Positions 1 through 41,023 of a stretch of DNA of 41,023 nt are shown here, piece after piece. Each line of letters begins with the position of its first letter. Position 1 is the first letter of the stretch. A program made the translations under genes and the position numbers. This DNA is from a virus. The notes under the pieces were generated by a model, which worked only from the letters and a program-made list of their open reading frames with translations, had not been told where the DNA came from and did no database searches. The stretch lies in the IMG/VR virus record IMGVR_UViG_3300044796_000653, positions 1-41,023 of that record; one strand, 5' to 3'.

Positions 1-1281
1 ATGGCAAATGTGTGGTTGAACGGACTGTTGTCTTTCCTCAAGGCATCGCCGACACCGTTTCATGCCGTGCAGAACATGGCGGTGCAATTGATGGCGGCCG
101 GCTTTGTCGAATTGCGCGAAGCGCAACGTTGGGATTTGCAGCCGGGACAAAAATATTTTGTCACGCGAAATGATTCCGCGCTGGTTACTTTCATCTATGG
201 CACGCATCCGCTGGCAGAATATGGCATACGCATGGTCGGCGCACACACCGACAGCCCCTGCCTGAAGGTCAAGCCGCAACCGGAACTCCTGCGCAACGGT
301 TACTTCCAGCTCGGTGTCGAGGTCTACGGCGGCGCACTGCTGAACCCGTGGTTTGACCGCGACCTGTCGCTGGCCGGGCGCATCACCTATGTGAACAGCC
401 GGGGTGCTATCGGCAGCCTGCTGGTGGATTTTGAAAAACCGCTGGCGGTGATTCCGAGCCTGGCTATCCATCTTGATCGCGATGCCAACAACGAGCACGC
501 CATCAACGCACAAAACCATTTGCCGCCGGTGTTAATGCGCAGCGAAAACAAGGCGGATTTCAGGCAGTTATTGCTTGAGCAGGTTTCCGGCATCGCCGGT
601 GATATTGCGAAAGTGCTCGATTACGAACTGGGTTTCTACGATGTGCAGGCACCTGCGCTGCTTGGCCTGAACCAGGAGTTCATAGCCAGTGCGCGCCTCG
701 ATAACCTGCTCAGTTGTTACACCGGCTTGCAGGCGCTGTTGCATCACGGCGATGCGCTCCAGCAAAGCGTCTTGCTGGTGTGCAATGACCACGAAGAAGT
801 CGGCAGCCAGTCCACCAGCGGAGCGGACGGCAATTTCCTGCAAACCGTGCTGGAGCGCTGGATGCCCGATGCGGAGGAACGCGCACGCGCGTTTAATGCG
901 TCGATGATGATCTCCACCGACAATGCGCACGCCTTGCACCCGAATTACAGCGACAAACACGACGCCTGCCATGCGCCAGTCATGAACGGCGGCCCGGTGA
1001 TCAAGGTCAATGCGAATCAGCGCTATGCGTCGAACAGCGAAACCCAGGCGCTGTTCCGCCATTGGTGCGAGCAGGAAAATGTGCCCGCGCAAAGTTTTGT
1101 CGTGCGCAGCGATATGGCCTGCGGTTCGACGATAGGCCCGATCACCGCCGCCGCGCTCGGCGTCAAGACGGTCGATGTCGGCGTACCGCAGCTGGCCATG
1201 CACTCGATCCGCGAACTCTGCGGTGCGCGCGATCCTGAATATTTGTGTCGCGTCCTGCAACGTTTTTACCGCGGAACTTGA
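1..1281 (+). CDS. apeB: M18 family aminopeptidase
   Basis: Cytosolic zinc aminopeptidase that removes N-terminal residues from peptides. The 426-residue length is normal for the family. Recognisable M18 signatures are AHTDSPCLK (H82 as metal ligand), the CNDHEEVGS block near residues 261-269 with the catalytic and ligand acidic residues, [12 protein letters not shown] near 305-316, and a C-terminal block with [15 protein letters not shown]. The ORF begins exactly at the first base of the window, so its upstream region cannot be seen. It ends 52 bp before the tRNA-Leu gene. It looks like ordinary host chromosome and marks the left flank of the integrated DNA. Identification is confident; the substrate preference (acidic or broad) is not readable. 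Confidence 0.93.
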
Positions 1282-1333
1282 GTTGCCGCGATAGCGCGAC
1301 TAGACTACGCGCCTGCTCATTTCCCGCGCTTTT

Positions 1334-1422
1334 GCCCGAGTGGTGGAATCGGTAGACACAAGGGACTTAAAATCCCTCGACTGGAAACAGTCGTGCCGGT
1401 TCGATTCCGGCTTCGGGCACCA
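1334..1422 (+). tRNA. tRNA-Leu (anticodon UAA), integration target
   Basis: Class II tRNA with an encoded CCA end (1420-1422). The acceptor stem is GCCCGAG paired with TTCGGGC, with a G-U wobble at the seventh pair. The anticodon stem is AGGGA/TCCCT (1361-1365/1373-1377) with loop CTTAAAA, giving anticodon TAA at 1368-1370. The long variable arm CGACTG-GAAA-CAGTCG is a perfect 6-bp stem. The T arm reads CCGGTTCGATTCCGG. The anticodon loop to 3' end is repeated, with changes, at 35930-35986, so the 3' half present here was probably delivered by the prophage. Confidence 0.97.
1366..1379 (+). repeat. attL core (anticodon loop of tRNA-Leu)
   Basis: CTTAAAATCCCTCG is identical to 35930-35943 and spans the anticodon loop and the 3' side of the anticodon stem, a common crossover place for tyrosine integrases. 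The homology continues imperfectly through the whole tRNA 3' half (7 differences in 57 positions). Confidence 0.85.
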
Positions 1423-1426
1423 ATAA

Positions 1427-1439
1427 AATCAACAGGTTG
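1427..1439 (+). promoter_or_regulatory. Candidate IHF site in the left attachment arm
   Basis: AATCAACAGGTTG matches the IHF consensus WATCAANNNNTTR exactly. It lies 5 bp after the CCA end of the tRNA. An equally good match lies at the same distance from the second tRNA half (35991-36003). The host factor would bend the DNA between core and arm sites in the integrase complex. Confidence 0.6.
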
Positions 1440-1481
1440 CAATGTAATCAGTTGGGTGCGATGTGCAGTGAAAATTGTAAA

Positions 1482-1506
1482 GTGGCCGGTGAAGTGGCCG
1501 GTTTGC
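1482..1506. repeat. Integrase arm-type sites, left end
   Basis: Two direct copies of GTGGCCGGT start at 1482 and 1494, spaced 12 bp. The 25-bp block containing both recurs at 35783-35807 with a single difference. Paired 9-bp direct repeats near both ends of the element, close to the integrase gene, are what arm-type integrase binding sites look like. Confidence 0.75.
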
Positions 1507-1512
1507 AATTCT

Positions 1513-2598
1513 TCACTCCATTTCGCTGTGCAGATTGATCGAGTCCAGCGGGTTTTTTCCCGCGACATCGCGCAAATGGTCTGGCGCAAGGTGCGAATAT
1601 CGTTGCGTCATCTGGATGGTTTTGTGACCGAGAGCTTTATTCAGCCGCAGGAAATCACCGCCGTTGATCATGTAGTGGCTGGCAAAAGAATGCCGAAGAA
1701 CGTGAGAAAGCTGGCCGGGCGGCAACACGATTGCAGCTTTCTCAACCGCCGCCTGGAACGCGGCATAAGAGCCACCAAAGATCGGTTCGTTGATCGCCTT
1801 GCCATCGCAAAATGGCTTCAGCCGCGCAGCCAGTGCAGCGCTGATCGGCAGCTGGCGGGATCCAAAGTTTTTAGTCTTGGTGTACGTCACTCGATTGGTT
1901 TCAAAATCAACTTGGCCGCGCGTCATCGATTCGGCCTCGCCCCATCTCGCACCGGTTGAAAGGCACAAGCGCGTGATGCAACCGACAAACTCATTCCTGC
2001 TTTCATCGACGGCCGCTAGTAATAATTTTATTTCGTCATTGGTCAAATATCGCGCGGTGCTATCATCGAGTGGGATCAGCCGCACACTGGCAAATGGATT
2101 TTCACCGCGCCACTCGCGCATCTCAATGGCCTTGCCAAAAACGGCTTTCAAATAAGCGTGTTCGTGATTCACTGTATTTTCTGAAACTTTTATTTTGCGG
2201 CCTTGTTGCAAACGCTCTGATCCGGTTTGAACGGGCACAACAATTTCACCAGCTAGGCGAACCCTTCGGTAGTTCGTCCACAGTGTTGGAGTCAAATTTC
2301 GCAACAGCGGATTTCTCATTCCCCGGCAGGAAAAATAGAGTTTTTTTAAACGCGCTTCGCCGTCGCGCAGCGTGTGCCCGTGCGCAGAAAACCACCAATC
2401 AATCAGCTGCTTTAAATTCCGGTTATCGTTTTTTTTTGCAATTGATTGCCCAATGTCCGCTTTGTTGAGTATCTCGCGTTCAATAGCGCGTGCTTCTATT
2501 TTTGTATCAACGGTTTTACGCACACGCTTGCTGACTGCTGCGTGTTCCGGCCTCACATCGACAAACCACTTGCCGTTTTTCAGTTGCCGGATAGGCAT
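1513..2598 (-). CDS. int: Tyrosine-recombinase phage integrase
   Basis: Catalyses site-specific integration and excision between the phage site and tRNA-Leu. The 361 residues include an N-terminal segment of the P2/HP1 integrase type (MPIRQLKNGKWFVDVRP) and the catalytic set R218 (STGAR), H299-x-x-R302 (SHVLRH), H325 (LGHK) and nucleophile Y334 (QRYSH). The gene reads toward the tRNA and ends next to the arm-type repeats. Its ATG at 2598 lies two bases after the repressor stop codon (TAATTATG), so translation is probably coupled to the repressor and both come from the leftward promoter. Confidence 0.95.
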   Translation of the reverse strand: MPIRQLKNGKWFVDVRPEHAAVSKRVRKTVDTKIEARAIEREILNKADIGQSIAKKNDNRNLKQLIDWWFSAHGHTLRDGEARLKKLYFSCRGMRNPLLRNLTPTLWTNYRRVRLAGEIVVPVQTGSERLQQGRKIKVSENTVNHEHAYLKAVFGKAIEMREWRGENPFASVRLIPLDDSTARYLTNDEIKLLLAAVDESRNEFVGCITRLCLSTGARWGEAESMTRGQVDFETNRVTYTKTKNFGSRQLPISAALAARLKPFCDGKAINEPIFGGSYAAFQAAVEKAAIVLPPGQLSHVLRHSFASHYMINGGDFLRLNKALGHKTIQMTQRYSHLAPDHLRDVAGKNPLDSINLHSEME

Positions 2599-2600
2599 AA

Positions 2601-2936
2601 TTATGCGTGCGGGATTGGTGGCAGGCGCTTTTCCAGATTGTAGCCTGTCGGTATATTGTTTTTTTTGATGTTGAACACCATACGCTTTGCCAGTTTCCGG
2701 TCGTCGGTTTTCATTTCATCAAAATCAACGTCACCATCAAAAGTCAGGTAGCGCGAAAAGTACGGGAATTGTTTGCAAGCCTTAGCGAACACATCATCAG
2801 TCATCCGCTGCTTGTGCTGTTCGATATTCTTCAATCGGTCGTAATCAATCCCCAGGGCCGCTGCGAATTCTTTTTGTGTCAATCCGGTCAGGGTGCGCAG
2901 CCCCTTTAGCCGTTCACCCGCTGTTGTTGCCGTCAT
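2601..2936 (-). CDS. HTH phage repressor (CI/C-like)
   Basis: Small XRE-type DNA-binding protein of about 111 residues. A helix-turn-helix near residues 12-45 contains LTGLTQKEFAAALGIDYDRLKNIE, the classic pattern of Cro/CI-family proteins. The ATG at 2936 is preferred over an upstream GTG (2942) because AGGG lies six bases before it. It is divergent from the Cox-like gene across a region with palindromic TTTACTC-containing sites, so it most likely maintains lysogeny and controls both promoters. There is no peptidase domain, so induction would not follow the LexA/CI self-cleavage route. Confidence 0.8.
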   Translation of the reverse strand: MTATTAGERLKGLRTLTGLTQKEFAAALGIDYDRLKNIEQHKQRMTDDVFAKACKQFPYFSRYLTFDGDVDFDEMKTDDRKLAKRMVFNIKKNNIPTGYNLEKRLPPIPHA

Positions 2937-2970
2937 ATACACCCTATCAAGTAACTACTCTACGGTACGC

Positions 2971-2999
2971 ATTCTTTGCTTCATTTTACTCGCAGTCAA
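2971..2999 (-). promoter_or_regulatory. Candidate leftward promoter for repressor-integrase
   Basis: On the minus strand, TTGACT (2999-2994) and AAGAAT (2976-2971) are separated by 17 bp. The spacer and -35 edge contain a TTTACTCGC half-site also found in the operator at 3127-3145, which suggests autoregulation. The -10 box is weak. Confidence 0.45.
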
Positions 3000-3087
3000 G
3001 TATTTAATGCTTCCTTAAGCTCAATAAGATAACAAAGTCAAGTGTTGAAAAAATAATATTTACATCGAATTTACTCTGATTTACCCG

Positions 3088-3117
3088 TTGACAAGTAAAA
3101 TTTACTCCTCGTATCAT
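3088..3117 (+). promoter_or_regulatory. Early rightward promoter with operator in the spacer
   Basis: TTGACA (3088-3093) and TATCAT (3112-3117) with an 18-bp spacer point toward the Cox-like and primase genes. The spacer contains the palindrome AGTAAA-A-TTTACT (3094-3106), where bound repressor would block RNA polymerase. Confidence 0.65.
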
Positions 3118-3126
3118 TGCCGCGTC

Positions 3127-3145
3127 GCGAGTAATTCTTACTCGC
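3127..3145. promoter_or_regulatory. Candidate repressor/Cox operator
   Basis: Perfect inverted repeat with 8-bp arms, GCGAGTAA-TTC-TTACTCGC, just downstream of the early -10 box. Related TTTACT(C) words occur at 2985, about 3070 and 3101, suggesting one protein binding several sites across the divergent region. Confidence 0.6.
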
Positions 3146-3166
3146 AAAATCGCCGGAGCAGAACAA

Positions 3167-3493
3167 ATGAACGACCAAATAACCAAAGAGCGCGCAATCA
3201 ACGAGGCTATTGAGAGACTCAGGCAGGCGCAGCATAGCAACCTGATAACCACTGACGAGCTGGAAAAAATCATGGAGGTTGCCAGGAATTTGCTGGGAAA
3301 AACCGGCCCCGAATGCACGATGGACGAATGGGCTGGTTTAACCGGGCTTACACGCCGAGCGGTTGAAAGCACCGTTGCTCGCGGCCACCTGCCCGTCGTG
3401 CGTCGCGGCAAGCGTGTGTTTGTCAACGTCGCGGCGATCACCGTAGACAACATCCTGCAAGCCGTGCGCGAAGGTTTTATCAACGCCGCCTGA
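3167..3493 (+). CDS. Cox-like HTH regulator / excisionase
   Basis: A 108-residue protein, first gene of the rightward early operon. The C-terminal half (about 52-100) has a winged-helix-like segment, MDEWAGLTGLTRRAVES followed by RGHLPVVRRGKRVFVNV, as in excisionase and Cox-type proteins that read DNA through a helix and a basic wing. The N-terminal half is helical and charged. GGAG lies 8 bases before the ATG. In P2-like phages the gene at this place (Cox) represses the lysogenic promoter and directs excision. That role is inferred from position and fold, as similarity to P2 Cox is not obvious by eye. Confidence 0.65.
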   Translation: MNDQITKERAINEAIERLRQAQHSNLITTDELEKIMEVARNLLGKTGPECTMDEWAGLTGLTRRAVESTVARGHLPVVRRGKRVFVNVAAITVDNILQAVREGFINAA

Positions 3494-3548
3494 TCCCAGT
3501 CCGGGAAGCTAATCCAGCGAATTATAAAACCTGACACAGGCGGCAACA

Positions 3549-6263
3549 GTGAAAAGCCAGAACATCGAAACAGACATCGTTCACACGCTCGAACACGACG
3601 CGCAGCTGAAGTTCAAGAAAACCAAGGGGAAATATTTAACCGGCGGCACCTGCCCGGAATGCGGATTTGCGGAAATGTTTATCGCCAAAGATAAACCCTA
3701 CGTGCTGCGCTGCAACCGCGCAAACAATTGCAGCTACACAGAAACAACCAGAGACCGCTACCCAGAGCTGTTCAATAATTTTTCTGAACGCTTCCCAGCT
3801 ACGAAACAAAATCCACGTGCCACCGCCGATGCCTACATGGAAAATAATCGCGGCTTTCCCCTGCAAAAAATAGCAGGCTGGTATGAACAGGAAAAGCACC
3901 GGCCAAAGTGGAGCGATAAAACATTTGATACCGTGCGCTTTTATTTCAACGCAGAACGCACGCGCTACTGGGAGCGTTTGATCGACTGCACCAAAGATGG
4001 CGTGCAGCGTTTTAATATCGGTGGTGATCGCAAAACTCTGCAACCGGGTGATGCTGATTATGATGATATGCACGGCACGCTGTACAAGGGCGAAGCCTGG
4101 CAGCCACCAGGGCAGGAAATAAAAGACGGCGACAGCGTTTACTGGGTCGAGGGCATCTTCCACGCTATCGCATTGTGGCTGCACGGCTACAAAGTCGTCG
4201 CAGGAATCGCAGCAGGCAATTACCCGGAATTGTTTTTGCGGCCGTACTACGGAAAAAGCATCACCTGGTGCCTGTGCCTGGATGACGATAAAGCCGGGCG
4301 GGATTACATGGCCAGCCACAGCAAAAAGCTAGGCGCAAAAAAAGAACAGTGGAAAATGTTTCTCACTGGCGGCAAAAAGGACTGGGACGATCTGCACCGC
4401 GACAACAAGATAACCGAAAAATTCCTGGATGACTGCGAATACCGTGGTCGCCTGCACAACGCAGAGAACATCACACACAAGGCCTACATTTACTTTTGCA
4501 AAAACCGAATGCAGCGCACCGTGATGGATTTTGCCAATCGCTATTGGTCAATCACCGTAGAAACAGACAAGCTGCAAAAGGATCTGAATGGCACCGAAGG
4601 TGCAAAGGAGATCGATCTAAAAAGCGAATCAGGCTATGAGTTATTCAAGGCGCATTGCAGCGTCTACACCATCAGCAATTGTCGTCCGGTTTTTCTTTAC
4701 ACGCAGCAGGACAAAACAACCAACGAGCGTCAATATTTTTTCAACGTCGCATTTCCGCACGCCGGGCCAGACGTTCAGATGGCCATCGATGGCAGCATGA
4801 CCGACGCACCCAGCGCTTTTAATAAAGCGTTGTTGAGCAACACGCCCGGCGCAACATTCGACGGCAACGCCATGCAGTTGAAGGTGTTGCGTGATCGCTG
4901 GTTCGATGGTCAGTTGATCCAGGTGAATACGGTTCCGTTTGTGGGCTATTACAGAGAGGCTGCGCTGTATGTATTCCAGGATTTCGCCTATCAGGAAGGC
5001 AAAGAACTGAAGCTCAACGAGCAAAAATATTTTGATGCCAGGCAGTGCAAAATAAAAACCACGTTCAAGGGCTTCCACGTCGTCAAATCAAACGATTTCA
5101 GCAGCGATTGGTTTGAAAACTTTGGCAAAGTGTTCGGTTACAACGGCATTGTCGCGCTGGCGTTTTGGACAGGCTCCCTGTTCGCAGAACAGATCCGCCG
5201 GGATCTCGGCCTGAAATCATTTCCATTCCTGGAATTAACCGGCGCACCCGGTTCAGGTAAATCAACACTGATCGAGTTTTTGTGGAAATTGCTTGGCCGC
5301 GATGATTACGAAGGGTTTGATCCCGGCAAAGCATCCTTTGCCGGTCGCACCAGGGCATTCAGCCAGGTGGCCAACATGCCGGTGGTGCTCATCGAATCAG
5401 ATCGCGATGAAAGTGGCGCAAAAAAAGGTGTGTTTGATTTCGAGGAACTGAAAACAGCCTACAACGGCCGCGCCATCCGTGCCACCGGCGCATTCACGCG
5501 CGGCAATGAAACAGAGGAGCCGCCCTTCCGTGGCTCCATCGTCATCTCACAGAACGCACAAGTGGATGCCAGCGAAGCTGTTTTAACCCGCATTGTGCGC
5601 TGCAACTTTACCGATAAGCACTTCACGCCAGAAACAAAAGCTCTATCGGTTTTTTTTGAATCAGCAGAAGTCGAAAAGTTTTCCGGCTTCCTGCCCGCTG
5701 CGCTCAAGCAAGAAAAGGCTTATCTGGAAAGGTTCCTTCAGCACTATTCGCGCATCGAAAAAGAGTTCACTGCCACCAAACAAATAAAAAATCAGCGCGT
5801 TATCAAATGCCACGCCATGGTCGCGGCAATGGGCCACTGCCTTCCACTGCTGTTTCCGCAATTTCAATCACACCTCGAACAATACACCAACCATGTGTTC
5901 AACAGCGCCATCGAAGGTCAGCGGCGCATTAACGATGATCATCCCTACCTGGCTCAGTTCTGGGAAGTGTTCGACATGCTGAACCACGCAAACGATAACG
6001 ACGGCATGTACAAAACGGAAAAGCTGAATCACTCCAAGGATGCCAACATCATCGCACTATCGCTGCCACACGTGTATCAAGAGGCGGCCAACAAACGGCT
6101 AGAGCTGCCATCGCAAGCGGAAATCAAAAAACTTTTGCCCGGTGGCCGTGTGTTCAAGCACATCGGCATCAAGTCCACCCGATCAGTAATCTGGGATGGC
6201 CGTAACGTCAAATGCTGGGTTTTCAAAAATCATGCCAACAAGGTGGAGGATGCAAAACCATGA
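3549..6263 (+). CDS. Bifunctional primase-helicase replication protein
   Basis: A 904-residue phage replication protein. Near the N terminus is a zinc ribbon (C35, C38, C55, C61). A TOPRIM primase core follows, with the conserved glutamate in WVEGIFHA (E201) and acidic cluster LDDDKAG (D245-D247). Further on is a P-loop ATPase with Walker A GAPGSGKST (565-573) and Walker B VVLIESD (612-618). It would lay primers and unwind DNA at the phage origin. Start is GTG 3549 with AGGCGG six bases upstream. The gene ends at the left edge of a dense repeat array, the probable origin. Confidence 0.88.
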   Translation: MKSQNIETDIVHTLEHDAQLKFKKTKGKYLTGGTCPECGFAEMFIAKDKPYVLRCNRANNCSYTETTRDRYPELFNNFSERFPATKQNPRATADAYMENNRGFPLQKIAGWYEQEKHRPKWSDKTFDTVRFYFNAERTRYWERLIDCTKDGVQRFNIGGDRKTLQPGDADYDDMHGTLYKGEAWQPPGQEIKDGDSVYWVEGIFHAIALWLHGYKVVAGIAAGNYPELFLRPYYGKSITWCLCLDDDKAGRDYMASHSKKLGAKKEQWKMFLTGGKKDWDDLHRDNKITEKFLDDCEYRGRLHNAENITHKAYIYFCKNRMQRTVMDFANRYWSITVETDKLQKDLNGTEGAKEIDLKSESGYELFKAHCSVYTISNCRPVFLYTQQDKTTNERQYFFNVAFPHAGPDVQMAIDGSMTDAPSAFNKALLSNTPGATFDGNAMQLKVLRDRWFDGQLIQVNTVPFVGYYREAALYVFQDFAYQEGKELKLNEQKYFDARQCKIKTTFKGFHVVKSNDFSSDWFENFGKVFGYNGIVALAFWTGSLFAEQIRRDLGLKSFPFLELTGAPGSGKSTLIEFLWKLLGRDDYEGFDPGKASFAGRTRAFSQVANMPVVLIESDRDESGAKKGVFDFEELKTAYNGRAIRATGAFTRGNETEEPPFRGSIVISQNAQVDASEAVLTRIVRCNFTDKHFTPETKALSVFFESAEVEKFSGFLPAALKQEKAYLERFLQHYSRIEKEFTATKQIKNQRVIKCHAMVAAMGHCLPLLFPQFQSHLEQYTNHVFNSAIEGQRRINDDHPYLAQFWEVFDMLNHANDNDGMYKTEKLNHSKDANIIALSLPHVYQEAANKRLELPSQAEIKKLLPGGRVFKHIGIKSTRSVIWDGRNVKCWVFKNHANKVEDAKP

Positions 6264-6300
6264 AAATATTTCAAAAAAGTAGTGGGGTCTTCGGAAACAG

Positions 6301-6567
6301 GTTACAAAAGTTACGCGGAGAAAAAATAGCGATTTTAGCCTACAAAACAAGGCATTTTTGCAAAAAAGGCCAAGGTTACAAACAGGTGGCCGAAAAGTTA
6401 CAGAAGTTACACACACTATTATTGGTGGTCTATTTCAAAAAACAAAAACTCTTTATTTATCAACGGTGTAGCTTTTCTGTAACCTCGTGTAACTTTTGCG
6501 CGGTTACAAAATCGTCCAACGGAATCAATGGCTTGGGTGTGTTTTTTGGCCTTGTAACCAATGTAAC
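6301..6567. repeat. Paired GTTAC/GTAAC repeat array, candidate replication origin
   Basis: The 330 bp between the primase-helicase and the next gene hold ten copies of GTTAC or its complement. GTTAC occurs at 6301, 6310, 6375, 6397, 6406 and 6503; GTAAC at 6479, 6489, 6554 and 6563. Eight form pairs 9-10 bp apart: two pairs as GTTAC on the left and two as GTAAC on the right. They flank an AT-rich, repeat-free centre (about 6411-6470). Inverted iteron-like pairs around an AT-rich core beside the replication gene suggest an origin. Confidence 0.55.
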
Positions 6568-6593
6568 CAGTTTGCGCCAAGGTGGAAAATAAT

Positions 6594-7169
6594 ATGCGCT
6601 ACTTGCATGGCTGTCCGGTGCCCTACGAACGGTGGGAAATCCAACGCAAACATTGCCTGGCGCGGCATATTTTGGCCAAGGTAAAGCCCGGCTATTACCG
6701 CATGTGGCTCACGCATGTTGTCGATAACGATGGCATCACTGCGCGCCCGCGCAGCCCGCAGCCAGGGGAAAAATACCTGCAATCGATGAAAAATTATTTG
6801 CGCATCAACCAGCACGTTCTGGCCGCGCAAAAGGAATCAGGCCTGTCGCCAGAAGGGGACTTCCTGCACTACTGGAAGCGCGGCATCGATCTGGTCGGCA
6901 TCTCGGCATTCAGCATCTCGTTATCACACCACCATGCAACAACCATTTACCAGCTGCTGCCACCAGGCTTGGATCGCGTTAAAGAAGCCATGCACGGCAT
7001 GAATCAATCGCAGCGCGTTGTGATGGCCGCCATGTACACGCTCTACGATCCAGACATCGGCTACACGCTGCCAGCAGAATATCGTTTCTCTGTAAAGAAT
7101 TTAGCTGATTTAAGTCCCGAGCAGATGCACGTTTTAACCGGTTTGTTTTATACCTTCAACACCATTTGA
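6594..7169 (+). CDS. Phage protein of unknown function
   Basis: A 191-residue protein that I do not recognise. The ATG at 6594 is chosen over an in-frame GTG at 6582 because AAGGTGG sits about 8 bases before it. The sequence is soluble in character, with a basic, aromatic-rich N terminus (YERWEIQRKHCLARH) and a helical C-terminal half. No catalytic motif, membrane segment or zinc cluster is visible. It is the first gene after the origin-like array and 8 bp before the next gene, so it belongs to the early operon and could act in replication control. Confidence 0.7.
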   Translation: MRYLHGCPVPYERWEIQRKHCLARHILAKVKPGYYRMWLTHVVDNDGITARPRSPQPGEKYLQSMKNYLRINQHVLAAQKESGLSPEGDFLHYWKRGIDLVGISAFSISLSHHHATTIYQLLPPGLDRVKEAMHGMNQSQRVVMAAMYTLYDPDIGYTLPAEYRFSVKNLADLSPEQMHVLTGLFYTFNTI

Positions 7170-7177
7170 GGTGATGT

Positions 7178-7552
7178 ATGGCACAAAGAACGGCTGTCGA
7201 ACAATTGCAAGATAAAGTGCTGCAAAAATTCACAATTGTCGAAGCGCACTTATTCAAACTGCAACACAGTTTTGAAATCAATTTTGAACATCTGTTGCCG
7301 TGGCTGGATAAACACGGCATCAGCTACCTGCCTGCACTAAAAACCTATCCATACATCCGGCTTGGCTGCGCAATCTACTTTGCCAAAAAAGAAAAAACAG
7401 TGGCTATTGATTACGAACTCGATTACCACGCCGAAAGCGCAGACGGCGCGGCCTGGCGCACGCATGAAAGCCACGCCTTCTGTGCATGGCCAGCGCCTTA
7501 CTTGCAAGAATTTTTATCAGCGGAATTTGGCATTGTGGATACCCCGCACTAA
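7178..7552 (+). CDS. Phage protein of unknown function
   Basis: A 124-residue protein with a strong ribosome site (GAGGTGATGT directly before ATG), 8 bp behind the preceding gene and surely co-transcribed with it. An N-terminal helical part is followed by an alternating strand-like segment (YIRLGCAIYFAKKEKTVAIDYELDYH). No motif that I can assign. It is soluble and acidic toward the end. Confidence 0.7.
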   Translation: MAQRTAVEQLQDKVLQKFTIVEAHLFKLQHSFEINFEHLLPWLDKHGISYLPALKTYPYIRLGCAIYFAKKEKTVAIDYELDYHAESADGAAWRTHESHAFCAWPAPYLQEFLSAEFGIVDTPH

Positions 7553-7619
7553 TTTTTTGCGCGTTTACGGGTGCGCGCAGAAAAGTTTTTCAACACACCC
7601 TCTATTTGGAGATTAAAAA

Positions 7620-7913
7620 ATGAACCAAAACATCAACATCAGCGTGCCTTGCTGCCACAACGGCAAACACTACAAGGGCATCACCGTGCGCAGCGGTGTG
7701 TCGTTCGATATGGTAGATAACTGTAGTGGCGGTAAAGCACTTCAGTTTTCCAACACGCAACTGGAAAACCCGCCAACACCAAACGTCGGTGCCATCAGCG
7801 CAGCGGTTACGGAAGATGCCGTCTGCGATCAATATCTGCAACTGTTCCCGGTTGTTGCCGATACCGACGCGCAAGCGGCCGCAGCCACACAAACCGCACA
7901 AGTAGCGGCATAA
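7620..7913 (+). CDS. Small phage protein of unknown function
   Basis: A 97-residue protein with GGAG 8-9 bases before the ATG. Three cysteines in the first half (CCHNGKHYKG and DNCSGG) and an alanine-rich tail (AQAAAATQTAQVAA) are the only notable features. The cysteines do not form a clear zinc-finger spacing. A GC-rich hairpin follows 7 bp after the stop. Confidence 0.6.
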   Translation: MNQNINISVPCCHNGKHYKGITVRSGVSFDMVDNCSGGKALQFSNTQLENPPTPNVGAISAAVTEDAVCDQYLQLFPVVADTDAQAAAATQTAQVAA

Positions 7914-7920
7914 CCCCAAC

Positions 7921-7944
7921 GCCCGCCGCCACCAAGGGGCGGGC
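7921..7944 (+). terminator. GC-rich hairpin, weak terminator or processing site
   Basis: GCCCGCC (7921-7927) pairs with GGCGGGC (7938-7944) around a 10-nt loop. It is followed by only three T, so termination would be partial; it could instead stabilise the upstream transcript. Confidence 0.4.
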
Positions 7945-7969
7945 ATTTACCACAACTGGAGACACCCAA

Positions 7970-8338
7970 ATGAGTGTGATTATTTTTGTAAAAAAAGGCG
8001 AAACGCTTTCACCTGCGTTTGTTGATGCCGTGCAAAAAACTTTCAAGCCGAAAGAGATTGTGCAGGGTTTTACGCTCAAACAAAGCCAGTATTTTAACCG
8101 CAATGATGTTGTGCTGGTGACAGACGCGAGCATGGAAAAACTGCGCACGCTGTTAGCGCTGAAAGATTTTTCGATGATGACGAAAGATCAAACCGCTAAC
8201 GCCATCAAGTTTGTGGAACCGAAGCCAGCTGCACCGGCAAAAGCCGCGCAGCAAAACCCGGTACCCAAAAAGGATCCAGCGCCAGATGGCGAGGCAGGCC
8301 AGCAAGACGGCGACAACGCCGACCATGCAAATCAGTAA
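7970..8338 (+). CDS. Small phage protein of unknown function
   Basis: A 122-residue protein with GGAG before the ATG. The N-terminal 85 residues look folded (alternating hydrophobic pattern; VIIFVKKGETLSPAFVDAV). The last 35 are a low-complexity Pro/Ala/Asp/Gln tail, probably disordered. A strong terminator begins 8 bp after the stop, so it closes this early transcription block. No function can be assigned. Confidence 0.65.
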   Translation: MSVIIFVKKGETLSPAFVDAVQKTFKPKEIVQGFTLKQSQYFNRNDVVLVTDASMEKLRTLLALKDFSMMTKDQTANAIKFVEPKPAAPAKAAQQNPVPKKDPAPDGEAGQQDGDNADHANQ

Positions 8339-8345
8339 CACCAGC

Positions 8346-8377
8346 GAAAGCCGCCAGCATGGGGCTTTCTTTTTTTT
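8346..8377 (+). terminator. Rho-independent terminator
   Basis: GAAAGCC (8346-8352) and GGCTTTC (8363-8369) form a 7-bp stem with a 10-nt loop, followed by eight T (8370-8377). Confidence 0.85.
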
Positions 8378-8412
8378 CACATAAAGAGTTATCCGGCAAA
8401 GGGGAAACAAAA

Positions 8413-9024
8413 ATGTTAGATCACATCACCAGCAACCCGTTGTGCTGGCCGCCAGGGTGGAAGCGAACGGCGGCAAATAAGCGCACGCACGCGAAGTTTA
8501 AAAAATACAACTCGGAAATTTCCATCGCAGGAGCCACGCGCTTTGTTTTGCAGGAGCTTCAGCGCATGGGCATCCCGGATTTCAGGGTAATCATTTCCAG
8601 CGATCTGCGTCTGCGCATGGATGGCCTTCCATACTCCAACCAGTCATCACCGGACGATCCAGGCGTTGCAGTCTGGTGGTCGGATGAAAACAGCCATCGC
8701 GTGATAGCACTGGATAAATATTGCCGCATTGCAGACAACCTGCACGCCGTCGGCAAAACCATCGAGGCACTGCGTGGCATCGAGCGCTGGGGTGGCGGCG
8801 AAATCCTTCAACGCACTTTTACCGGCTTCCTTGCGCTGCCCAGCAGTACAGGTACGCCGAGAACGTGGCGGGATGTGCTGGATTACCACGGCGATAACAT
8901 TGAGTACGCAGAGGCAGCATTCCTGAAGGCGCGCAGCGCCAGCCATCCAGACAAAGGCGGCAGCGATCAAGCGTTCGTTGCAGTGCAGCAAGCCTGGGAA
9001 CAGGCGCAAACCGAACTCCAATAA
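8413..9024 (+). CDS. J-domain (DnaJ-like) phage protein
   Basis: A 203-residue protein whose C terminus is a short J-domain: a helix (YAEAAFLKARSAS), the invariant HPDKGGSDQAF loop, then a second helix (FVAVQQAWEQAQTEL). The HPD motif is the part that stimulates DnaK ATPase. The N-terminal 150 residues are not recognised. The ATG at 8413 has AAAGGGG about 8 bases upstream; the frame could extend upstream, but that would overlap the terminator at 8346-8377. It may recruit host DnaK to a phage replication or regulatory complex, as lambda recruits host chaperones. Confidence 0.75.
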   Translation: MLDHITSNPLCWPPGWKRTAANKRTHAKFKKYNSEISIAGATRFVLQELQRMGIPDFRVIISSDLRLRMDGLPYSNQSSPDDPGVAVWWSDENSHRVIALDKYCRIADNLHAVGKTIEALRGIERWGGGEILQRTFTGFLALPSSTGTPRTWRDVLDYHGDNIEYAEAAFLKARSASHPDKGGSDQAFVAVQQAWEQAQTELQ

Positions 9025-9036
9025 CAGGGGAACCGC

Positions 9037-9432
9037 ATGAACACAGAATTGATTTTGCAAATCGGCATCAGCATCCTTTCTGGCAACGCCATCCTGTGGG
9101 CCTACAGCGACGACGTGCGCCTAACGCGCTATGCGCCCATCGTTGGTATGTTGGGGCAGCCATTCTGGTTTGCCAGCGCCTACATGCACGGCCAGTGGGC
9201 TATTGCGCTGTTGTCTGTGTTGTATGCGGTGGCGTGGGGGGCTGGTATCAAGCGGCATTGGTTATCCAATTTGCCAGCGCGGCAGGATCTGGAATCAACC
9301 TTTGTGGTCGGCCATCGCAAGTTTCCGCCTGGCAGCCGGGTTCGCGACGTGCAGGATGCGGTAAACCTGTTGCACAAGGATTATTTGCAGCACAAACACG
9401 CGCTGCGCGAGCGCACCCATGATGATTATTAA
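9037..9432 (+). CDS. Small inner-membrane protein
   Basis: A 131-residue protein with AGGGG before the ATG. The N-terminal 75 residues contain two or three hydrophobic segments (about 5-23, 33-50, 53-70: APIVGMLGQPFWFASAY, WAIALLSVLYAVAWGAG). The rest is a hydrophilic, probably cytoplasmic domain. It is not in the lysis cassette, so a holin role is unlikely. Superinfection exclusion or another membrane-level function is possible but unproven. Confidence 0.65.
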   Translation: MNTELILQIGISILSGNAILWAYSDDVRLTRYAPIVGMLGQPFWFASAYMHGQWAIALLSVLYAVAWGAGIKRHWLSNLPARQDLESTFVVGHRKFPPGSRVRDVQDAVNLLHKDYLQHKHALRERTHDDY

Positions 9433-9568
9433 ACTGCAAAGCGGCCAGTATTTTTACTGGATACCCGACGTGTTCGCACTGCGCGATTTTATGCGCATGG
9501 TGCGGCAAGGCACCGAACCAAACCAGGCGTTTTTGATGGTTTGGCGCGCAACATCAAAACCCAATTGA
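9419..9568 (+). CDS. Small protein, 49 residues
   Basis: An ORF of 49 codons that overlaps the end of the membrane-protein gene by 14 bp, starting with a double ATG (MMIIKLQSGQYFYWIPDVFALRDF). Aromatic-rich and compact, with an uncertain ribosome site. Its fit between two genes and its good codon use suggest it is real. The function is unknown. Confidence 0.5.
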   Translation: MMIIKLQSGQYFYWIPDVFALRDFMRMVRQGTEPNQAFLMVWRATSKPN

Positions 9569-9590
9569 AACAACATCCGGCGAGGATTTT

Positions 9591-9845
9591 ATGAAAAACA
9601 AATTAACAGACTTGAATGACCATCTGTTTGCGCAGCTGGAGCGGCTGAGTGACGAAAGCCTGGAGGGCGAAAAATTCCAGCGCGAGATCGAGCGATCCAA
9701 AGCAATAACAGGGGTAGGCAAAACCATTGTGGAAAATGCACGGCTGGCACTGGATGCACAACGGGCGCTGGCAGGCGATGACGGAAGAATACTACCAGTC
9801 CAGATGCCACAAATGCTGGCGATTTCAGGCGGTAAAAAGCAATGA
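9591..9845 (+). CDS. Small helical phage protein
   Basis: An 84-residue, largely helical and charged protein (LNDHLFAQLERLSDESLEG, then REIERSKAITGVGKTIVENARLAL). GAGG precedes the ATG. Its last codons overlap the ATG of the HNH gene (ATGA), implying translational coupling. Similar small helical proteins are widespread in P2- and Mu-like prophages without a known role. Confidence 0.65.
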   Translation: MKNKLTDLNDHLFAQLERLSDESLEGEKFQREIERSKAITGVGKTIVENARLALDAQRALAGDDGRILPVQMPQMLAISGGKKQ

Positions 9846-10459
9846 ATTACACAAAGGAGCAGCTGCATTTTTTGCGCGCAGGCTACAAAAAAATGCCATG
9901 CCGGGCATTGACCGCCGCATTCAACAAGCGCTTCCGCAAAAAACAATCGGTCGATACCATCAAAGGCACGCTTACGCGCAACGGCTTCCTGTGTGGCCGC
10001 ACAGGCTTATTTGATAAGGGCAACAAGCCGTGGAACACAGGCACAAAAGGTTTGTGCAAGCCAAGCTCCAGTAGTTTTAAAAAAGGCGATACTCCAAAAA
10101 ACCAAAAGCCGTTAGGTCATGAACGGATATGCAGCAAGGATGGATACATCCTGGTGAAGGTTGCGGAACGCAATCCTTACACCCGCCACAAAACCAGGTA
10201 CAGATTCAAACAACATGTGGTGTGGGAACAGCATTATGGCAAAGTTCCAAAAGGCCACGCATTGTTATTTTTGGATGGCAATAAACTGAATTGCAGCATC
10301 AAAAATTTAACCATGATCACGCAAGCAGAAAACCTGCGGTTAAATCAGCTGGGCTACATGAACGCACCTGCGTACATAAAACCATCGTTGCTCGCCATTG
10401 CAAAAGTTCAAGTGAAAACTTTTTCGCTTATGAATGCCCGAAAACAAAAACCCAACTGA
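9842..10459 (+). CDS. HNH endonuclease
   Basis: A 205-residue protein. The N terminus is a small basic DNA-binding segment resembling an HTH (LTAAFNKRFRKKQSVDTIKGTL). The C-terminal part has an HNH_3-like core, with the first His in KQHVVWEQHYG, then GHALLFLDGNKLNCSIKNLTMI with the Asp/Asn pair. In phages these are homing-type or packaging-associated nicking or cutting enzymes. Here it lies in the early accessory block, coupled to the preceding gene by ATGA overlap and far from the terminase genes, so selfish homing or DNA processing fits better than packaging. Confidence 0.8.
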   Translation: MNYTKEQLHFLRAGYKKMPCRALTAAFNKRFRKKQSVDTIKGTLTRNGFLCGRTGLFDKGNKPWNTGTKGLCKPSSSSFKKGDTPKNQKPLGHERICSKDGYILVKVAERNPYTRHKTRYRFKQHVVWEQHYGKVPKGHALLFLDGNKLNCSIKNLTMITQAENLRLNQLGYMNAPAYIKPSLLAIAKVQVKTFSLMNARKQKPN

Positions 10460-10485
10460 AACAACATTTTTTAACCGAGGTAATC

Positions 10486-11055
10486 ATGATAGACGCTGAC
10501 GAACACGGGATTATTTTTTCCGCGCCGATGGTGCGCTTGGTTCTTGCGCGTCAAAAAACACAGACGCGCCGAATTTTCAAATTGCCGAAAGGATGGAATT
10601 GGTACAGCCATAACGATGGCACCATGATCACGCCCGGCAGATCGATTATTGGTGTTGGTGAACTTTCCAGTCCCTATGGTGATGTTGGTGATCGGTTGTG
10701 GGTGCGAGAGACGTTTTGCCTTCCCTTCGCGCGCACAAAGGAGGACGCGGGTGCAATTTATCGCGCCGACAAAGACATTCCAGGATATACATGGAAGTCA
10801 TCGAGACATATGCCGCGCTGGGCATCACGTATCAATCTGGAAATTGTCGGCAAAAAAAGAGTTGAGCGCTTGTGCGATATTTCCTCGGAAGACTGCGAGG
10901 AGGAGATCGGCGATTACAACCCATGTGCGCCAAGCGGAAAGCTCCCTCCAAAATACCGTTTCATGAAAACGTGGCAATCAATCTACGGTGTTGGCTCTTG
11001 GTGTGAAAACCCGTGGGTTCAGGTTGTCGAATTCAAACTGATTTCACCTAAATAA
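10486..11055 (+). CDS. ASCH/PUA-like conserved phage protein
   Basis: A 189-residue member of a widespread prophage family recognisable by FSAPMVRLVLARQKTQTRR at the start, GDRLWVRETF in the middle, MPRWASRI, and a C-terminal NPWVQVVEFKLI strand. The overall pattern matches ASCH-type (PUA-like, RNA-binding-fold) proteins. CCGAGG precedes the ATG at 10486. A longer in-frame extension to 10291 overlaps the HNH gene and is rejected. The biochemical role of the phage family is not established. Confidence 0.75.
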   Translation: MIDADEHGIIFSAPMVRLVLARQKTQTRRIFKLPKGWNWYSHNDGTMITPGRSIIGVGELSSPYGDVGDRLWVRETFCLPFARTKEDAGAIYRADKDIPGYTWKSSRHMPRWASRINLEIVGKKRVERLCDISSEDCEEEIGDYNPCAPSGKLPPKYRFMKTWQSIYGVGSWCENPWVQVVEFKLISPK

Positions 11056-11078
11056 TTTTTCAACCGAGGTAACAACAC

Positions 11079-11270
11079 ATGACAACCAACAGATCAGGCG
11101 CAGCGCCACAACTCAAACCCCTTGTCAAAGCCGTGCGCAGGGTGAACCTGGATTGGAGCACCAGGGCAACGTTTGAAAAGAATCTCCAGCTTGCGGCGCA
11201 GCTGCCGGTGCCCAATAAAACAATGGTGGTTGATCCGGCCTACGTGGCCGAACACATCAAAAAGGTTTAA
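11079..11270 (+). CDS. Small phage protein, 63 residues
   Basis: A 63-codon ORF with CGAGG 9 bases before the ATG and stop 2 bp before the next small ORF. Basic and helical (KPLVKAVRRVNLDWSTRATF), no recognisable domain. It sits directly upstream of the Ash/C4-like locus and would share its transcript. Confidence 0.55.
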   Translation: MTTNRSGAAPQLKPLVKAVRRVNLDWSTRATFEKNLQLAAQLPVPNKTMVVDPAYVAEHIKKV

Positions 11271-11272
11271 CC

Positions 11273-11380
11273 ATGTGCTTGCATTGCGCCTTGTTCCGGG
11301 TTTATGCTCTACCCGCTGTGGCAAAATCCACAGCCGGGATTGGCGTCCCGGATTCAAGCAGGCGCACAAACCGCGCTTAA
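11273..11380 (+). CDS. Ash/Icd-like leader peptide
   Basis: A 35-codon ORF beginning 2 bp after the preceding stop. Residues 10-29 carry the VYALPAVAKSTAGIGVPDSS word typical of the N terminus of phage Ash / Icd-like proteins (P4 and P1 families). The reading frame stops inside the terminator hairpin. The later Ash-type word AGWAGEPQGSPDPV continues in another frame (11304-11519). The protein is therefore either split, or the conservation is mainly at RNA level. In P1 and P4 this locus is translated ahead of, and regulated by, the C4 antisense RNA. Confidence 0.5.
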   Translation: MCLHCALFRVYALPAVAKSTAGIGVPDSSRRTNRA

Positions 11381-11392
11381 AGCGGTTTTTTT
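11369..11392 (+). terminator. Rho-independent terminator inside the Ash-like locus
   Basis: AACCGC (11369-11374) and GCGGTT (11382-11387) form a 6-bp stem with a 7-nt loop, followed by T through 11392. The leader-peptide stop codon lies in the loop, so translation to the stop could affect hairpin formation. Confidence 0.75.
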
Positions 11393-11535
11393 ATGCGCGC
11401 TCGGTAACCGTGTTATGGCGGGCTGGGCAGGGGAGCCGCAAGGCTCGCCGGATCCTGTTTGCCGGTACGCCAACCTTGTCCAGTTCGTCACCCTTGATTG
11501 GCGTCAAGGGGGCGATTAACCCACGAAAACAGGTA
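11393..11535 (+). ncRNA. C4-type regulatory RNA candidate (ash/icd region)
   Basis: This stretch has strong RNA structure. GAGCC-GCAA-GGCTC (11433-11446) is a GNRA-capped hairpin. CCCTTGA (11491-11497) pairs perfectly with TCAAGGG (11504-11510) around a 6-nt loop. The order GCTGGGCAGGGGAGCC, then GGCTCGCCGG, then GCCGGTACGCCAAC resembles the C4 antisense-RNA region of P1/P4-type phages from memory. Processed C4 RNA controls expression of downstream early genes through antisense pairing. The exact RNA ends cannot be set. Confidence 0.5.
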
Positions 11536-11541
11536 ATATTT

Positions 11542-11772
11542 ATGGCAAAACCAACCCCAAGCCTTACCCCCAAAAAACTCCTTGCTGGTGAACTTGCAGG
11601 CCAGGTGGCAACCGTGTGCGAGAAAATCGAGCTGCTGCGCATCCTCATAGATCGCGGCCAGTCTGGCGAAAGCCTGACGCTCAGCTTCAGTGCCACCATA
11701 GGCATGGCCAGCATCCTGCGCGAAATCAAGGATCAGCTGGATGCCGTGGACTCGATCTTGATGGAGTTTTAA
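11542..11772 (+). CDS. Small phage protein downstream of the C4-like RNA
   Basis: A 76-residue protein with AGGTAA before the ATG. Mostly helical (LLAGELAGQVATVCEKIELLRILIDRG; ILREIKDQLDAVDSILMEF), probably a small dimerising regulator, but no family is recognised. The same frame stays open far upstream through the structured region, but those codons look like a by-product of the Ash/C4 sequence. A terminator begins 8 bp after its stop. Confidence 0.6.
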   Translation: MAKPTPSLTPKKLLAGELAGQVATVCEKIELLRILIDRGQSGESLTLSFSATIGMASILREIKDQLDAVDSILMEF

Positions 11773-11780
11773 AAAACACT

Positions 11781-11803
11781 TGCCGCAGGGATGCGGCAGT
11801 TTT
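11781..11803 (+). terminator. Rho-independent terminator
   Basis: TGCCGCA (11781-11787) and TGCGGCA (11792-11798) form a perfect 7-bp stem with a GGGA tetraloop, followed by G and four T. An A-tract upstream gives some bidirectional character. Confidence 0.8.
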
Positions 11804-11829
11804 ATTATCTTTGCAACGGCGAGGAAGTG

Positions 11830-12057
11830 ATGATGATCGAGAATACAAACTATAAAAATGATGTTGTGTTGCCTAGCAGCAAAGACATCATAGAACAATA
11901 CATTGCTATTCCATCTGGTTTCAGTTCGCACGAAAATGAGCTTCATTTGCGCAAGTGCGTTTTTGCTGTATCGGGTACTCATGGCAGCAGGCCACTACCT
12001 GCGTTTAATTGCAGAGTATGCGAATACGAACACAATCAGCTTTACAACAATGATTGA
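11830..12057 (+). CDS. Small protein of unknown function
   Basis: About 75 residues from ATG 11830, with GAGGAAG immediately upstream (a second ATG follows at 11833). Contains two cysteine-bearing segments (LRKCVFAVSGTHGS, FNCRVCEYEHNQ) that could bind a metal. More AT-rich than the preceding genes. No assignment. Confidence 0.45.
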   Translation: MMIENTNYKNDVVLPSSKDIIEQYIAIPSGFSSHENELHLRKCVFAVSGTHGSRPLPAFNCRVCEYEHNQLYNND

Positions 12058-12157
12058 TGTGTTAAAAATACAGGGTGGCGATAGTATGAGTTTCTACGTT
12101 TGTATGATTTGATGGGAATAGAAATGCAAATGCAAAAATTCAACTTTTGAGTAATTT

Positions 12158-12562
12158 ATGGCCGTGTTTAAAGCATTTCTTGTATCTTTTTTCATCGTTA
12201 TTTTTGTTTTGCATTGCGCGCAAGATGGTGACAAAAAACCGATGAGCGAGCAAGATAAAAAGTTTTTTTATGGCGGAACAAAAGCAGAGCGCGATCAAAT
12301 AAAAATCAGCTGCGAGAATATTTTAATAGGCATGGCTAAAGAAAAATTCTATGGAGGCCAGTATGACTGGGTTTATATCAAAACTCCACAGGTCGGCTAT
12401 CTGGCAACCGAGCCAGATGGCGGCGGAAATGTTTATCTTTTTGAAAGCACACAGAAAACCCTAACCAGCCAACCAACAAAGTTTCATTTTTATTGCCAGA
12501 GAATTAACGACCCTAAAAAAGGCTGGCAGGATTTAGATGTAGAAATTAACGAATATCAGTGA
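12158..12562 (+). CDS. Small secreted or membrane-anchored protein
   Basis: A 134-residue protein with a clear N-terminal hydrophobic segment (FKAFLVSFFIVIFVLHC) acting as signal peptide or anchor. The cysteine after VLH resembles a poor lipobox. The rest is a hydrophilic periplasmic-type domain with two cysteines (SCENILIG and FYCQRI) that could form a disulphide. Its location beside the opposite-strand BRCT gene marks it as part of an accessory (moron-like) segment. An envelope or exclusion role is possible but there is no direct evidence. Confidence 0.6.
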   Translation: MAVFKAFLVSFFIVIFVLHCAQDGDKKPMSEQDKKFFYGGTKAERDQIKISCENILIGMAKEKFYGGQYDWVYIKTPQVGYLATEPDGGGNVYLFESTQKTLTSQPTKFHFYCQRINDPKKGWQDLDVEINEYQ

Positions 12563-12575
12563 TCCCAATAATATC

Positions 12576-13508
12576 TCACGCAGGAATTAGTGGTGAGATC
12601 GCAAGCTGCATTACCCAATATTCCTCGGCAATTATTTTTGGTTTTTCGGTAACTAGCCCCTGATGTATTGCGTGTTCTATCTTGCGTCCATGTGTTGGAT
12701 GAATCCAGTCACGCGATGCGCAGGTTCCAACAATCAAATAATCCGTATGCGAGCTTATATCTTTTGAGACAACACCACCGCGCTGCTGTATTGCTTCGGT
12801 AACAACACGTCTGGTTCCATATAAAAACTTTCCGGTTACAACGAAATGGGATTCGAGAAAAATAATTTCATCCGGTAGTTCCGCGCCGATACTAAACGCA
12901 CGGGTTGCCATACCACCAACAGCACCATTCCCGTCAAATCCGCCACCGATAATGGCGTTGATAACATCCAGCAAATCCAGCCGTTCTTCGTTGGTAACAA
13001 TTCCATCGGCAAGTATGGCTTTCAGCCTGTTTGTTATTAAATCCGCAGTCCAGTCGCCGGATAATACTGGTGTTGATTTTAGCCAATCAGAAAGATAATT
13101 TATTTCGGCGTCGTTTAATATTTTGTCGGCTGTCAGGCCATAAAACATACCGAGCAGCGTTTGCATTGCACTTTCGTAGTCACTATCCCCTACATCATCG
13201 TCACGATATTCCAACACGCAATTTATCAACTCTTGCAAATCCTGTATTTGCTCGCTGGTTGCAAATTGTGTTGACAGCACATCATTTAACAATTCGACGA
13301 TATCGACAACATCGGGATCATCAGCGATTTCAGCGCCCTGGTTCTTCAACCAAATATCGAGGCAGAGCAACTCACTATCAACCAGCTTGTTATCTGCAAC
13401 GATGCCGCGCAACAAACCAAGCAGCGTATGAAAATCACGCTCACGCCTGCGCTGGCGGCTAAAGGACGCTGGCGGTTGCCCGTCTCTATCTCGATTACTT
13501 TGGGGCAT
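12576..13508 (-). CDS. TerB-like and BRCT-domain protein (moron)
   Basis: A 310-residue protein read against the surrounding genes. Residues about 24-100 and 105-190 are two related helical units, each with the TerB-like pattern G-x-x-A-D-x-x-x-x-D-x-E-x-x-x-L-x-x-WL (LLRGIVADNKLVDSELLCLD; MFYGLTADKILNDAEINYLS). Residues about 215-305 form a BRCT domain of the NAD-ligase type (HFVVTGKFLYGTRRVVTEAI, GGVVSKDISSHTDYLIVG, SRDWIHPTHGRKIEHA). AAGGGAG precedes the ATG. BRCT modules bind phosphopeptides or DNA ends, so a DNA-transaction or damage-related function is plausible. Orientation and isolation indicate its own transcription unit, perhaps expressed in the lysogen. Confidence 0.75.
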   Translation of the reverse strand: MPQSNRDRDGQPPASFSRQRRRERDFHTLLGLLRGIVADNKLVDSELLCLDIWLKNQGAEIADDPDVVDIVELLNDVLSTQFATSEQIQDLQELINCVLEYRDDDVGDSDYESAMQTLLGMFYGLTADKILNDAEINYLSDWLKSTPVLSGDWTADLITNRLKAILADGIVTNEERLDLLDVINAIIGGGFDGNGAVGGMATRAFSIGAELPDEIIFLESHFVVTGKFLYGTRRVVTEAIQQRGGVVSKDISSHTDYLIVGTCASRDWIHPTHGRKIEHAIHQGLVTEKPKIIAEEYWVMQLAISPLIPA

Positions 13509-13607
13509 ATAACACTCCCTTGTTGGTGGGTGAATGCACGAATGCTAACCGGCACCTGTTTTTATGTCCAGATTTTCATCCATTTTAAAAAGGCGGTGGT
13601 TATGGTG

Positions 13608-13641
13608 TTGACAAATAAAATTAAGTGGTTATAATAACCAC
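13608..13641 (+). promoter_or_regulatory. hicAB promoter with overlapping operator
   Basis: TTGACA (13608-13613) and a perfect TATAAT (13630-13635) with 16-bp spacing. A perfect inverted repeat, GTGGTTAT-A-ATAACCAC (13625-13641), covers the -10 box and ends 1 bp before the hicA ATG. HicB proteins carry a C-terminal DNA-binding domain, so this is the likely autoregulatory operator. Confidence 0.8.
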
Positions 13642-13642
13642 C

Positions 13643-13825
13643 ATGAACAGCAAGCAAATAATCAAGCAACTCGAAGCCGATGGCTGGTATTTAGCTCGCA
13701 CCAAAGGTTCACATCACCAATTCAAGCACCCGGCCAAGCCGGGCTTGGTAACGGTGAAACACCCGTCCGGTGATATTCCGCCGGGCACACTCAACAGCAT
13801 CCGCAAACAAGCGGGCTGGAAATAG
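13643..13825 (+). CDS. hicA: HicA mRNA-interferase toxin
   Basis: A 60-residue HicA toxin with the double-stranded-RNA-binding-like fold. MNSKQIIKQLEADGWYLART leads to the catalytic-histidine motif KGSHHQFKHP, followed by VTVKHP and PPGTLNSIRKQAGW. It cleaves mRNA when not held by HicB. There is no Shine-Dalgarno sequence and the ATG lies about where transcription should start from the TATAAT box, so the toxin would be made from a leaderless or near-leaderless message. HicB follows 9 bp later with a strong ribosome site. This keeps toxin low relative to antitoxin. Confidence 0.93.
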   Translation: MNSKQIIKQLEADGWYLARTKGSHHQFKHPAKPGLVTVKHPSGDIPPGTLNSIRKQAGWK

Positions 13826-13834
13826 GAGGGCACT

Positions 13835-14227
13835 ATGCGTTTCCCAGTCGTTCTGCACGCAGATAAAAAAAACCACTACGGCGTTACCGTGCCGGATCTG
13901 CCCGGCTGTTTCTCTGCGGGCAACAGCGTTGAAGAAGCGCTTGATAGCGCACAAGAGGCCATCGATTTGCACCTGGATGGCTTAACCGAAGATGGTGTCG
14001 ATCTTCCGGTACTGGCCAGCATCGCCCAGCACCAGAAAAACCCGGATTTCAAAGGCGGAACCTGGGCGTTAGTGGATGTCGATGTCTCGAAGTACGACGG
14101 CAAAGCCGAGAAAATCAATATCACGCTGCCGCGCCGCTTGCTGGTAAAAATTGATTCTTACGCAAGCAGCCATCGCTTAACCCGTTCCGGGTTCTTGGCC
14201 GATGCCGCACGCACAGCCATGCGTTAA
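13835..14227 (+). CDS. hicB: HicB antitoxin
   Basis: A 130-residue partner of HicA. The N-terminal half is the partially degraded RNase-H fold (FPVVLHADKKNHYGVTVPDLPGC with FSAGNSVEEALDSAQEAI). The C-terminal third is a ribbon-helix-helix-type DNA-binding domain (KINITLPRRLLVKIDSYASS). AGGAGG is ideally spaced before the ATG. It neutralises HicA and should repress the promoter at 13608-13641. It ends in a 4-bp overlap with the converging ogr-like gene. Confidence 0.93.
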   Translation: MRFPVVLHADKKNHYGVTVPDLPGCFSAGNSVEEALDSAQEAIDLHLDGLTEDGVDLPVLASIAQHQKNPDFKGGTWALVDVDVSKYDGKAEKINITLPRRLLVKIDSYASSHRLTRSGFLADAARTAMR

Positions 14228-14484
14228 TGCCTGCTGCCGTGTTGTAAGGTAGCAAACAGTTCTTTCTGCTCCAGCGCAGGCAGGTTGCGGATGGTGCTCA
14301 GGATCAACTGCTTGGTTTGGCTGGCTGGTGGGTTCAGGGTGTGGCTGAATGCCAGCGTGGCCACCCAGGTGTGGCCACAGTGAACGTTCAGGCATTGGCA
14401 GTACAGATCCGCAATATCCTGGTTGATCTCCTTGCGCGAGCCTATCCTGCCCACGCTGCCGCACTTGTTGCACGTAACACGCAT
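14224..14484 (-). CDS. ogr: Ogr/Delta-family late transcription activator
   Basis: An 86-residue zinc-binding activator of phage late promoters. It shows the Ogr/Delta cysteine pattern CNKCGSVGRIGSRKE then CQCLNVHCGHTW, plus the conserved SHTLNPP stretch, which matches the P2 Ogr layout (C-x2-C, about 22-24 residues, C-x4-C). GGGGAAG precedes the start. It lies directly before the portal gene on the same strand. In P2 relatives Ogr recruits RNA polymerase to all late operons; here it presumably activates the portal/terminase and capsid transcripts. Confidence 0.85.
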   Translation of the reverse strand: MRVTCNKCGSVGRIGSRKEINQDIADLYCQCLNVHCGHTWVATLAFSHTLNPPASQTKQLILSTIRNLPALEQKELFATLQHGSRH

Positions 14485-14544
14485 TGTTTTGCTTCCCCGG
14501 TCGCCTGCGTGATTTTAGCAGAGCTACGCGACAGCGGGTAATTT

Positions 14545-15618
14545 TTACGCTCCATTCCTTGCCGTTGTTGTTGGCGCTGTCTGGGTGTCGGTGATGGTGG
14601 TCAGGCTGGTAATCGGGTTGTCAAAAACAACCACCGGCGGCCCATTGATTGCATCGTTGATCGCGTCGAAAGCCTGCTGCCAGGGGATCACTTCATTCAC
14701 CAAATAAACCTCGGCGATTTTGCGCGGGTCGCCAAAGCCGCCGGTCGCACTGCTGATCACATTTGCCATGCTGGGCGGCACACGCCACACGCTGATGATT
14801 TCGCCCATGGTTATATTTTTGAGCGCTTCGTGTTGATCTTTTGTGGAAAAGTCGCCAACCGGGATCAATTTCACCGCGTCTTTGTCTGCACCGGGCGCGT
14901 GAATAAACATCGATTTGAAATTGCCAGCTCCTTTGCTGGCTTCTATCTGCTCTTGCAGTTCGTCGGCATCGTCATCACTCAACTGCGCGTCGTTGGTGAA
15001 AAAGATATAGCCCATGTGCGCGCCATTGCGAAAGTATTTGCGGCGGAACAAGGTGGCATCTTCGTTCAATAGCAGCGCTTGCAGGCCACCCAGCCACTGC
15101 GGCAGGCCATAGATTTCCTGCACGCTGTCGTACTCCTTGATATGTATCACCTCGCCTTGTGTATATTTGGCAACAATCTGCCCCCACAGGTTCAGCATAC
15201 AAAATGTTCCGGGGTCTTTCATGCGACGCATAGAAAGCGCGGGCAAATGTCGCAGCGCAATCAGCTTGCCAAACACGTTGTACACCGTCTGAACATAAGC
15301 GTTCCCGTAACGCAAATATTCATGCACAATTTTTTTGAATTCGCTACGTGGCAACAGCTGGTTGTTCACGTAATACATCAACACCATGTTGCAGATGAAG
15401 TAAGGGATGGTTCCGTGGTGCGCATTGGCGCGGAATGTTTTGTACATCATCTTCAGCGGCACCGGCGGTTCGTAGTAGGGGAAGGCCCCGGAAAGAAAGC
15501 AGCCCAGGTAATCCTGTACATTGCTTTCCAGCACCGGTTCCGGGTCGCCAAAAGTAAAGCAGCGCATTTTTCCGGGGGCTTGTTTTTCTGTTGCGTTTTG
15601 CGCGGGTTCGTTTGCCAT
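14545..15618 (-). CDS. Portal protein (P2 gpQ-like)
   Basis: A 357-residue PBSX/P2-type portal, forming the dodecameric ring at the capsid vertex through which DNA is packaged and the tail attaches. Recognisable blocks are CFTFGDPEPVL and YYEPPVPL near the N terminus, EYLRYGNAYVQ, HLPALSMRR, EVIHIKEYDSVQEIYGLP, LLNEDATLFRRKYFRNGAHMG, FKSMFIHAPGADKDAVK and the ISVWRVPPSMANVI region. It is transcribed together with the terminase ATPase, as in P2 (P-Q operon), away from the capsid genes. Confidence 0.95.
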   Translation of the reverse strand: MANEPAQNATEKQAPGKMRCFTFGDPEPVLESNVQDYLGCFLSGAFPYYEPPVPLKMMYKTFRANAHHGTIPYFICNMVLMYYVNNQLLPRSEFKKIVHEYLRYGNAYVQTVYNVFGKLIALRHLPALSMRRMKDPGTFCMLNLWGQIVAKYTQGEVIHIKEYDSVQEIYGLPQWLGGLQALLLNEDATLFRRKYFRNGAHMGYIFFTNDAQLSDDDADELQEQIEASKGAGNFKSMFIHAPGADKDAVKLIPVGDFSTKDQHEALKNITMGEIISVWRVPPSMANVISSATGGFGDPRKIAEVYLVNEVIPWQQAFDAINDAINGPPVVVFDNPITSLTTITDTQTAPTTTARNGA

Positions 15619-15652
15619 AAAATTTCCTGCTGGTTAATCGGTGAGTTGAAAA

Positions 15653-17398
15653 TTAAGCGGCCTTTTTCATGGCGTAGCGGGATCTGCGCCGGTTGGCGGA
15701 ATTCAGCGGCTCTTTGATGAAAGCGTGCATGATGGCAAACGCAACATCGGCGTGGCCGGTCGCTTCTGTCCTGTCGGCTTTGTAGGTCACTTGCCCGTTG
15801 GGCGTTATGCCTTGCTTGATCATCATAAAACTTTGCGCCACGTCGGTGTGGACGGCATCGTATTCGAAGCGGTGCCCGCTGATAATATCCTGGGCTTTTT
15901 GTACCAGCGCTGCCTTGGTTTCCAGCGAATAATTGATGGTATGCACCGCAGCAAAAAACGCACGCACACTTTCGCCAACCGCCATACCAACGCCGGTCAC
16001 ATCAATGCCGATATGCCGCACGTTGTATTTTTTCGTCAGCTCTTCAATGCGGTTCGCTTGGTAAGTGAAACCTTTGTTGCTGAATGTAATTTTTTCCAGC
16101 AGACGTAATTTACCACCACTCACCAGGTCGGGTGGGGCGATCACCACCACGGTGGCGTTGTCGCGCGTGCGCGCTGGATCATAACCAATCCAGACTTCAC
16201 GGTTGCCAAAAGGTCGTGCGGCGTTGATGTCGAAATCGTCCCAGCTGCTGGCATCCACAGCGCCTTTCAATAAATCCTTGAAGCTGAAAATACCAAAGCT
16301 GTCGTCAATAAATTCACACATGAACTTATTGCGGTAGTTGTCCGGTGTGTTTTCCAGCTTCAGCAGCTCGATGTCGAACAACTTGCAACCTTTTGCGGCC
16401 GCATCTTCGATGCTGACGATTTGGCGGAAGATGCCGTCATCGCCTTTGATGCCGTCGCGCAATTGATCCTTGCTGAAATCAAAGTTGAATTTGCCTTTGC
16501 GCGTTTTGGAAAAGTGCGATCCACTCCACAGCGGGTAAGCCTCGTGGCTTTTAACCGAAGGTGTGGAAAAATAAGTCTTGCAATATTTGGCTTGCGCGGC
16601 AATCGGCTGGCTGTTTTCGTGCAGTTTTGTCCACTTTGGTGTCCAGAACACTTCATCGTAGTAAACATCGCCGTGGTAGCCCTGGGATGTGTTGCTGTTG
16701 GTGCTTAAAAAGTGCAATTCTGCCCAGGGCTTGCCATCCTTGGCCAGCTTGATGGGGTTGCCGGTCAGCTCGATGTCGAACCATTGCCGCGCAAACGCGA
16801 TGATATAGCCACGAAATATTTCCGCCTGTGCCTTGGATGCAGAAACAAATATCTGGTTTTTGCCGGTCAGCACCGCTTTTTCAAAACCTTCGCCACTGAA
16901 GTAATAGGTTGCGCCGATCTGGCGCGATTTCAAGTAAAAGCGCGAGCGATTTATTTCTTCATCGTAGCCATGTTCGCGCCAGAGCAACTGGTAGCCAAAC
17001 ATGCTGGCCTTGAAGTACTTATCAAATTCCTCCTGGGTCAGGTGGCCTATTTCATTCTTGGCGGCATCTTTTTTCTTTTTCTTTTTTTCGCCGCTGCCAC
17101 TGTTCTCGCGCTGGTATTTGTCGTCCATCTTTTTCAACTGGCCAATATGCGTAACCAGTTTTTCTATTTCGTGATAATCCGCGTCTGATTTTTTTTCTCG
17201 CGCAGCGAGCAATATCAACCGGCGTTCCATCGCCTGCAAGGGCGTTTCTTGTTGCACCAGGTCGCTCCATCCGTAATCGCGTATCCAGTTGTAGACACTG
17301 CGGATGTTGATATTGAGCTGAACAGCGATTTCAGTCGGCTTAACCTGCTGCAAATACAGCTTTCTGGCAGCTTCTTTAACGGGTTCTGCATAAATCAT
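15653..17398 (-). CDS. Terminase large subunit, ATPase (P2 gpP-like)
   Basis: Packaging motor ATPase of about 581 residues, close to P2 gpP (about 590). It begins with a small HTH (QVKPTEIAVQLNINIRSVYN), followed by the ATPase with a Walker A-like SRQIGATYY segment and a Walker B-like DVYYDEVFW. A nuclease-fold-like C-terminal part starts WIGYDPARTRDNATVVV. The frame is open to 17527, but the added N terminus lacks the family pattern; MIYAEPVKEAARKLY at 17398 is the standard beginning. A lysine run (KKKKKK) follows the HTH region. Confidence 0.93.
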   Translation of the reverse strand: MIYAEPVKEAARKLYLQQVKPTEIAVQLNINIRSVYNWIRDYGWSDLVQQETPLQAMERRLILLAAREKKSDADYHEIEKLVTHIGQLKKMDDKYQRENSGSGEKKKKKKDAAKNEIGHLTQEEFDKYFKASMFGYQLLWREHGYDEEINRSRFYLKSRQIGATYYFSGEGFEKAVLTGKNQIFVSASKAQAEIFRGYIIAFARQWFDIELTGNPIKLAKDGKPWAELHFLSTNSNTSQGYHGDVYYDEVFWTPKWTKLHENSQPIAAQAKYCKTYFSTPSVKSHEAYPLWSGSHFSKTRKGKFNFDFSKDQLRDGIKGDDGIFRQIVSIEDAAAKGCKLFDIELLKLENTPDNYRNKFMCEFIDDSFGIFSFKDLLKGAVDASSWDDFDINAARPFGNREVWIGYDPARTRDNATVVVIAPPDLVSGGKLRLLEKITFSNKGFTYQANRIEELTKKYNVRHIGIDVTGVGMAVGESVRAFFAAVHTINYSLETKAALVQKAQDIISGHRFEYDAVHTDVAQSFMMIKQGITPNGQVTYKADRTEATGHADVAFAIMHAFIKEPLNSANRRRSRYAMKKAA

Positions 17399-17573
17399 CG
17401 CGCAATCATAAGCGAGCACAAACGCAGAACCTGCCTTATTTATTCCTCGTGTTTTCGATAGCAACAAAATAGGAATTGGTAGAACTGAAACCGTTTTACG
17501 GGTGTAAAAAAAGCGCATAGCTTGCACTTGTTCGAGATTGTAATAAAGTTTTTAATGGGTGAAGGTTGGTGTA

Positions 17574-18506
17574 ATGGCGTTTCGCACAAAGTGGATCAAA
17601 GTTGCGCAAGTTGGCGATTCGATTGATGGCCGCACAATCTCTGAAAAGGAAATCACCGACATGGGGCAAACCTACGACCCAACACTTTACCCCGCATTTG
17701 TTTGGCTGGAACACATCCGCGCGATGGGCAACTACGGCAACGTCGCGCTGGCCAAAGCCGAGAAAGATAAAAAAGGCGTACTCAGTTTATATGTGCAGTT
17801 CGAGCCTTCGGCCGATTTGATCACACTGAACCGCGACGGCCAAAAAGTTTATGGCAGTGTGGAAATACACCCCGGTTTCCCGGCCAACAATGGCCGCGCT
17901 TATTTGATGGGCTTGGCCGCAACCGATTCGCCCGCCATGCCAGGCAATGAGCGCTGGCAGTTTTCTGCACGCCCGGCCAACGCGCAACCGAAACCGGAAG
18001 GCACTTTGCTGGCGCAAACCCGGCACGAAATTTCATTTTCAGCGCAAGAAGAATCCGAAGAGAACCGCGTCGTCGCGTTCTTGCGCAAACACCTGAATCC
18101 GCTCGCGTTCAACAAAGAATTTTCCACCCAGCAACCCACAGAGGAATTCGACATGACCCCAGAACAACTGGCCGCGCTGCAAGCGCAAATGAAAGCACAG
18201 GCCGACGGCCTGACTGCGCTGTCCACCAGAGTGGCAACACTGGCCACTGAAATCAAAAACATGGCGAAGGCACCGAATGCGGATGAAGCAGCCGCAGCGG
18301 CTGCCGCGCTTGCCAAAGCCGAGGCCGACAAAAAAGCAGCAGCACCGAAAGATTTCTCTGCCGAACTGGCTGAATCCTTGAAGGCCGTCAACACATCAAT
18401 CGCTGACCTGAAAACCCAGTTTGCAGAATTGGCCAAAAAACCGGCAGCAGGAACCACGGTAACGCCAGAGCATGGCGGCGGTGGCGCAGCATTCGTGGCT
18501 GTGTAG
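17574..18506 (+). CDS. Capsid scaffolding protease (P2 gpO-like)
   Basis: A 310-residue protein. The N-terminal half is the serine protease that matures the capsid: D-containing strand WIKVAQVGDSIDGR, a histidine in LEHIRAMGNYG, and the serine in GLAATDSPAMP. The C-terminal half (from about residue 190) is a helical, alanine- and lysine-rich scaffold. It shapes the procapsid and is cut along with the capsid protein. The ATG at 17574 has GAAGG 8 bases upstream. It is divergent from the terminase gene; the 175-bp gap should hold two late promoters. Confidence 0.92.
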   Translation: MAFRTKWIKVAQVGDSIDGRTISEKEITDMGQTYDPTLYPAFVWLEHIRAMGNYGNVALAKAEKDKKGVLSLYVQFEPSADLITLNRDGQKVYGSVEIHPGFPANNGRAYLMGLAATDSPAMPGNERWQFSARPANAQPKPEGTLLAQTRHEISFSAQEESEENRVVAFLRKHLNPLAFNKEFSTQQPTEEFDMTPEQLAALQAQMKAQADGLTALSTRVATLATEIKNMAKAPNADEAAAAAAALAKAEADKKAAAPKDFSAELAESLKAVNTSIADLKTQFAELAKKPAAGTTVTPEHGGGGAAFVAV

Positions 18507-18557
18507 TACAACGCCACTAAACGCACACAACCCATTATTTCTATTGGAGCGCAGAAC

Positions 18558-19610
18558 ATGAAAATGACAACCCAGCAACTTTACACCCTGTATCTTGCCG
18601 CACTGGCCACCGCTTACAGCGTAACTCCGGAAGCCATCGCAAAATCATTCACCGTTGTGCCGACGATGGAGCAAAAACTGATTGATGCCATCACGGCATC
18701 CGATGCGTTTTTGGGCAAGATCAACAACCTGTTGGTCAACGACAAAACCGGTGAGGCAATTTTCGGCCAAATGACCGGCCCCATCACCAGCCGCACCAAC
18801 ACCGATTCAACAGATCGCACACCCAGTGAGCTGCATTCGCTGACGGCTGTGGATTACAACTGCCAACCGACAGAAGTCAACGTGGCGATCAAGTACGCCA
18901 CTATCGATGCCTGGGCAAAATTCCCGGATTTCCAACAACGCTTGCAAGGATGGGTGCTGAAGCAGATGGCGCTCGACAAAATCATGGTGGGCTGGAATGG
19001 CACCTCGATTGCCGCTGCAACAAACCTGGGCAGTAACCCCCTGTTGCAAGACTTGAACAAGGGCTGGGTACAAAAGATGCGCGAAGGCCTTTCTGAAAAC
19101 GTGTTTGACCACGGCGGCACAACGGGCAAAATTTGCGTTGGCGATTTCACCGGCGCGGATTTCAAAAACCTGGACGGCTTGGTGCATGGCGTGTTGCAAC
19201 TGATCGATCCGCGCTTCCGCGCCGGTGGCGACCTGGTTGCCATTATCGGGTTGGATTTGCTGGCTAATGATAAGGCGAAATTGTATGACGCGCAGGGCAG
19301 CCGACCGATGGAAAAAGAGCGCATTGAGCTGGCTCAGGTCACGGCGACATACGGTGGCTTGCCCGCGTACAGCGTGCCGAATTTCCCCTTGCGCGGTGTT
19401 GCAATCACCTCCTTCGACAACCTGAGCATCTACACGCAAGAAACCAGCCAGCGTCGCCAGGTGATTGATTACCCGAAACGCAACCGCATCGAGCAATTCT
19501 ATAGCCGCAACGAAGATTACGTTGTCGAAGTGCTGGAAAAAATGGCCGTGATCGAAGCGGGCAATGTGAAATTCAACGACGGCAGCGGTGCCGACGGCTG
19601 GACGGTTTAA
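18558..19610 (+). CDS. Major capsid protein (P2 gpN-like)
   Basis: A 350-residue HK97-fold capsid protein of the P2 gpN family (357 residues in P2). Typical blocks are the N-terminal delta-like helix, KYATIDAWAKFPDFQQRLQ, MALDKIMVGWNGTSIA, PLLQDLNKGWVQKMRE, NDKAKLYDAQGSRPMEKE and the C-terminal RNEDYVVEVLEKMAVIE. GGAG precedes the ATG. A hairpin terminator follows, which would raise the ratio of capsid to downstream products. Confidence 0.95.
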   Translation: MKMTTQQLYTLYLAALATAYSVTPEAIAKSFTVVPTMEQKLIDAITASDAFLGKINNLLVNDKTGEAIFGQMTGPITSRTNTDSTDRTPSELHSLTAVDYNCQPTEVNVAIKYATIDAWAKFPDFQQRLQGWVLKQMALDKIMVGWNGTSIAAATNLGSNPLLQDLNKGWVQKMREGLSENVFDHGGTTGKICVGDFTGADFKNLDGLVHGVLQLIDPRFRAGGDLVAIIGLDLLANDKAKLYDAQGSRPMEKERIELAQVTATYGGLPAYSVPNFPLRGVAITSFDNLSIYTQETSQRRQVIDYPKRNRIEQFYSRNEDYVVEVLEKMAVIEAGNVKFNDGSGADGWTV

Positions 19611-19635
19611 GCAGCATCCCTAGCAGAGAGCGTTG

Positions 19636-19685
19636 CCCCAGGCTTTACCACGTTAATGATCGCGTGCTGAGCCTGGGGATTTTTT
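19636..19685 (+). terminator. Terminator/attenuator after the capsid gene
   Basis: CCCCAGGCT (19636-19644) pairs with AGCCTGGGG (19670-19678); an inner CACG/CGTG stem extends it. Six T follow (19680-19685). Because essential genes continue on the same strand, it probably acts as a partial terminator. Confidence 0.8.
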
Positions 19686-19716
19686 AAAAACAGTTTTACC
19701 GGCGGGAGAACACAGC

Positions 19717-20454
19717 ATGTTAATTACACAGAAACGGCAAGCAGTGAGACGTGCAGAGCGCATTCAGAACGAGGCCATCGAGGCGCAGAACAAAGCGATG
19801 GCGAAAAGCCAGTCGCAAAGCGCTGACTCGCGCAATAAGGTATTGAATTCATCGGGCAGTCGGGCTTCATCAAGCAATGTCAATTACGATCTACAGATGG
19901 CTGCGATGGATGTCGCGCAGAAAGAATTGAAGGATTTGAAAACAGATGTGGATCGCCTGGCAGCCAAACGGGATCGATTTTTGCCGCAGTTCTTGCCCTT
20001 TGTCGAGGCCTACATCATTGCGGGTGAAAACTACGCCAATGAAATTTTCGTCTGGTGCATCATCTGGTTGATTGATGTCGGCAGTATCGAAAAAGCACTG
20101 GGCTACCTGATGATTGCGCTGGCACAAAAACAGCCAATGCCGGAAAAGTTCGAGCGCGATTTGCAATCCGTTGCGGTATGGGAACTCTACGGCTGGTTCA
20201 AGGATTGCGCAGACCGAGGAGAAAGCGCCGAACCATATTTCTCCACGGTGTTGTCACATATCCTGGATGACTCCTGGAAGGAAAATGAGCAGGTGAAAAT
20301 AAATTATCTGAAGCTGGCCGCAGATTTTGCTCGCCTGAACGATGACGACAAGGCCGAGTTTGATTTTTTGCAGGCTGCACAGAATGTCAACGGTTCCGCT
20401 GGCGTTAAAACACGCCTGGGCATACTGGCCAAAAAGCTCGGAACAGGCACTTAA
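19717..20454 (+). CDS. Terminase small subunit, endonuclease (P2 gpM-like)
   Basis: A 245-residue protein matching P2 gpM (247) in length and position. Basic helical N terminus (QAVRRAERIQNEA), a low-complexity Ser/Asn stretch, then the conserved helical core (DRFLPQFLPFVEAYI, DVGSIEKALGYLMIALAQ, MPEKFERDLQSV). It partners gpP to recognise and cut cos DNA. Confidence 0.9.
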   Translation: MLITQKRQAVRRAERIQNEAIEAQNKAMAKSQSQSADSRNKVLNSSGSRASSSNVNYDLQMAAMDVAQKELKDLKTDVDRLAAKRDRFLPQFLPFVEAYIIAGENYANEIFVWCIIWLIDVGSIEKALGYLMIALAQKQPMPEKFERDLQSVAVWELYGWFKDCADRGESAEPYFSTVLSHILDDSWKENEQVKINYLKLAADFARLNDDDKAEFDFLQAAQNVNGSAGVKTRLGILAKKLGTGT

Positions 20455-20471
20455 CGACTCCACGCCGGAGT

Positions 20472-20530
20472 GTTGCAAACGGTGGAGGAGCCAAGGCTTC
20501 GGCCACAAACTACCAAAACCGTTTTGCAAC
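20472..20530 (+). other. Large intergenic stem-loop between terminase and head-completion genes
   Basis: GTTGCAAACGGT (20472-20483) pairs with ACCGTTTTGCAAC (20518-20530), with one bulged T. The loop contains a small AGCC-AA-GGCT palindrome (20489-20498). A separate ACTCC/GGAGT hairpin precedes it. There is no T-run, so it is not a standard terminator; it could be an mRNA processing or stability element. Confidence 0.5.
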
Positions 20531-20562
20531 ATTTAATGGCACACAACAGGTAACAGGCAGCA

Positions 20563-21027
20563 ATGTACACCGGCAGACCCACAGAGTTCGACGACAAAAC
20601 TATCAGCAATGATGGTTTTTTCCCCGACCTCACGCTGGGCGAATTTTCTGCCAGTTATCAGATCCCCACTTACTACGGCGAAGAGACCGTGGAAGAGAAA
20701 GTCCTGCTGGCTATTTTGTACATCAACGATCAATTGCAAGATCAAAAAGCGCTGTGGGTTGCCGCAGCCGCAGCAAATCTGGCTGCTGTCATCGGCCAGG
20801 GCAGTGTTGGCACCACACCGGTGCTGGTGTTGCATTACAAGCGTGCGGTTTACAGCTATGCCAAAGGTTTGCTGGTGATGGATTTTGCAACCATCGGGCA
20901 AAAAGATGCAGGCACCAATATCGCGCGCGAAAGCGACCGCACCGAGCAATATTATTTTGCAGAAAGCAGTTTTTCAGTGCGAAAAATGAAAGGAATCAAA
21001 GGGCGATGGACGGCACAGCTGATATGA
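20563..21027 (+). CDS. Head completion protein (P2 gpL-like)
   Basis: A 154-residue connector protein, in place between terminase nuclease and tail-completion genes. The family signature is in the C-terminal half (VVLHYKRAV-like LVLHYKRAVYSYAKGLLV and RESDRTEQYYFAESSFSVRKMKG). It completes the filled head. The stop codon overlaps the next ATG (ATGA). Confidence 0.88.
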   Translation: MYTGRPTEFDDKTISNDGFFPDLTLGEFSASYQIPTYYGEETVEEKVLLAILYINDQLQDQKALWVAAAAANLAAVIGQGSVGTTPVLVLHYKRAVYSYAKGLLVMDFATIGQKDAGTNIARESDRTEQYYFAESSFSVRKMKGIKGRWTAQLI

Positions 21028-21560
21028 ATAAATTAACCAGCCTGCATACTTTCATCGATGGCCTGAAACTGGTGAACAGCAACCAGATTTACAGCGTGGT
21101 GACACACAGCGAAGTGAAAGCCAACGTGGTTGCGCGCGGCAACGGCATCAAAATTGCGCGCTGCCGTTACGATGCGACCATCGACATCGAAGGCTTGCGT
21201 ATCAAAGACACCACGGCCACAGGTGCTGGTTATTACCTGATGGCGCAGCTGGCGGTGTGGCTGCTGAACGAAGATCCGTATCGCGTAGACATTGGCCTGG
21301 CCGACCCGGCCATCGATATTGTTGATATGGGTGCGAGCAACAAGCCTGTGTTTGATGTGACGATCAATATCACGCTGGAAGATGACCTGGAGCTGATACA
21401 GGACGATGCCGGGCCGATAGCGTTCAAGGGTCAGCAATGGCGGCTTGATGGCGTGCCTGTCTGGATTGCTGAAACCGGCAGCATTATGGATTACAACAAC
21501 ACCGAACAAAGCCTTTCTGGCACCAACAACCCGAGCACCCAGCCGGGCGGTGGTGGCTGA
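21024..21560 (+). CDS. Tail completion protein (P2 gpR-like)
   Basis: A 178-residue protein with the gpR pattern: SLHTFIDGLKLVNSNQIYSV at the start, DATIDIEGL, LMAQLAVWLLNEDP and VTINITLEDDLELI. It ends in a Pro/Gly-rich tail. The start is ATG 21024, overlapping the gpL stop; its own stop overlaps the next start. It likely sits at the tail terminus joining head and tail. Confidence 0.85.
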   Translation: MNKLTSLHTFIDGLKLVNSNQIYSVVTHSEVKANVVARGNGIKIARCRYDATIDIEGLRIKDTTATGAGYYLMAQLAVWLLNEDPYRVDIGLADPAIDIVDMGASNKPVFDVTINITLEDDLELIQDDAGPIAFKGQQWRLDGVPVWIAETGSIMDYNNTEQSLSGTNNPSTQPGGGG

Positions 21561-22246
21561 TGGGTGCCGCGCGGGATAACAGCCTGTGGGGCGCGGCCAT
21601 GCTGGATCCAGCAGAGGCTGCTGCGCGCTTGAAACGTCAATTGCAAATACTGGCCATGCCGTCGAATCTGCGGATAAAAATTTTTCGCATGGTCGGCAAT
21701 AACATTCGCAAAATTGCTCGCGGTAACATCCAGAAACAAACAGACATCGACGGAAAACCGTTTACAAAACGCCGCAAGGCGAGCCGGTTGAAAATGTTGC
21801 GGGGGTTGCAAAAAGGCTTGGCTGTTTTTGCAAACGACCAACAAGTTGTGATCACCTATGGCAACAAGCTGACCGGACAAATTGCATTCGCCCAGCAATA
21901 TGGCATCACCGAAGTGATGACTGCCAGCAAAATGCGTCAAATCCACGGCGACCCAAATTACGGCGCACCAGCAACGCGAGACCAGGCCAAAGCCTTGCGC
22001 GATTACGGCTACAAAATACGCAACAACGGCAAATGGATCCCCGCGAGCCTGAAGTGGATACAGCAGCACCTGAGCATAGGCCAGGCCGGTTTAATTTACC
22101 GAAAATTATCGGGATCGAAATCCAAAAAGAGCTGGGATTTGCCCGGCACGTCGCGCTCCTTCCTGGGCGTGAACGAGCGCGAGATCGACGACATGCTGGA
22201 CGAAGCGATCCAGATGACACTTAACCAATTATCCACTGCGAGGTAA
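21560..22246 (+). CDS. Virion morphogenesis / tail completion protein (P2 gpS-like)
   Basis: A 228-residue protein of the phage virion morphogenesis family. Recognisable patterns are NNIRKIARGNIQKQTDIDGKP-type text, the basic FTKRRKASRL, a long helical middle (TRDQAKALRDYGYKI) and a C-terminal NEREIDDMLDEAIQ. Longer than P2 gpS (150), as in HP1-like phages. Start and upstream stop overlap as TGATG. Confidence 0.85.
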   Translation: MGAARDNSLWGAAMLDPAEAAARLKRQLQILAMPSNLRIKIFRMVGNNIRKIARGNIQKQTDIDGKPFTKRRKASRLKMLRGLQKGLAVFANDQQVVITYGNKLTGQIAFAQQYGITEVMTASKMRQIHGDPNYGAPATRDQAKALRDYGYKIRNNGKWIPASLKWIQQHLSIGQAGLIYRKLSGSKSKKSWDLPGTSRSFLGVNEREIDDMLDEAIQMTLNQLSTAR

Positions 22247-22252
22247 ACTGCC

Positions 22253-23374
22253 ATGAGTTACGGCAAAGTCAGCGTCAATGAATTAAACCTTTTTCAAGGC
22301 CCCAGCAAAACCGTTGAAAACACCTTCATGTTTTTTGGTGTGGATTCGGACACCGACATTCTCAACCAGTTTTTGTTTGTCAACAAACAAACCGACCTTG
22401 CAAACGTGCTGGGCGGCGGTGACTTGCTGGTGCAAATGCAGGCCGCGCAACTGAATAGCACGGACGACTGGGTAGCTATTGCTGTGCCGCACGATGCAGA
22501 TACAGATTGGGCTGAAGCGTTAAGCGCAGCGTGGAGTTCAGCAGGATACATCCCTGACATTGAAGCGATTGTTATTTGCGTGCCGGTGACAGAATCAAGT
22601 GAATTGACCGATATTCAAGGTGGCTTGGTGGCGTATTTTTTACCCAATGGCCTGCGTGTGATTGCATTGACCTGCGCGTCAGGCATTGAAGTAGAAACGG
22701 AAAGCTGGAGCGAATACGTGACGCGCATTACAGCGATTCAAACTGGCGTTGCAGCCAATCGTGTACTGTTAGCGCCTCAAACCAACGGGAACAACCTGGG
22801 AGTATTAGCCGGGCGTTTGTCGCGTTCGGATGTGAGCGTGGCAGATTCACCGATGCGCGTTGCCACCGGCGCTGTGCTAGGCCTGGGCGATGCTCCAGTA
22901 GACAAAAATGGAGTGAAGCTGAAAATTGATACATTGATAGCGTTATCCACTGAAAGGATTTCAGTGCCGTTCAATTACGCAAATTTTGATGGCACGTATT
23001 GGAGCGATGGCAACATGCTGGATGTTGAAGACGGCGACTTCCAGGCGATTGAAAACATGCGCGTGATGGACAAGCTGGCGCGTCGCGTGCGCGTGCTCGC
23101 TATCGCACGTATTGCGAACCGTCAGCTGAACAGCACGCCGGTGAGCATCGCGTCCAACAAGCAGTATTTCATGCGCCCGGCAAGGGAAATGTCGAAAGGG
23201 TTCAATTTCGCCGGGCAAACCTTCCCCGGGGACATCATGCCGCCGTCCGACAACTCGATTGCCATCCAGTGGATAACGCAAACCCAGGTAGTCATCTGGA
23301 TCACCGCACGGCCTTACAACAGCCCGAAAGACATCACGGTCAATCTTTCACTTGACCTGACCACCGTCAACTAA
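22253..23374 (+). CDS. Tail sheath protein (DUF2586 type)
   Basis: A 373-residue contractile sheath subunit of the HP1/K139 type rather than the P2 FI type. The N-terminal GKVSVNELNLFQGP strand and the middle nucleotide-fold-like text (DDWVAIAVPHDADTDWAEAL; VAANRVLLAPQTNGNNLGVLAGRL) are characteristic. The C-terminal ITVNLSLDLTTVN strand would interlock neighbouring subunits. It precedes the tube gene by 20 bp, as expected. Confidence 0.85.
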   Translation: MSYGKVSVNELNLFQGPSKTVENTFMFFGVDSDTDILNQFLFVNKQTDLANVLGGGDLLVQMQAAQLNSTDDWVAIAVPHDADTDWAEALSAAWSSAGYIPDIEAIVICVPVTESSELTDIQGGLVAYFLPNGLRVIALTCASGIEVETESWSEYVTRITAIQTGVAANRVLLAPQTNGNNLGVLAGRLSRSDVSVADSPMRVATGAVLGLGDAPVDKNGVKLKIDTLIALSTERISVPFNYANFDGTYWSDGNMLDVEDGDFQAIENMRVMDKLARRVRVLAIARIANRQLNSTPVSIASNKQYFMRPAREMSKGFNFAGQTFPGDIMPPSDNSIAIQWITQTQVVIWITARPYNSPKDITVNLSLDLTTVN

Positions 23375-23394
23375 TTTTTAAAGCAGAGGTTTTT

Positions 23395-23844
23395 ATGGAT
23401 CGGATTAGCGGCAGAGATTTCGACATTATGCTGGGTGACTACCTGGTGCATGTAGATACAGCAACACTGGATATTACCGACAACAGCGGCGTAGCGATGG
23501 ATAACGGCGTGCCCAACGGCAGCGTGAGCGGTGATGTTTCTGCCGCTGGCGAGCTGGTGCTGGATTCCGCCAATCTGGCTGTGGTTCTTTCCGCAGCTGA
23601 ATCGGCAGGCAGCTTCCAGGGCATGGATCTGTTTGACATGGTATTCATGGGCAAAACGCTGGATAACGAGCTGCGTATTGAAGCCTTTGGTTGTCGCTTG
23701 AAAATATCGAAGTTGCTCGATGTGGATAGCAAGGGTGGCTCTACGCACAAAACAACGCTGCCCTTCAACGTGACCGACCCATCGTTCGTCAAGATTAACG
23801 GCGTGCCGTACCTGCCAAATTCCGCGATCCAGAACCTAAAGTAA
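23395..23844 (+). CDS. Tail tube protein (DUF2597 type)
   Basis: A 149-residue beta-rich tube protein. Characteristic text is DFDIMLGDYLVHVDTATLDI, NGVPNGSVSGDVSAAGELVLD and RIEAFGCRLKISKLLDVDSKGG followed by FNVTDPSFVKINGVPYL. AGAGG precedes the ATG. Stacked rings of it form the inner channel inside the sheath. Confidence 0.85.
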   Translation: MDRISGRDFDIMLGDYLVHVDTATLDITDNSGVAMDNGVPNGSVSGDVSAAGELVLDSANLAVVLSAAESAGSFQGMDLFDMVFMGKTLDNELRIEAFGCRLKISKLLDVDSKGGSTHKTTLPFNVTDPSFVKINGVPYLPNSAIQNLK

Positions 23845-23854
23845 GGTTGACATC

Positions 23855-24457
23855 ATGCGCGCCATCACGATTGAAGCATTAAAAGCCGCCCTTGCGCGAA
23901 AAGACTATCTCTTCCACGACCTAAGCGACCAGGGTGATTTCAACCTGAATCTGGTGGGTGTGCGCGCTGTTGATGTAAACACCAACACGTTTCACGACGT
24001 GATGGCTGTTTTTTTTGTGAACGGAAGCGCAGAAAACATTTTTATTTTTCCCATCACCACCGACCCCGGCACCTACTGGCGCGAGAACCCGGACAACGTG
24101 AATGGCACGGCCATCCTGGTGCCGGGGCAATACAAAGGTAGCTGGCAGCTGGGATTGCACAAGGGCTACGCAGCCCTGGTGCAGTGTAAGCCCATCACGG
24201 TGTACCGCGACAACAACCGCGATGCGGTGCTGGATATAGGCAGCAACGCAAAAACGGAAACCGGGCTGTTTGGTGTGAACATCCACCACGCATCCGACAC
24301 AGGCACCAGCGTGCAGGTGGATAAGTGGAGCGCGGGATGCCAGGTGTTTGCCAATATCGATGATTTTAATTTGTTCATGGCGCTGTGCCGTAAGGCGGCT
24401 GCGCTGCATGGCAACGCCTTTACTTACACGCTGATTAACGAGGGAGACCTACAATGA
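23855..24457 (+). CDS. Putative endolysin with a YkuD-like H...SAGC motif
   Basis: A 200-residue protein directly before the holin. The core TGLFGVNIHHASDTG (H144, H145) followed by DKWSAGCQVF (S159, C162) resembles the His/Ser-x-Gly-Cys active site of L,D-transpeptidase-fold peptidoglycan enzymes, and the Asp-Phe-x-x-Phe helix after it fits too. No lysozyme or amidase motif is seen. Position (ATGA overlap with a holin) makes a cell-wall hydrolase likely. The exact bond cut is unknown and assignment to the YkuD fold is tentative. There is no signal peptide, so release through holin holes is expected. Confidence 0.65.
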   Translation: MRAITIEALKAALARKDYLFHDLSDQGDFNLNLVGVRAVDVNTNTFHDVMAVFFVNGSAENIFIFPITTDPGTYWRENPDNVNGTAILVPGQYKGSWQLGLHKGYAALVQCKPITVYRDNNRDAVLDIGSNAKTETGLFGVNIHHASDTGTSVQVDKWSAGCQVFANIDDFNLFMALCRKAAALHGNAFTYTLINEGDLQ

Positions 24458-25029
24458 ACTGGGCAGACATCAAAGGCGACATCGCAAAAGCAGCGCCACT
24501 GCTGGGCACGCTGGTTGGCGGCCCCGCTGGTGGCACGGTGGGTGCCATGATCGCAAGTGTATTGGGAACGGCGAACCAACCGGATGCCGTGCAACAAGCG
24601 CTTGCAACAGACCCTGAAGCGGCAGTCAAACTGCGCGAGATCGAATCCAACCAGATTGTGCAGCTGCAACAGCTCGCCGTGCAACAAGCGCAGAATGATC
24701 TGGCCGCAGAGACACAGCGCATACAGGATGTGAACAACACCATGCAGGCCGAAGATAAATCAGACCATTGGCCAACCTACTCGTGGCGACCATTCATTGG
24801 CTTTGTGTTTGGTTCCAACCTGGCTGTGATGAGCTTGATTGCCATACTGACCTATGTCGCACAGCTATGCGGCGCACCCGGTGCAAGTTCTGCTGTTGCG
24901 TCACTGCCGCAGCTGGTTGGTGTTCTCGGCGCTGCTAATGGTGCCGCGTTGCCGATACTCGGCGTTGCATCGTATTTCAGGGGCAAGATGCAGGCCGATC
25001 AGAACGTGCAAACGGATAACCGGGGTTGA
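24454..25029 (+). CDS. Holin (3-TM holin type)
   Basis: A 191-residue membrane protein. A glycine/alanine-rich hydrophobic stretch near residues 14-40 precedes a helical soluble middle (about 60-100). Two membrane segments follow at about 112-137 (FIGFVFGSNLAVMSLIAIL) and 148-170, with WPTYSWRPFIGF before the first. This is the pattern of the 3-TM holin family. Overlaps the endolysin stop by ATGA and the next start by one base. It would time lysis by forming membrane holes. Confidence 0.8.
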   Translation: MNWADIKGDIAKAAPLLGTLVGGPAGGTVGAMIASVLGTANQPDAVQQALATDPEAAVKLREIESNQIVQLQQLAVQQAQNDLAAETQRIQDVNNTMQAEDKSDHWPTYSWRPFIGFVFGSNLAVMSLIAILTYVAQLCGAPGASSAVASLPQLVGVLGAANGAALPILGVASYFRGKMQADQNVQTDNRG

Positions 25030-25292
25030 TGATGGAAGGCGAAATGGCAGTGCTGTGGAAAGTTGTTTTTGCGCTCACGGACTTGATCCTGCTGATCGCA
25101 ATTGCCTGGCTTGCCTGGGTTTTCAAGAAATGTTCCAGTAACGAAAGAGAACACATGGATTTTAAACTGCATGTGTCCGAAAACTATGCAAAAAAAGAAC
25201 ACATCGACAGCTCGATTGAGCGCATCGAAAAAAAGCTCGATGGATTATTCAAAGAATTGCACCGCAACCGTTTTGGTTCGGGCGATTCGTAA
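25029..25292 (+). CDS. Small membrane/coiled-coil lysis protein
   Basis: About 87 residues from ATG 25029, which overlaps the holin stop (a second ATG is 3 bp further). One strong membrane helix (VVFALTDLILLIAIAWLAW) is followed by a charged helix (SIERIEKKLDGLFKELHRN). This topology fits an inner-membrane spanin, an antiholin or a Mu/P2-type accessory lysis protein. No outer-membrane spanin partner was found embedded or downstream, so the role is unresolved. Confidence 0.65.
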   Translation: MMEGEMAVLWKVVFALTDLILLIAIAWLAWVFKKCSSNEREHMDFKLHVSENYAKKEHIDSSIERIEKKLDGLFKELHRNRFGSGDS

Positions 25293-25321
25293 CAGTTTTA
25301 CCAACCGGCGGAGAAACCACC

Positions 25322-25957
25322 ATGCAAATCAACAAATCAGTAATCGAAGTTACCATCACCGAAGACGATAGCAACGAACCCATAACACTGGTGTTCAACA
25401 TGGACGACATGCTATTGAACGGCTACCTGAACAGCATTACGGCCCGCAACAAGATTGCGCCATCCAAAACACTGCTGCGCGCAGCGGTTGCCGACGAAAG
25501 CAAGCAGGAATTGAAAAGCCTGTTGCAAGGCAATGGCAGTGGCAAAAAATCGGCAGACATAGCGGGCAGGTTGATCGATACATTTGCCGACGGCATGGAA
25601 ACCACTGGCCACAGCGACATAGACAGCAATGCAGACGAAGGCATGGAAACCTTTGCGGTGAATGTTGTTGGCGACATCGCGCTGAAATTTTCCCTGGATG
25701 AAAAGAGCCATACCGAATTCATCAATCGCATGGATGCCAGTAACAAGGTTCAGCCTTCCTACAACTTCCTGATTTCATCGGTGGTGCCGGGAGACAAGGA
25801 TGCACTGAAGGCGCTGATGCAGAAGGCTGGTTGGGGCAAGCTGGCGGTTGAAATTGCCAGCGAACTGGTAGATGCGTTTAATCCGCAAGTGGAGATGACC
25901 GCAAAAAAGCGCAGCGCCACGCCGATGCCCTTGCAGGCAACGGATTCAGTCAGCTAG
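25322..25957 (+). CDS. Tail assembly chaperone, tandemly duplicated domain
   Basis: A 211-residue protein between lysis genes and tape measure, the usual chaperone slot. It consists of two homologous halves: YLNSITARNKIAPSKTLL...LKSLLQG...IAGRLIDTF and FINRMDASNKVQPSYNFL...LKALMQK...IASELVDAF. Each matches the small phage tail-chaperone family whose usual size is one unit. The 3' end carries an A AAA AAG slippery heptamer (25903-25909) that would yield a longer protein ending at 26100. It would coat the tape-measure protein during tail assembly. The duplication is unusual. Confidence 0.85.
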   Translation: MQINKSVIEVTITEDDSNEPITLVFNMDDMLLNGYLNSITARNKIAPSKTLLRAAVADESKQELKSLLQGNGSGKKSADIAGRLIDTFADGMETTGHSDIDSNADEGMETFAVNVVGDIALKFSLDEKSHTEFINRMDASNKVQPSYNFLISSVVPGDKDALKALMQKAGWGKLAVEIASELVDAFNPQVEMTAKKRSATPMPLQATDSVS

Positions 25958-26100
25958 TTCTGCTGTGTGAAAAGTGGCGGCCTGGTAAGCCAGTGAACGC
26001 ATACACAATGGGCGAAGCATTATTCCTTGAAAAGGACTATTGGGAAAAATTTTCGACCTCGGTTGCAAACGGTATCGGAATAGCATTCAAGGGTAAATGA
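25903..26100 (+). other. Programmed -1 frameshift site and chaperone extension
   Basis: The in-frame triplets GCA AAA AAG contain the -1 slippery heptamer A AAA AAG at 25903-25909, the same as in E. coli dnaX. GGAG (25891-25894) lies 8 bases upstream, as an internal Shine-Dalgarno stimulator would. A short TGCC/GGCA hairpin (25926-25939) lies downstream. After slippage the -1 frame reads on for 63 codons (LCEKWRPGKPVNAYTMGEAL, ending IGIAFKGK) and stops at 26098-26100, overlapping the tape-measure ATG. This corresponds to the gpG/GT or E/E' arrangement of lambda and P2. Confidence 0.85.
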
Positions 26101-28067
26101 GCGCGGAAAAACTTGAAAAATTGATGTTCAAGGTCGGGATACTGGATGAAGCCAGTGGCCCGGCCAGCCGCATTGCCGGAAAAATCGACAAGTTGATGCA
26201 CACCGCCACGCGCGGTTCTGCGCAGATCGCGCTGGGCTTTGCGGGTATCGCTGGCGCGGGTTATGAGATCCGCGAGGCCTTTGAACCAGCCCTTGGCCAA
26301 ATGGAGGCGCTGGCGAAAATACGCAGCCTGGGCGTAGCGGAAGATCAGCTGAAGGGATTGAGTGACGCATCCTTGAAGTTTGCTTCTGATTTTGGCACTT
26401 CTTCGGCTTCATTCGTTGCCAGCGCTTACGACATTCAAGGCGCTATAAAAGGATTGGTAGGCAACGAACTGGTAGATTTTACGCGCGCCGGTAATGTACT
26501 GGCAAAGGCCACGATCACCGACGCATCCCTGATCACCAATTATATGGGATCCATGTATGGAATTTTTAAAGACCAGGCCAATGAAATGGGCAAGGGAACC
26601 TGGGTAAACAAACTGGCTGGGCAAACAGCGTTGGCAGTACAGATGTTCCATACCACCGGTGCAGGAATTTCAGGCGCGTTTCGCAGCCTTGGTGGTGATG
26701 CCAAGAATATGGGGGTCAAGTTTGCAGAGCAGATGGCTGTGATTGGCCAGTTATCTGCGTCAATGGATAGCGAGACTGCCGCCAGCAGCTATCGGAATTT
26801 CCTGTTGCACGTAAACCAGGCACAAAGCGTGCTGAAGCTCAGCTTCAAGGATGCGCATGGAAACATGCTGCCGATTGTTGACATCCTGGACAAGATAAAG
26901 AAAAAGTACGGCAATCTGAATACGCTCGCTGGTGCTGGATTATTGACCAATGCCTTCGGTAAAAAAGGCGCGGCAGAAGTGGTTCAAAACCTGATCAATG
27001 ACACAACGGGGCTGCGTAAAAACATCCAGGCGCTTGAAGATGTGGATGGGCTTGGCCCCGCGATGAAGATGGCGACGGCGACAACGGATGCCTACGACAA
27101 GCTGGCGGGCAGCTCTCAGGCGTTGAAAGTAGCATTCGGAATGAATCTGTTAAGCATCCTCGATCCGCTGATCAATAAACTGAGCGAGGGAGAACAATTG
27201 CTGATAAGGTACAACAAACTATTCCCAAATCTATCGCGAGTGGTGGGGATTTTCTCTCTCTTCGTTATGGGGAGTGTTGCTGCTGTTGCTTTGTTATCAA
27301 TTGCGATTGGAATCGGAAAGATTTTATCTACTGGATGGGCGGCAGCACAAATGGCGGCTGGTGTCGCGATGACGTTTTTTTCTTTCATGCAGCGCGTTGG
27401 CCGCACCGAAATTGTGCTTTCAAATATCGCAATGTATGCAGGTCGCTTGATAATCGGCGGATACAGACTGGCAGTAATGGCCAGCGCAATAGCAACAAGC
27501 GCATGGTGCTCCATGCTTGGCGCTGCGCGAATTGCCATGATTATATTTAACGCATCGATATTTGCCAGCCCGCTGGGCTGGATACTGCTTGCAATTGTCG
27601 CAGTTGTTGCAGCAACAGCATTGCTTATCTACAACTGGAAAAGTGTGGTCGGATGGTTCAACAAGGCATGGGATGCCATAAAAAAATTCGGCGCATCAAT
27701 ATGGGATGCTATCGATGGGTGGAAGGGTTTGCTGGCCGCACTTTCGTTTGTATCACCGTTCGCGTGGCTGATAACCCATGTGCAGGAAGTGATTGATTTA
27801 CTGAATCTGATCCCGGGTGTGAATATCCAGTTGCCCGGTACCGGGCTGGATAGCTCGGCACAAGATGCGCGCAATGCAATCAACAACGCTGCACCTGGCA
27901 TCAACCAGGGCAAAACTTCCGCCATACCCGCCGGTGGGTTGGGTTCCTCAACTTCTAACAGCGTGCAAAACAACAAAAGCGGAACACACGTCGGCACGCT
28001 TAACATCAACACCAACCAAAAGGTGGATGAAAATAGCTTGAGCCACATGGTAGGGATGCTCTCATGA
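26097..28067 (+). CDS. Tail tape measure protein
   Basis: A 656-residue protein that sets tail length and is ejected with DNA. The N-terminal part carries the tape-measure core text (LGQMEALAKIRSLG, FASDFGTSSASFVASAYDIQGAI, GISGAFRSLGGDAKNMG, SSYRNFLLHV). Several membrane-like hydrophobic stretches follow between about 370 and 520, then a low-complexity Asn/Ser/Gly tail. The start overlaps the end of the frameshifted chaperone. Fairly short, consistent with a short contractile tail. Confidence 0.92.
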   Translation: MSAEKLEKLMFKVGILDEASGPASRIAGKIDKLMHTATRGSAQIALGFAGIAGAGYEIREAFEPALGQMEALAKIRSLGVAEDQLKGLSDASLKFASDFGTSSASFVASAYDIQGAIKGLVGNELVDFTRAGNVLAKATITDASLITNYMGSMYGIFKDQANEMGKGTWVNKLAGQTALAVQMFHTTGAGISGAFRSLGGDAKNMGVKFAEQMAVIGQLSASMDSETAASSYRNFLLHVNQAQSVLKLSFKDAHGNMLPIVDILDKIKKKYGNLNTLAGAGLLTNAFGKKGAAEVVQNLINDTTGLRKNIQALEDVDGLGPAMKMATATTDAYDKLAGSSQALKVAFGMNLLSILDPLINKLSEGEQLLIRYNKLFPNLSRVVGIFSLFVMGSVAAVALLSIAIGIGKILSTGWAAAQMAAGVAMTFFSFMQRVGRTEIVLSNIAMYAGRLIIGGYRLAVMASAIATSAWCSMLGAARIAMIIFNASIFASPLGWILLAIVAVVAATALLIYNWKSVVGWFNKAWDAIKKFGASIWDAIDGWKGLLAALSFVSPFAWLITHVQEVIDLLNLIPGVNIQLPGTGLDSSAQDARNAINNAAPGINQGKTSAIPAGGLGSSTSNSVQNNKSGTHVGTLNINTNQKVDENSLSHMVGMLS

Positions 28068-28393
28068 GTGGCGACACCGATTTACTGTTGGTCAATGACG
28101 ATATCGTCTACGACGAAGTCGGCAACCCAAAGTACGTGTATGGCCGTGACTGCATCTTGCAGGACATCAAGAACATGATCCGCGACAAAGGCTACCTGCT
28201 GTTGCTGCTGGCGCAGCGCGACCAGGATGTGATTGATGGAGTGATGTCTAAAATTGAACAGGATGTGGAAGACGACCTGCGCATCACGCCCGGCACGGCA
28301 ACTATGACGCAAGTTGACACTAATAATTTTTATCTCAATGCAATGACCGAGGAATACGGCCCGATTGCCATTGAACTGCAACCCACAGGTTGA
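28064..28393 (+). CDS. DUF2590-type baseplate wedge protein
   Basis: A 109-residue protein with the pattern RDCILQDIKNMIRDKGYLLL, IEQDVEDDLRITPGTA and FYLNAMTEEYGPIAIEL. It resembles the gp25/gpW-like small wedge proteins of contractile tails and belongs to the DUF2590 group of HP1-like phages. ATGA overlap with the tape-measure gene; baseplate J follows 3 bp later. Confidence 0.75.
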   Translation: MSGDTDLLLVNDDIVYDEVGNPKYVYGRDCILQDIKNMIRDKGYLLLLLAQRDQDVIDGVMSKIEQDVEDDLRITPGTATMTQVDTNNFYLNAMTEEYGPIAIELQPTG

Positions 28394-28396
28394 TTT

Positions 28397-29587
28397 ATGG
28401 CAGACCAAACAGAACAGGACAAAATTTTCACCGACCTGGTATCCAGTGCCGGGATACCCACCACCGATGTGGAAGTGAAGGCTAAATGGGATGAACAGGT
28501 TGCTGAAAGCGAAGTCACTGTTGATAACAACAGCCCCTATTCGCCGTTCTGGAATTTTGTAAATGCGGTGATCACCACACCTGTGCTTTGGTTAGTGCAG
28601 CTGTTGATAACGACCATTCTGCCCAATCTGTTTTTGAAATATGCCGAAGATGCGATGCTGGACATCATTGCCTGGGCGTATGGTTTAACGCGAAAACTGG
28701 CATCAAAAACGCGCGGAAATTTAACTTTCACCCGTGCCGAAACAGTGGGAACACTGGACATTCCTGCGGGAACGATCATCCAGTCGCCGCCCATCAATGG
28801 CGTTATCTACCGCATGATCACACTGGCAGATGCTGTGTTTGCCGATGGGCAGGCCAGTATGAATGTGCTGTGCGAGGCGGAATTTGCCGGGCAGGATTAC
28901 AACCTGGCCAATAATTATTACGCCATCCTCACGCAGCCAATCGATGGTGTGGACGGCGTGACCAACGGCAGCAGCTGGATTACCATTCCCGGCGCAGACG
29001 TTGAATCCAACGACGATTTGCGCTACCGGTGCAGAAATCAGTTCAATACGCTTTCCGCGTATCACATCGATGCGGCATACAAAGCGATTATTTCAACATT
29101 TCCCGGCGTGCTGGTGGAAAACATTTATTTCGAGCACGACGCGCCGCGCGGCCCCGGTACCGCGAATGCGTACATCCTGTTTGCGCAGGATGCGCCGGTG
29201 GATGACTACATTGCCGCCATCAATAATTTCATCACGGGGCAGAATTACCACGGACTGGGTGATGATTTGCAGGTGTACAACATGCCTGCAACGCCGGGCG
29301 ACATCAGCATGACCTGGGTGCCTGTAACCGGACTGAGTGATGATGACATTACCGCACTGAACGCGCAGATTATTGACTTCATCCGCGCCGCTTTCCGCGA
29401 GAATGCCAGTTACACGCCAACGCTGACACACCCGAACGGCCGCTTTTCTTTTTCCGTGCTGACAAAAGAATTGCACGGCGAATTTGAAGGCATTTACAGT
29501 TTGAAATTTACCGCGCCGAGCGACGACATTACCACTGCGATGGCTGTTGCAACCATCGGAACGCTGACCGTTGCACCGGAAACTTAA
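28397..29587 (+). CDS. Baseplate J-like protein
   Basis: A 396-residue baseplate wedge protein. Typical blocks: AEDAMLDIIAWAYGLTRKLASKTRG near the start, GTIIQSPPINGVIYRM, the GVTNGSSWITIPGADVESNDDLRYR motif, and PGVLVENIYFEHDAPRGPGT. Position before the gpI-like gene is the standard P2-family order. Confidence 0.93.
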   Translation: MADQTEQDKIFTDLVSSAGIPTTDVEVKAKWDEQVAESEVTVDNNSPYSPFWNFVNAVITTPVLWLVQLLITTILPNLFLKYAEDAMLDIIAWAYGLTRKLASKTRGNLTFTRAETVGTLDIPAGTIIQSPPINGVIYRMITLADAVFADGQASMNVLCEAEFAGQDYNLANNYYAILTQPIDGVDGVTNGSSWITIPGADVESNDDLRYRCRNQFNTLSAYHIDAAYKAIISTFPGVLVENIYFEHDAPRGPGTANAYILFAQDAPVDDYIAAINNFITGQNYHGLGDDLQVYNMPATPGDISMTWVPVTGLSDDDITALNAQIIDFIRAAFRENASYTPTLTHPNGRFSFSVLTKELHGEFEGIYSLKFTAPSDDITTAMAVATIGTLTVAPET

Positions 29588-29592
29588 ACATC

Positions 29593-30114
29593 ATGATTGA
29601 GTTGAAGCCAAAATTCTGGGTTAGCGGCACCGAGCTGACAAAAATAAAAAACCTGATGGCCGCATGGTGGGCGCAGGTGGAGGGCTGGATACGTTGGCCG
29701 ATGACCCAGCTGGATGCAGAAACCGCGATGCTGGGTATCGTGGATTTAATGGCGTTTGAACGCAACATCGACCGTTTTACCACAGAGCCGGAATTGTTGT
29801 ACCGCAGGCGCGTGAAATATGCATTCCAGAATGCCAAGGATGCCGGTAGCGCGGTTGGTTTTGTAAAAATATTTGATCGTCTTGGACTGGGCTACATCGA
29901 AGTGAGCGAACGTGTTGCCGGGCTGGATTGGGACATCATTGTGCTGAACATGAGCGATGCCACGCTGGCGGAAAATATTGATCTTCTGGATTTTATTGTG
30001 GGGCAATATGGCCGCACTTGTCGCCGCTATCAATATCAAACTCTGACACCGGTATCGCTTTACCGCTACACCACAGAGTTCAACAACGACTACCAAACTT
30101 TTGTATTGAGATGA
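29593..30114 (+). CDS. Baseplate/tail protein I (P2 gpI-like)
   Basis: A 173-residue protein between baseplate J and the fibre gene. It shows LLYRRRVKYAFQNAKDAGSAVGFVKIFDRLGLG and a C-terminal ARCRRYQYQ-like segment typical of tail protein I. It would connect the wedge to the fibre. Confidence 0.85.
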   Translation: MIELKPKFWVSGTELTKIKNLMAAWWAQVEGWIRWPMTQLDAETAMLGIVDLMAFERNIDRFTTEPELLYRRRVKYAFQNAKDAGSAVGFVKIFDRLGLGYIEVSERVAGLDWDIIVLNMSDATLAENIDLLDFIVGQYGRTCRRYQYQTLTPVSLYRYTTEFNNDYQTFVLR

Positions 30115-30124
30115 AGGGTGATTT

Positions 30125-31888
30125 ATGGGCGCACGCATTTTAACCGCTGGTAAAAGCTATCTGGCAGCCAAGCAAGCCGCACACGAAGACGCTGATATAA
30201 ATACCTTCGTTTTTGCTTACATCGACGGCCTGGATACCAGCACCACGCCGCCGCTGGACGAGGTGCTGCCCGATAGTGGCGATATTGTTGACACCCAGGC
30301 AGTGACGCGAGATGGCTACGTGAACCCGAGCCAGGTGGTGTATTCGATATTGCTCGGCAGTAATATTGGTGACTACCAATTCAACTGGGTAGGGCTGAAG
30401 GCATCCGACGGAACCTTGTGTGCCGTGGCTTATGTTGAAACCGTGCAAAAGAAAAAATATATTCCGGCATCCGGGCAAATCGGCAACAACATCACACGCA
30501 ACTTTTTGATGGATTACCCGGATATTGCAACGATTACCGACATCACCGTTGCAGCAGAAGCCTGGCAGATTGATTTTACCGGCAGGCTAAACGCATCCGA
30601 CTTTGCGCAGCAGCGCAGCAACAAAACACTGACCGGCAGCGGCGCTGTTTTTCTTTCCAGCGCCTTGCTGTTATACAACAGCAGTGGATACAAGCTGACG
30701 GCTGGTGTTGCTATCATCAATGGCCTGCGCGCAGATATTGCGAGCGATATTGTGTGTGCCGGTGCGGGAGCGAACAAATCCGTGTGGGTGGATATGTACC
30801 GCACGGGCGATACCAGCGGTGTGACTGTGTTTGTTGATGCCGTGGTGGATGACAGCACAGCAACACACACTGATTACACGGATAGTTTTGGCGTTTACCA
30901 CAGCGTTGTGCTGGTGGGAATGATTGATGGCATGGGTGCGATTACAGACAACCGAGCAACGGTTGGCGAGGTATTCAATGTTTCGCGCCTGTTAGATTTG
31001 CTGGCGTTCCGCACCGGTACCTATTCGGGCCTGCGCGCACAAGCCACAACCAAGGCAGACGTTGGTTTGAGCAGCCTTCCAAATGCAAAAAGTGATTCCA
31101 TCACGCTCAATGATTCAAACACGCTGGGCACTTCAAAGGCGGTTACTGCGGCTGTAGCTGCTGCGCAAGCAAGCCTGACTGGGCATGAAGCAGACCACAC
31201 AAATCCGCACGCCGTGACAAAATTACAAGTTGGATTGGGAACTTTGCCGAATGCGAAAAGCGATTCCATCACGCTGAATGACACAAACACGCTGGCGACA
31301 TCAAAGGCGGTAAAACTGCTGAATGATGAAATAGGGCAAACTCAGGTTGGCATTAGTGCTGTGGTTTGGTACCCAAATCGGGCAATGATTCCTGCTAATT
31401 TTTTCCCTGCCGATGGTCAAGTTGCGAATCGCGCTGATTTTCCAATCGTGACGGCAAACCTTGCAAACTTGCCAGCCGTAAGCGATACAGATTGGGTGGG
31501 CACACCTGCCAATCGCGCGTCTTATTCCCTGGGCGATGGATCAACGACATTTCGTTTCCCGGATTACAACGGAACATATTCGGATGACATATCGCTGGTG
31601 CTGCGCGGTGACGGTGGAAATTCGGCGGCAGAAGGGAAAGTACAGCGTGATGCCATACAAAATATTACCGGAAGTCTAGTCGTTATCGGTGGTGGCAACA
31701 TTGCCACTGGTGTATTTGCAGCTAATGGGCCAGCTCATCCGCAGATCGACTCATCGACAACCGGTAATAACGATTCGATTACGTTCGACGCTTCTCGTGT
31801 CGCAAGAACTGCAATAGAAACACGGATGAGCAACGTGGCTGGTGTTTTCTGCATCTGCGTCGGTGCTCATGCAGTGATACCGCCGTGA
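30125..31888 (+). CDS. Tail fibre protein
   Basis: A 587-residue adhesion fibre. Residues 1-160 are the conserved P2 gpH-type attachment domain (GARILTAGKSYLAAKQAA, YSILLGSNIGDYQFNWVGL, RNFLMDYPDI). A shaft follows with two 56-codon-spaced repeats (LPNAKSDSITLND...TSKAV). The tip includes a tail-collar-like segment (FFPADGQVANRADFP, STTFRFPDYNG). The tip binds the host surface receptor. No fibre chaperone of P2 gpG type follows; instead an unrelated protein gene is present. Confidence 0.88.
   Translation: MGARILTAGKSYLAAKQAAHEDADINTFVFAYIDGLDTSTTPPLDEVLPDSGDIVDTQAVTRDGYVNPSQVVYSILLGSNIGDYQFNWVGLKASDGTLCAVAYVETVQKKKYIPASGQIGNNITRNFLMDYPDIATITDITVAAEAWQIDFTGRLNASDFAQQRSNKTLTGSGAVFLSSALLLYNSSGYKLTAGVAIINGLRADIASDIVCAGAGANKSVWVDMYRTGDTSGVTVFVDAVVDDSTATHTDYTDSFGVYHSVVLVGMIDGMGAITDNRATVGEVFNVSRLLDLLAFRTGTYSGLRAQATTKADVGLSSLPNAKSDSITLNDSNTLGTSKAVTAAVAAAQASLTGHEADHTNPHAVTKLQVGLGTLPNAKSDSITLNDTNTLATSKAVKLLNDEIGQTQVGISAVVWYPNRAMIPANFFPADGQVANRADFPIVTANLANLPAVSDTDWVGTPANRASYSLGDGSTTFRFPDYNGTYSDDISLVLRGDGGNSAAEGKVQRDAIQNITGSLVVIGGGNIATGVFAANGPAHPQIDSSTTGNNDSITFDASRVARTAIETRMSNVAGVFCICVGAHAVIPP
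31061..31312 (+). repeat. Internal fibre-shaft repeat
   Basis: Two similar 84-bp units (31061-31144 and 31229-31312) at a period of 168 bp encode LPNAKSDSITLND-x-NTL-x-TSKAV. They are typical trimeric-fibre shaft repeats and could recombine. Confidence 0.8.
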
Positions 31889-31917
31889 TCTGCGTTGGGT
31901 GCATAACGGTATAGTTT

Positions 31918-32835
31918 ATGGCATGGCAAGTTGCTGAATTAAATTTACCGGCCACTGCAAACACAGCGGGAGAGGCTGTGGGTGCAACAGTGAGCGCAGC
32001 TGGTGCCGATATTGCAGCAACGCAAGCGCGGATTGCATCACTCACCCCTACAACATTTACCGCAAACTCATTGGCGGCTGGTGCCGCCGCAGTGGTAGCA
32101 GCACGCGCCAGTTTTGACGCGCTGGTGAATGCTGCGGGCACCGTGGTGGTGGTACATCCGTTTATAGATAGCCTAAACGATGGCACGACAACATCACGCG
32201 CGCTGGCGTTCCCGAATGCCATCAAAGCCCTTGCATCAAAGTTCAGCGATCCACAAGAACCAAACCGGCCAGTTTTTTCCGGCACGATGGCTGCTTTGTG
32301 TTTTGCCGTGTCTGCTTCCAGCCCTAAAGGCTTCAGTGACGCGCTGCACACGTTTAACCAGGTGTTGCCATTCGTGGAATTTATGATGGTTGAAAGAAAA
32401 ACGAATGCGCTCATTAATCTGGAAAAAGATAAGTGGATTCTGCGTTCACCGGCGGCAGAACCGCTGATGCTGTCGCGCGATTATCGCGGCATGGCCTTTG
32501 TGAATGACATTAACCAGGGAATCAGTGAAATGCTTGGGTTTGCTGAAGCATACAACCTTGAGAACACTAGCCCACTGGATGAGTTGTCCGCGCTGGCCGA
32601 TGAAAAGGCAGCGCGTGCGACAGAATTGGCAGCTCAATTTTCAGCATTGCAAAGCCAATTCACCGGTGGCCCATGTTTGGGGTTGTACGTGACGGGCAGT
32701 AGTGCCGGGGAAATAAAAACTAATCTGTTGGCCGCCACTGGCGGCTATGGCTACGAAAAAGTATTTACGGCTGTAGCTATGTTCATAGCGCCAGTGGCAA
32801 GTGTTCAAATACTAAAGGAGCTGCTTGGATTATGA
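31918..32835 (+). CDS. Tail-associated protein of unknown function
   Basis: A 305-residue protein between fibre and baseplate-complex genes. The N terminus is alanine-rich and helical (NTAGEAVGATVSAAGADIAATQARI); the middle is soluble, with a coiled-coil-like stretch near 225-250 (ADEKAARATELAAQFSALQSQF). The C terminus is hydrophobic. I do not recognise a family. Overlap with the next gene (ATGA) and late-operon position indicate a virion or assembly protein, perhaps a baseplate part specific to HP1-like phages. Confidence 0.65.
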   Translation: MAWQVAELNLPATANTAGEAVGATVSAAGADIAATQARIASLTPTTFTANSLAAGAAAVVAARASFDALVNAAGTVVVVHPFIDSLNDGTTTSRALAFPNAIKALASKFSDPQEPNRPVFSGTMAALCFAVSASSPKGFSDALHTFNQVLPFVEFMMVERKTNALINLEKDKWILRSPAAEPLMLSRDYRGMAFVNDINQGISEMLGFAEAYNLENTSPLDELSALADEKAARATELAAQFSALQSQFTGGPCLGLYVTGSSAGEIKTNLLAATGGYGYEKVFTAVAMFIAPVASVQILKELLGL

Positions 32836-33371
32836 AGCTGGTGCTGAACAACAAGCGCGTGAATGGGTATGATTTATCGGTGATGGTGACGAAGGAAATC
32901 GCCGATGATGACTTGAGTGGCAATGGCAGCAGCACGGCCACGGCAGAAAACGGCGTTAAGCCAAAAACTTTTTTCTGCGGCATCAAAATAAGGTTCGACA
33001 CGCCGAATTACCTGAAGCAAATCGACCAATTGAGCGAAGCGGTTGATGCGGGCGGTTTGCGCATTACCTACGATATTGCAAACGAAACAGCCAAGGCGAT
33101 GAATGTTCGCCAAGTGCGGTTTGCTGAAACCTTGAGCGTGCGAAAAATTGAAGGCATCAATGCCTGGGATGTGTCTTTCACACTGAAGGAATACAAGAGC
33201 GTTGCTGAAAAAGTTGAATCCCGGCAACAGGATAAACCGGCTACTGGACAAACTGCGCAAGGCACATCAATTCCGCCAGATGGCCCAAACACCAGCGTCG
33301 AGAAGACCGTTATGAAAATAGAAACCTTCATCGGTGGGTATTTGTTTCCTAATGCAAAACCGACGAAATGA
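32832..33371 (+). CDS. HP1-type baseplate complex protein
   Basis: A 179-residue protein. LVLNNKRVNGYDLSVMVTKEI, the DDDLSGNGSSTATAENG loop and WDVSFTLKEYKSVAEKVESRQ match from memory a baseplate-complex family in HP1/K139-like prophages. ATGA overlaps on both sides place it in a tightly coupled baseplate group. The C-terminal 45 residues look disordered. Confidence 0.7.
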   Translation: MKLVLNNKRVNGYDLSVMVTKEIADDDLSGNGSSTATAENGVKPKTFFCGIKIRFDTPNYLKQIDQLSEAVDAGGLRITYDIANETAKAMNVRQVRFAETLSVRKIEGINAWDVSFTLKEYKSVAEKVESRQQDKPATGQTAQGTSIPPDGPNTSVEKTVMKIETFIGGYLFPNAKPTK

Positions 33372-34108
33372 AGATTGAAAAGGTTCTGACGGTTGCCGGG
33401 AATCCATACTACATCGTGGATGACAACGTGCGGCTGAGTTTGTACACACCAGGAACCGCAGATTTTACCGTTGTGGTGCCGGTGAATTCTGATGGAAGTG
33501 CAGCGGACAGATTGTCCGGTATTGTCACCTTTGATCTAGGCCTAGCCACCAGCGCCAATGTGCATCGGTGTTTTTTTGGCGTGGTGGTCAACGCGATACA
33601 GTTAAACGACAACCAGCAATCCATCCTGTGCCGCGAAGTCACCGACATCCTAAGGGTTAGCATTCCGCTCAGTTTACGCCATTGCGCAATGGGCGACGTA
33701 CTGGCCGCAATCAGTGATATGACCGGGCTTTCTTTTCGAGTGCCAGACAAGGATTATGCAAAAACAAAAGCGCCTTGTTTTTACAATCTATCCAGCGGCA
33801 TTCACTCACTGGATATGCTGGGCGATGTGTTCGGCATACCGGATTACATTTGGGTTCAGCAATCCAATGGAGAAATATTTTGTGGCGCATGGTCTGATAG
33901 TTTTTTTGCCGACATTGATGAAACCAGCGCGTTGAAAATTCCAGAAGATTTATTTCACAGCCAACTGAGCAGCGGCAGTTTTAAAGTGGCGGCAATTCCT
34001 GGATTGCGGCCGGGCTTCAAGATCAATGACAACTTCATTACCGACATTCAGCTCACCGGAAACACAATGGCGATTACATGCGCGAAGCTATTAAACGCAT
34101 CGTATTAA
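33368..34108 (+). CDS. Baseplate hub protein (gpD/gp27-like, tentative)
   Basis: A 246-residue protein ahead of the spike gene. A beta-rich N terminus (VRLSLYTPGTADFTVVVPVN, CFFGVVVNAIQLNDNQQ) and the segment ISDMTGLSFRVPDKDY followed by LDMLGDVFGIPDYIWVQQSNGEIF resemble hub proteins that hold the spike. Its last 31 bp overlap the spike gene in another frame. Assignment rests mainly on order and general pattern. Confidence 0.65.
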   Translation: MKIEKVLTVAGNPYYIVDDNVRLSLYTPGTADFTVVVPVNSDGSAADRLSGIVTFDLGLATSANVHRCFFGVVVNAIQLNDNQQSILCREVTDILRVSIPLSLRHCAMGDVLAAISDMTGLSFRVPDKDYAKTKAPCFYNLSSGIHSLDMLGDVFGIPDYIWVQQSNGEIFCGAWSDSFFADIDETSALKIPEDLFHSQLSSGSFKVAAIPGLRPGFKINDNFITDIQLTGNTMAITCAKLLNASY

Positions 34109-35268
34109 GATTGTTTCCCGAACTGTCGGGAGGCCTGCATTTACCGCGTTACGCCAAGGTGGTTGGTGTTGCTGACCTTGCGCAAACGGGAAATATTTGT
34201 GATTCGTTTCGCCCGCGATTCAGTGTCGATGTGGTCGCGCTCGATGCGAACGGTGACATCGACACAACCTTGCCACGATTCAATGCAATACAACTACCTG
34301 CCAGCGCAGCGGGAAATGAGCGCGGAAATTTCAGTTATCCGATACGCGGCGCAATTGTGGTGTTAAATTTTGCGTATGGTCGCCCGGACAAACCATTTAT
34401 ATCACTGGTGTTGCCGCAGGGCTTGACTCTGCCAGGCATGGATGAAGGCGATATGGTGCAGCAGCAGAATGATGCTGTAAAACAAGTGATCAAGGCTGGT
34501 GGTAGCATCAACCGCAGCACGGATCAGAAGATAGCTGATAAGGCAACAACCTACATGCTCGATGCCGTGGAGGAAATTAAAACGCTGCATCGCCAACTGA
34601 CGACAATCAACGAACATTCAATCCTGAAAATAAAAGGCAACTGGGTGCGACGCATCCTGGGTGCCGGGCGTTTGCTGGTTGGCGGCACGCTGAATATCAG
34701 CGCGCTGGATAACCTTAGCCTTACAACCGGAAGCGACATGAATACCAATGTTGCGCGCAACAAAAAATCATCCACCAAGGGTGACGAAACAACATCTATC
34801 GGCGGCAACGAACAAAAAAACATTTCTGGCGCGCGCACGATTATAGTTACAGGTAACTCAGGTGACATGATTGGCGGAAATTACACGCAAACAATTTCAG
34901 GCGACAGGGCTGAATCCGTCACCGGCGCTAGCGGTGAGACCGTGGGTGGAAATAAAACAACAACAGTTACCGGAACAATGAACAGCACATCAACAGGCCC
35001 TGCAACGATGGCCAGCAGCGCCAGCGCAAGCATCTCTGCCCCCGCGATTGGAATTGGCAACGGCACCATCAATTTGATGGTTGAACTCAAAAACATGTGT
35101 TCCTCGATCATTGCAATAGCCAATGCCCTGCAAGTTCACACGCATAAATATTATCCGGGGCCCGGGGATCTCACTGATACATCGGCACCGGACAATGCCA
35201 GCACCTACGCAACTGAATCTGGCCACGCATCAACGGCCAAGGCCAATATCACCAGCATCACGCATTAG
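34078..35268 (+). CDS. Baseplate spike protein (gpV-like)
   Basis: A 396-residue membrane-piercing spike. An N-terminal OB-fold-like part (residues about 20-120) is followed by helices. A long triple-beta-helix region (about 200-330) has repeating short strands (GNEQKNISGARTIIVTGN, GNYTQTISGDRAESVTG, GGNKTTTVTGTMNST). Near the end, VHTHKYY provides an H-x-H pair like the iron-binding apex of P2 gpV. It ends the rightward late operon and overlaps the stop of a converging small gene by 4 bp. Confidence 0.85.
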   Translation: MREAIKRIVLRLFPELSGGLHLPRYAKVVGVADLAQTGNICDSFRPRFSVDVVALDANGDIDTTLPRFNAIQLPASAAGNERGNFSYPIRGAIVVLNFAYGRPDKPFISLVLPQGLTLPGMDEGDMVQQQNDAVKQVIKAGGSINRSTDQKIADKATTYMLDAVEEIKTLHRQLTTINEHSILKIKGNWVRRILGAGRLLVGGTLNISALDNLSLTTGSDMNTNVARNKKSSTKGDETTSIGGNEQKNISGARTIIVTGNSGDMIGGNYTQTISGDRAESVTGASGETVGGNKTTTVTGTMNSTSTGPATMASSASASISAPAIGIGNGTINLMVELKNMCSSIIAIANALQVHTHKYYPGPGDLTDTSAPDNASTYATESGHASTAKANITSITH

Positions 35269-35486
35269 TGTAATGTCTCATGCCGCAGGATCCCTGCCAG
35301 CCGGGATCCCATGCAGCTGGCCATAACCATCACGATCCGCTCCAGGCTTTCTCCCTCAAAGATTCTCATCGCTGCCCGGTTGTAACAGGTTAGCGTCTCC
35401 TCGGCCATGCGTTCCAGTGTTGCGTCTGCCCAACAGGTCACTGCGTGGGCTATAAGCGCGTCATGCGCGTGGTTTTCTTCCGTCAT
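35265..35486 (-). CDS. Small protein converging on the late operon
   Basis: A 73-residue protein on the minus strand, ending inside the last bases of the spike gene. Helical, with three cysteines and several methionines (MTEENHAHDALIAHAVTCWAD; RIVMVMASCMGSRLAG). The ribosome site is weak (GAG about 3-5 bases before ATG). It lies in the usual place of a small regulator between late genes and attachment site, but shows no zinc-finger spacing like Ogr. Function unknown. Confidence 0.5.
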   Translation of the reverse strand: MTEENHAHDALIAHAVTCWADATLERMAEETLTCYNRAAMRIFEGESLERIVMVMASCMGSRLAGILRHETLH

Positions 35487-35519
35487 CGCTCAAAGACCCC
35501 TGGTTTTTGGCAAAAAATT

Positions 35520-35575
35520 CACTCCTCCCCGCCTGCGGGACTCTCGCATTTTTTTCGCTTTGTGAAGGCTCCTAA
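35520..35575. other. Candidate cos / late-operon end region
   Basis: CTCCCCGCC at 35524-35533 resembles the complement of the P2 cos core (from memory). The palindrome CCCGC-CT-GCGGG (35528-35539) is followed by a weak TGCG/CGCA hairpin with a 7-T run (35549-35556), which could equally be the late terminator. HP1-like genomes have their ends between the late operon and attP, which is this position. The remaining gene-free DNA up to 35782 shows only AT-rich sequence. Confidence 0.3.
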
Positions 35576-35782
35576 TGAAGCCGAATATTTGGAATATCCC
35601 TGAAATCAAGGTTGCTTTTTGCCGATTGTATCTGGTTTTTCCGGTTTCGCAAGCGCCAGAGAATTGCAATCTAGTGAATTGACACGCTCAACGCCAGAAT
35701 CTATAACAGATTGATTTTTAAACAAAACGGTTTTTTTATTGGTCAACTGCCGCTAAAACAGAATCCAAAATTGATGTAAGCC

Positions 35783-35807
35783 GTGGCCGGTAAAGTGGCC
35801 GGTTTGC
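35783..35807. repeat. Integrase arm-type sites, right end
   Basis: Two GTGGCCGGT copies at 35783 and 35795, spaced 12 bp, in a 25-bp block matching 1482-1506 with one difference. They are the second set of arm sites of the prophage integrase, about 125 bp before the right core. Confidence 0.75.
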
Positions 35808-35929
35808 TGAGTATTTTGCGATTTCGTGCAGGTAATGCAGGGTATTGATTTAACTATAATTCAATATTTTCAGCATGTTTTTGTAAGGTGAAATATTTTT
35901 AGAGTAGCGTAGAGTAAATAAATGCGGGG

Positions 35930-35986
35930 CTTAAAATCCCTCGGTTGGAAACGACCGTGCCGGTTCAATTCCGGCCTCGGGCACCA
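35930..35986 (+). repeat. attR: second tRNA-Leu 3' half
   Basis: Starts with the 14-bp core CTTAAAATCCCTCG and continues through variable arm, T arm, acceptor strand CTCGGGC, discriminator A and CCA. It differs from the tRNA at 1334-1422 at 7 of 57 positions. The variable-arm changes keep base pairing (CGGTTG/CGACCG), and CTCGGGC pairs perfectly with the tRNA 5' strand GCCCGAG. It is not a complete tRNA gene, having no 5' half. Confidence 0.88.
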
Positions 35987-35990
35987 GAAA

Positions 35991-36003
35991 AATCAATAAG
36001 TTA
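35991..36003 (+). promoter_or_regulatory. Candidate IHF site after the second tRNA half
   Basis: AATCAATAAGTTA matches WATCAANNNNTTR exactly, 5 bp after the CCA, the same distance as the IHF box beside the intact tRNA. Confidence 0.6.
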
Positions 36004-36055
36004 TATAAATTCTCCCAACCCGCAAAAATCATAAAAATTTTTTCGTGTATGCGCC

Positions 36056-36137
36056 GTGTAGACAGTAAAAAAGCCACTACTCTGGCGGTCACTGGCTGTT
36101 CGCCCGGGATAGGGGCGTGTAGACAGCCGTGTAGACA
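36056..36137. repeat. Arm-type repeats of a different integrase
   Basis: Three direct copies of GTGTAGACA at 36056-36064, 36117-36125 and 36129-36137; the last two are spaced 12 bp, the same spacing as the GTGGCCGGT pairs of the prophage. They occupy the gene-free 350 bp between the second tRNA half and the GHKL gene. The sequence differs from the prophage arm sites, so another integrase should recognise them. No integrase ORF lies beside them. Confidence 0.6.
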
Positions 36138-36337
36138 TTCGCGTGGTTTGAGATGCCGCTGTAAGCAAAATACTACAATAAATCCAATCGGCGGCATCGA
36201 TATTTTCAGGTCGGTCTAATAGAATCATCCGGTCGCGGGAGGCGGGTATCAATGAGCGAATTAATGTTCGCGGCAAGTGCCATGCCCGTAATGAACAGAC
36301 GCCGACGAGTATGATGGGTAAGAGGCCAGTGATATAA

Positions 36338-37492
36338 ATGGATACAGAATTTAAAACTCTAGAAGTTTCACGAGAGGAGTCGTTTGGCTCTATAGAAGAT
36401 TTATATAAAAATATTTTAACGGAACAAAAGTTAAAACTAAGGCTGCCAGCTAGTTTGCATAGTTCAGGTGCGCTTGGTCTGGAGGTGGCGGTCATTCAAT
36501 TATTAGGCACTTGGTTGCGCACTGGTGCATATACAAAAATATTTCATAGTTATCAGGACGCCAACATAAATGACTTTAAAAAATTATGTGAGTCTATATA
36601 CGGTCTTGCTGCACTTAGTCTGGCGGATGAAGTATGGAGCAAGTCAGGTGAAAAAGTTCCAAGAGGAATGGCTTTATCTAATGCGGCAGAAACTATTGAG
36701 AATTTACGCAATAAAAAATTTGAATATTCATTCAAGAGCCATTATTTTGGCGTCCCCTGCATTAAAAAACCAACATATGATCAAGAATTTAATGTGCCGA
36801 TTTATAATGGCAATGAAGTCATAGAAAGTAACGCATTTTTCAGACAAATAAAACAAATCATTGATGCTAAAATTGGAACGCCGGGTAGAATTGAAAAGCT
36901 AGATGACATTGTAGATATTCAGGATTTATCCGAGTTGTTATGGGAGCTTTTCAAAAATACTCATGATCATGGGCGAGAAGCAGTCAATCATAGTGACCTA
37001 TCATTAAACTTTAGAGGGCTGATTATTCAGCAACAAAATATTGATGATGAATATGTTGAAAGATGGTGTGGAAAAAGCCCCTCACAACATCAGATACAGC
37101 TTAGAAATAGTTGGCGTTTGCGTGGGCAAAAACATCAGGTTTTAGATTTGTCGGTGGTGGATTTTGGGGAGGGTTTCATAAAGCTGGCAAATGCCAAAGC
37201 CGGGTCTCCTGATACGAATGAAGGAAAAATTTGTACGGCACTAAAATGCTTTGAGGAAGGGTGGTCAAGATTCCCAAAGCGGAATAGAGGTTCGGGTTTA
37301 ACGAAGGTTCTCCAAGGCATCCAAAAGTACAAAGGGTGGTTGAGAATAAGGACTGATAATATTTTAATTGAGAAATCTTTTTCTGAATCCAATGAACCAA
37401 AAATCACAAGGGATGATATAAGCGTGATGGAAAACTGTGTTGTTGGCACTGCAATTCACATCGCTCTTCCATTGAATCGGATAGGGTGGTGA
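36338..37492 (+). CDS. GHKL (histidine-kinase-like) ATPase, candidate conflict-system sensor
   Basis: A 384-residue protein. The C-terminal half has all GHKL ATP-binding boxes: N box LLWELFKNTHDHG (E203, N207), G1 box VVDFGEGF (D275, G277, G279), G2 box RGSGLTKVL (G318, G320), and a final GTAIHIALPL (370-379) like the last strand of kinase domains. The N-terminal 180 residues are unrecognised and lack membrane helices, a phospho-acceptor H-box or a receiver partner. It is therefore a cytosolic ATPase rather than a normal sensor kinase. AT content is much higher than in the prophage. The stop overlaps the next ATG (TGATG). The biological role is unknown; defence is inferred from setting. Confidence 0.8.
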   Translation: MDTEFKTLEVSREESFGSIEDLYKNILTEQKLKLRLPASLHSSGALGLEVAVIQLLGTWLRTGAYTKIFHSYQDANINDFKKLCESIYGLAALSLADEVWSKSGEKVPRGMALSNAAETIENLRNKKFEYSFKSHYFGVPCIKKPTYDQEFNVPIYNGNEVIESNAFFRQIKQIIDAKIGTPGRIEKLDDIVDIQDLSELLWELFKNTHDHGREAVNHSDLSLNFRGLIIQQQNIDDEYVERWCGKSPSQHQIQLRNSWRLRGQKHQVLDLSVVDFGEGFIKLANAKAGSPDTNEGKICTALKCFEEGWSRFPKRNRGSGLTKVLQGIQKYKGWLRIRTDNILIEKSFSESNEPKITRDDISVMENCVVGTAIHIALPLNRIGW

Positions 37493-39714
37493 TGACTATG
37501 TTTTCATTTGAGTGCGAGTCCCATAAAAAAAATATCTTGATTTTCTTTCTTGGCCAATATGAAAAATCTATGCGGCCAAGTTTGGCGACTGATATTCAAA
37601 AGACTTATGATAATAATCTGACGCCAGATTATGTGATTTTTCTTTACCCGGAATATTTAGAGCAAGATATATTAAAACTTTCAGATGATGATGACAGTTT
37701 CAAAACAGATTTAACCCGTCAGAAGGGTGCATCAGTGCAATTGTGTACATTCAATAATCAAGGGAGGTTAAAGTTTGGACGGGTTATTGAGTCAAAAGAG
37801 AATCCACGGCCAGATTTTGATTTAGATGTTTTAGCTAGAGATTTGATAAGGTTCGGATATAAAAAGCTCATGGCAGGTCGTGAAAATGATGTAATCGTGA
37901 GATCGCCTTCAGGAACCATATTTGTTAAGCCATCAGGAAAGCCACTTGAAGAGTTTATTTATGCGTCACAGTTGGCACGCTGTAGTGCAGAAAACCAATT
38001 TTTGGCATTTTCATTATTGAGTCATGCGCCGGAGATTAAAAATATAGACTGCATTTATATTGATACTTCGAGCATATCCGCAATTGCAGAATCTTTGACC
38101 TATTATATATCTCGATTTGGAGGCCATAATTGTAAGGGGGTGAAATATACCAGCTTTAGTTCATATTCGGGATTAAGCAAGAACAGGCCTGATTCTCCTG
38201 AGGGTGCTTGGGTGGTAATATCAGCATCAGCCACGACTGATATGGGGCGTAAAATTGTAAACGAATGGAATGTTAAGCCGACACAGGTTGTGACTATTCT
38301 TTCATATAAAGATGTTCTGTCATGTGATGATAAAAATACAGGTAATGATGTTGTTTTTTCTGTTACGGGCTATTCAAAAAGACAAAATAATCCTTTTTCT
38401 CCAGTCAAGGTTCAGGTGAAGGGCGAGAGTTTCTCTGCTGAAATTTCTTTGCCATCTAAAGTGCTTCTGAAAAAAATCCATGCGCCGACCTATATTAAGG
38501 AATCTATCTTTGATTATTCTAAGAGTAATGTATTTCTTGTGAATAAAGAAAATAGACCATTATTTTTTGATTATGATGAGTTTCGCAATAGCCACATCAA
38601 TAATCAAGAAGATGAAAAATATCTTTTATGGTTGAATCAAGTTATCAGATGGGTCATTCCAAATAATGTTAATGGGATAATTTGTGATAGTAAGAATGCA
38701 AAATCAAGATTTTTGACGGACGTAAAAAATGCAATAAGCAATAATGGTTTTGATTTGGGGGGTATAGTTGAATACAATTCTGAAGATTATGAGAGCTTTA
38801 AAAAAATAGGTGACAAGGCTGTCCTCGTGATTTCTACAGCTATTAGTTCGGGACATTCTTTTGTTGATGTTAATAGATCATTGAGGCTCGCTAGCCATAA
38901 GGGAATGCGAATTTTTATTGCGCCATTCGTCACTGCTCCATCAAGAGACATTCATGAGAAATTCGAGAAAAGCTTGTGTCAAGGTACCAATGGATTTAAT
39001 TATGTCTTTAAGTGTTACAAAAAAGTGTTTATTGGGGAAAAATCTAATACTACTTGGGTGAGGGAGAAAGCACTGATTGCAAGCATGATAAGCAATGATT
39101 CTAGTGATTTTGATTATTGGGTTAAGAGAAAACAACATCTTGAAAATTCAGGTGATGGACTATCTCAAAAAATTGGTCTTCATTATTCGGATCAGGAGAC
39201 AATTTTTTCGTTTTCGAATGATTTTGTATTTTGGCCGCAGGAATATGACCCATCAGTCGTAAAACGTGAATCTATCTATGCGACGATTGCGGCAATTTTT
39301 CAAAATTTGCGTGAAAACGAATTTGATGGGGTAACTTTGAAGTCGAATGTTTATAATCACGCTGTTCTCGACCCTGAGAACTTTGTTCGCTTTAATGAGC
39401 CGATTTTACAATCTTGCTTGTGGCGGGCGGCAAGCCCGCAAGAACTAGATTACAGAAGGTCTGATGAATTAAGTGGCGATATTCAGAGAATATTTTCAAA
39501 AATATTTCAGAGTGTCAATTTCACTGATGCAACCTCTACCAGAGGAGAGGTCGCACTAGATCTATTAATGGCGGTTGCACTGGATTGGATAAAGTTGTCT
39601 GAAGAGCCAAAACACAAACTAATAAATGATGCGGAAATATATTTGACTGCACCGCATGCCAAAGTTCTTGTTGCATATTTGAGAAATATGATGAAAAACG
39701 GGGTCAGCATATAG
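37492..39714 (+). CDS. Large protein with two PRTase-like segments, partner of the GHKL ATPase
   Basis: About 740 residues from ATG 37492, which overlaps the upstream stop; AGGGTGG lies just before. Two segments have the shape of phosphoribosyltransferase PRPP loops: residues about 239-252 (AWVVISASATTDMG, preceded by IYIDTSSISAIAESLTYYI) and about 442-457 (KAVLVISTAISSGHSF, followed by GMRIFIAPFV). Both lack the usual acidic pair before the loop, so catalysis is doubtful. The last 250 residues are helical and unrecognised. There are no membrane segments. It is probably the effector or sensor partner of the ATPase. The fold assignment is tentative. Confidence 0.7.
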   Translation: MTMFSFECESHKKNILIFFLGQYEKSMRPSLATDIQKTYDNNLTPDYVIFLYPEYLEQDILKLSDDDDSFKTDLTRQKGASVQLCTFNNQGRLKFGRVIESKENPRPDFDLDVLARDLIRFGYKKLMAGRENDVIVRSPSGTIFVKPSGKPLEEFIYASQLARCSAENQFLAFSLLSHAPEIKNIDCIYIDTSSISAIAESLTYYISRFGGHNCKGVKYTSFSSYSGLSKNRPDSPEGAWVVISASATTDMGRKIVNEWNVKPTQVVTILSYKDVLSCDDKNTGNDVVFSVTGYSKRQNNPFSPVKVQVKGESFSAEISLPSKVLLKKIHAPTYIKESIFDYSKSNVFLVNKENRPLFFDYDEFRNSHINNQEDEKYLLWLNQVIRWVIPNNVNGIICDSKNAKSRFLTDVKNAISNNGFDLGGIVEYNSEDYESFKKIGDKAVLVISTAISSGHSFVDVNRSLRLASHKGMRIFIAPFVTAPSRDIHEKFEKSLCQGTNGFNYVFKCYKKVFIGEKSNTTWVREKALIASMISNDSSDFDYWVKRKQHLENSGDGLSQKIGLHYSDQETIFSFSNDFVFWPQEYDPSVVKRESIYATIAAIFQNLRENEFDGVTLKSNVYNHAVLDPENFVRFNEPILQSCLWRAASPQELDYRRSDELSGDIQRIFSKIFQSVNFTDATSTRGEVALDLLMAVALDWIKLSEEPKHKLINDAEIYLTAPHAKVLVAYLRNMMKNGVSI

Positions 39715-39863
39715 CCTACAAACTTAATTGGATTTTGCCGATATAAAGATTTTCTTGTGTGGCTTGCTAGGTCGTTGAACAGGTTCTACAGTACTTTCCT
39801 GAGGGAGCCGTAAATATCTGCTGGCATTACGATGGTGGCTCTTCGTTTGCACAGGGTGATTGC

Positions 39864-40208
39864 CTATCGCTGCTGTGCAATACGCTCAATTTTTTCCTTG
39901 ATCGCCTCTGCAACAAAGGCATTCAGGTTCTTGCCATGCACAGCGAGAGCGGCCTGCCGGTGCAACTCCGGGCTGACGCGAACATTGAAAGAACCTTTGA
40001 ACGGTTTGTCTGGTGCCTTGCCAAGTGCCTTGCAGTCCTTCAGGTATTCATCCACGGATTTTTTAAATTCCTTTTCCAATGTGGGCAGGGTAGCGGCCTC
40101 GAATGTCACCAGATCGCGAATGAAACCAATCTTGCCATACAGGGTGCCGTGTTCGACTTGGGGTTCAATTGTCCCGTAGTAGCCTTTGTATTCGAGATAG
40201 TCACTCAT
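39864..40208 (-). CDS. hicB: HicB-type antitoxin
   Basis: A 114-residue antitoxin. The N-terminal HicB fold (YLEYKGYYGTIEPQVEHGTLYGKIGFIRDLVTFEA-type text, with KSVDEYLKDCKALG) precedes a C-terminal ribbon-helix-helix-like part (GSFNVRVSPELHRQAAL, LNAFVAEAIKEKIE) that would bind its promoter. It overlaps the toxin gene stop by 4 bp. It is clearly different from the prophage HicB, so cross-neutralisation is unlikely. Confidence 0.9.
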   Translation of the reverse strand: MSDYLEYKGYYGTIEPQVEHGTLYGKIGFIRDLVTFEAATLPTLEKEFKKSVDEYLKDCKALGKAPDKPFKGSFNVRVSPELHRQAALAVHGKNLNAFVAEAIKEKIERIAQQR

Positions 40209-40453
40209 AAGTAACCCTCCTGTTTCAAACTGTTTCGTAAGTCGCGCAGCGCGCCGCCTTTCAGCTCGTTTGACGGGTGAGGGCGATGGAGCCGGATCAT
40301 GTGGCCTGTCTGCGGGTGAAAGAAGCGCACCCGGGAACCGGCCATTTCGTGCTGCTTATAACCCAGCGAGGCCATAACGGCCTCGACATCGCGCCACGGG
40401 AAAGTAGTGATTTGCCCGGCGAGCTTGGCGAGGCGCTTGTCGTGTTTGTTCAT
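40205..40453 (-). CDS. hicA: HicA-type toxin
   Basis: An 82-residue toxin of the longer HicA type: FPWRDVEAVMASLGY, AGSRVRFFHPQTGH, then the HRPHP motif and GGALRDLRNSLKQEGYL. It is first in the pair, before the antitoxin, and reads in the same direction as the replication-type gene whose stop lies 6 bp upstream, so it may be co-transcribed with it. Probable mRNA cleavage or translation inhibition. Confidence 0.88.
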   Translation of the reverse strand: MNKHDKRLAKLAGQITTFPWRDVEAVMASLGYKQHEMAGSRVRFFHPQTGHMIRLHRPHPSNELKGGALRDLRNSLKQEGYL

Positions 40454-40459
40454 GAGGTG

Positions 40460-41023
40460 TCAGTCTAGGTTCGTTTGCGGGGAATTGCAACTAAATGTAG
40501 TTGCAAGGGCGTCTTGTAATTTCTGCCGCCACAGAGAGCGCGGCTTTTCCCGGAATTTGGATGACCAGCTCCCGGGCGGGAGCGTGGTATCCCATGCAAC
40601 CGTAGGCGAATCTGGCAGCCATTCTTCCCGGCCTTCACAAGTAAAAGGCTTGCCGGTAGCCCACGCCATGAAAACATGGAAGAAATCCGGTTTCTTGAAC
40701 GTCATCTGGTAGCGATTGCAGCGGACAGGCAGGGCAGCAATTTTCTTGCGAACCTGTGCCAGCTTGTTCCCGATGGCTGCCAGTGCCTTTTGCCTTTCTT
40801 CCTTGGTCAGTAATTTTGATTGCCTGAATTTTTCGCCATGTCGTTGCGTAGTGTGGTCGTTAACCTCAGCGATCAACATTCCCATACTGTGAAGCGCCTT
40901 TTCTTCGATGGTGATCCAGTCCGGTGCCCGGGCGATCTCTGAAATCCCGTAGCGGTTGCCTTTGACATAGCCTTGGTTGTCATTGCCCTTGGCCTTGGAC
41001 ATATAACCGGCAGCTTTCGCCAT
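40460..41023 (-). CDS. Rolling-circle replication initiator, C-terminal part (partial)
   Basis: 187 visible residues that run to the window edge. The methionine at the edge may be internal. The first visible residues, KAAGYMSKAKGNDNQGYV then GNRYGIS, resemble motif III (Y-x-x-K) and the following glycine-aromatic segment of HUH replication initiators of inoviruses and small plasmids. The HUH motif itself would lie to the right of the window. The rest is basic and helical, with several tryptophans. It suggests an integrated filamentous phage or plasmid-like element. Moderate certainty because the catalytic part is missing. Confidence 0.55.
   Translation of the reverse strand: MAKAAGYMSKAKGNDNQGYVKGNRYGISEIARAPDWITIEEKALHSMGMLIAEVNDHTTQRHGEKFRQSKLLTKEERQKALAAIGNKLAQVRKKIAALPVRCNRYQMTFKKPDFFHVFMAWATGKPFTCEGREEWLPDSPTVAWDTTLPPGSWSSKFREKPRSLWRQKLQDALATTFSCNSPQTNLD

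Follow-up and report, generated by a model that had tools for sequence, protein, structure and literature searches.

The segment at positions 11273–11535 of the window, which is the whole 41,023-base stretch of viral DNA analysed here (IMG/VR virus record IMGVR_UViG_3300044796_000653), raises the question of whether its features belong to a small protein-coding gene, to a leader peptide acting on a terminator or to an antisense RNA, and of which gene such a system would control. A sequence-only reading of this DNA had described a 35-codon leader ORF containing the word VYALPAVAKSTAGIGVPD, a stop codon in the loop of a strong terminator and, further on, two hairpins, and had proposed translation-dependent readthrough together with a processed C4-like RNA of the P1/P4 kind in a P2-family phage. 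The ORF (11273–11380) is present as described, and its TAA stop codon (11378–11380) falls within the 7-nt loop of the terminator hairpin at 11368–11388, which is followed by a T run. On the combined evidence presented below, the locus is very probably a C4/CI-type antisense RNA immunity module carried by a P2-like prophage. To the features noted earlier we add a promoter-like hexamer pair preceding an isrK-like RNA, two pairs of antisense target sites and a 76-aa target gene. The anatomy of the locus, the two pairings, the joint change of the antisense loop b' with its sites b1 and b2, and the fixed place of the promoter-like pair were all computed here.

All features of the locus described below lie on the plus strand. 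Three Rfam families match there in overlapping or adjoining positions, each above its curated cut-off: the c4-a1b1 element at 11302–11354 (RF03163, 54.5 bits, cut-off 46.7), the isrK-like RNA, a leader transcript extending to the intrinsic terminator, at 11315–11392 (RF01394, 74.7 bits, cut-off 50), and the C4 antisense RNA at 11411–11495 (RF01695, 76.4 bits, cut-off 45), the latter being the only C4 match in the whole 41,023-base record. The covariance-model search proposed earlier as a check on the C4-like structure is thus positive. Both hairpins noted previously are observed, the GNRA-capped GAGCC-GCAA-GGCTC corresponding to C4 helix P2 and, at 11491–11510, the perfect 7-bp hairpin CCCTTGA-TTGGCG-TCAAGGG. 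The intrinsic terminator, detected by terminator scan and folding, consists of the hairpin at 11368–11388 and the T run, and occupies 11368–11392. Compared with dinucleotide shuffles, folding of the C4 region (11411–11497), the leader (11310–11392) and the segment from 11393 to 11535 gave z values of −2.99, −3.01 and −2.27, respectively, and the region surrounding the 7-bp hairpin (11484–11520) a value of −5.42. RNase P processing to a stable RNA of ∼77 nt is characteristic of the C4 antisense RNA family. If cut as annotated for P1, the window RNA would span approximately 11417–11492, and a GG is present at the expected 5′ end. A search of viral and genome collections for the exact C4 core returned no match.

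Comparison loci were collected with the leader motif GCAAAATCNNNNNCCGGGNTTGGC, which matched at least 120 viral stretches. The matches listed gave 121 loci including the window, of which 114 had enough flanking sequence and 60 remained after k-mer removal of near copies; every count out of 60 given below refers to the window plus 59 other loci. As all 60 derive from one motif search and are still partly related, they are not independent. Fourteen of these loci, window included, were used to build a C4 covariance model, which matches all 60 loci carrying the isrK leader motif, with 64 matches in total. The resulting alignment comprises 62 distinct rows; paired cells make up 99.7%, 22 of the 27 pairs change on both sides and covariation is 0.531 versus 0.210 after shuffling, values that lean toward the structure as the alignment was fitted to it. 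With this proviso, the three-helix C4 structure is accompanied by covariation. An outer stem, GCGCA/TGCGC (11362–11399 in the window fold), could also form around the isrK terminator together with the T run; over the 60 loci the two arms of the same locus form 5.77 bp on average versus 5.19 in swapped combinations, a difference reached in 0 of 2000 permutations, with 68% of swapped pairs also forming at least 5 bp. Two loci contain more than one C4 match on a single viral contig, L044 with four in series (2353–4992, minus strand) and L071 with two (4596–5078, minus strand), the second at 41.5 bits, an arrangement that suggests stacked immunity modules.

The antisense character of the C4 element is indicated by two complementarities, named a and b following the annotated P1 record. 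The linker after helix P3, a' (ACGCCAA, 11467–11473), is complementary to the loops of two hairpins, a1 (TTGGCGT, 11340–11346, in the hairpin 11334–11351) upstream and a2 (TTGGCGT, 11498–11504, in the 7-bp hairpin described above) downstream. The P3 loop, b' (CCTGTTTG, 11454–11461), matches b1 (CAAGCAGG, 11355–11362), with which it forms 8 bp including one G-U, and b2 (AAACAGG, 11527–11533), with which it forms 7 bp. Two upstream and two downstream sites complementary to a' and b' are therefore present in the window, b1 with the aid of the G-U pair, and the downstream site b2 covers the probable ribosome-binding site in front of the first gene, the ATG of which (11542) lies 8 nt behind it. Across loci, the 7-nt linker is perfectly complementary to a1 in 60/60 and to a2 in 59/60, the exception being L016. 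The search pattern prescribed TTGGC within a1 but placed no constraint on the linker; in five loci with another linker, a1 is altered to match. The P3 loop is highly variable, 48 distinct versions occurring among the 60 loci, and for these the longest Watson-Crick match averages 7.3 bp with the b1 of the same locus versus 3.7 bp when loops are swapped, and 8.1 versus 4.1 bp with b2. None of 10,000 permutations fitted as well at either site. A b2 match was located in 58/60 loci, L025 and L028 being those in which it was not, with a start codon 4–11 nt behind it (script window 2–25 nt).

The order of these elements is that of the c4-icd-ant operon of phage P1, namely promoter, a1, b1, C4, a2, b2 and first gene, with spacings that differ by 0–13 nt. 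Measured from the −10 box, the window and P1 distances are 32 and 32 nt to a1, 47 and 46 to b1, 109 and 120 to C4 (taking the inferred processed end at 11417 as the start of the window C4), 190 and 200 to a2, 219 and 229 to b2, and 234 and 247 to the gene. In both, the first gene is small, at 73 aa for icd of P1 and 76 aa for the window gene, and its start adjoins b2. Unlike P1, the window target is unmatched by the Icd-like model and the two ORFs following it match no anti-repressor family, no frame of P1 beginning with ATG is open from upstream of the P1c4 promoter, and the window record derives from a P2-like and not a P1-like phage.

From its position, the 76-aa gene (11542–11772) is likely the gene silenced by C4. 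The protein is not matched in Pfam, NCBIfam or PHROGs, nor by tblastn against 50,697 phage records, and comparison with the other located targets using phmmer and blastp produced no E-value below 0.16. Exact peptide patterns, which detect close relatives only, gave 63 matches for this gene and 86 for the terminase in viral contigs, none of them confirmed. AlphaFold2 run on the single sequence predicts a helical hairpin with helices at residues 10–40 and 49–75 and a mean pLDDT of 82.2, and a fold search of this model against viral structures returned no match at an E-value of 0.001 or better. At the other loci, 37 of the 58 located target proteins were scanned (E-value up to 0.01, one protein being able to match several models), yielding Icd-like in 12, Rha in 6, Bro-N in 6, ORF6N in 3, AntA in 1 and KilA-N in 1. 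Among targets shorter than 110 aa the frame is open back past the promoter in 18/30, two of these being cut by contig ends, compared with 4/28 of the longer ones. By size, the 76-aa protein resembles the short targets more closely than the anti-repressors; by analogy, it may act as an Icd/Kil-like or an anti-repressor protein.

Expression of the module would originate from a predicted promoter at 11279–11308, comprising a −35 hexamer TTGCAT (11279–11284), an 18-nt spacer and a −10 hexamer TATGCT (11303–11308). When the 60 loci are aligned on the leader motif, the mean −35/−10 consensus score peaks at a single offset at 8.27, the next best being 6.58 within the motif itself and the mean over all offsets 3.87 (sd 0.84). 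The peak offset is the best one in 51/60 loci, and scores of at least 9 occur at 34/60 sites versus 11/239 background windows. A generic promoter scan reported 0 promoters at the window locus. The predicted promoter would place the 5′ end of the isrK-like RNA at about 11315. The leader ATG at 11273 precedes the predicted −35 hexamer, and a further ATG at 11304 lies inside the −10 box. Thus, RNA initiated at this promoter would not include the leader start, and the leader would be translatable only on transcripts entering from upstream. The leader ATG is located 2 nt after the stop of a 63-aa ORF (11079–11270) and is preceded by a ribosome-site-like AAAGG stretch at 11261–11265, an arrangement that may couple translation of the leader to that of the upstream ORF. 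Similar upstream starts recur, as an ATG-started ORF in the leader frame, beginning before the promoter and open to the terminator arm, is observed in 31/60 loci, window included, whereas 100 shuffles of the DNA upstream yield 14.6 on average and at most 23. In the two remaining frames such ORFs number 3/60 and 1/60, below the 7.2 and 7.4 expected, and the excess in the leader frame shrinks when GTG and TTG starts are allowed, to 35/60 versus 25.6 (maximum 34). Judged from these reading frames, the entry of translating ribosomes into the terminator appears to be a recurring feature across loci.

This arrangement is close to that of satellite P4 (seqA, CI RNA, eta-kil), which is matched by the isrK and C4 models above cut-off and in which, as in the window, where the ATG at 11273 precedes the −35 at 11279, an upstream-started ORF spans the promoter position. 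In the P4 control this ORF is in the frame of the leader, open through the promoter position, isrK, C4 and the target, and measures 197–199 codons from three adjacent ATGs, the published size of Eta. Unlike the P4 ORF, which continues through C4 into the target, the window frame stops at 11380 and the target lies in another frame, such that the window leader shares the start arrangement of eta but ends in the terminator loop. The linker and P3 loop sequences also differ between the two; cross-immunity with P4 is not supported, as the P4 linker differs. As described in one P4 study (PMC10111431), a constitutive promoter inside eta gives a transcript terminated through CI and seqA, full-length Eta requires an upstream late promoter and coupling to the preceding gene, Eta translation prevents termination, and the Rfam C4 and isrK profiles detect relatives of CI and seqA. 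A more specific reading of the window, which we offer tentatively and regard as possible but on balance doubtful, is that the eta switch of P4 has been split. What remains of the upstream-started ORF would be a leader of 35 codons that is coupled to the last early gene and stops in the terminator loop. Its only role would be to deliver ribosomes, stalled or terminating, to the terminator on early-gene transcripts, while C4 would keep the locus off from the internal promoter. The released product would be a new small helical protein of this P2-like phage, acting as anti-repressor or as inhibitor of host growth.

Whether the window module is still in use depends in part on its own pairings, which are modest when taken singly. 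Only 5 contiguous Watson-Crick bp form between b' and b1, and of 5000 composition shuffles 120 equalled b1 with G-U pairs allowed and 1180 with Watson-Crick pairs alone, the corresponding numbers for b2 being 723 and 125. The energy of the a1b1 duplex was equalled by 32/1000 shuffles and 21/2000 random window segments, while that of a2b2 is no better than chance in either comparison (578/1000 and 1017/2000). These values, together with promoter hexamers that match the consensus at 7/12 bases only and a target for which homologues were not found, are what would be expected of a decayed remnant in which the look of C4 has been kept as the b' pairing or the target gene drifted out of use. Against this stand the C4 score of 76.4 bits, the complete set of P1 elements arranged as in P1 at similar spacing, the perfect a sites and the 7 bp that b2 retains over the ribosome site. 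We consider decay unlikely, noting that it overlaps the immunity module reading as to origin and that the two are not exclusive. The case for the immunity module rests on the entire layout and not on any single window pairing.

The position of the predicted promoter bears directly on the leader peptide. The proposal of leader-dependent readthrough takes its most direct form if the transcript from the isrK promoter itself encodes the 35-codon leader and translation of the latter sets readthrough. The window does contain an ORF preceded by a ribosome-site-like stretch and ending in the terminator loop, but RNA from the predicted promoter would begin downstream of the leader ATG, and a stop inside the terminator hairpin occurs in only 7/60 loci, window included, so that it is not a conserved device. 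Attenuation of this kind is quite unlikely. The leader peptide proposed by the sequence-only reading is retained as an upstream-started reading frame common among the loci but not with respect to its terminator stop, and translation-dependent readthrough would be possible on transcripts entering from upstream but not on RNA from the predicted isrK promoter.

The same region can also be read as protein, and one continuous frame in relatives had been named beforehand as a sign against an antisense RNA. The frame of the leader is open from upstream of the promoter to the end of C4 in 33/60 loci, compared with 12 and 8 for the other frames, yet C4 is present in all 60, indicating that the protein and C4 readings are not alternatives. 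A second frame of the window is open from 11146 to 11772 across promoter, isrK, terminator, C4 and target, encoding 199 aa from a TTG at 11173. As a homologue of Eta this frame (11173–11772) was rejected, as it contains no ATG before 11542 and matches no family, and the continuity seen in the remaining short-target loci is in a different frame (17/17). The later Ash word (NRVMAGWAGEPQGSP) does lie in another frame than the leader, in the ORF 11304–11519, as reported earlier. The Ash protein family profile PF10554 matches 4/10 ORFs chosen for scanning, all four in other viruses (L005, L009, L021 and L044), and in each the matching region begins 12 nt upstream of the isrK start, extending through isrK, terminator and C4. 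The starting offset coincides with the −10 box in L005, L009 and L044, the best box of L021 being 6 nt further on. The six scanned ORFs without a match include the ‘ash family protein’ of phage ZX5 and the 199-aa frame of the window; window ORFs 11273–11380, 11304–11519 and 11173–11769 are not matched by PF10554, and the Icd-like model NF033153 matches none of the window ORFs tested. The fixed offset and the span through C4 suggest that VYALPAVAKSTAGIGVPD and the Ash words further on largely arise from translating promoter and RNA sequence. Given how many loci keep this frame open, some of them may well produce an Eta-like protein. That the locus is an Ash/Icd-like protein-coding gene, its RNA likeness secondary to protein conservation, is very improbable, since the open frame in 33/60 loci and the four PF10554 matches in other viruses are set against a window frame that stops in the terminator, tested window ORFs that match neither protein model, a profile match beginning at one offset in 4/4 and RNA pairs that covary.

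Two further systems resemble the window in part. The isrK-orf45-anrP region of Salmonella Gifsy-1 likewise has an isrK leader, terminator read-through and a processed RNA behind it; this RNA, STnc1160, is likened to P4 CI by the authors of one study, who also report that the short form of IsrK acts in trans to activate translation from the long transcript (PMC4825925). C4-like sRNAs of Acinetobacter baumannii are reported to be highly expressed and processed at a GG site (PMC5320573). The window has a C4-type RNA with GGC at the corresponding place, but A. baumannii carries many C4-like copies per genome, in contrast to the one C4 match of the window record.

The assignment to a P2-family phage made in the sequence-only reading agrees with the large terminase. 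This protein is of P2 type, with 49.2% identity over 96% of the query to that of Pseudomonas phage PaBSM-2607-JFK, which is filed under Peduoviridae. A 14-nt direct repeat from a tRNA-Leu(TAA) gene occurs at 1366–1379 and 35930–35943 and probably marks the attL and attR ends of a ∼34.6-kb prophage. The best match of a neighbouring aminopeptidase among 80 loci listed is a Pseudomonadales MAG at 67%, with some Zetaproteobacteria close behind, suggesting that the host is probably a gammaproteobacterium, one with no close match among the loci listed. Between the C4 operon and the packaging genes, a 310-aa protein (12576–13508, minus strand) matches the BRCT domain at 23.6 bits versus a Pfam cut-off of 21.3. 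An HTH repressor of the phage is encoded at 2601–2942.

Among 12 named phage records searched, C4 is present in P4, P1, ZX5, phiV10 and vB_Pae_CF23a, the last three chosen because an earlier search had matched them, and absent from P2, 186 and five phages with similar terminases (ranks 1, 5, 7, 9 and 25 of the first 25 terminase matches). For isrK, 186 scores 21.4 bits and Pseudoalteromonas phage PY3 scores 19.4 bits, both below the cut-off of 50. A P2-like terminase is encoded in 5 of the 50 viral records bearing C4, among which are many fragments; distant P2-like terminases do occur in the viral collection. A literature search on P2-like phages with C4 antisense RNA, or on antisense-RNA immunity in Peduoviridae, found no reports, which is not proof of absence.

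Processing, termination, silencing and a second upstream promoter we infer from P1 and P4, and on that analogy the module would operate as follows. The promoter at 11279–11308 would produce a short leader RNA (isrK) usually ending at the terminator at 11392, and read-through RNA would be processed to C4. Pairing of a' and b' with a1 and b1 in the nascent leader would favour termination, and pairing of C4 with a2 and b2 over the start of the 76-aa gene would block its translation, such that the gene or genes from 11542 onward would be kept silent in the lysogen. Transcripts from the upstream genes would carry the leader ATG at 11273, and ribosomes entering the terminator may let the polymerase through, as with P4 eta.

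The antisense immunity module of P1 and P4 is thereby placed in a P2-like prophage. For reading C4 loci, the comparison provides a rule, namely that the P3 loop predicts both b sites, and the silenced gene thus becomes predictable. Judging by the four ORFs in which the Ash profile spans from before isrK through C4, some Ash annotations mark this RNA switch. The gene likely silenced by this well-known switch can now be named as that of a small orphan protein, a candidate anti-repressor or growth inhibitor.
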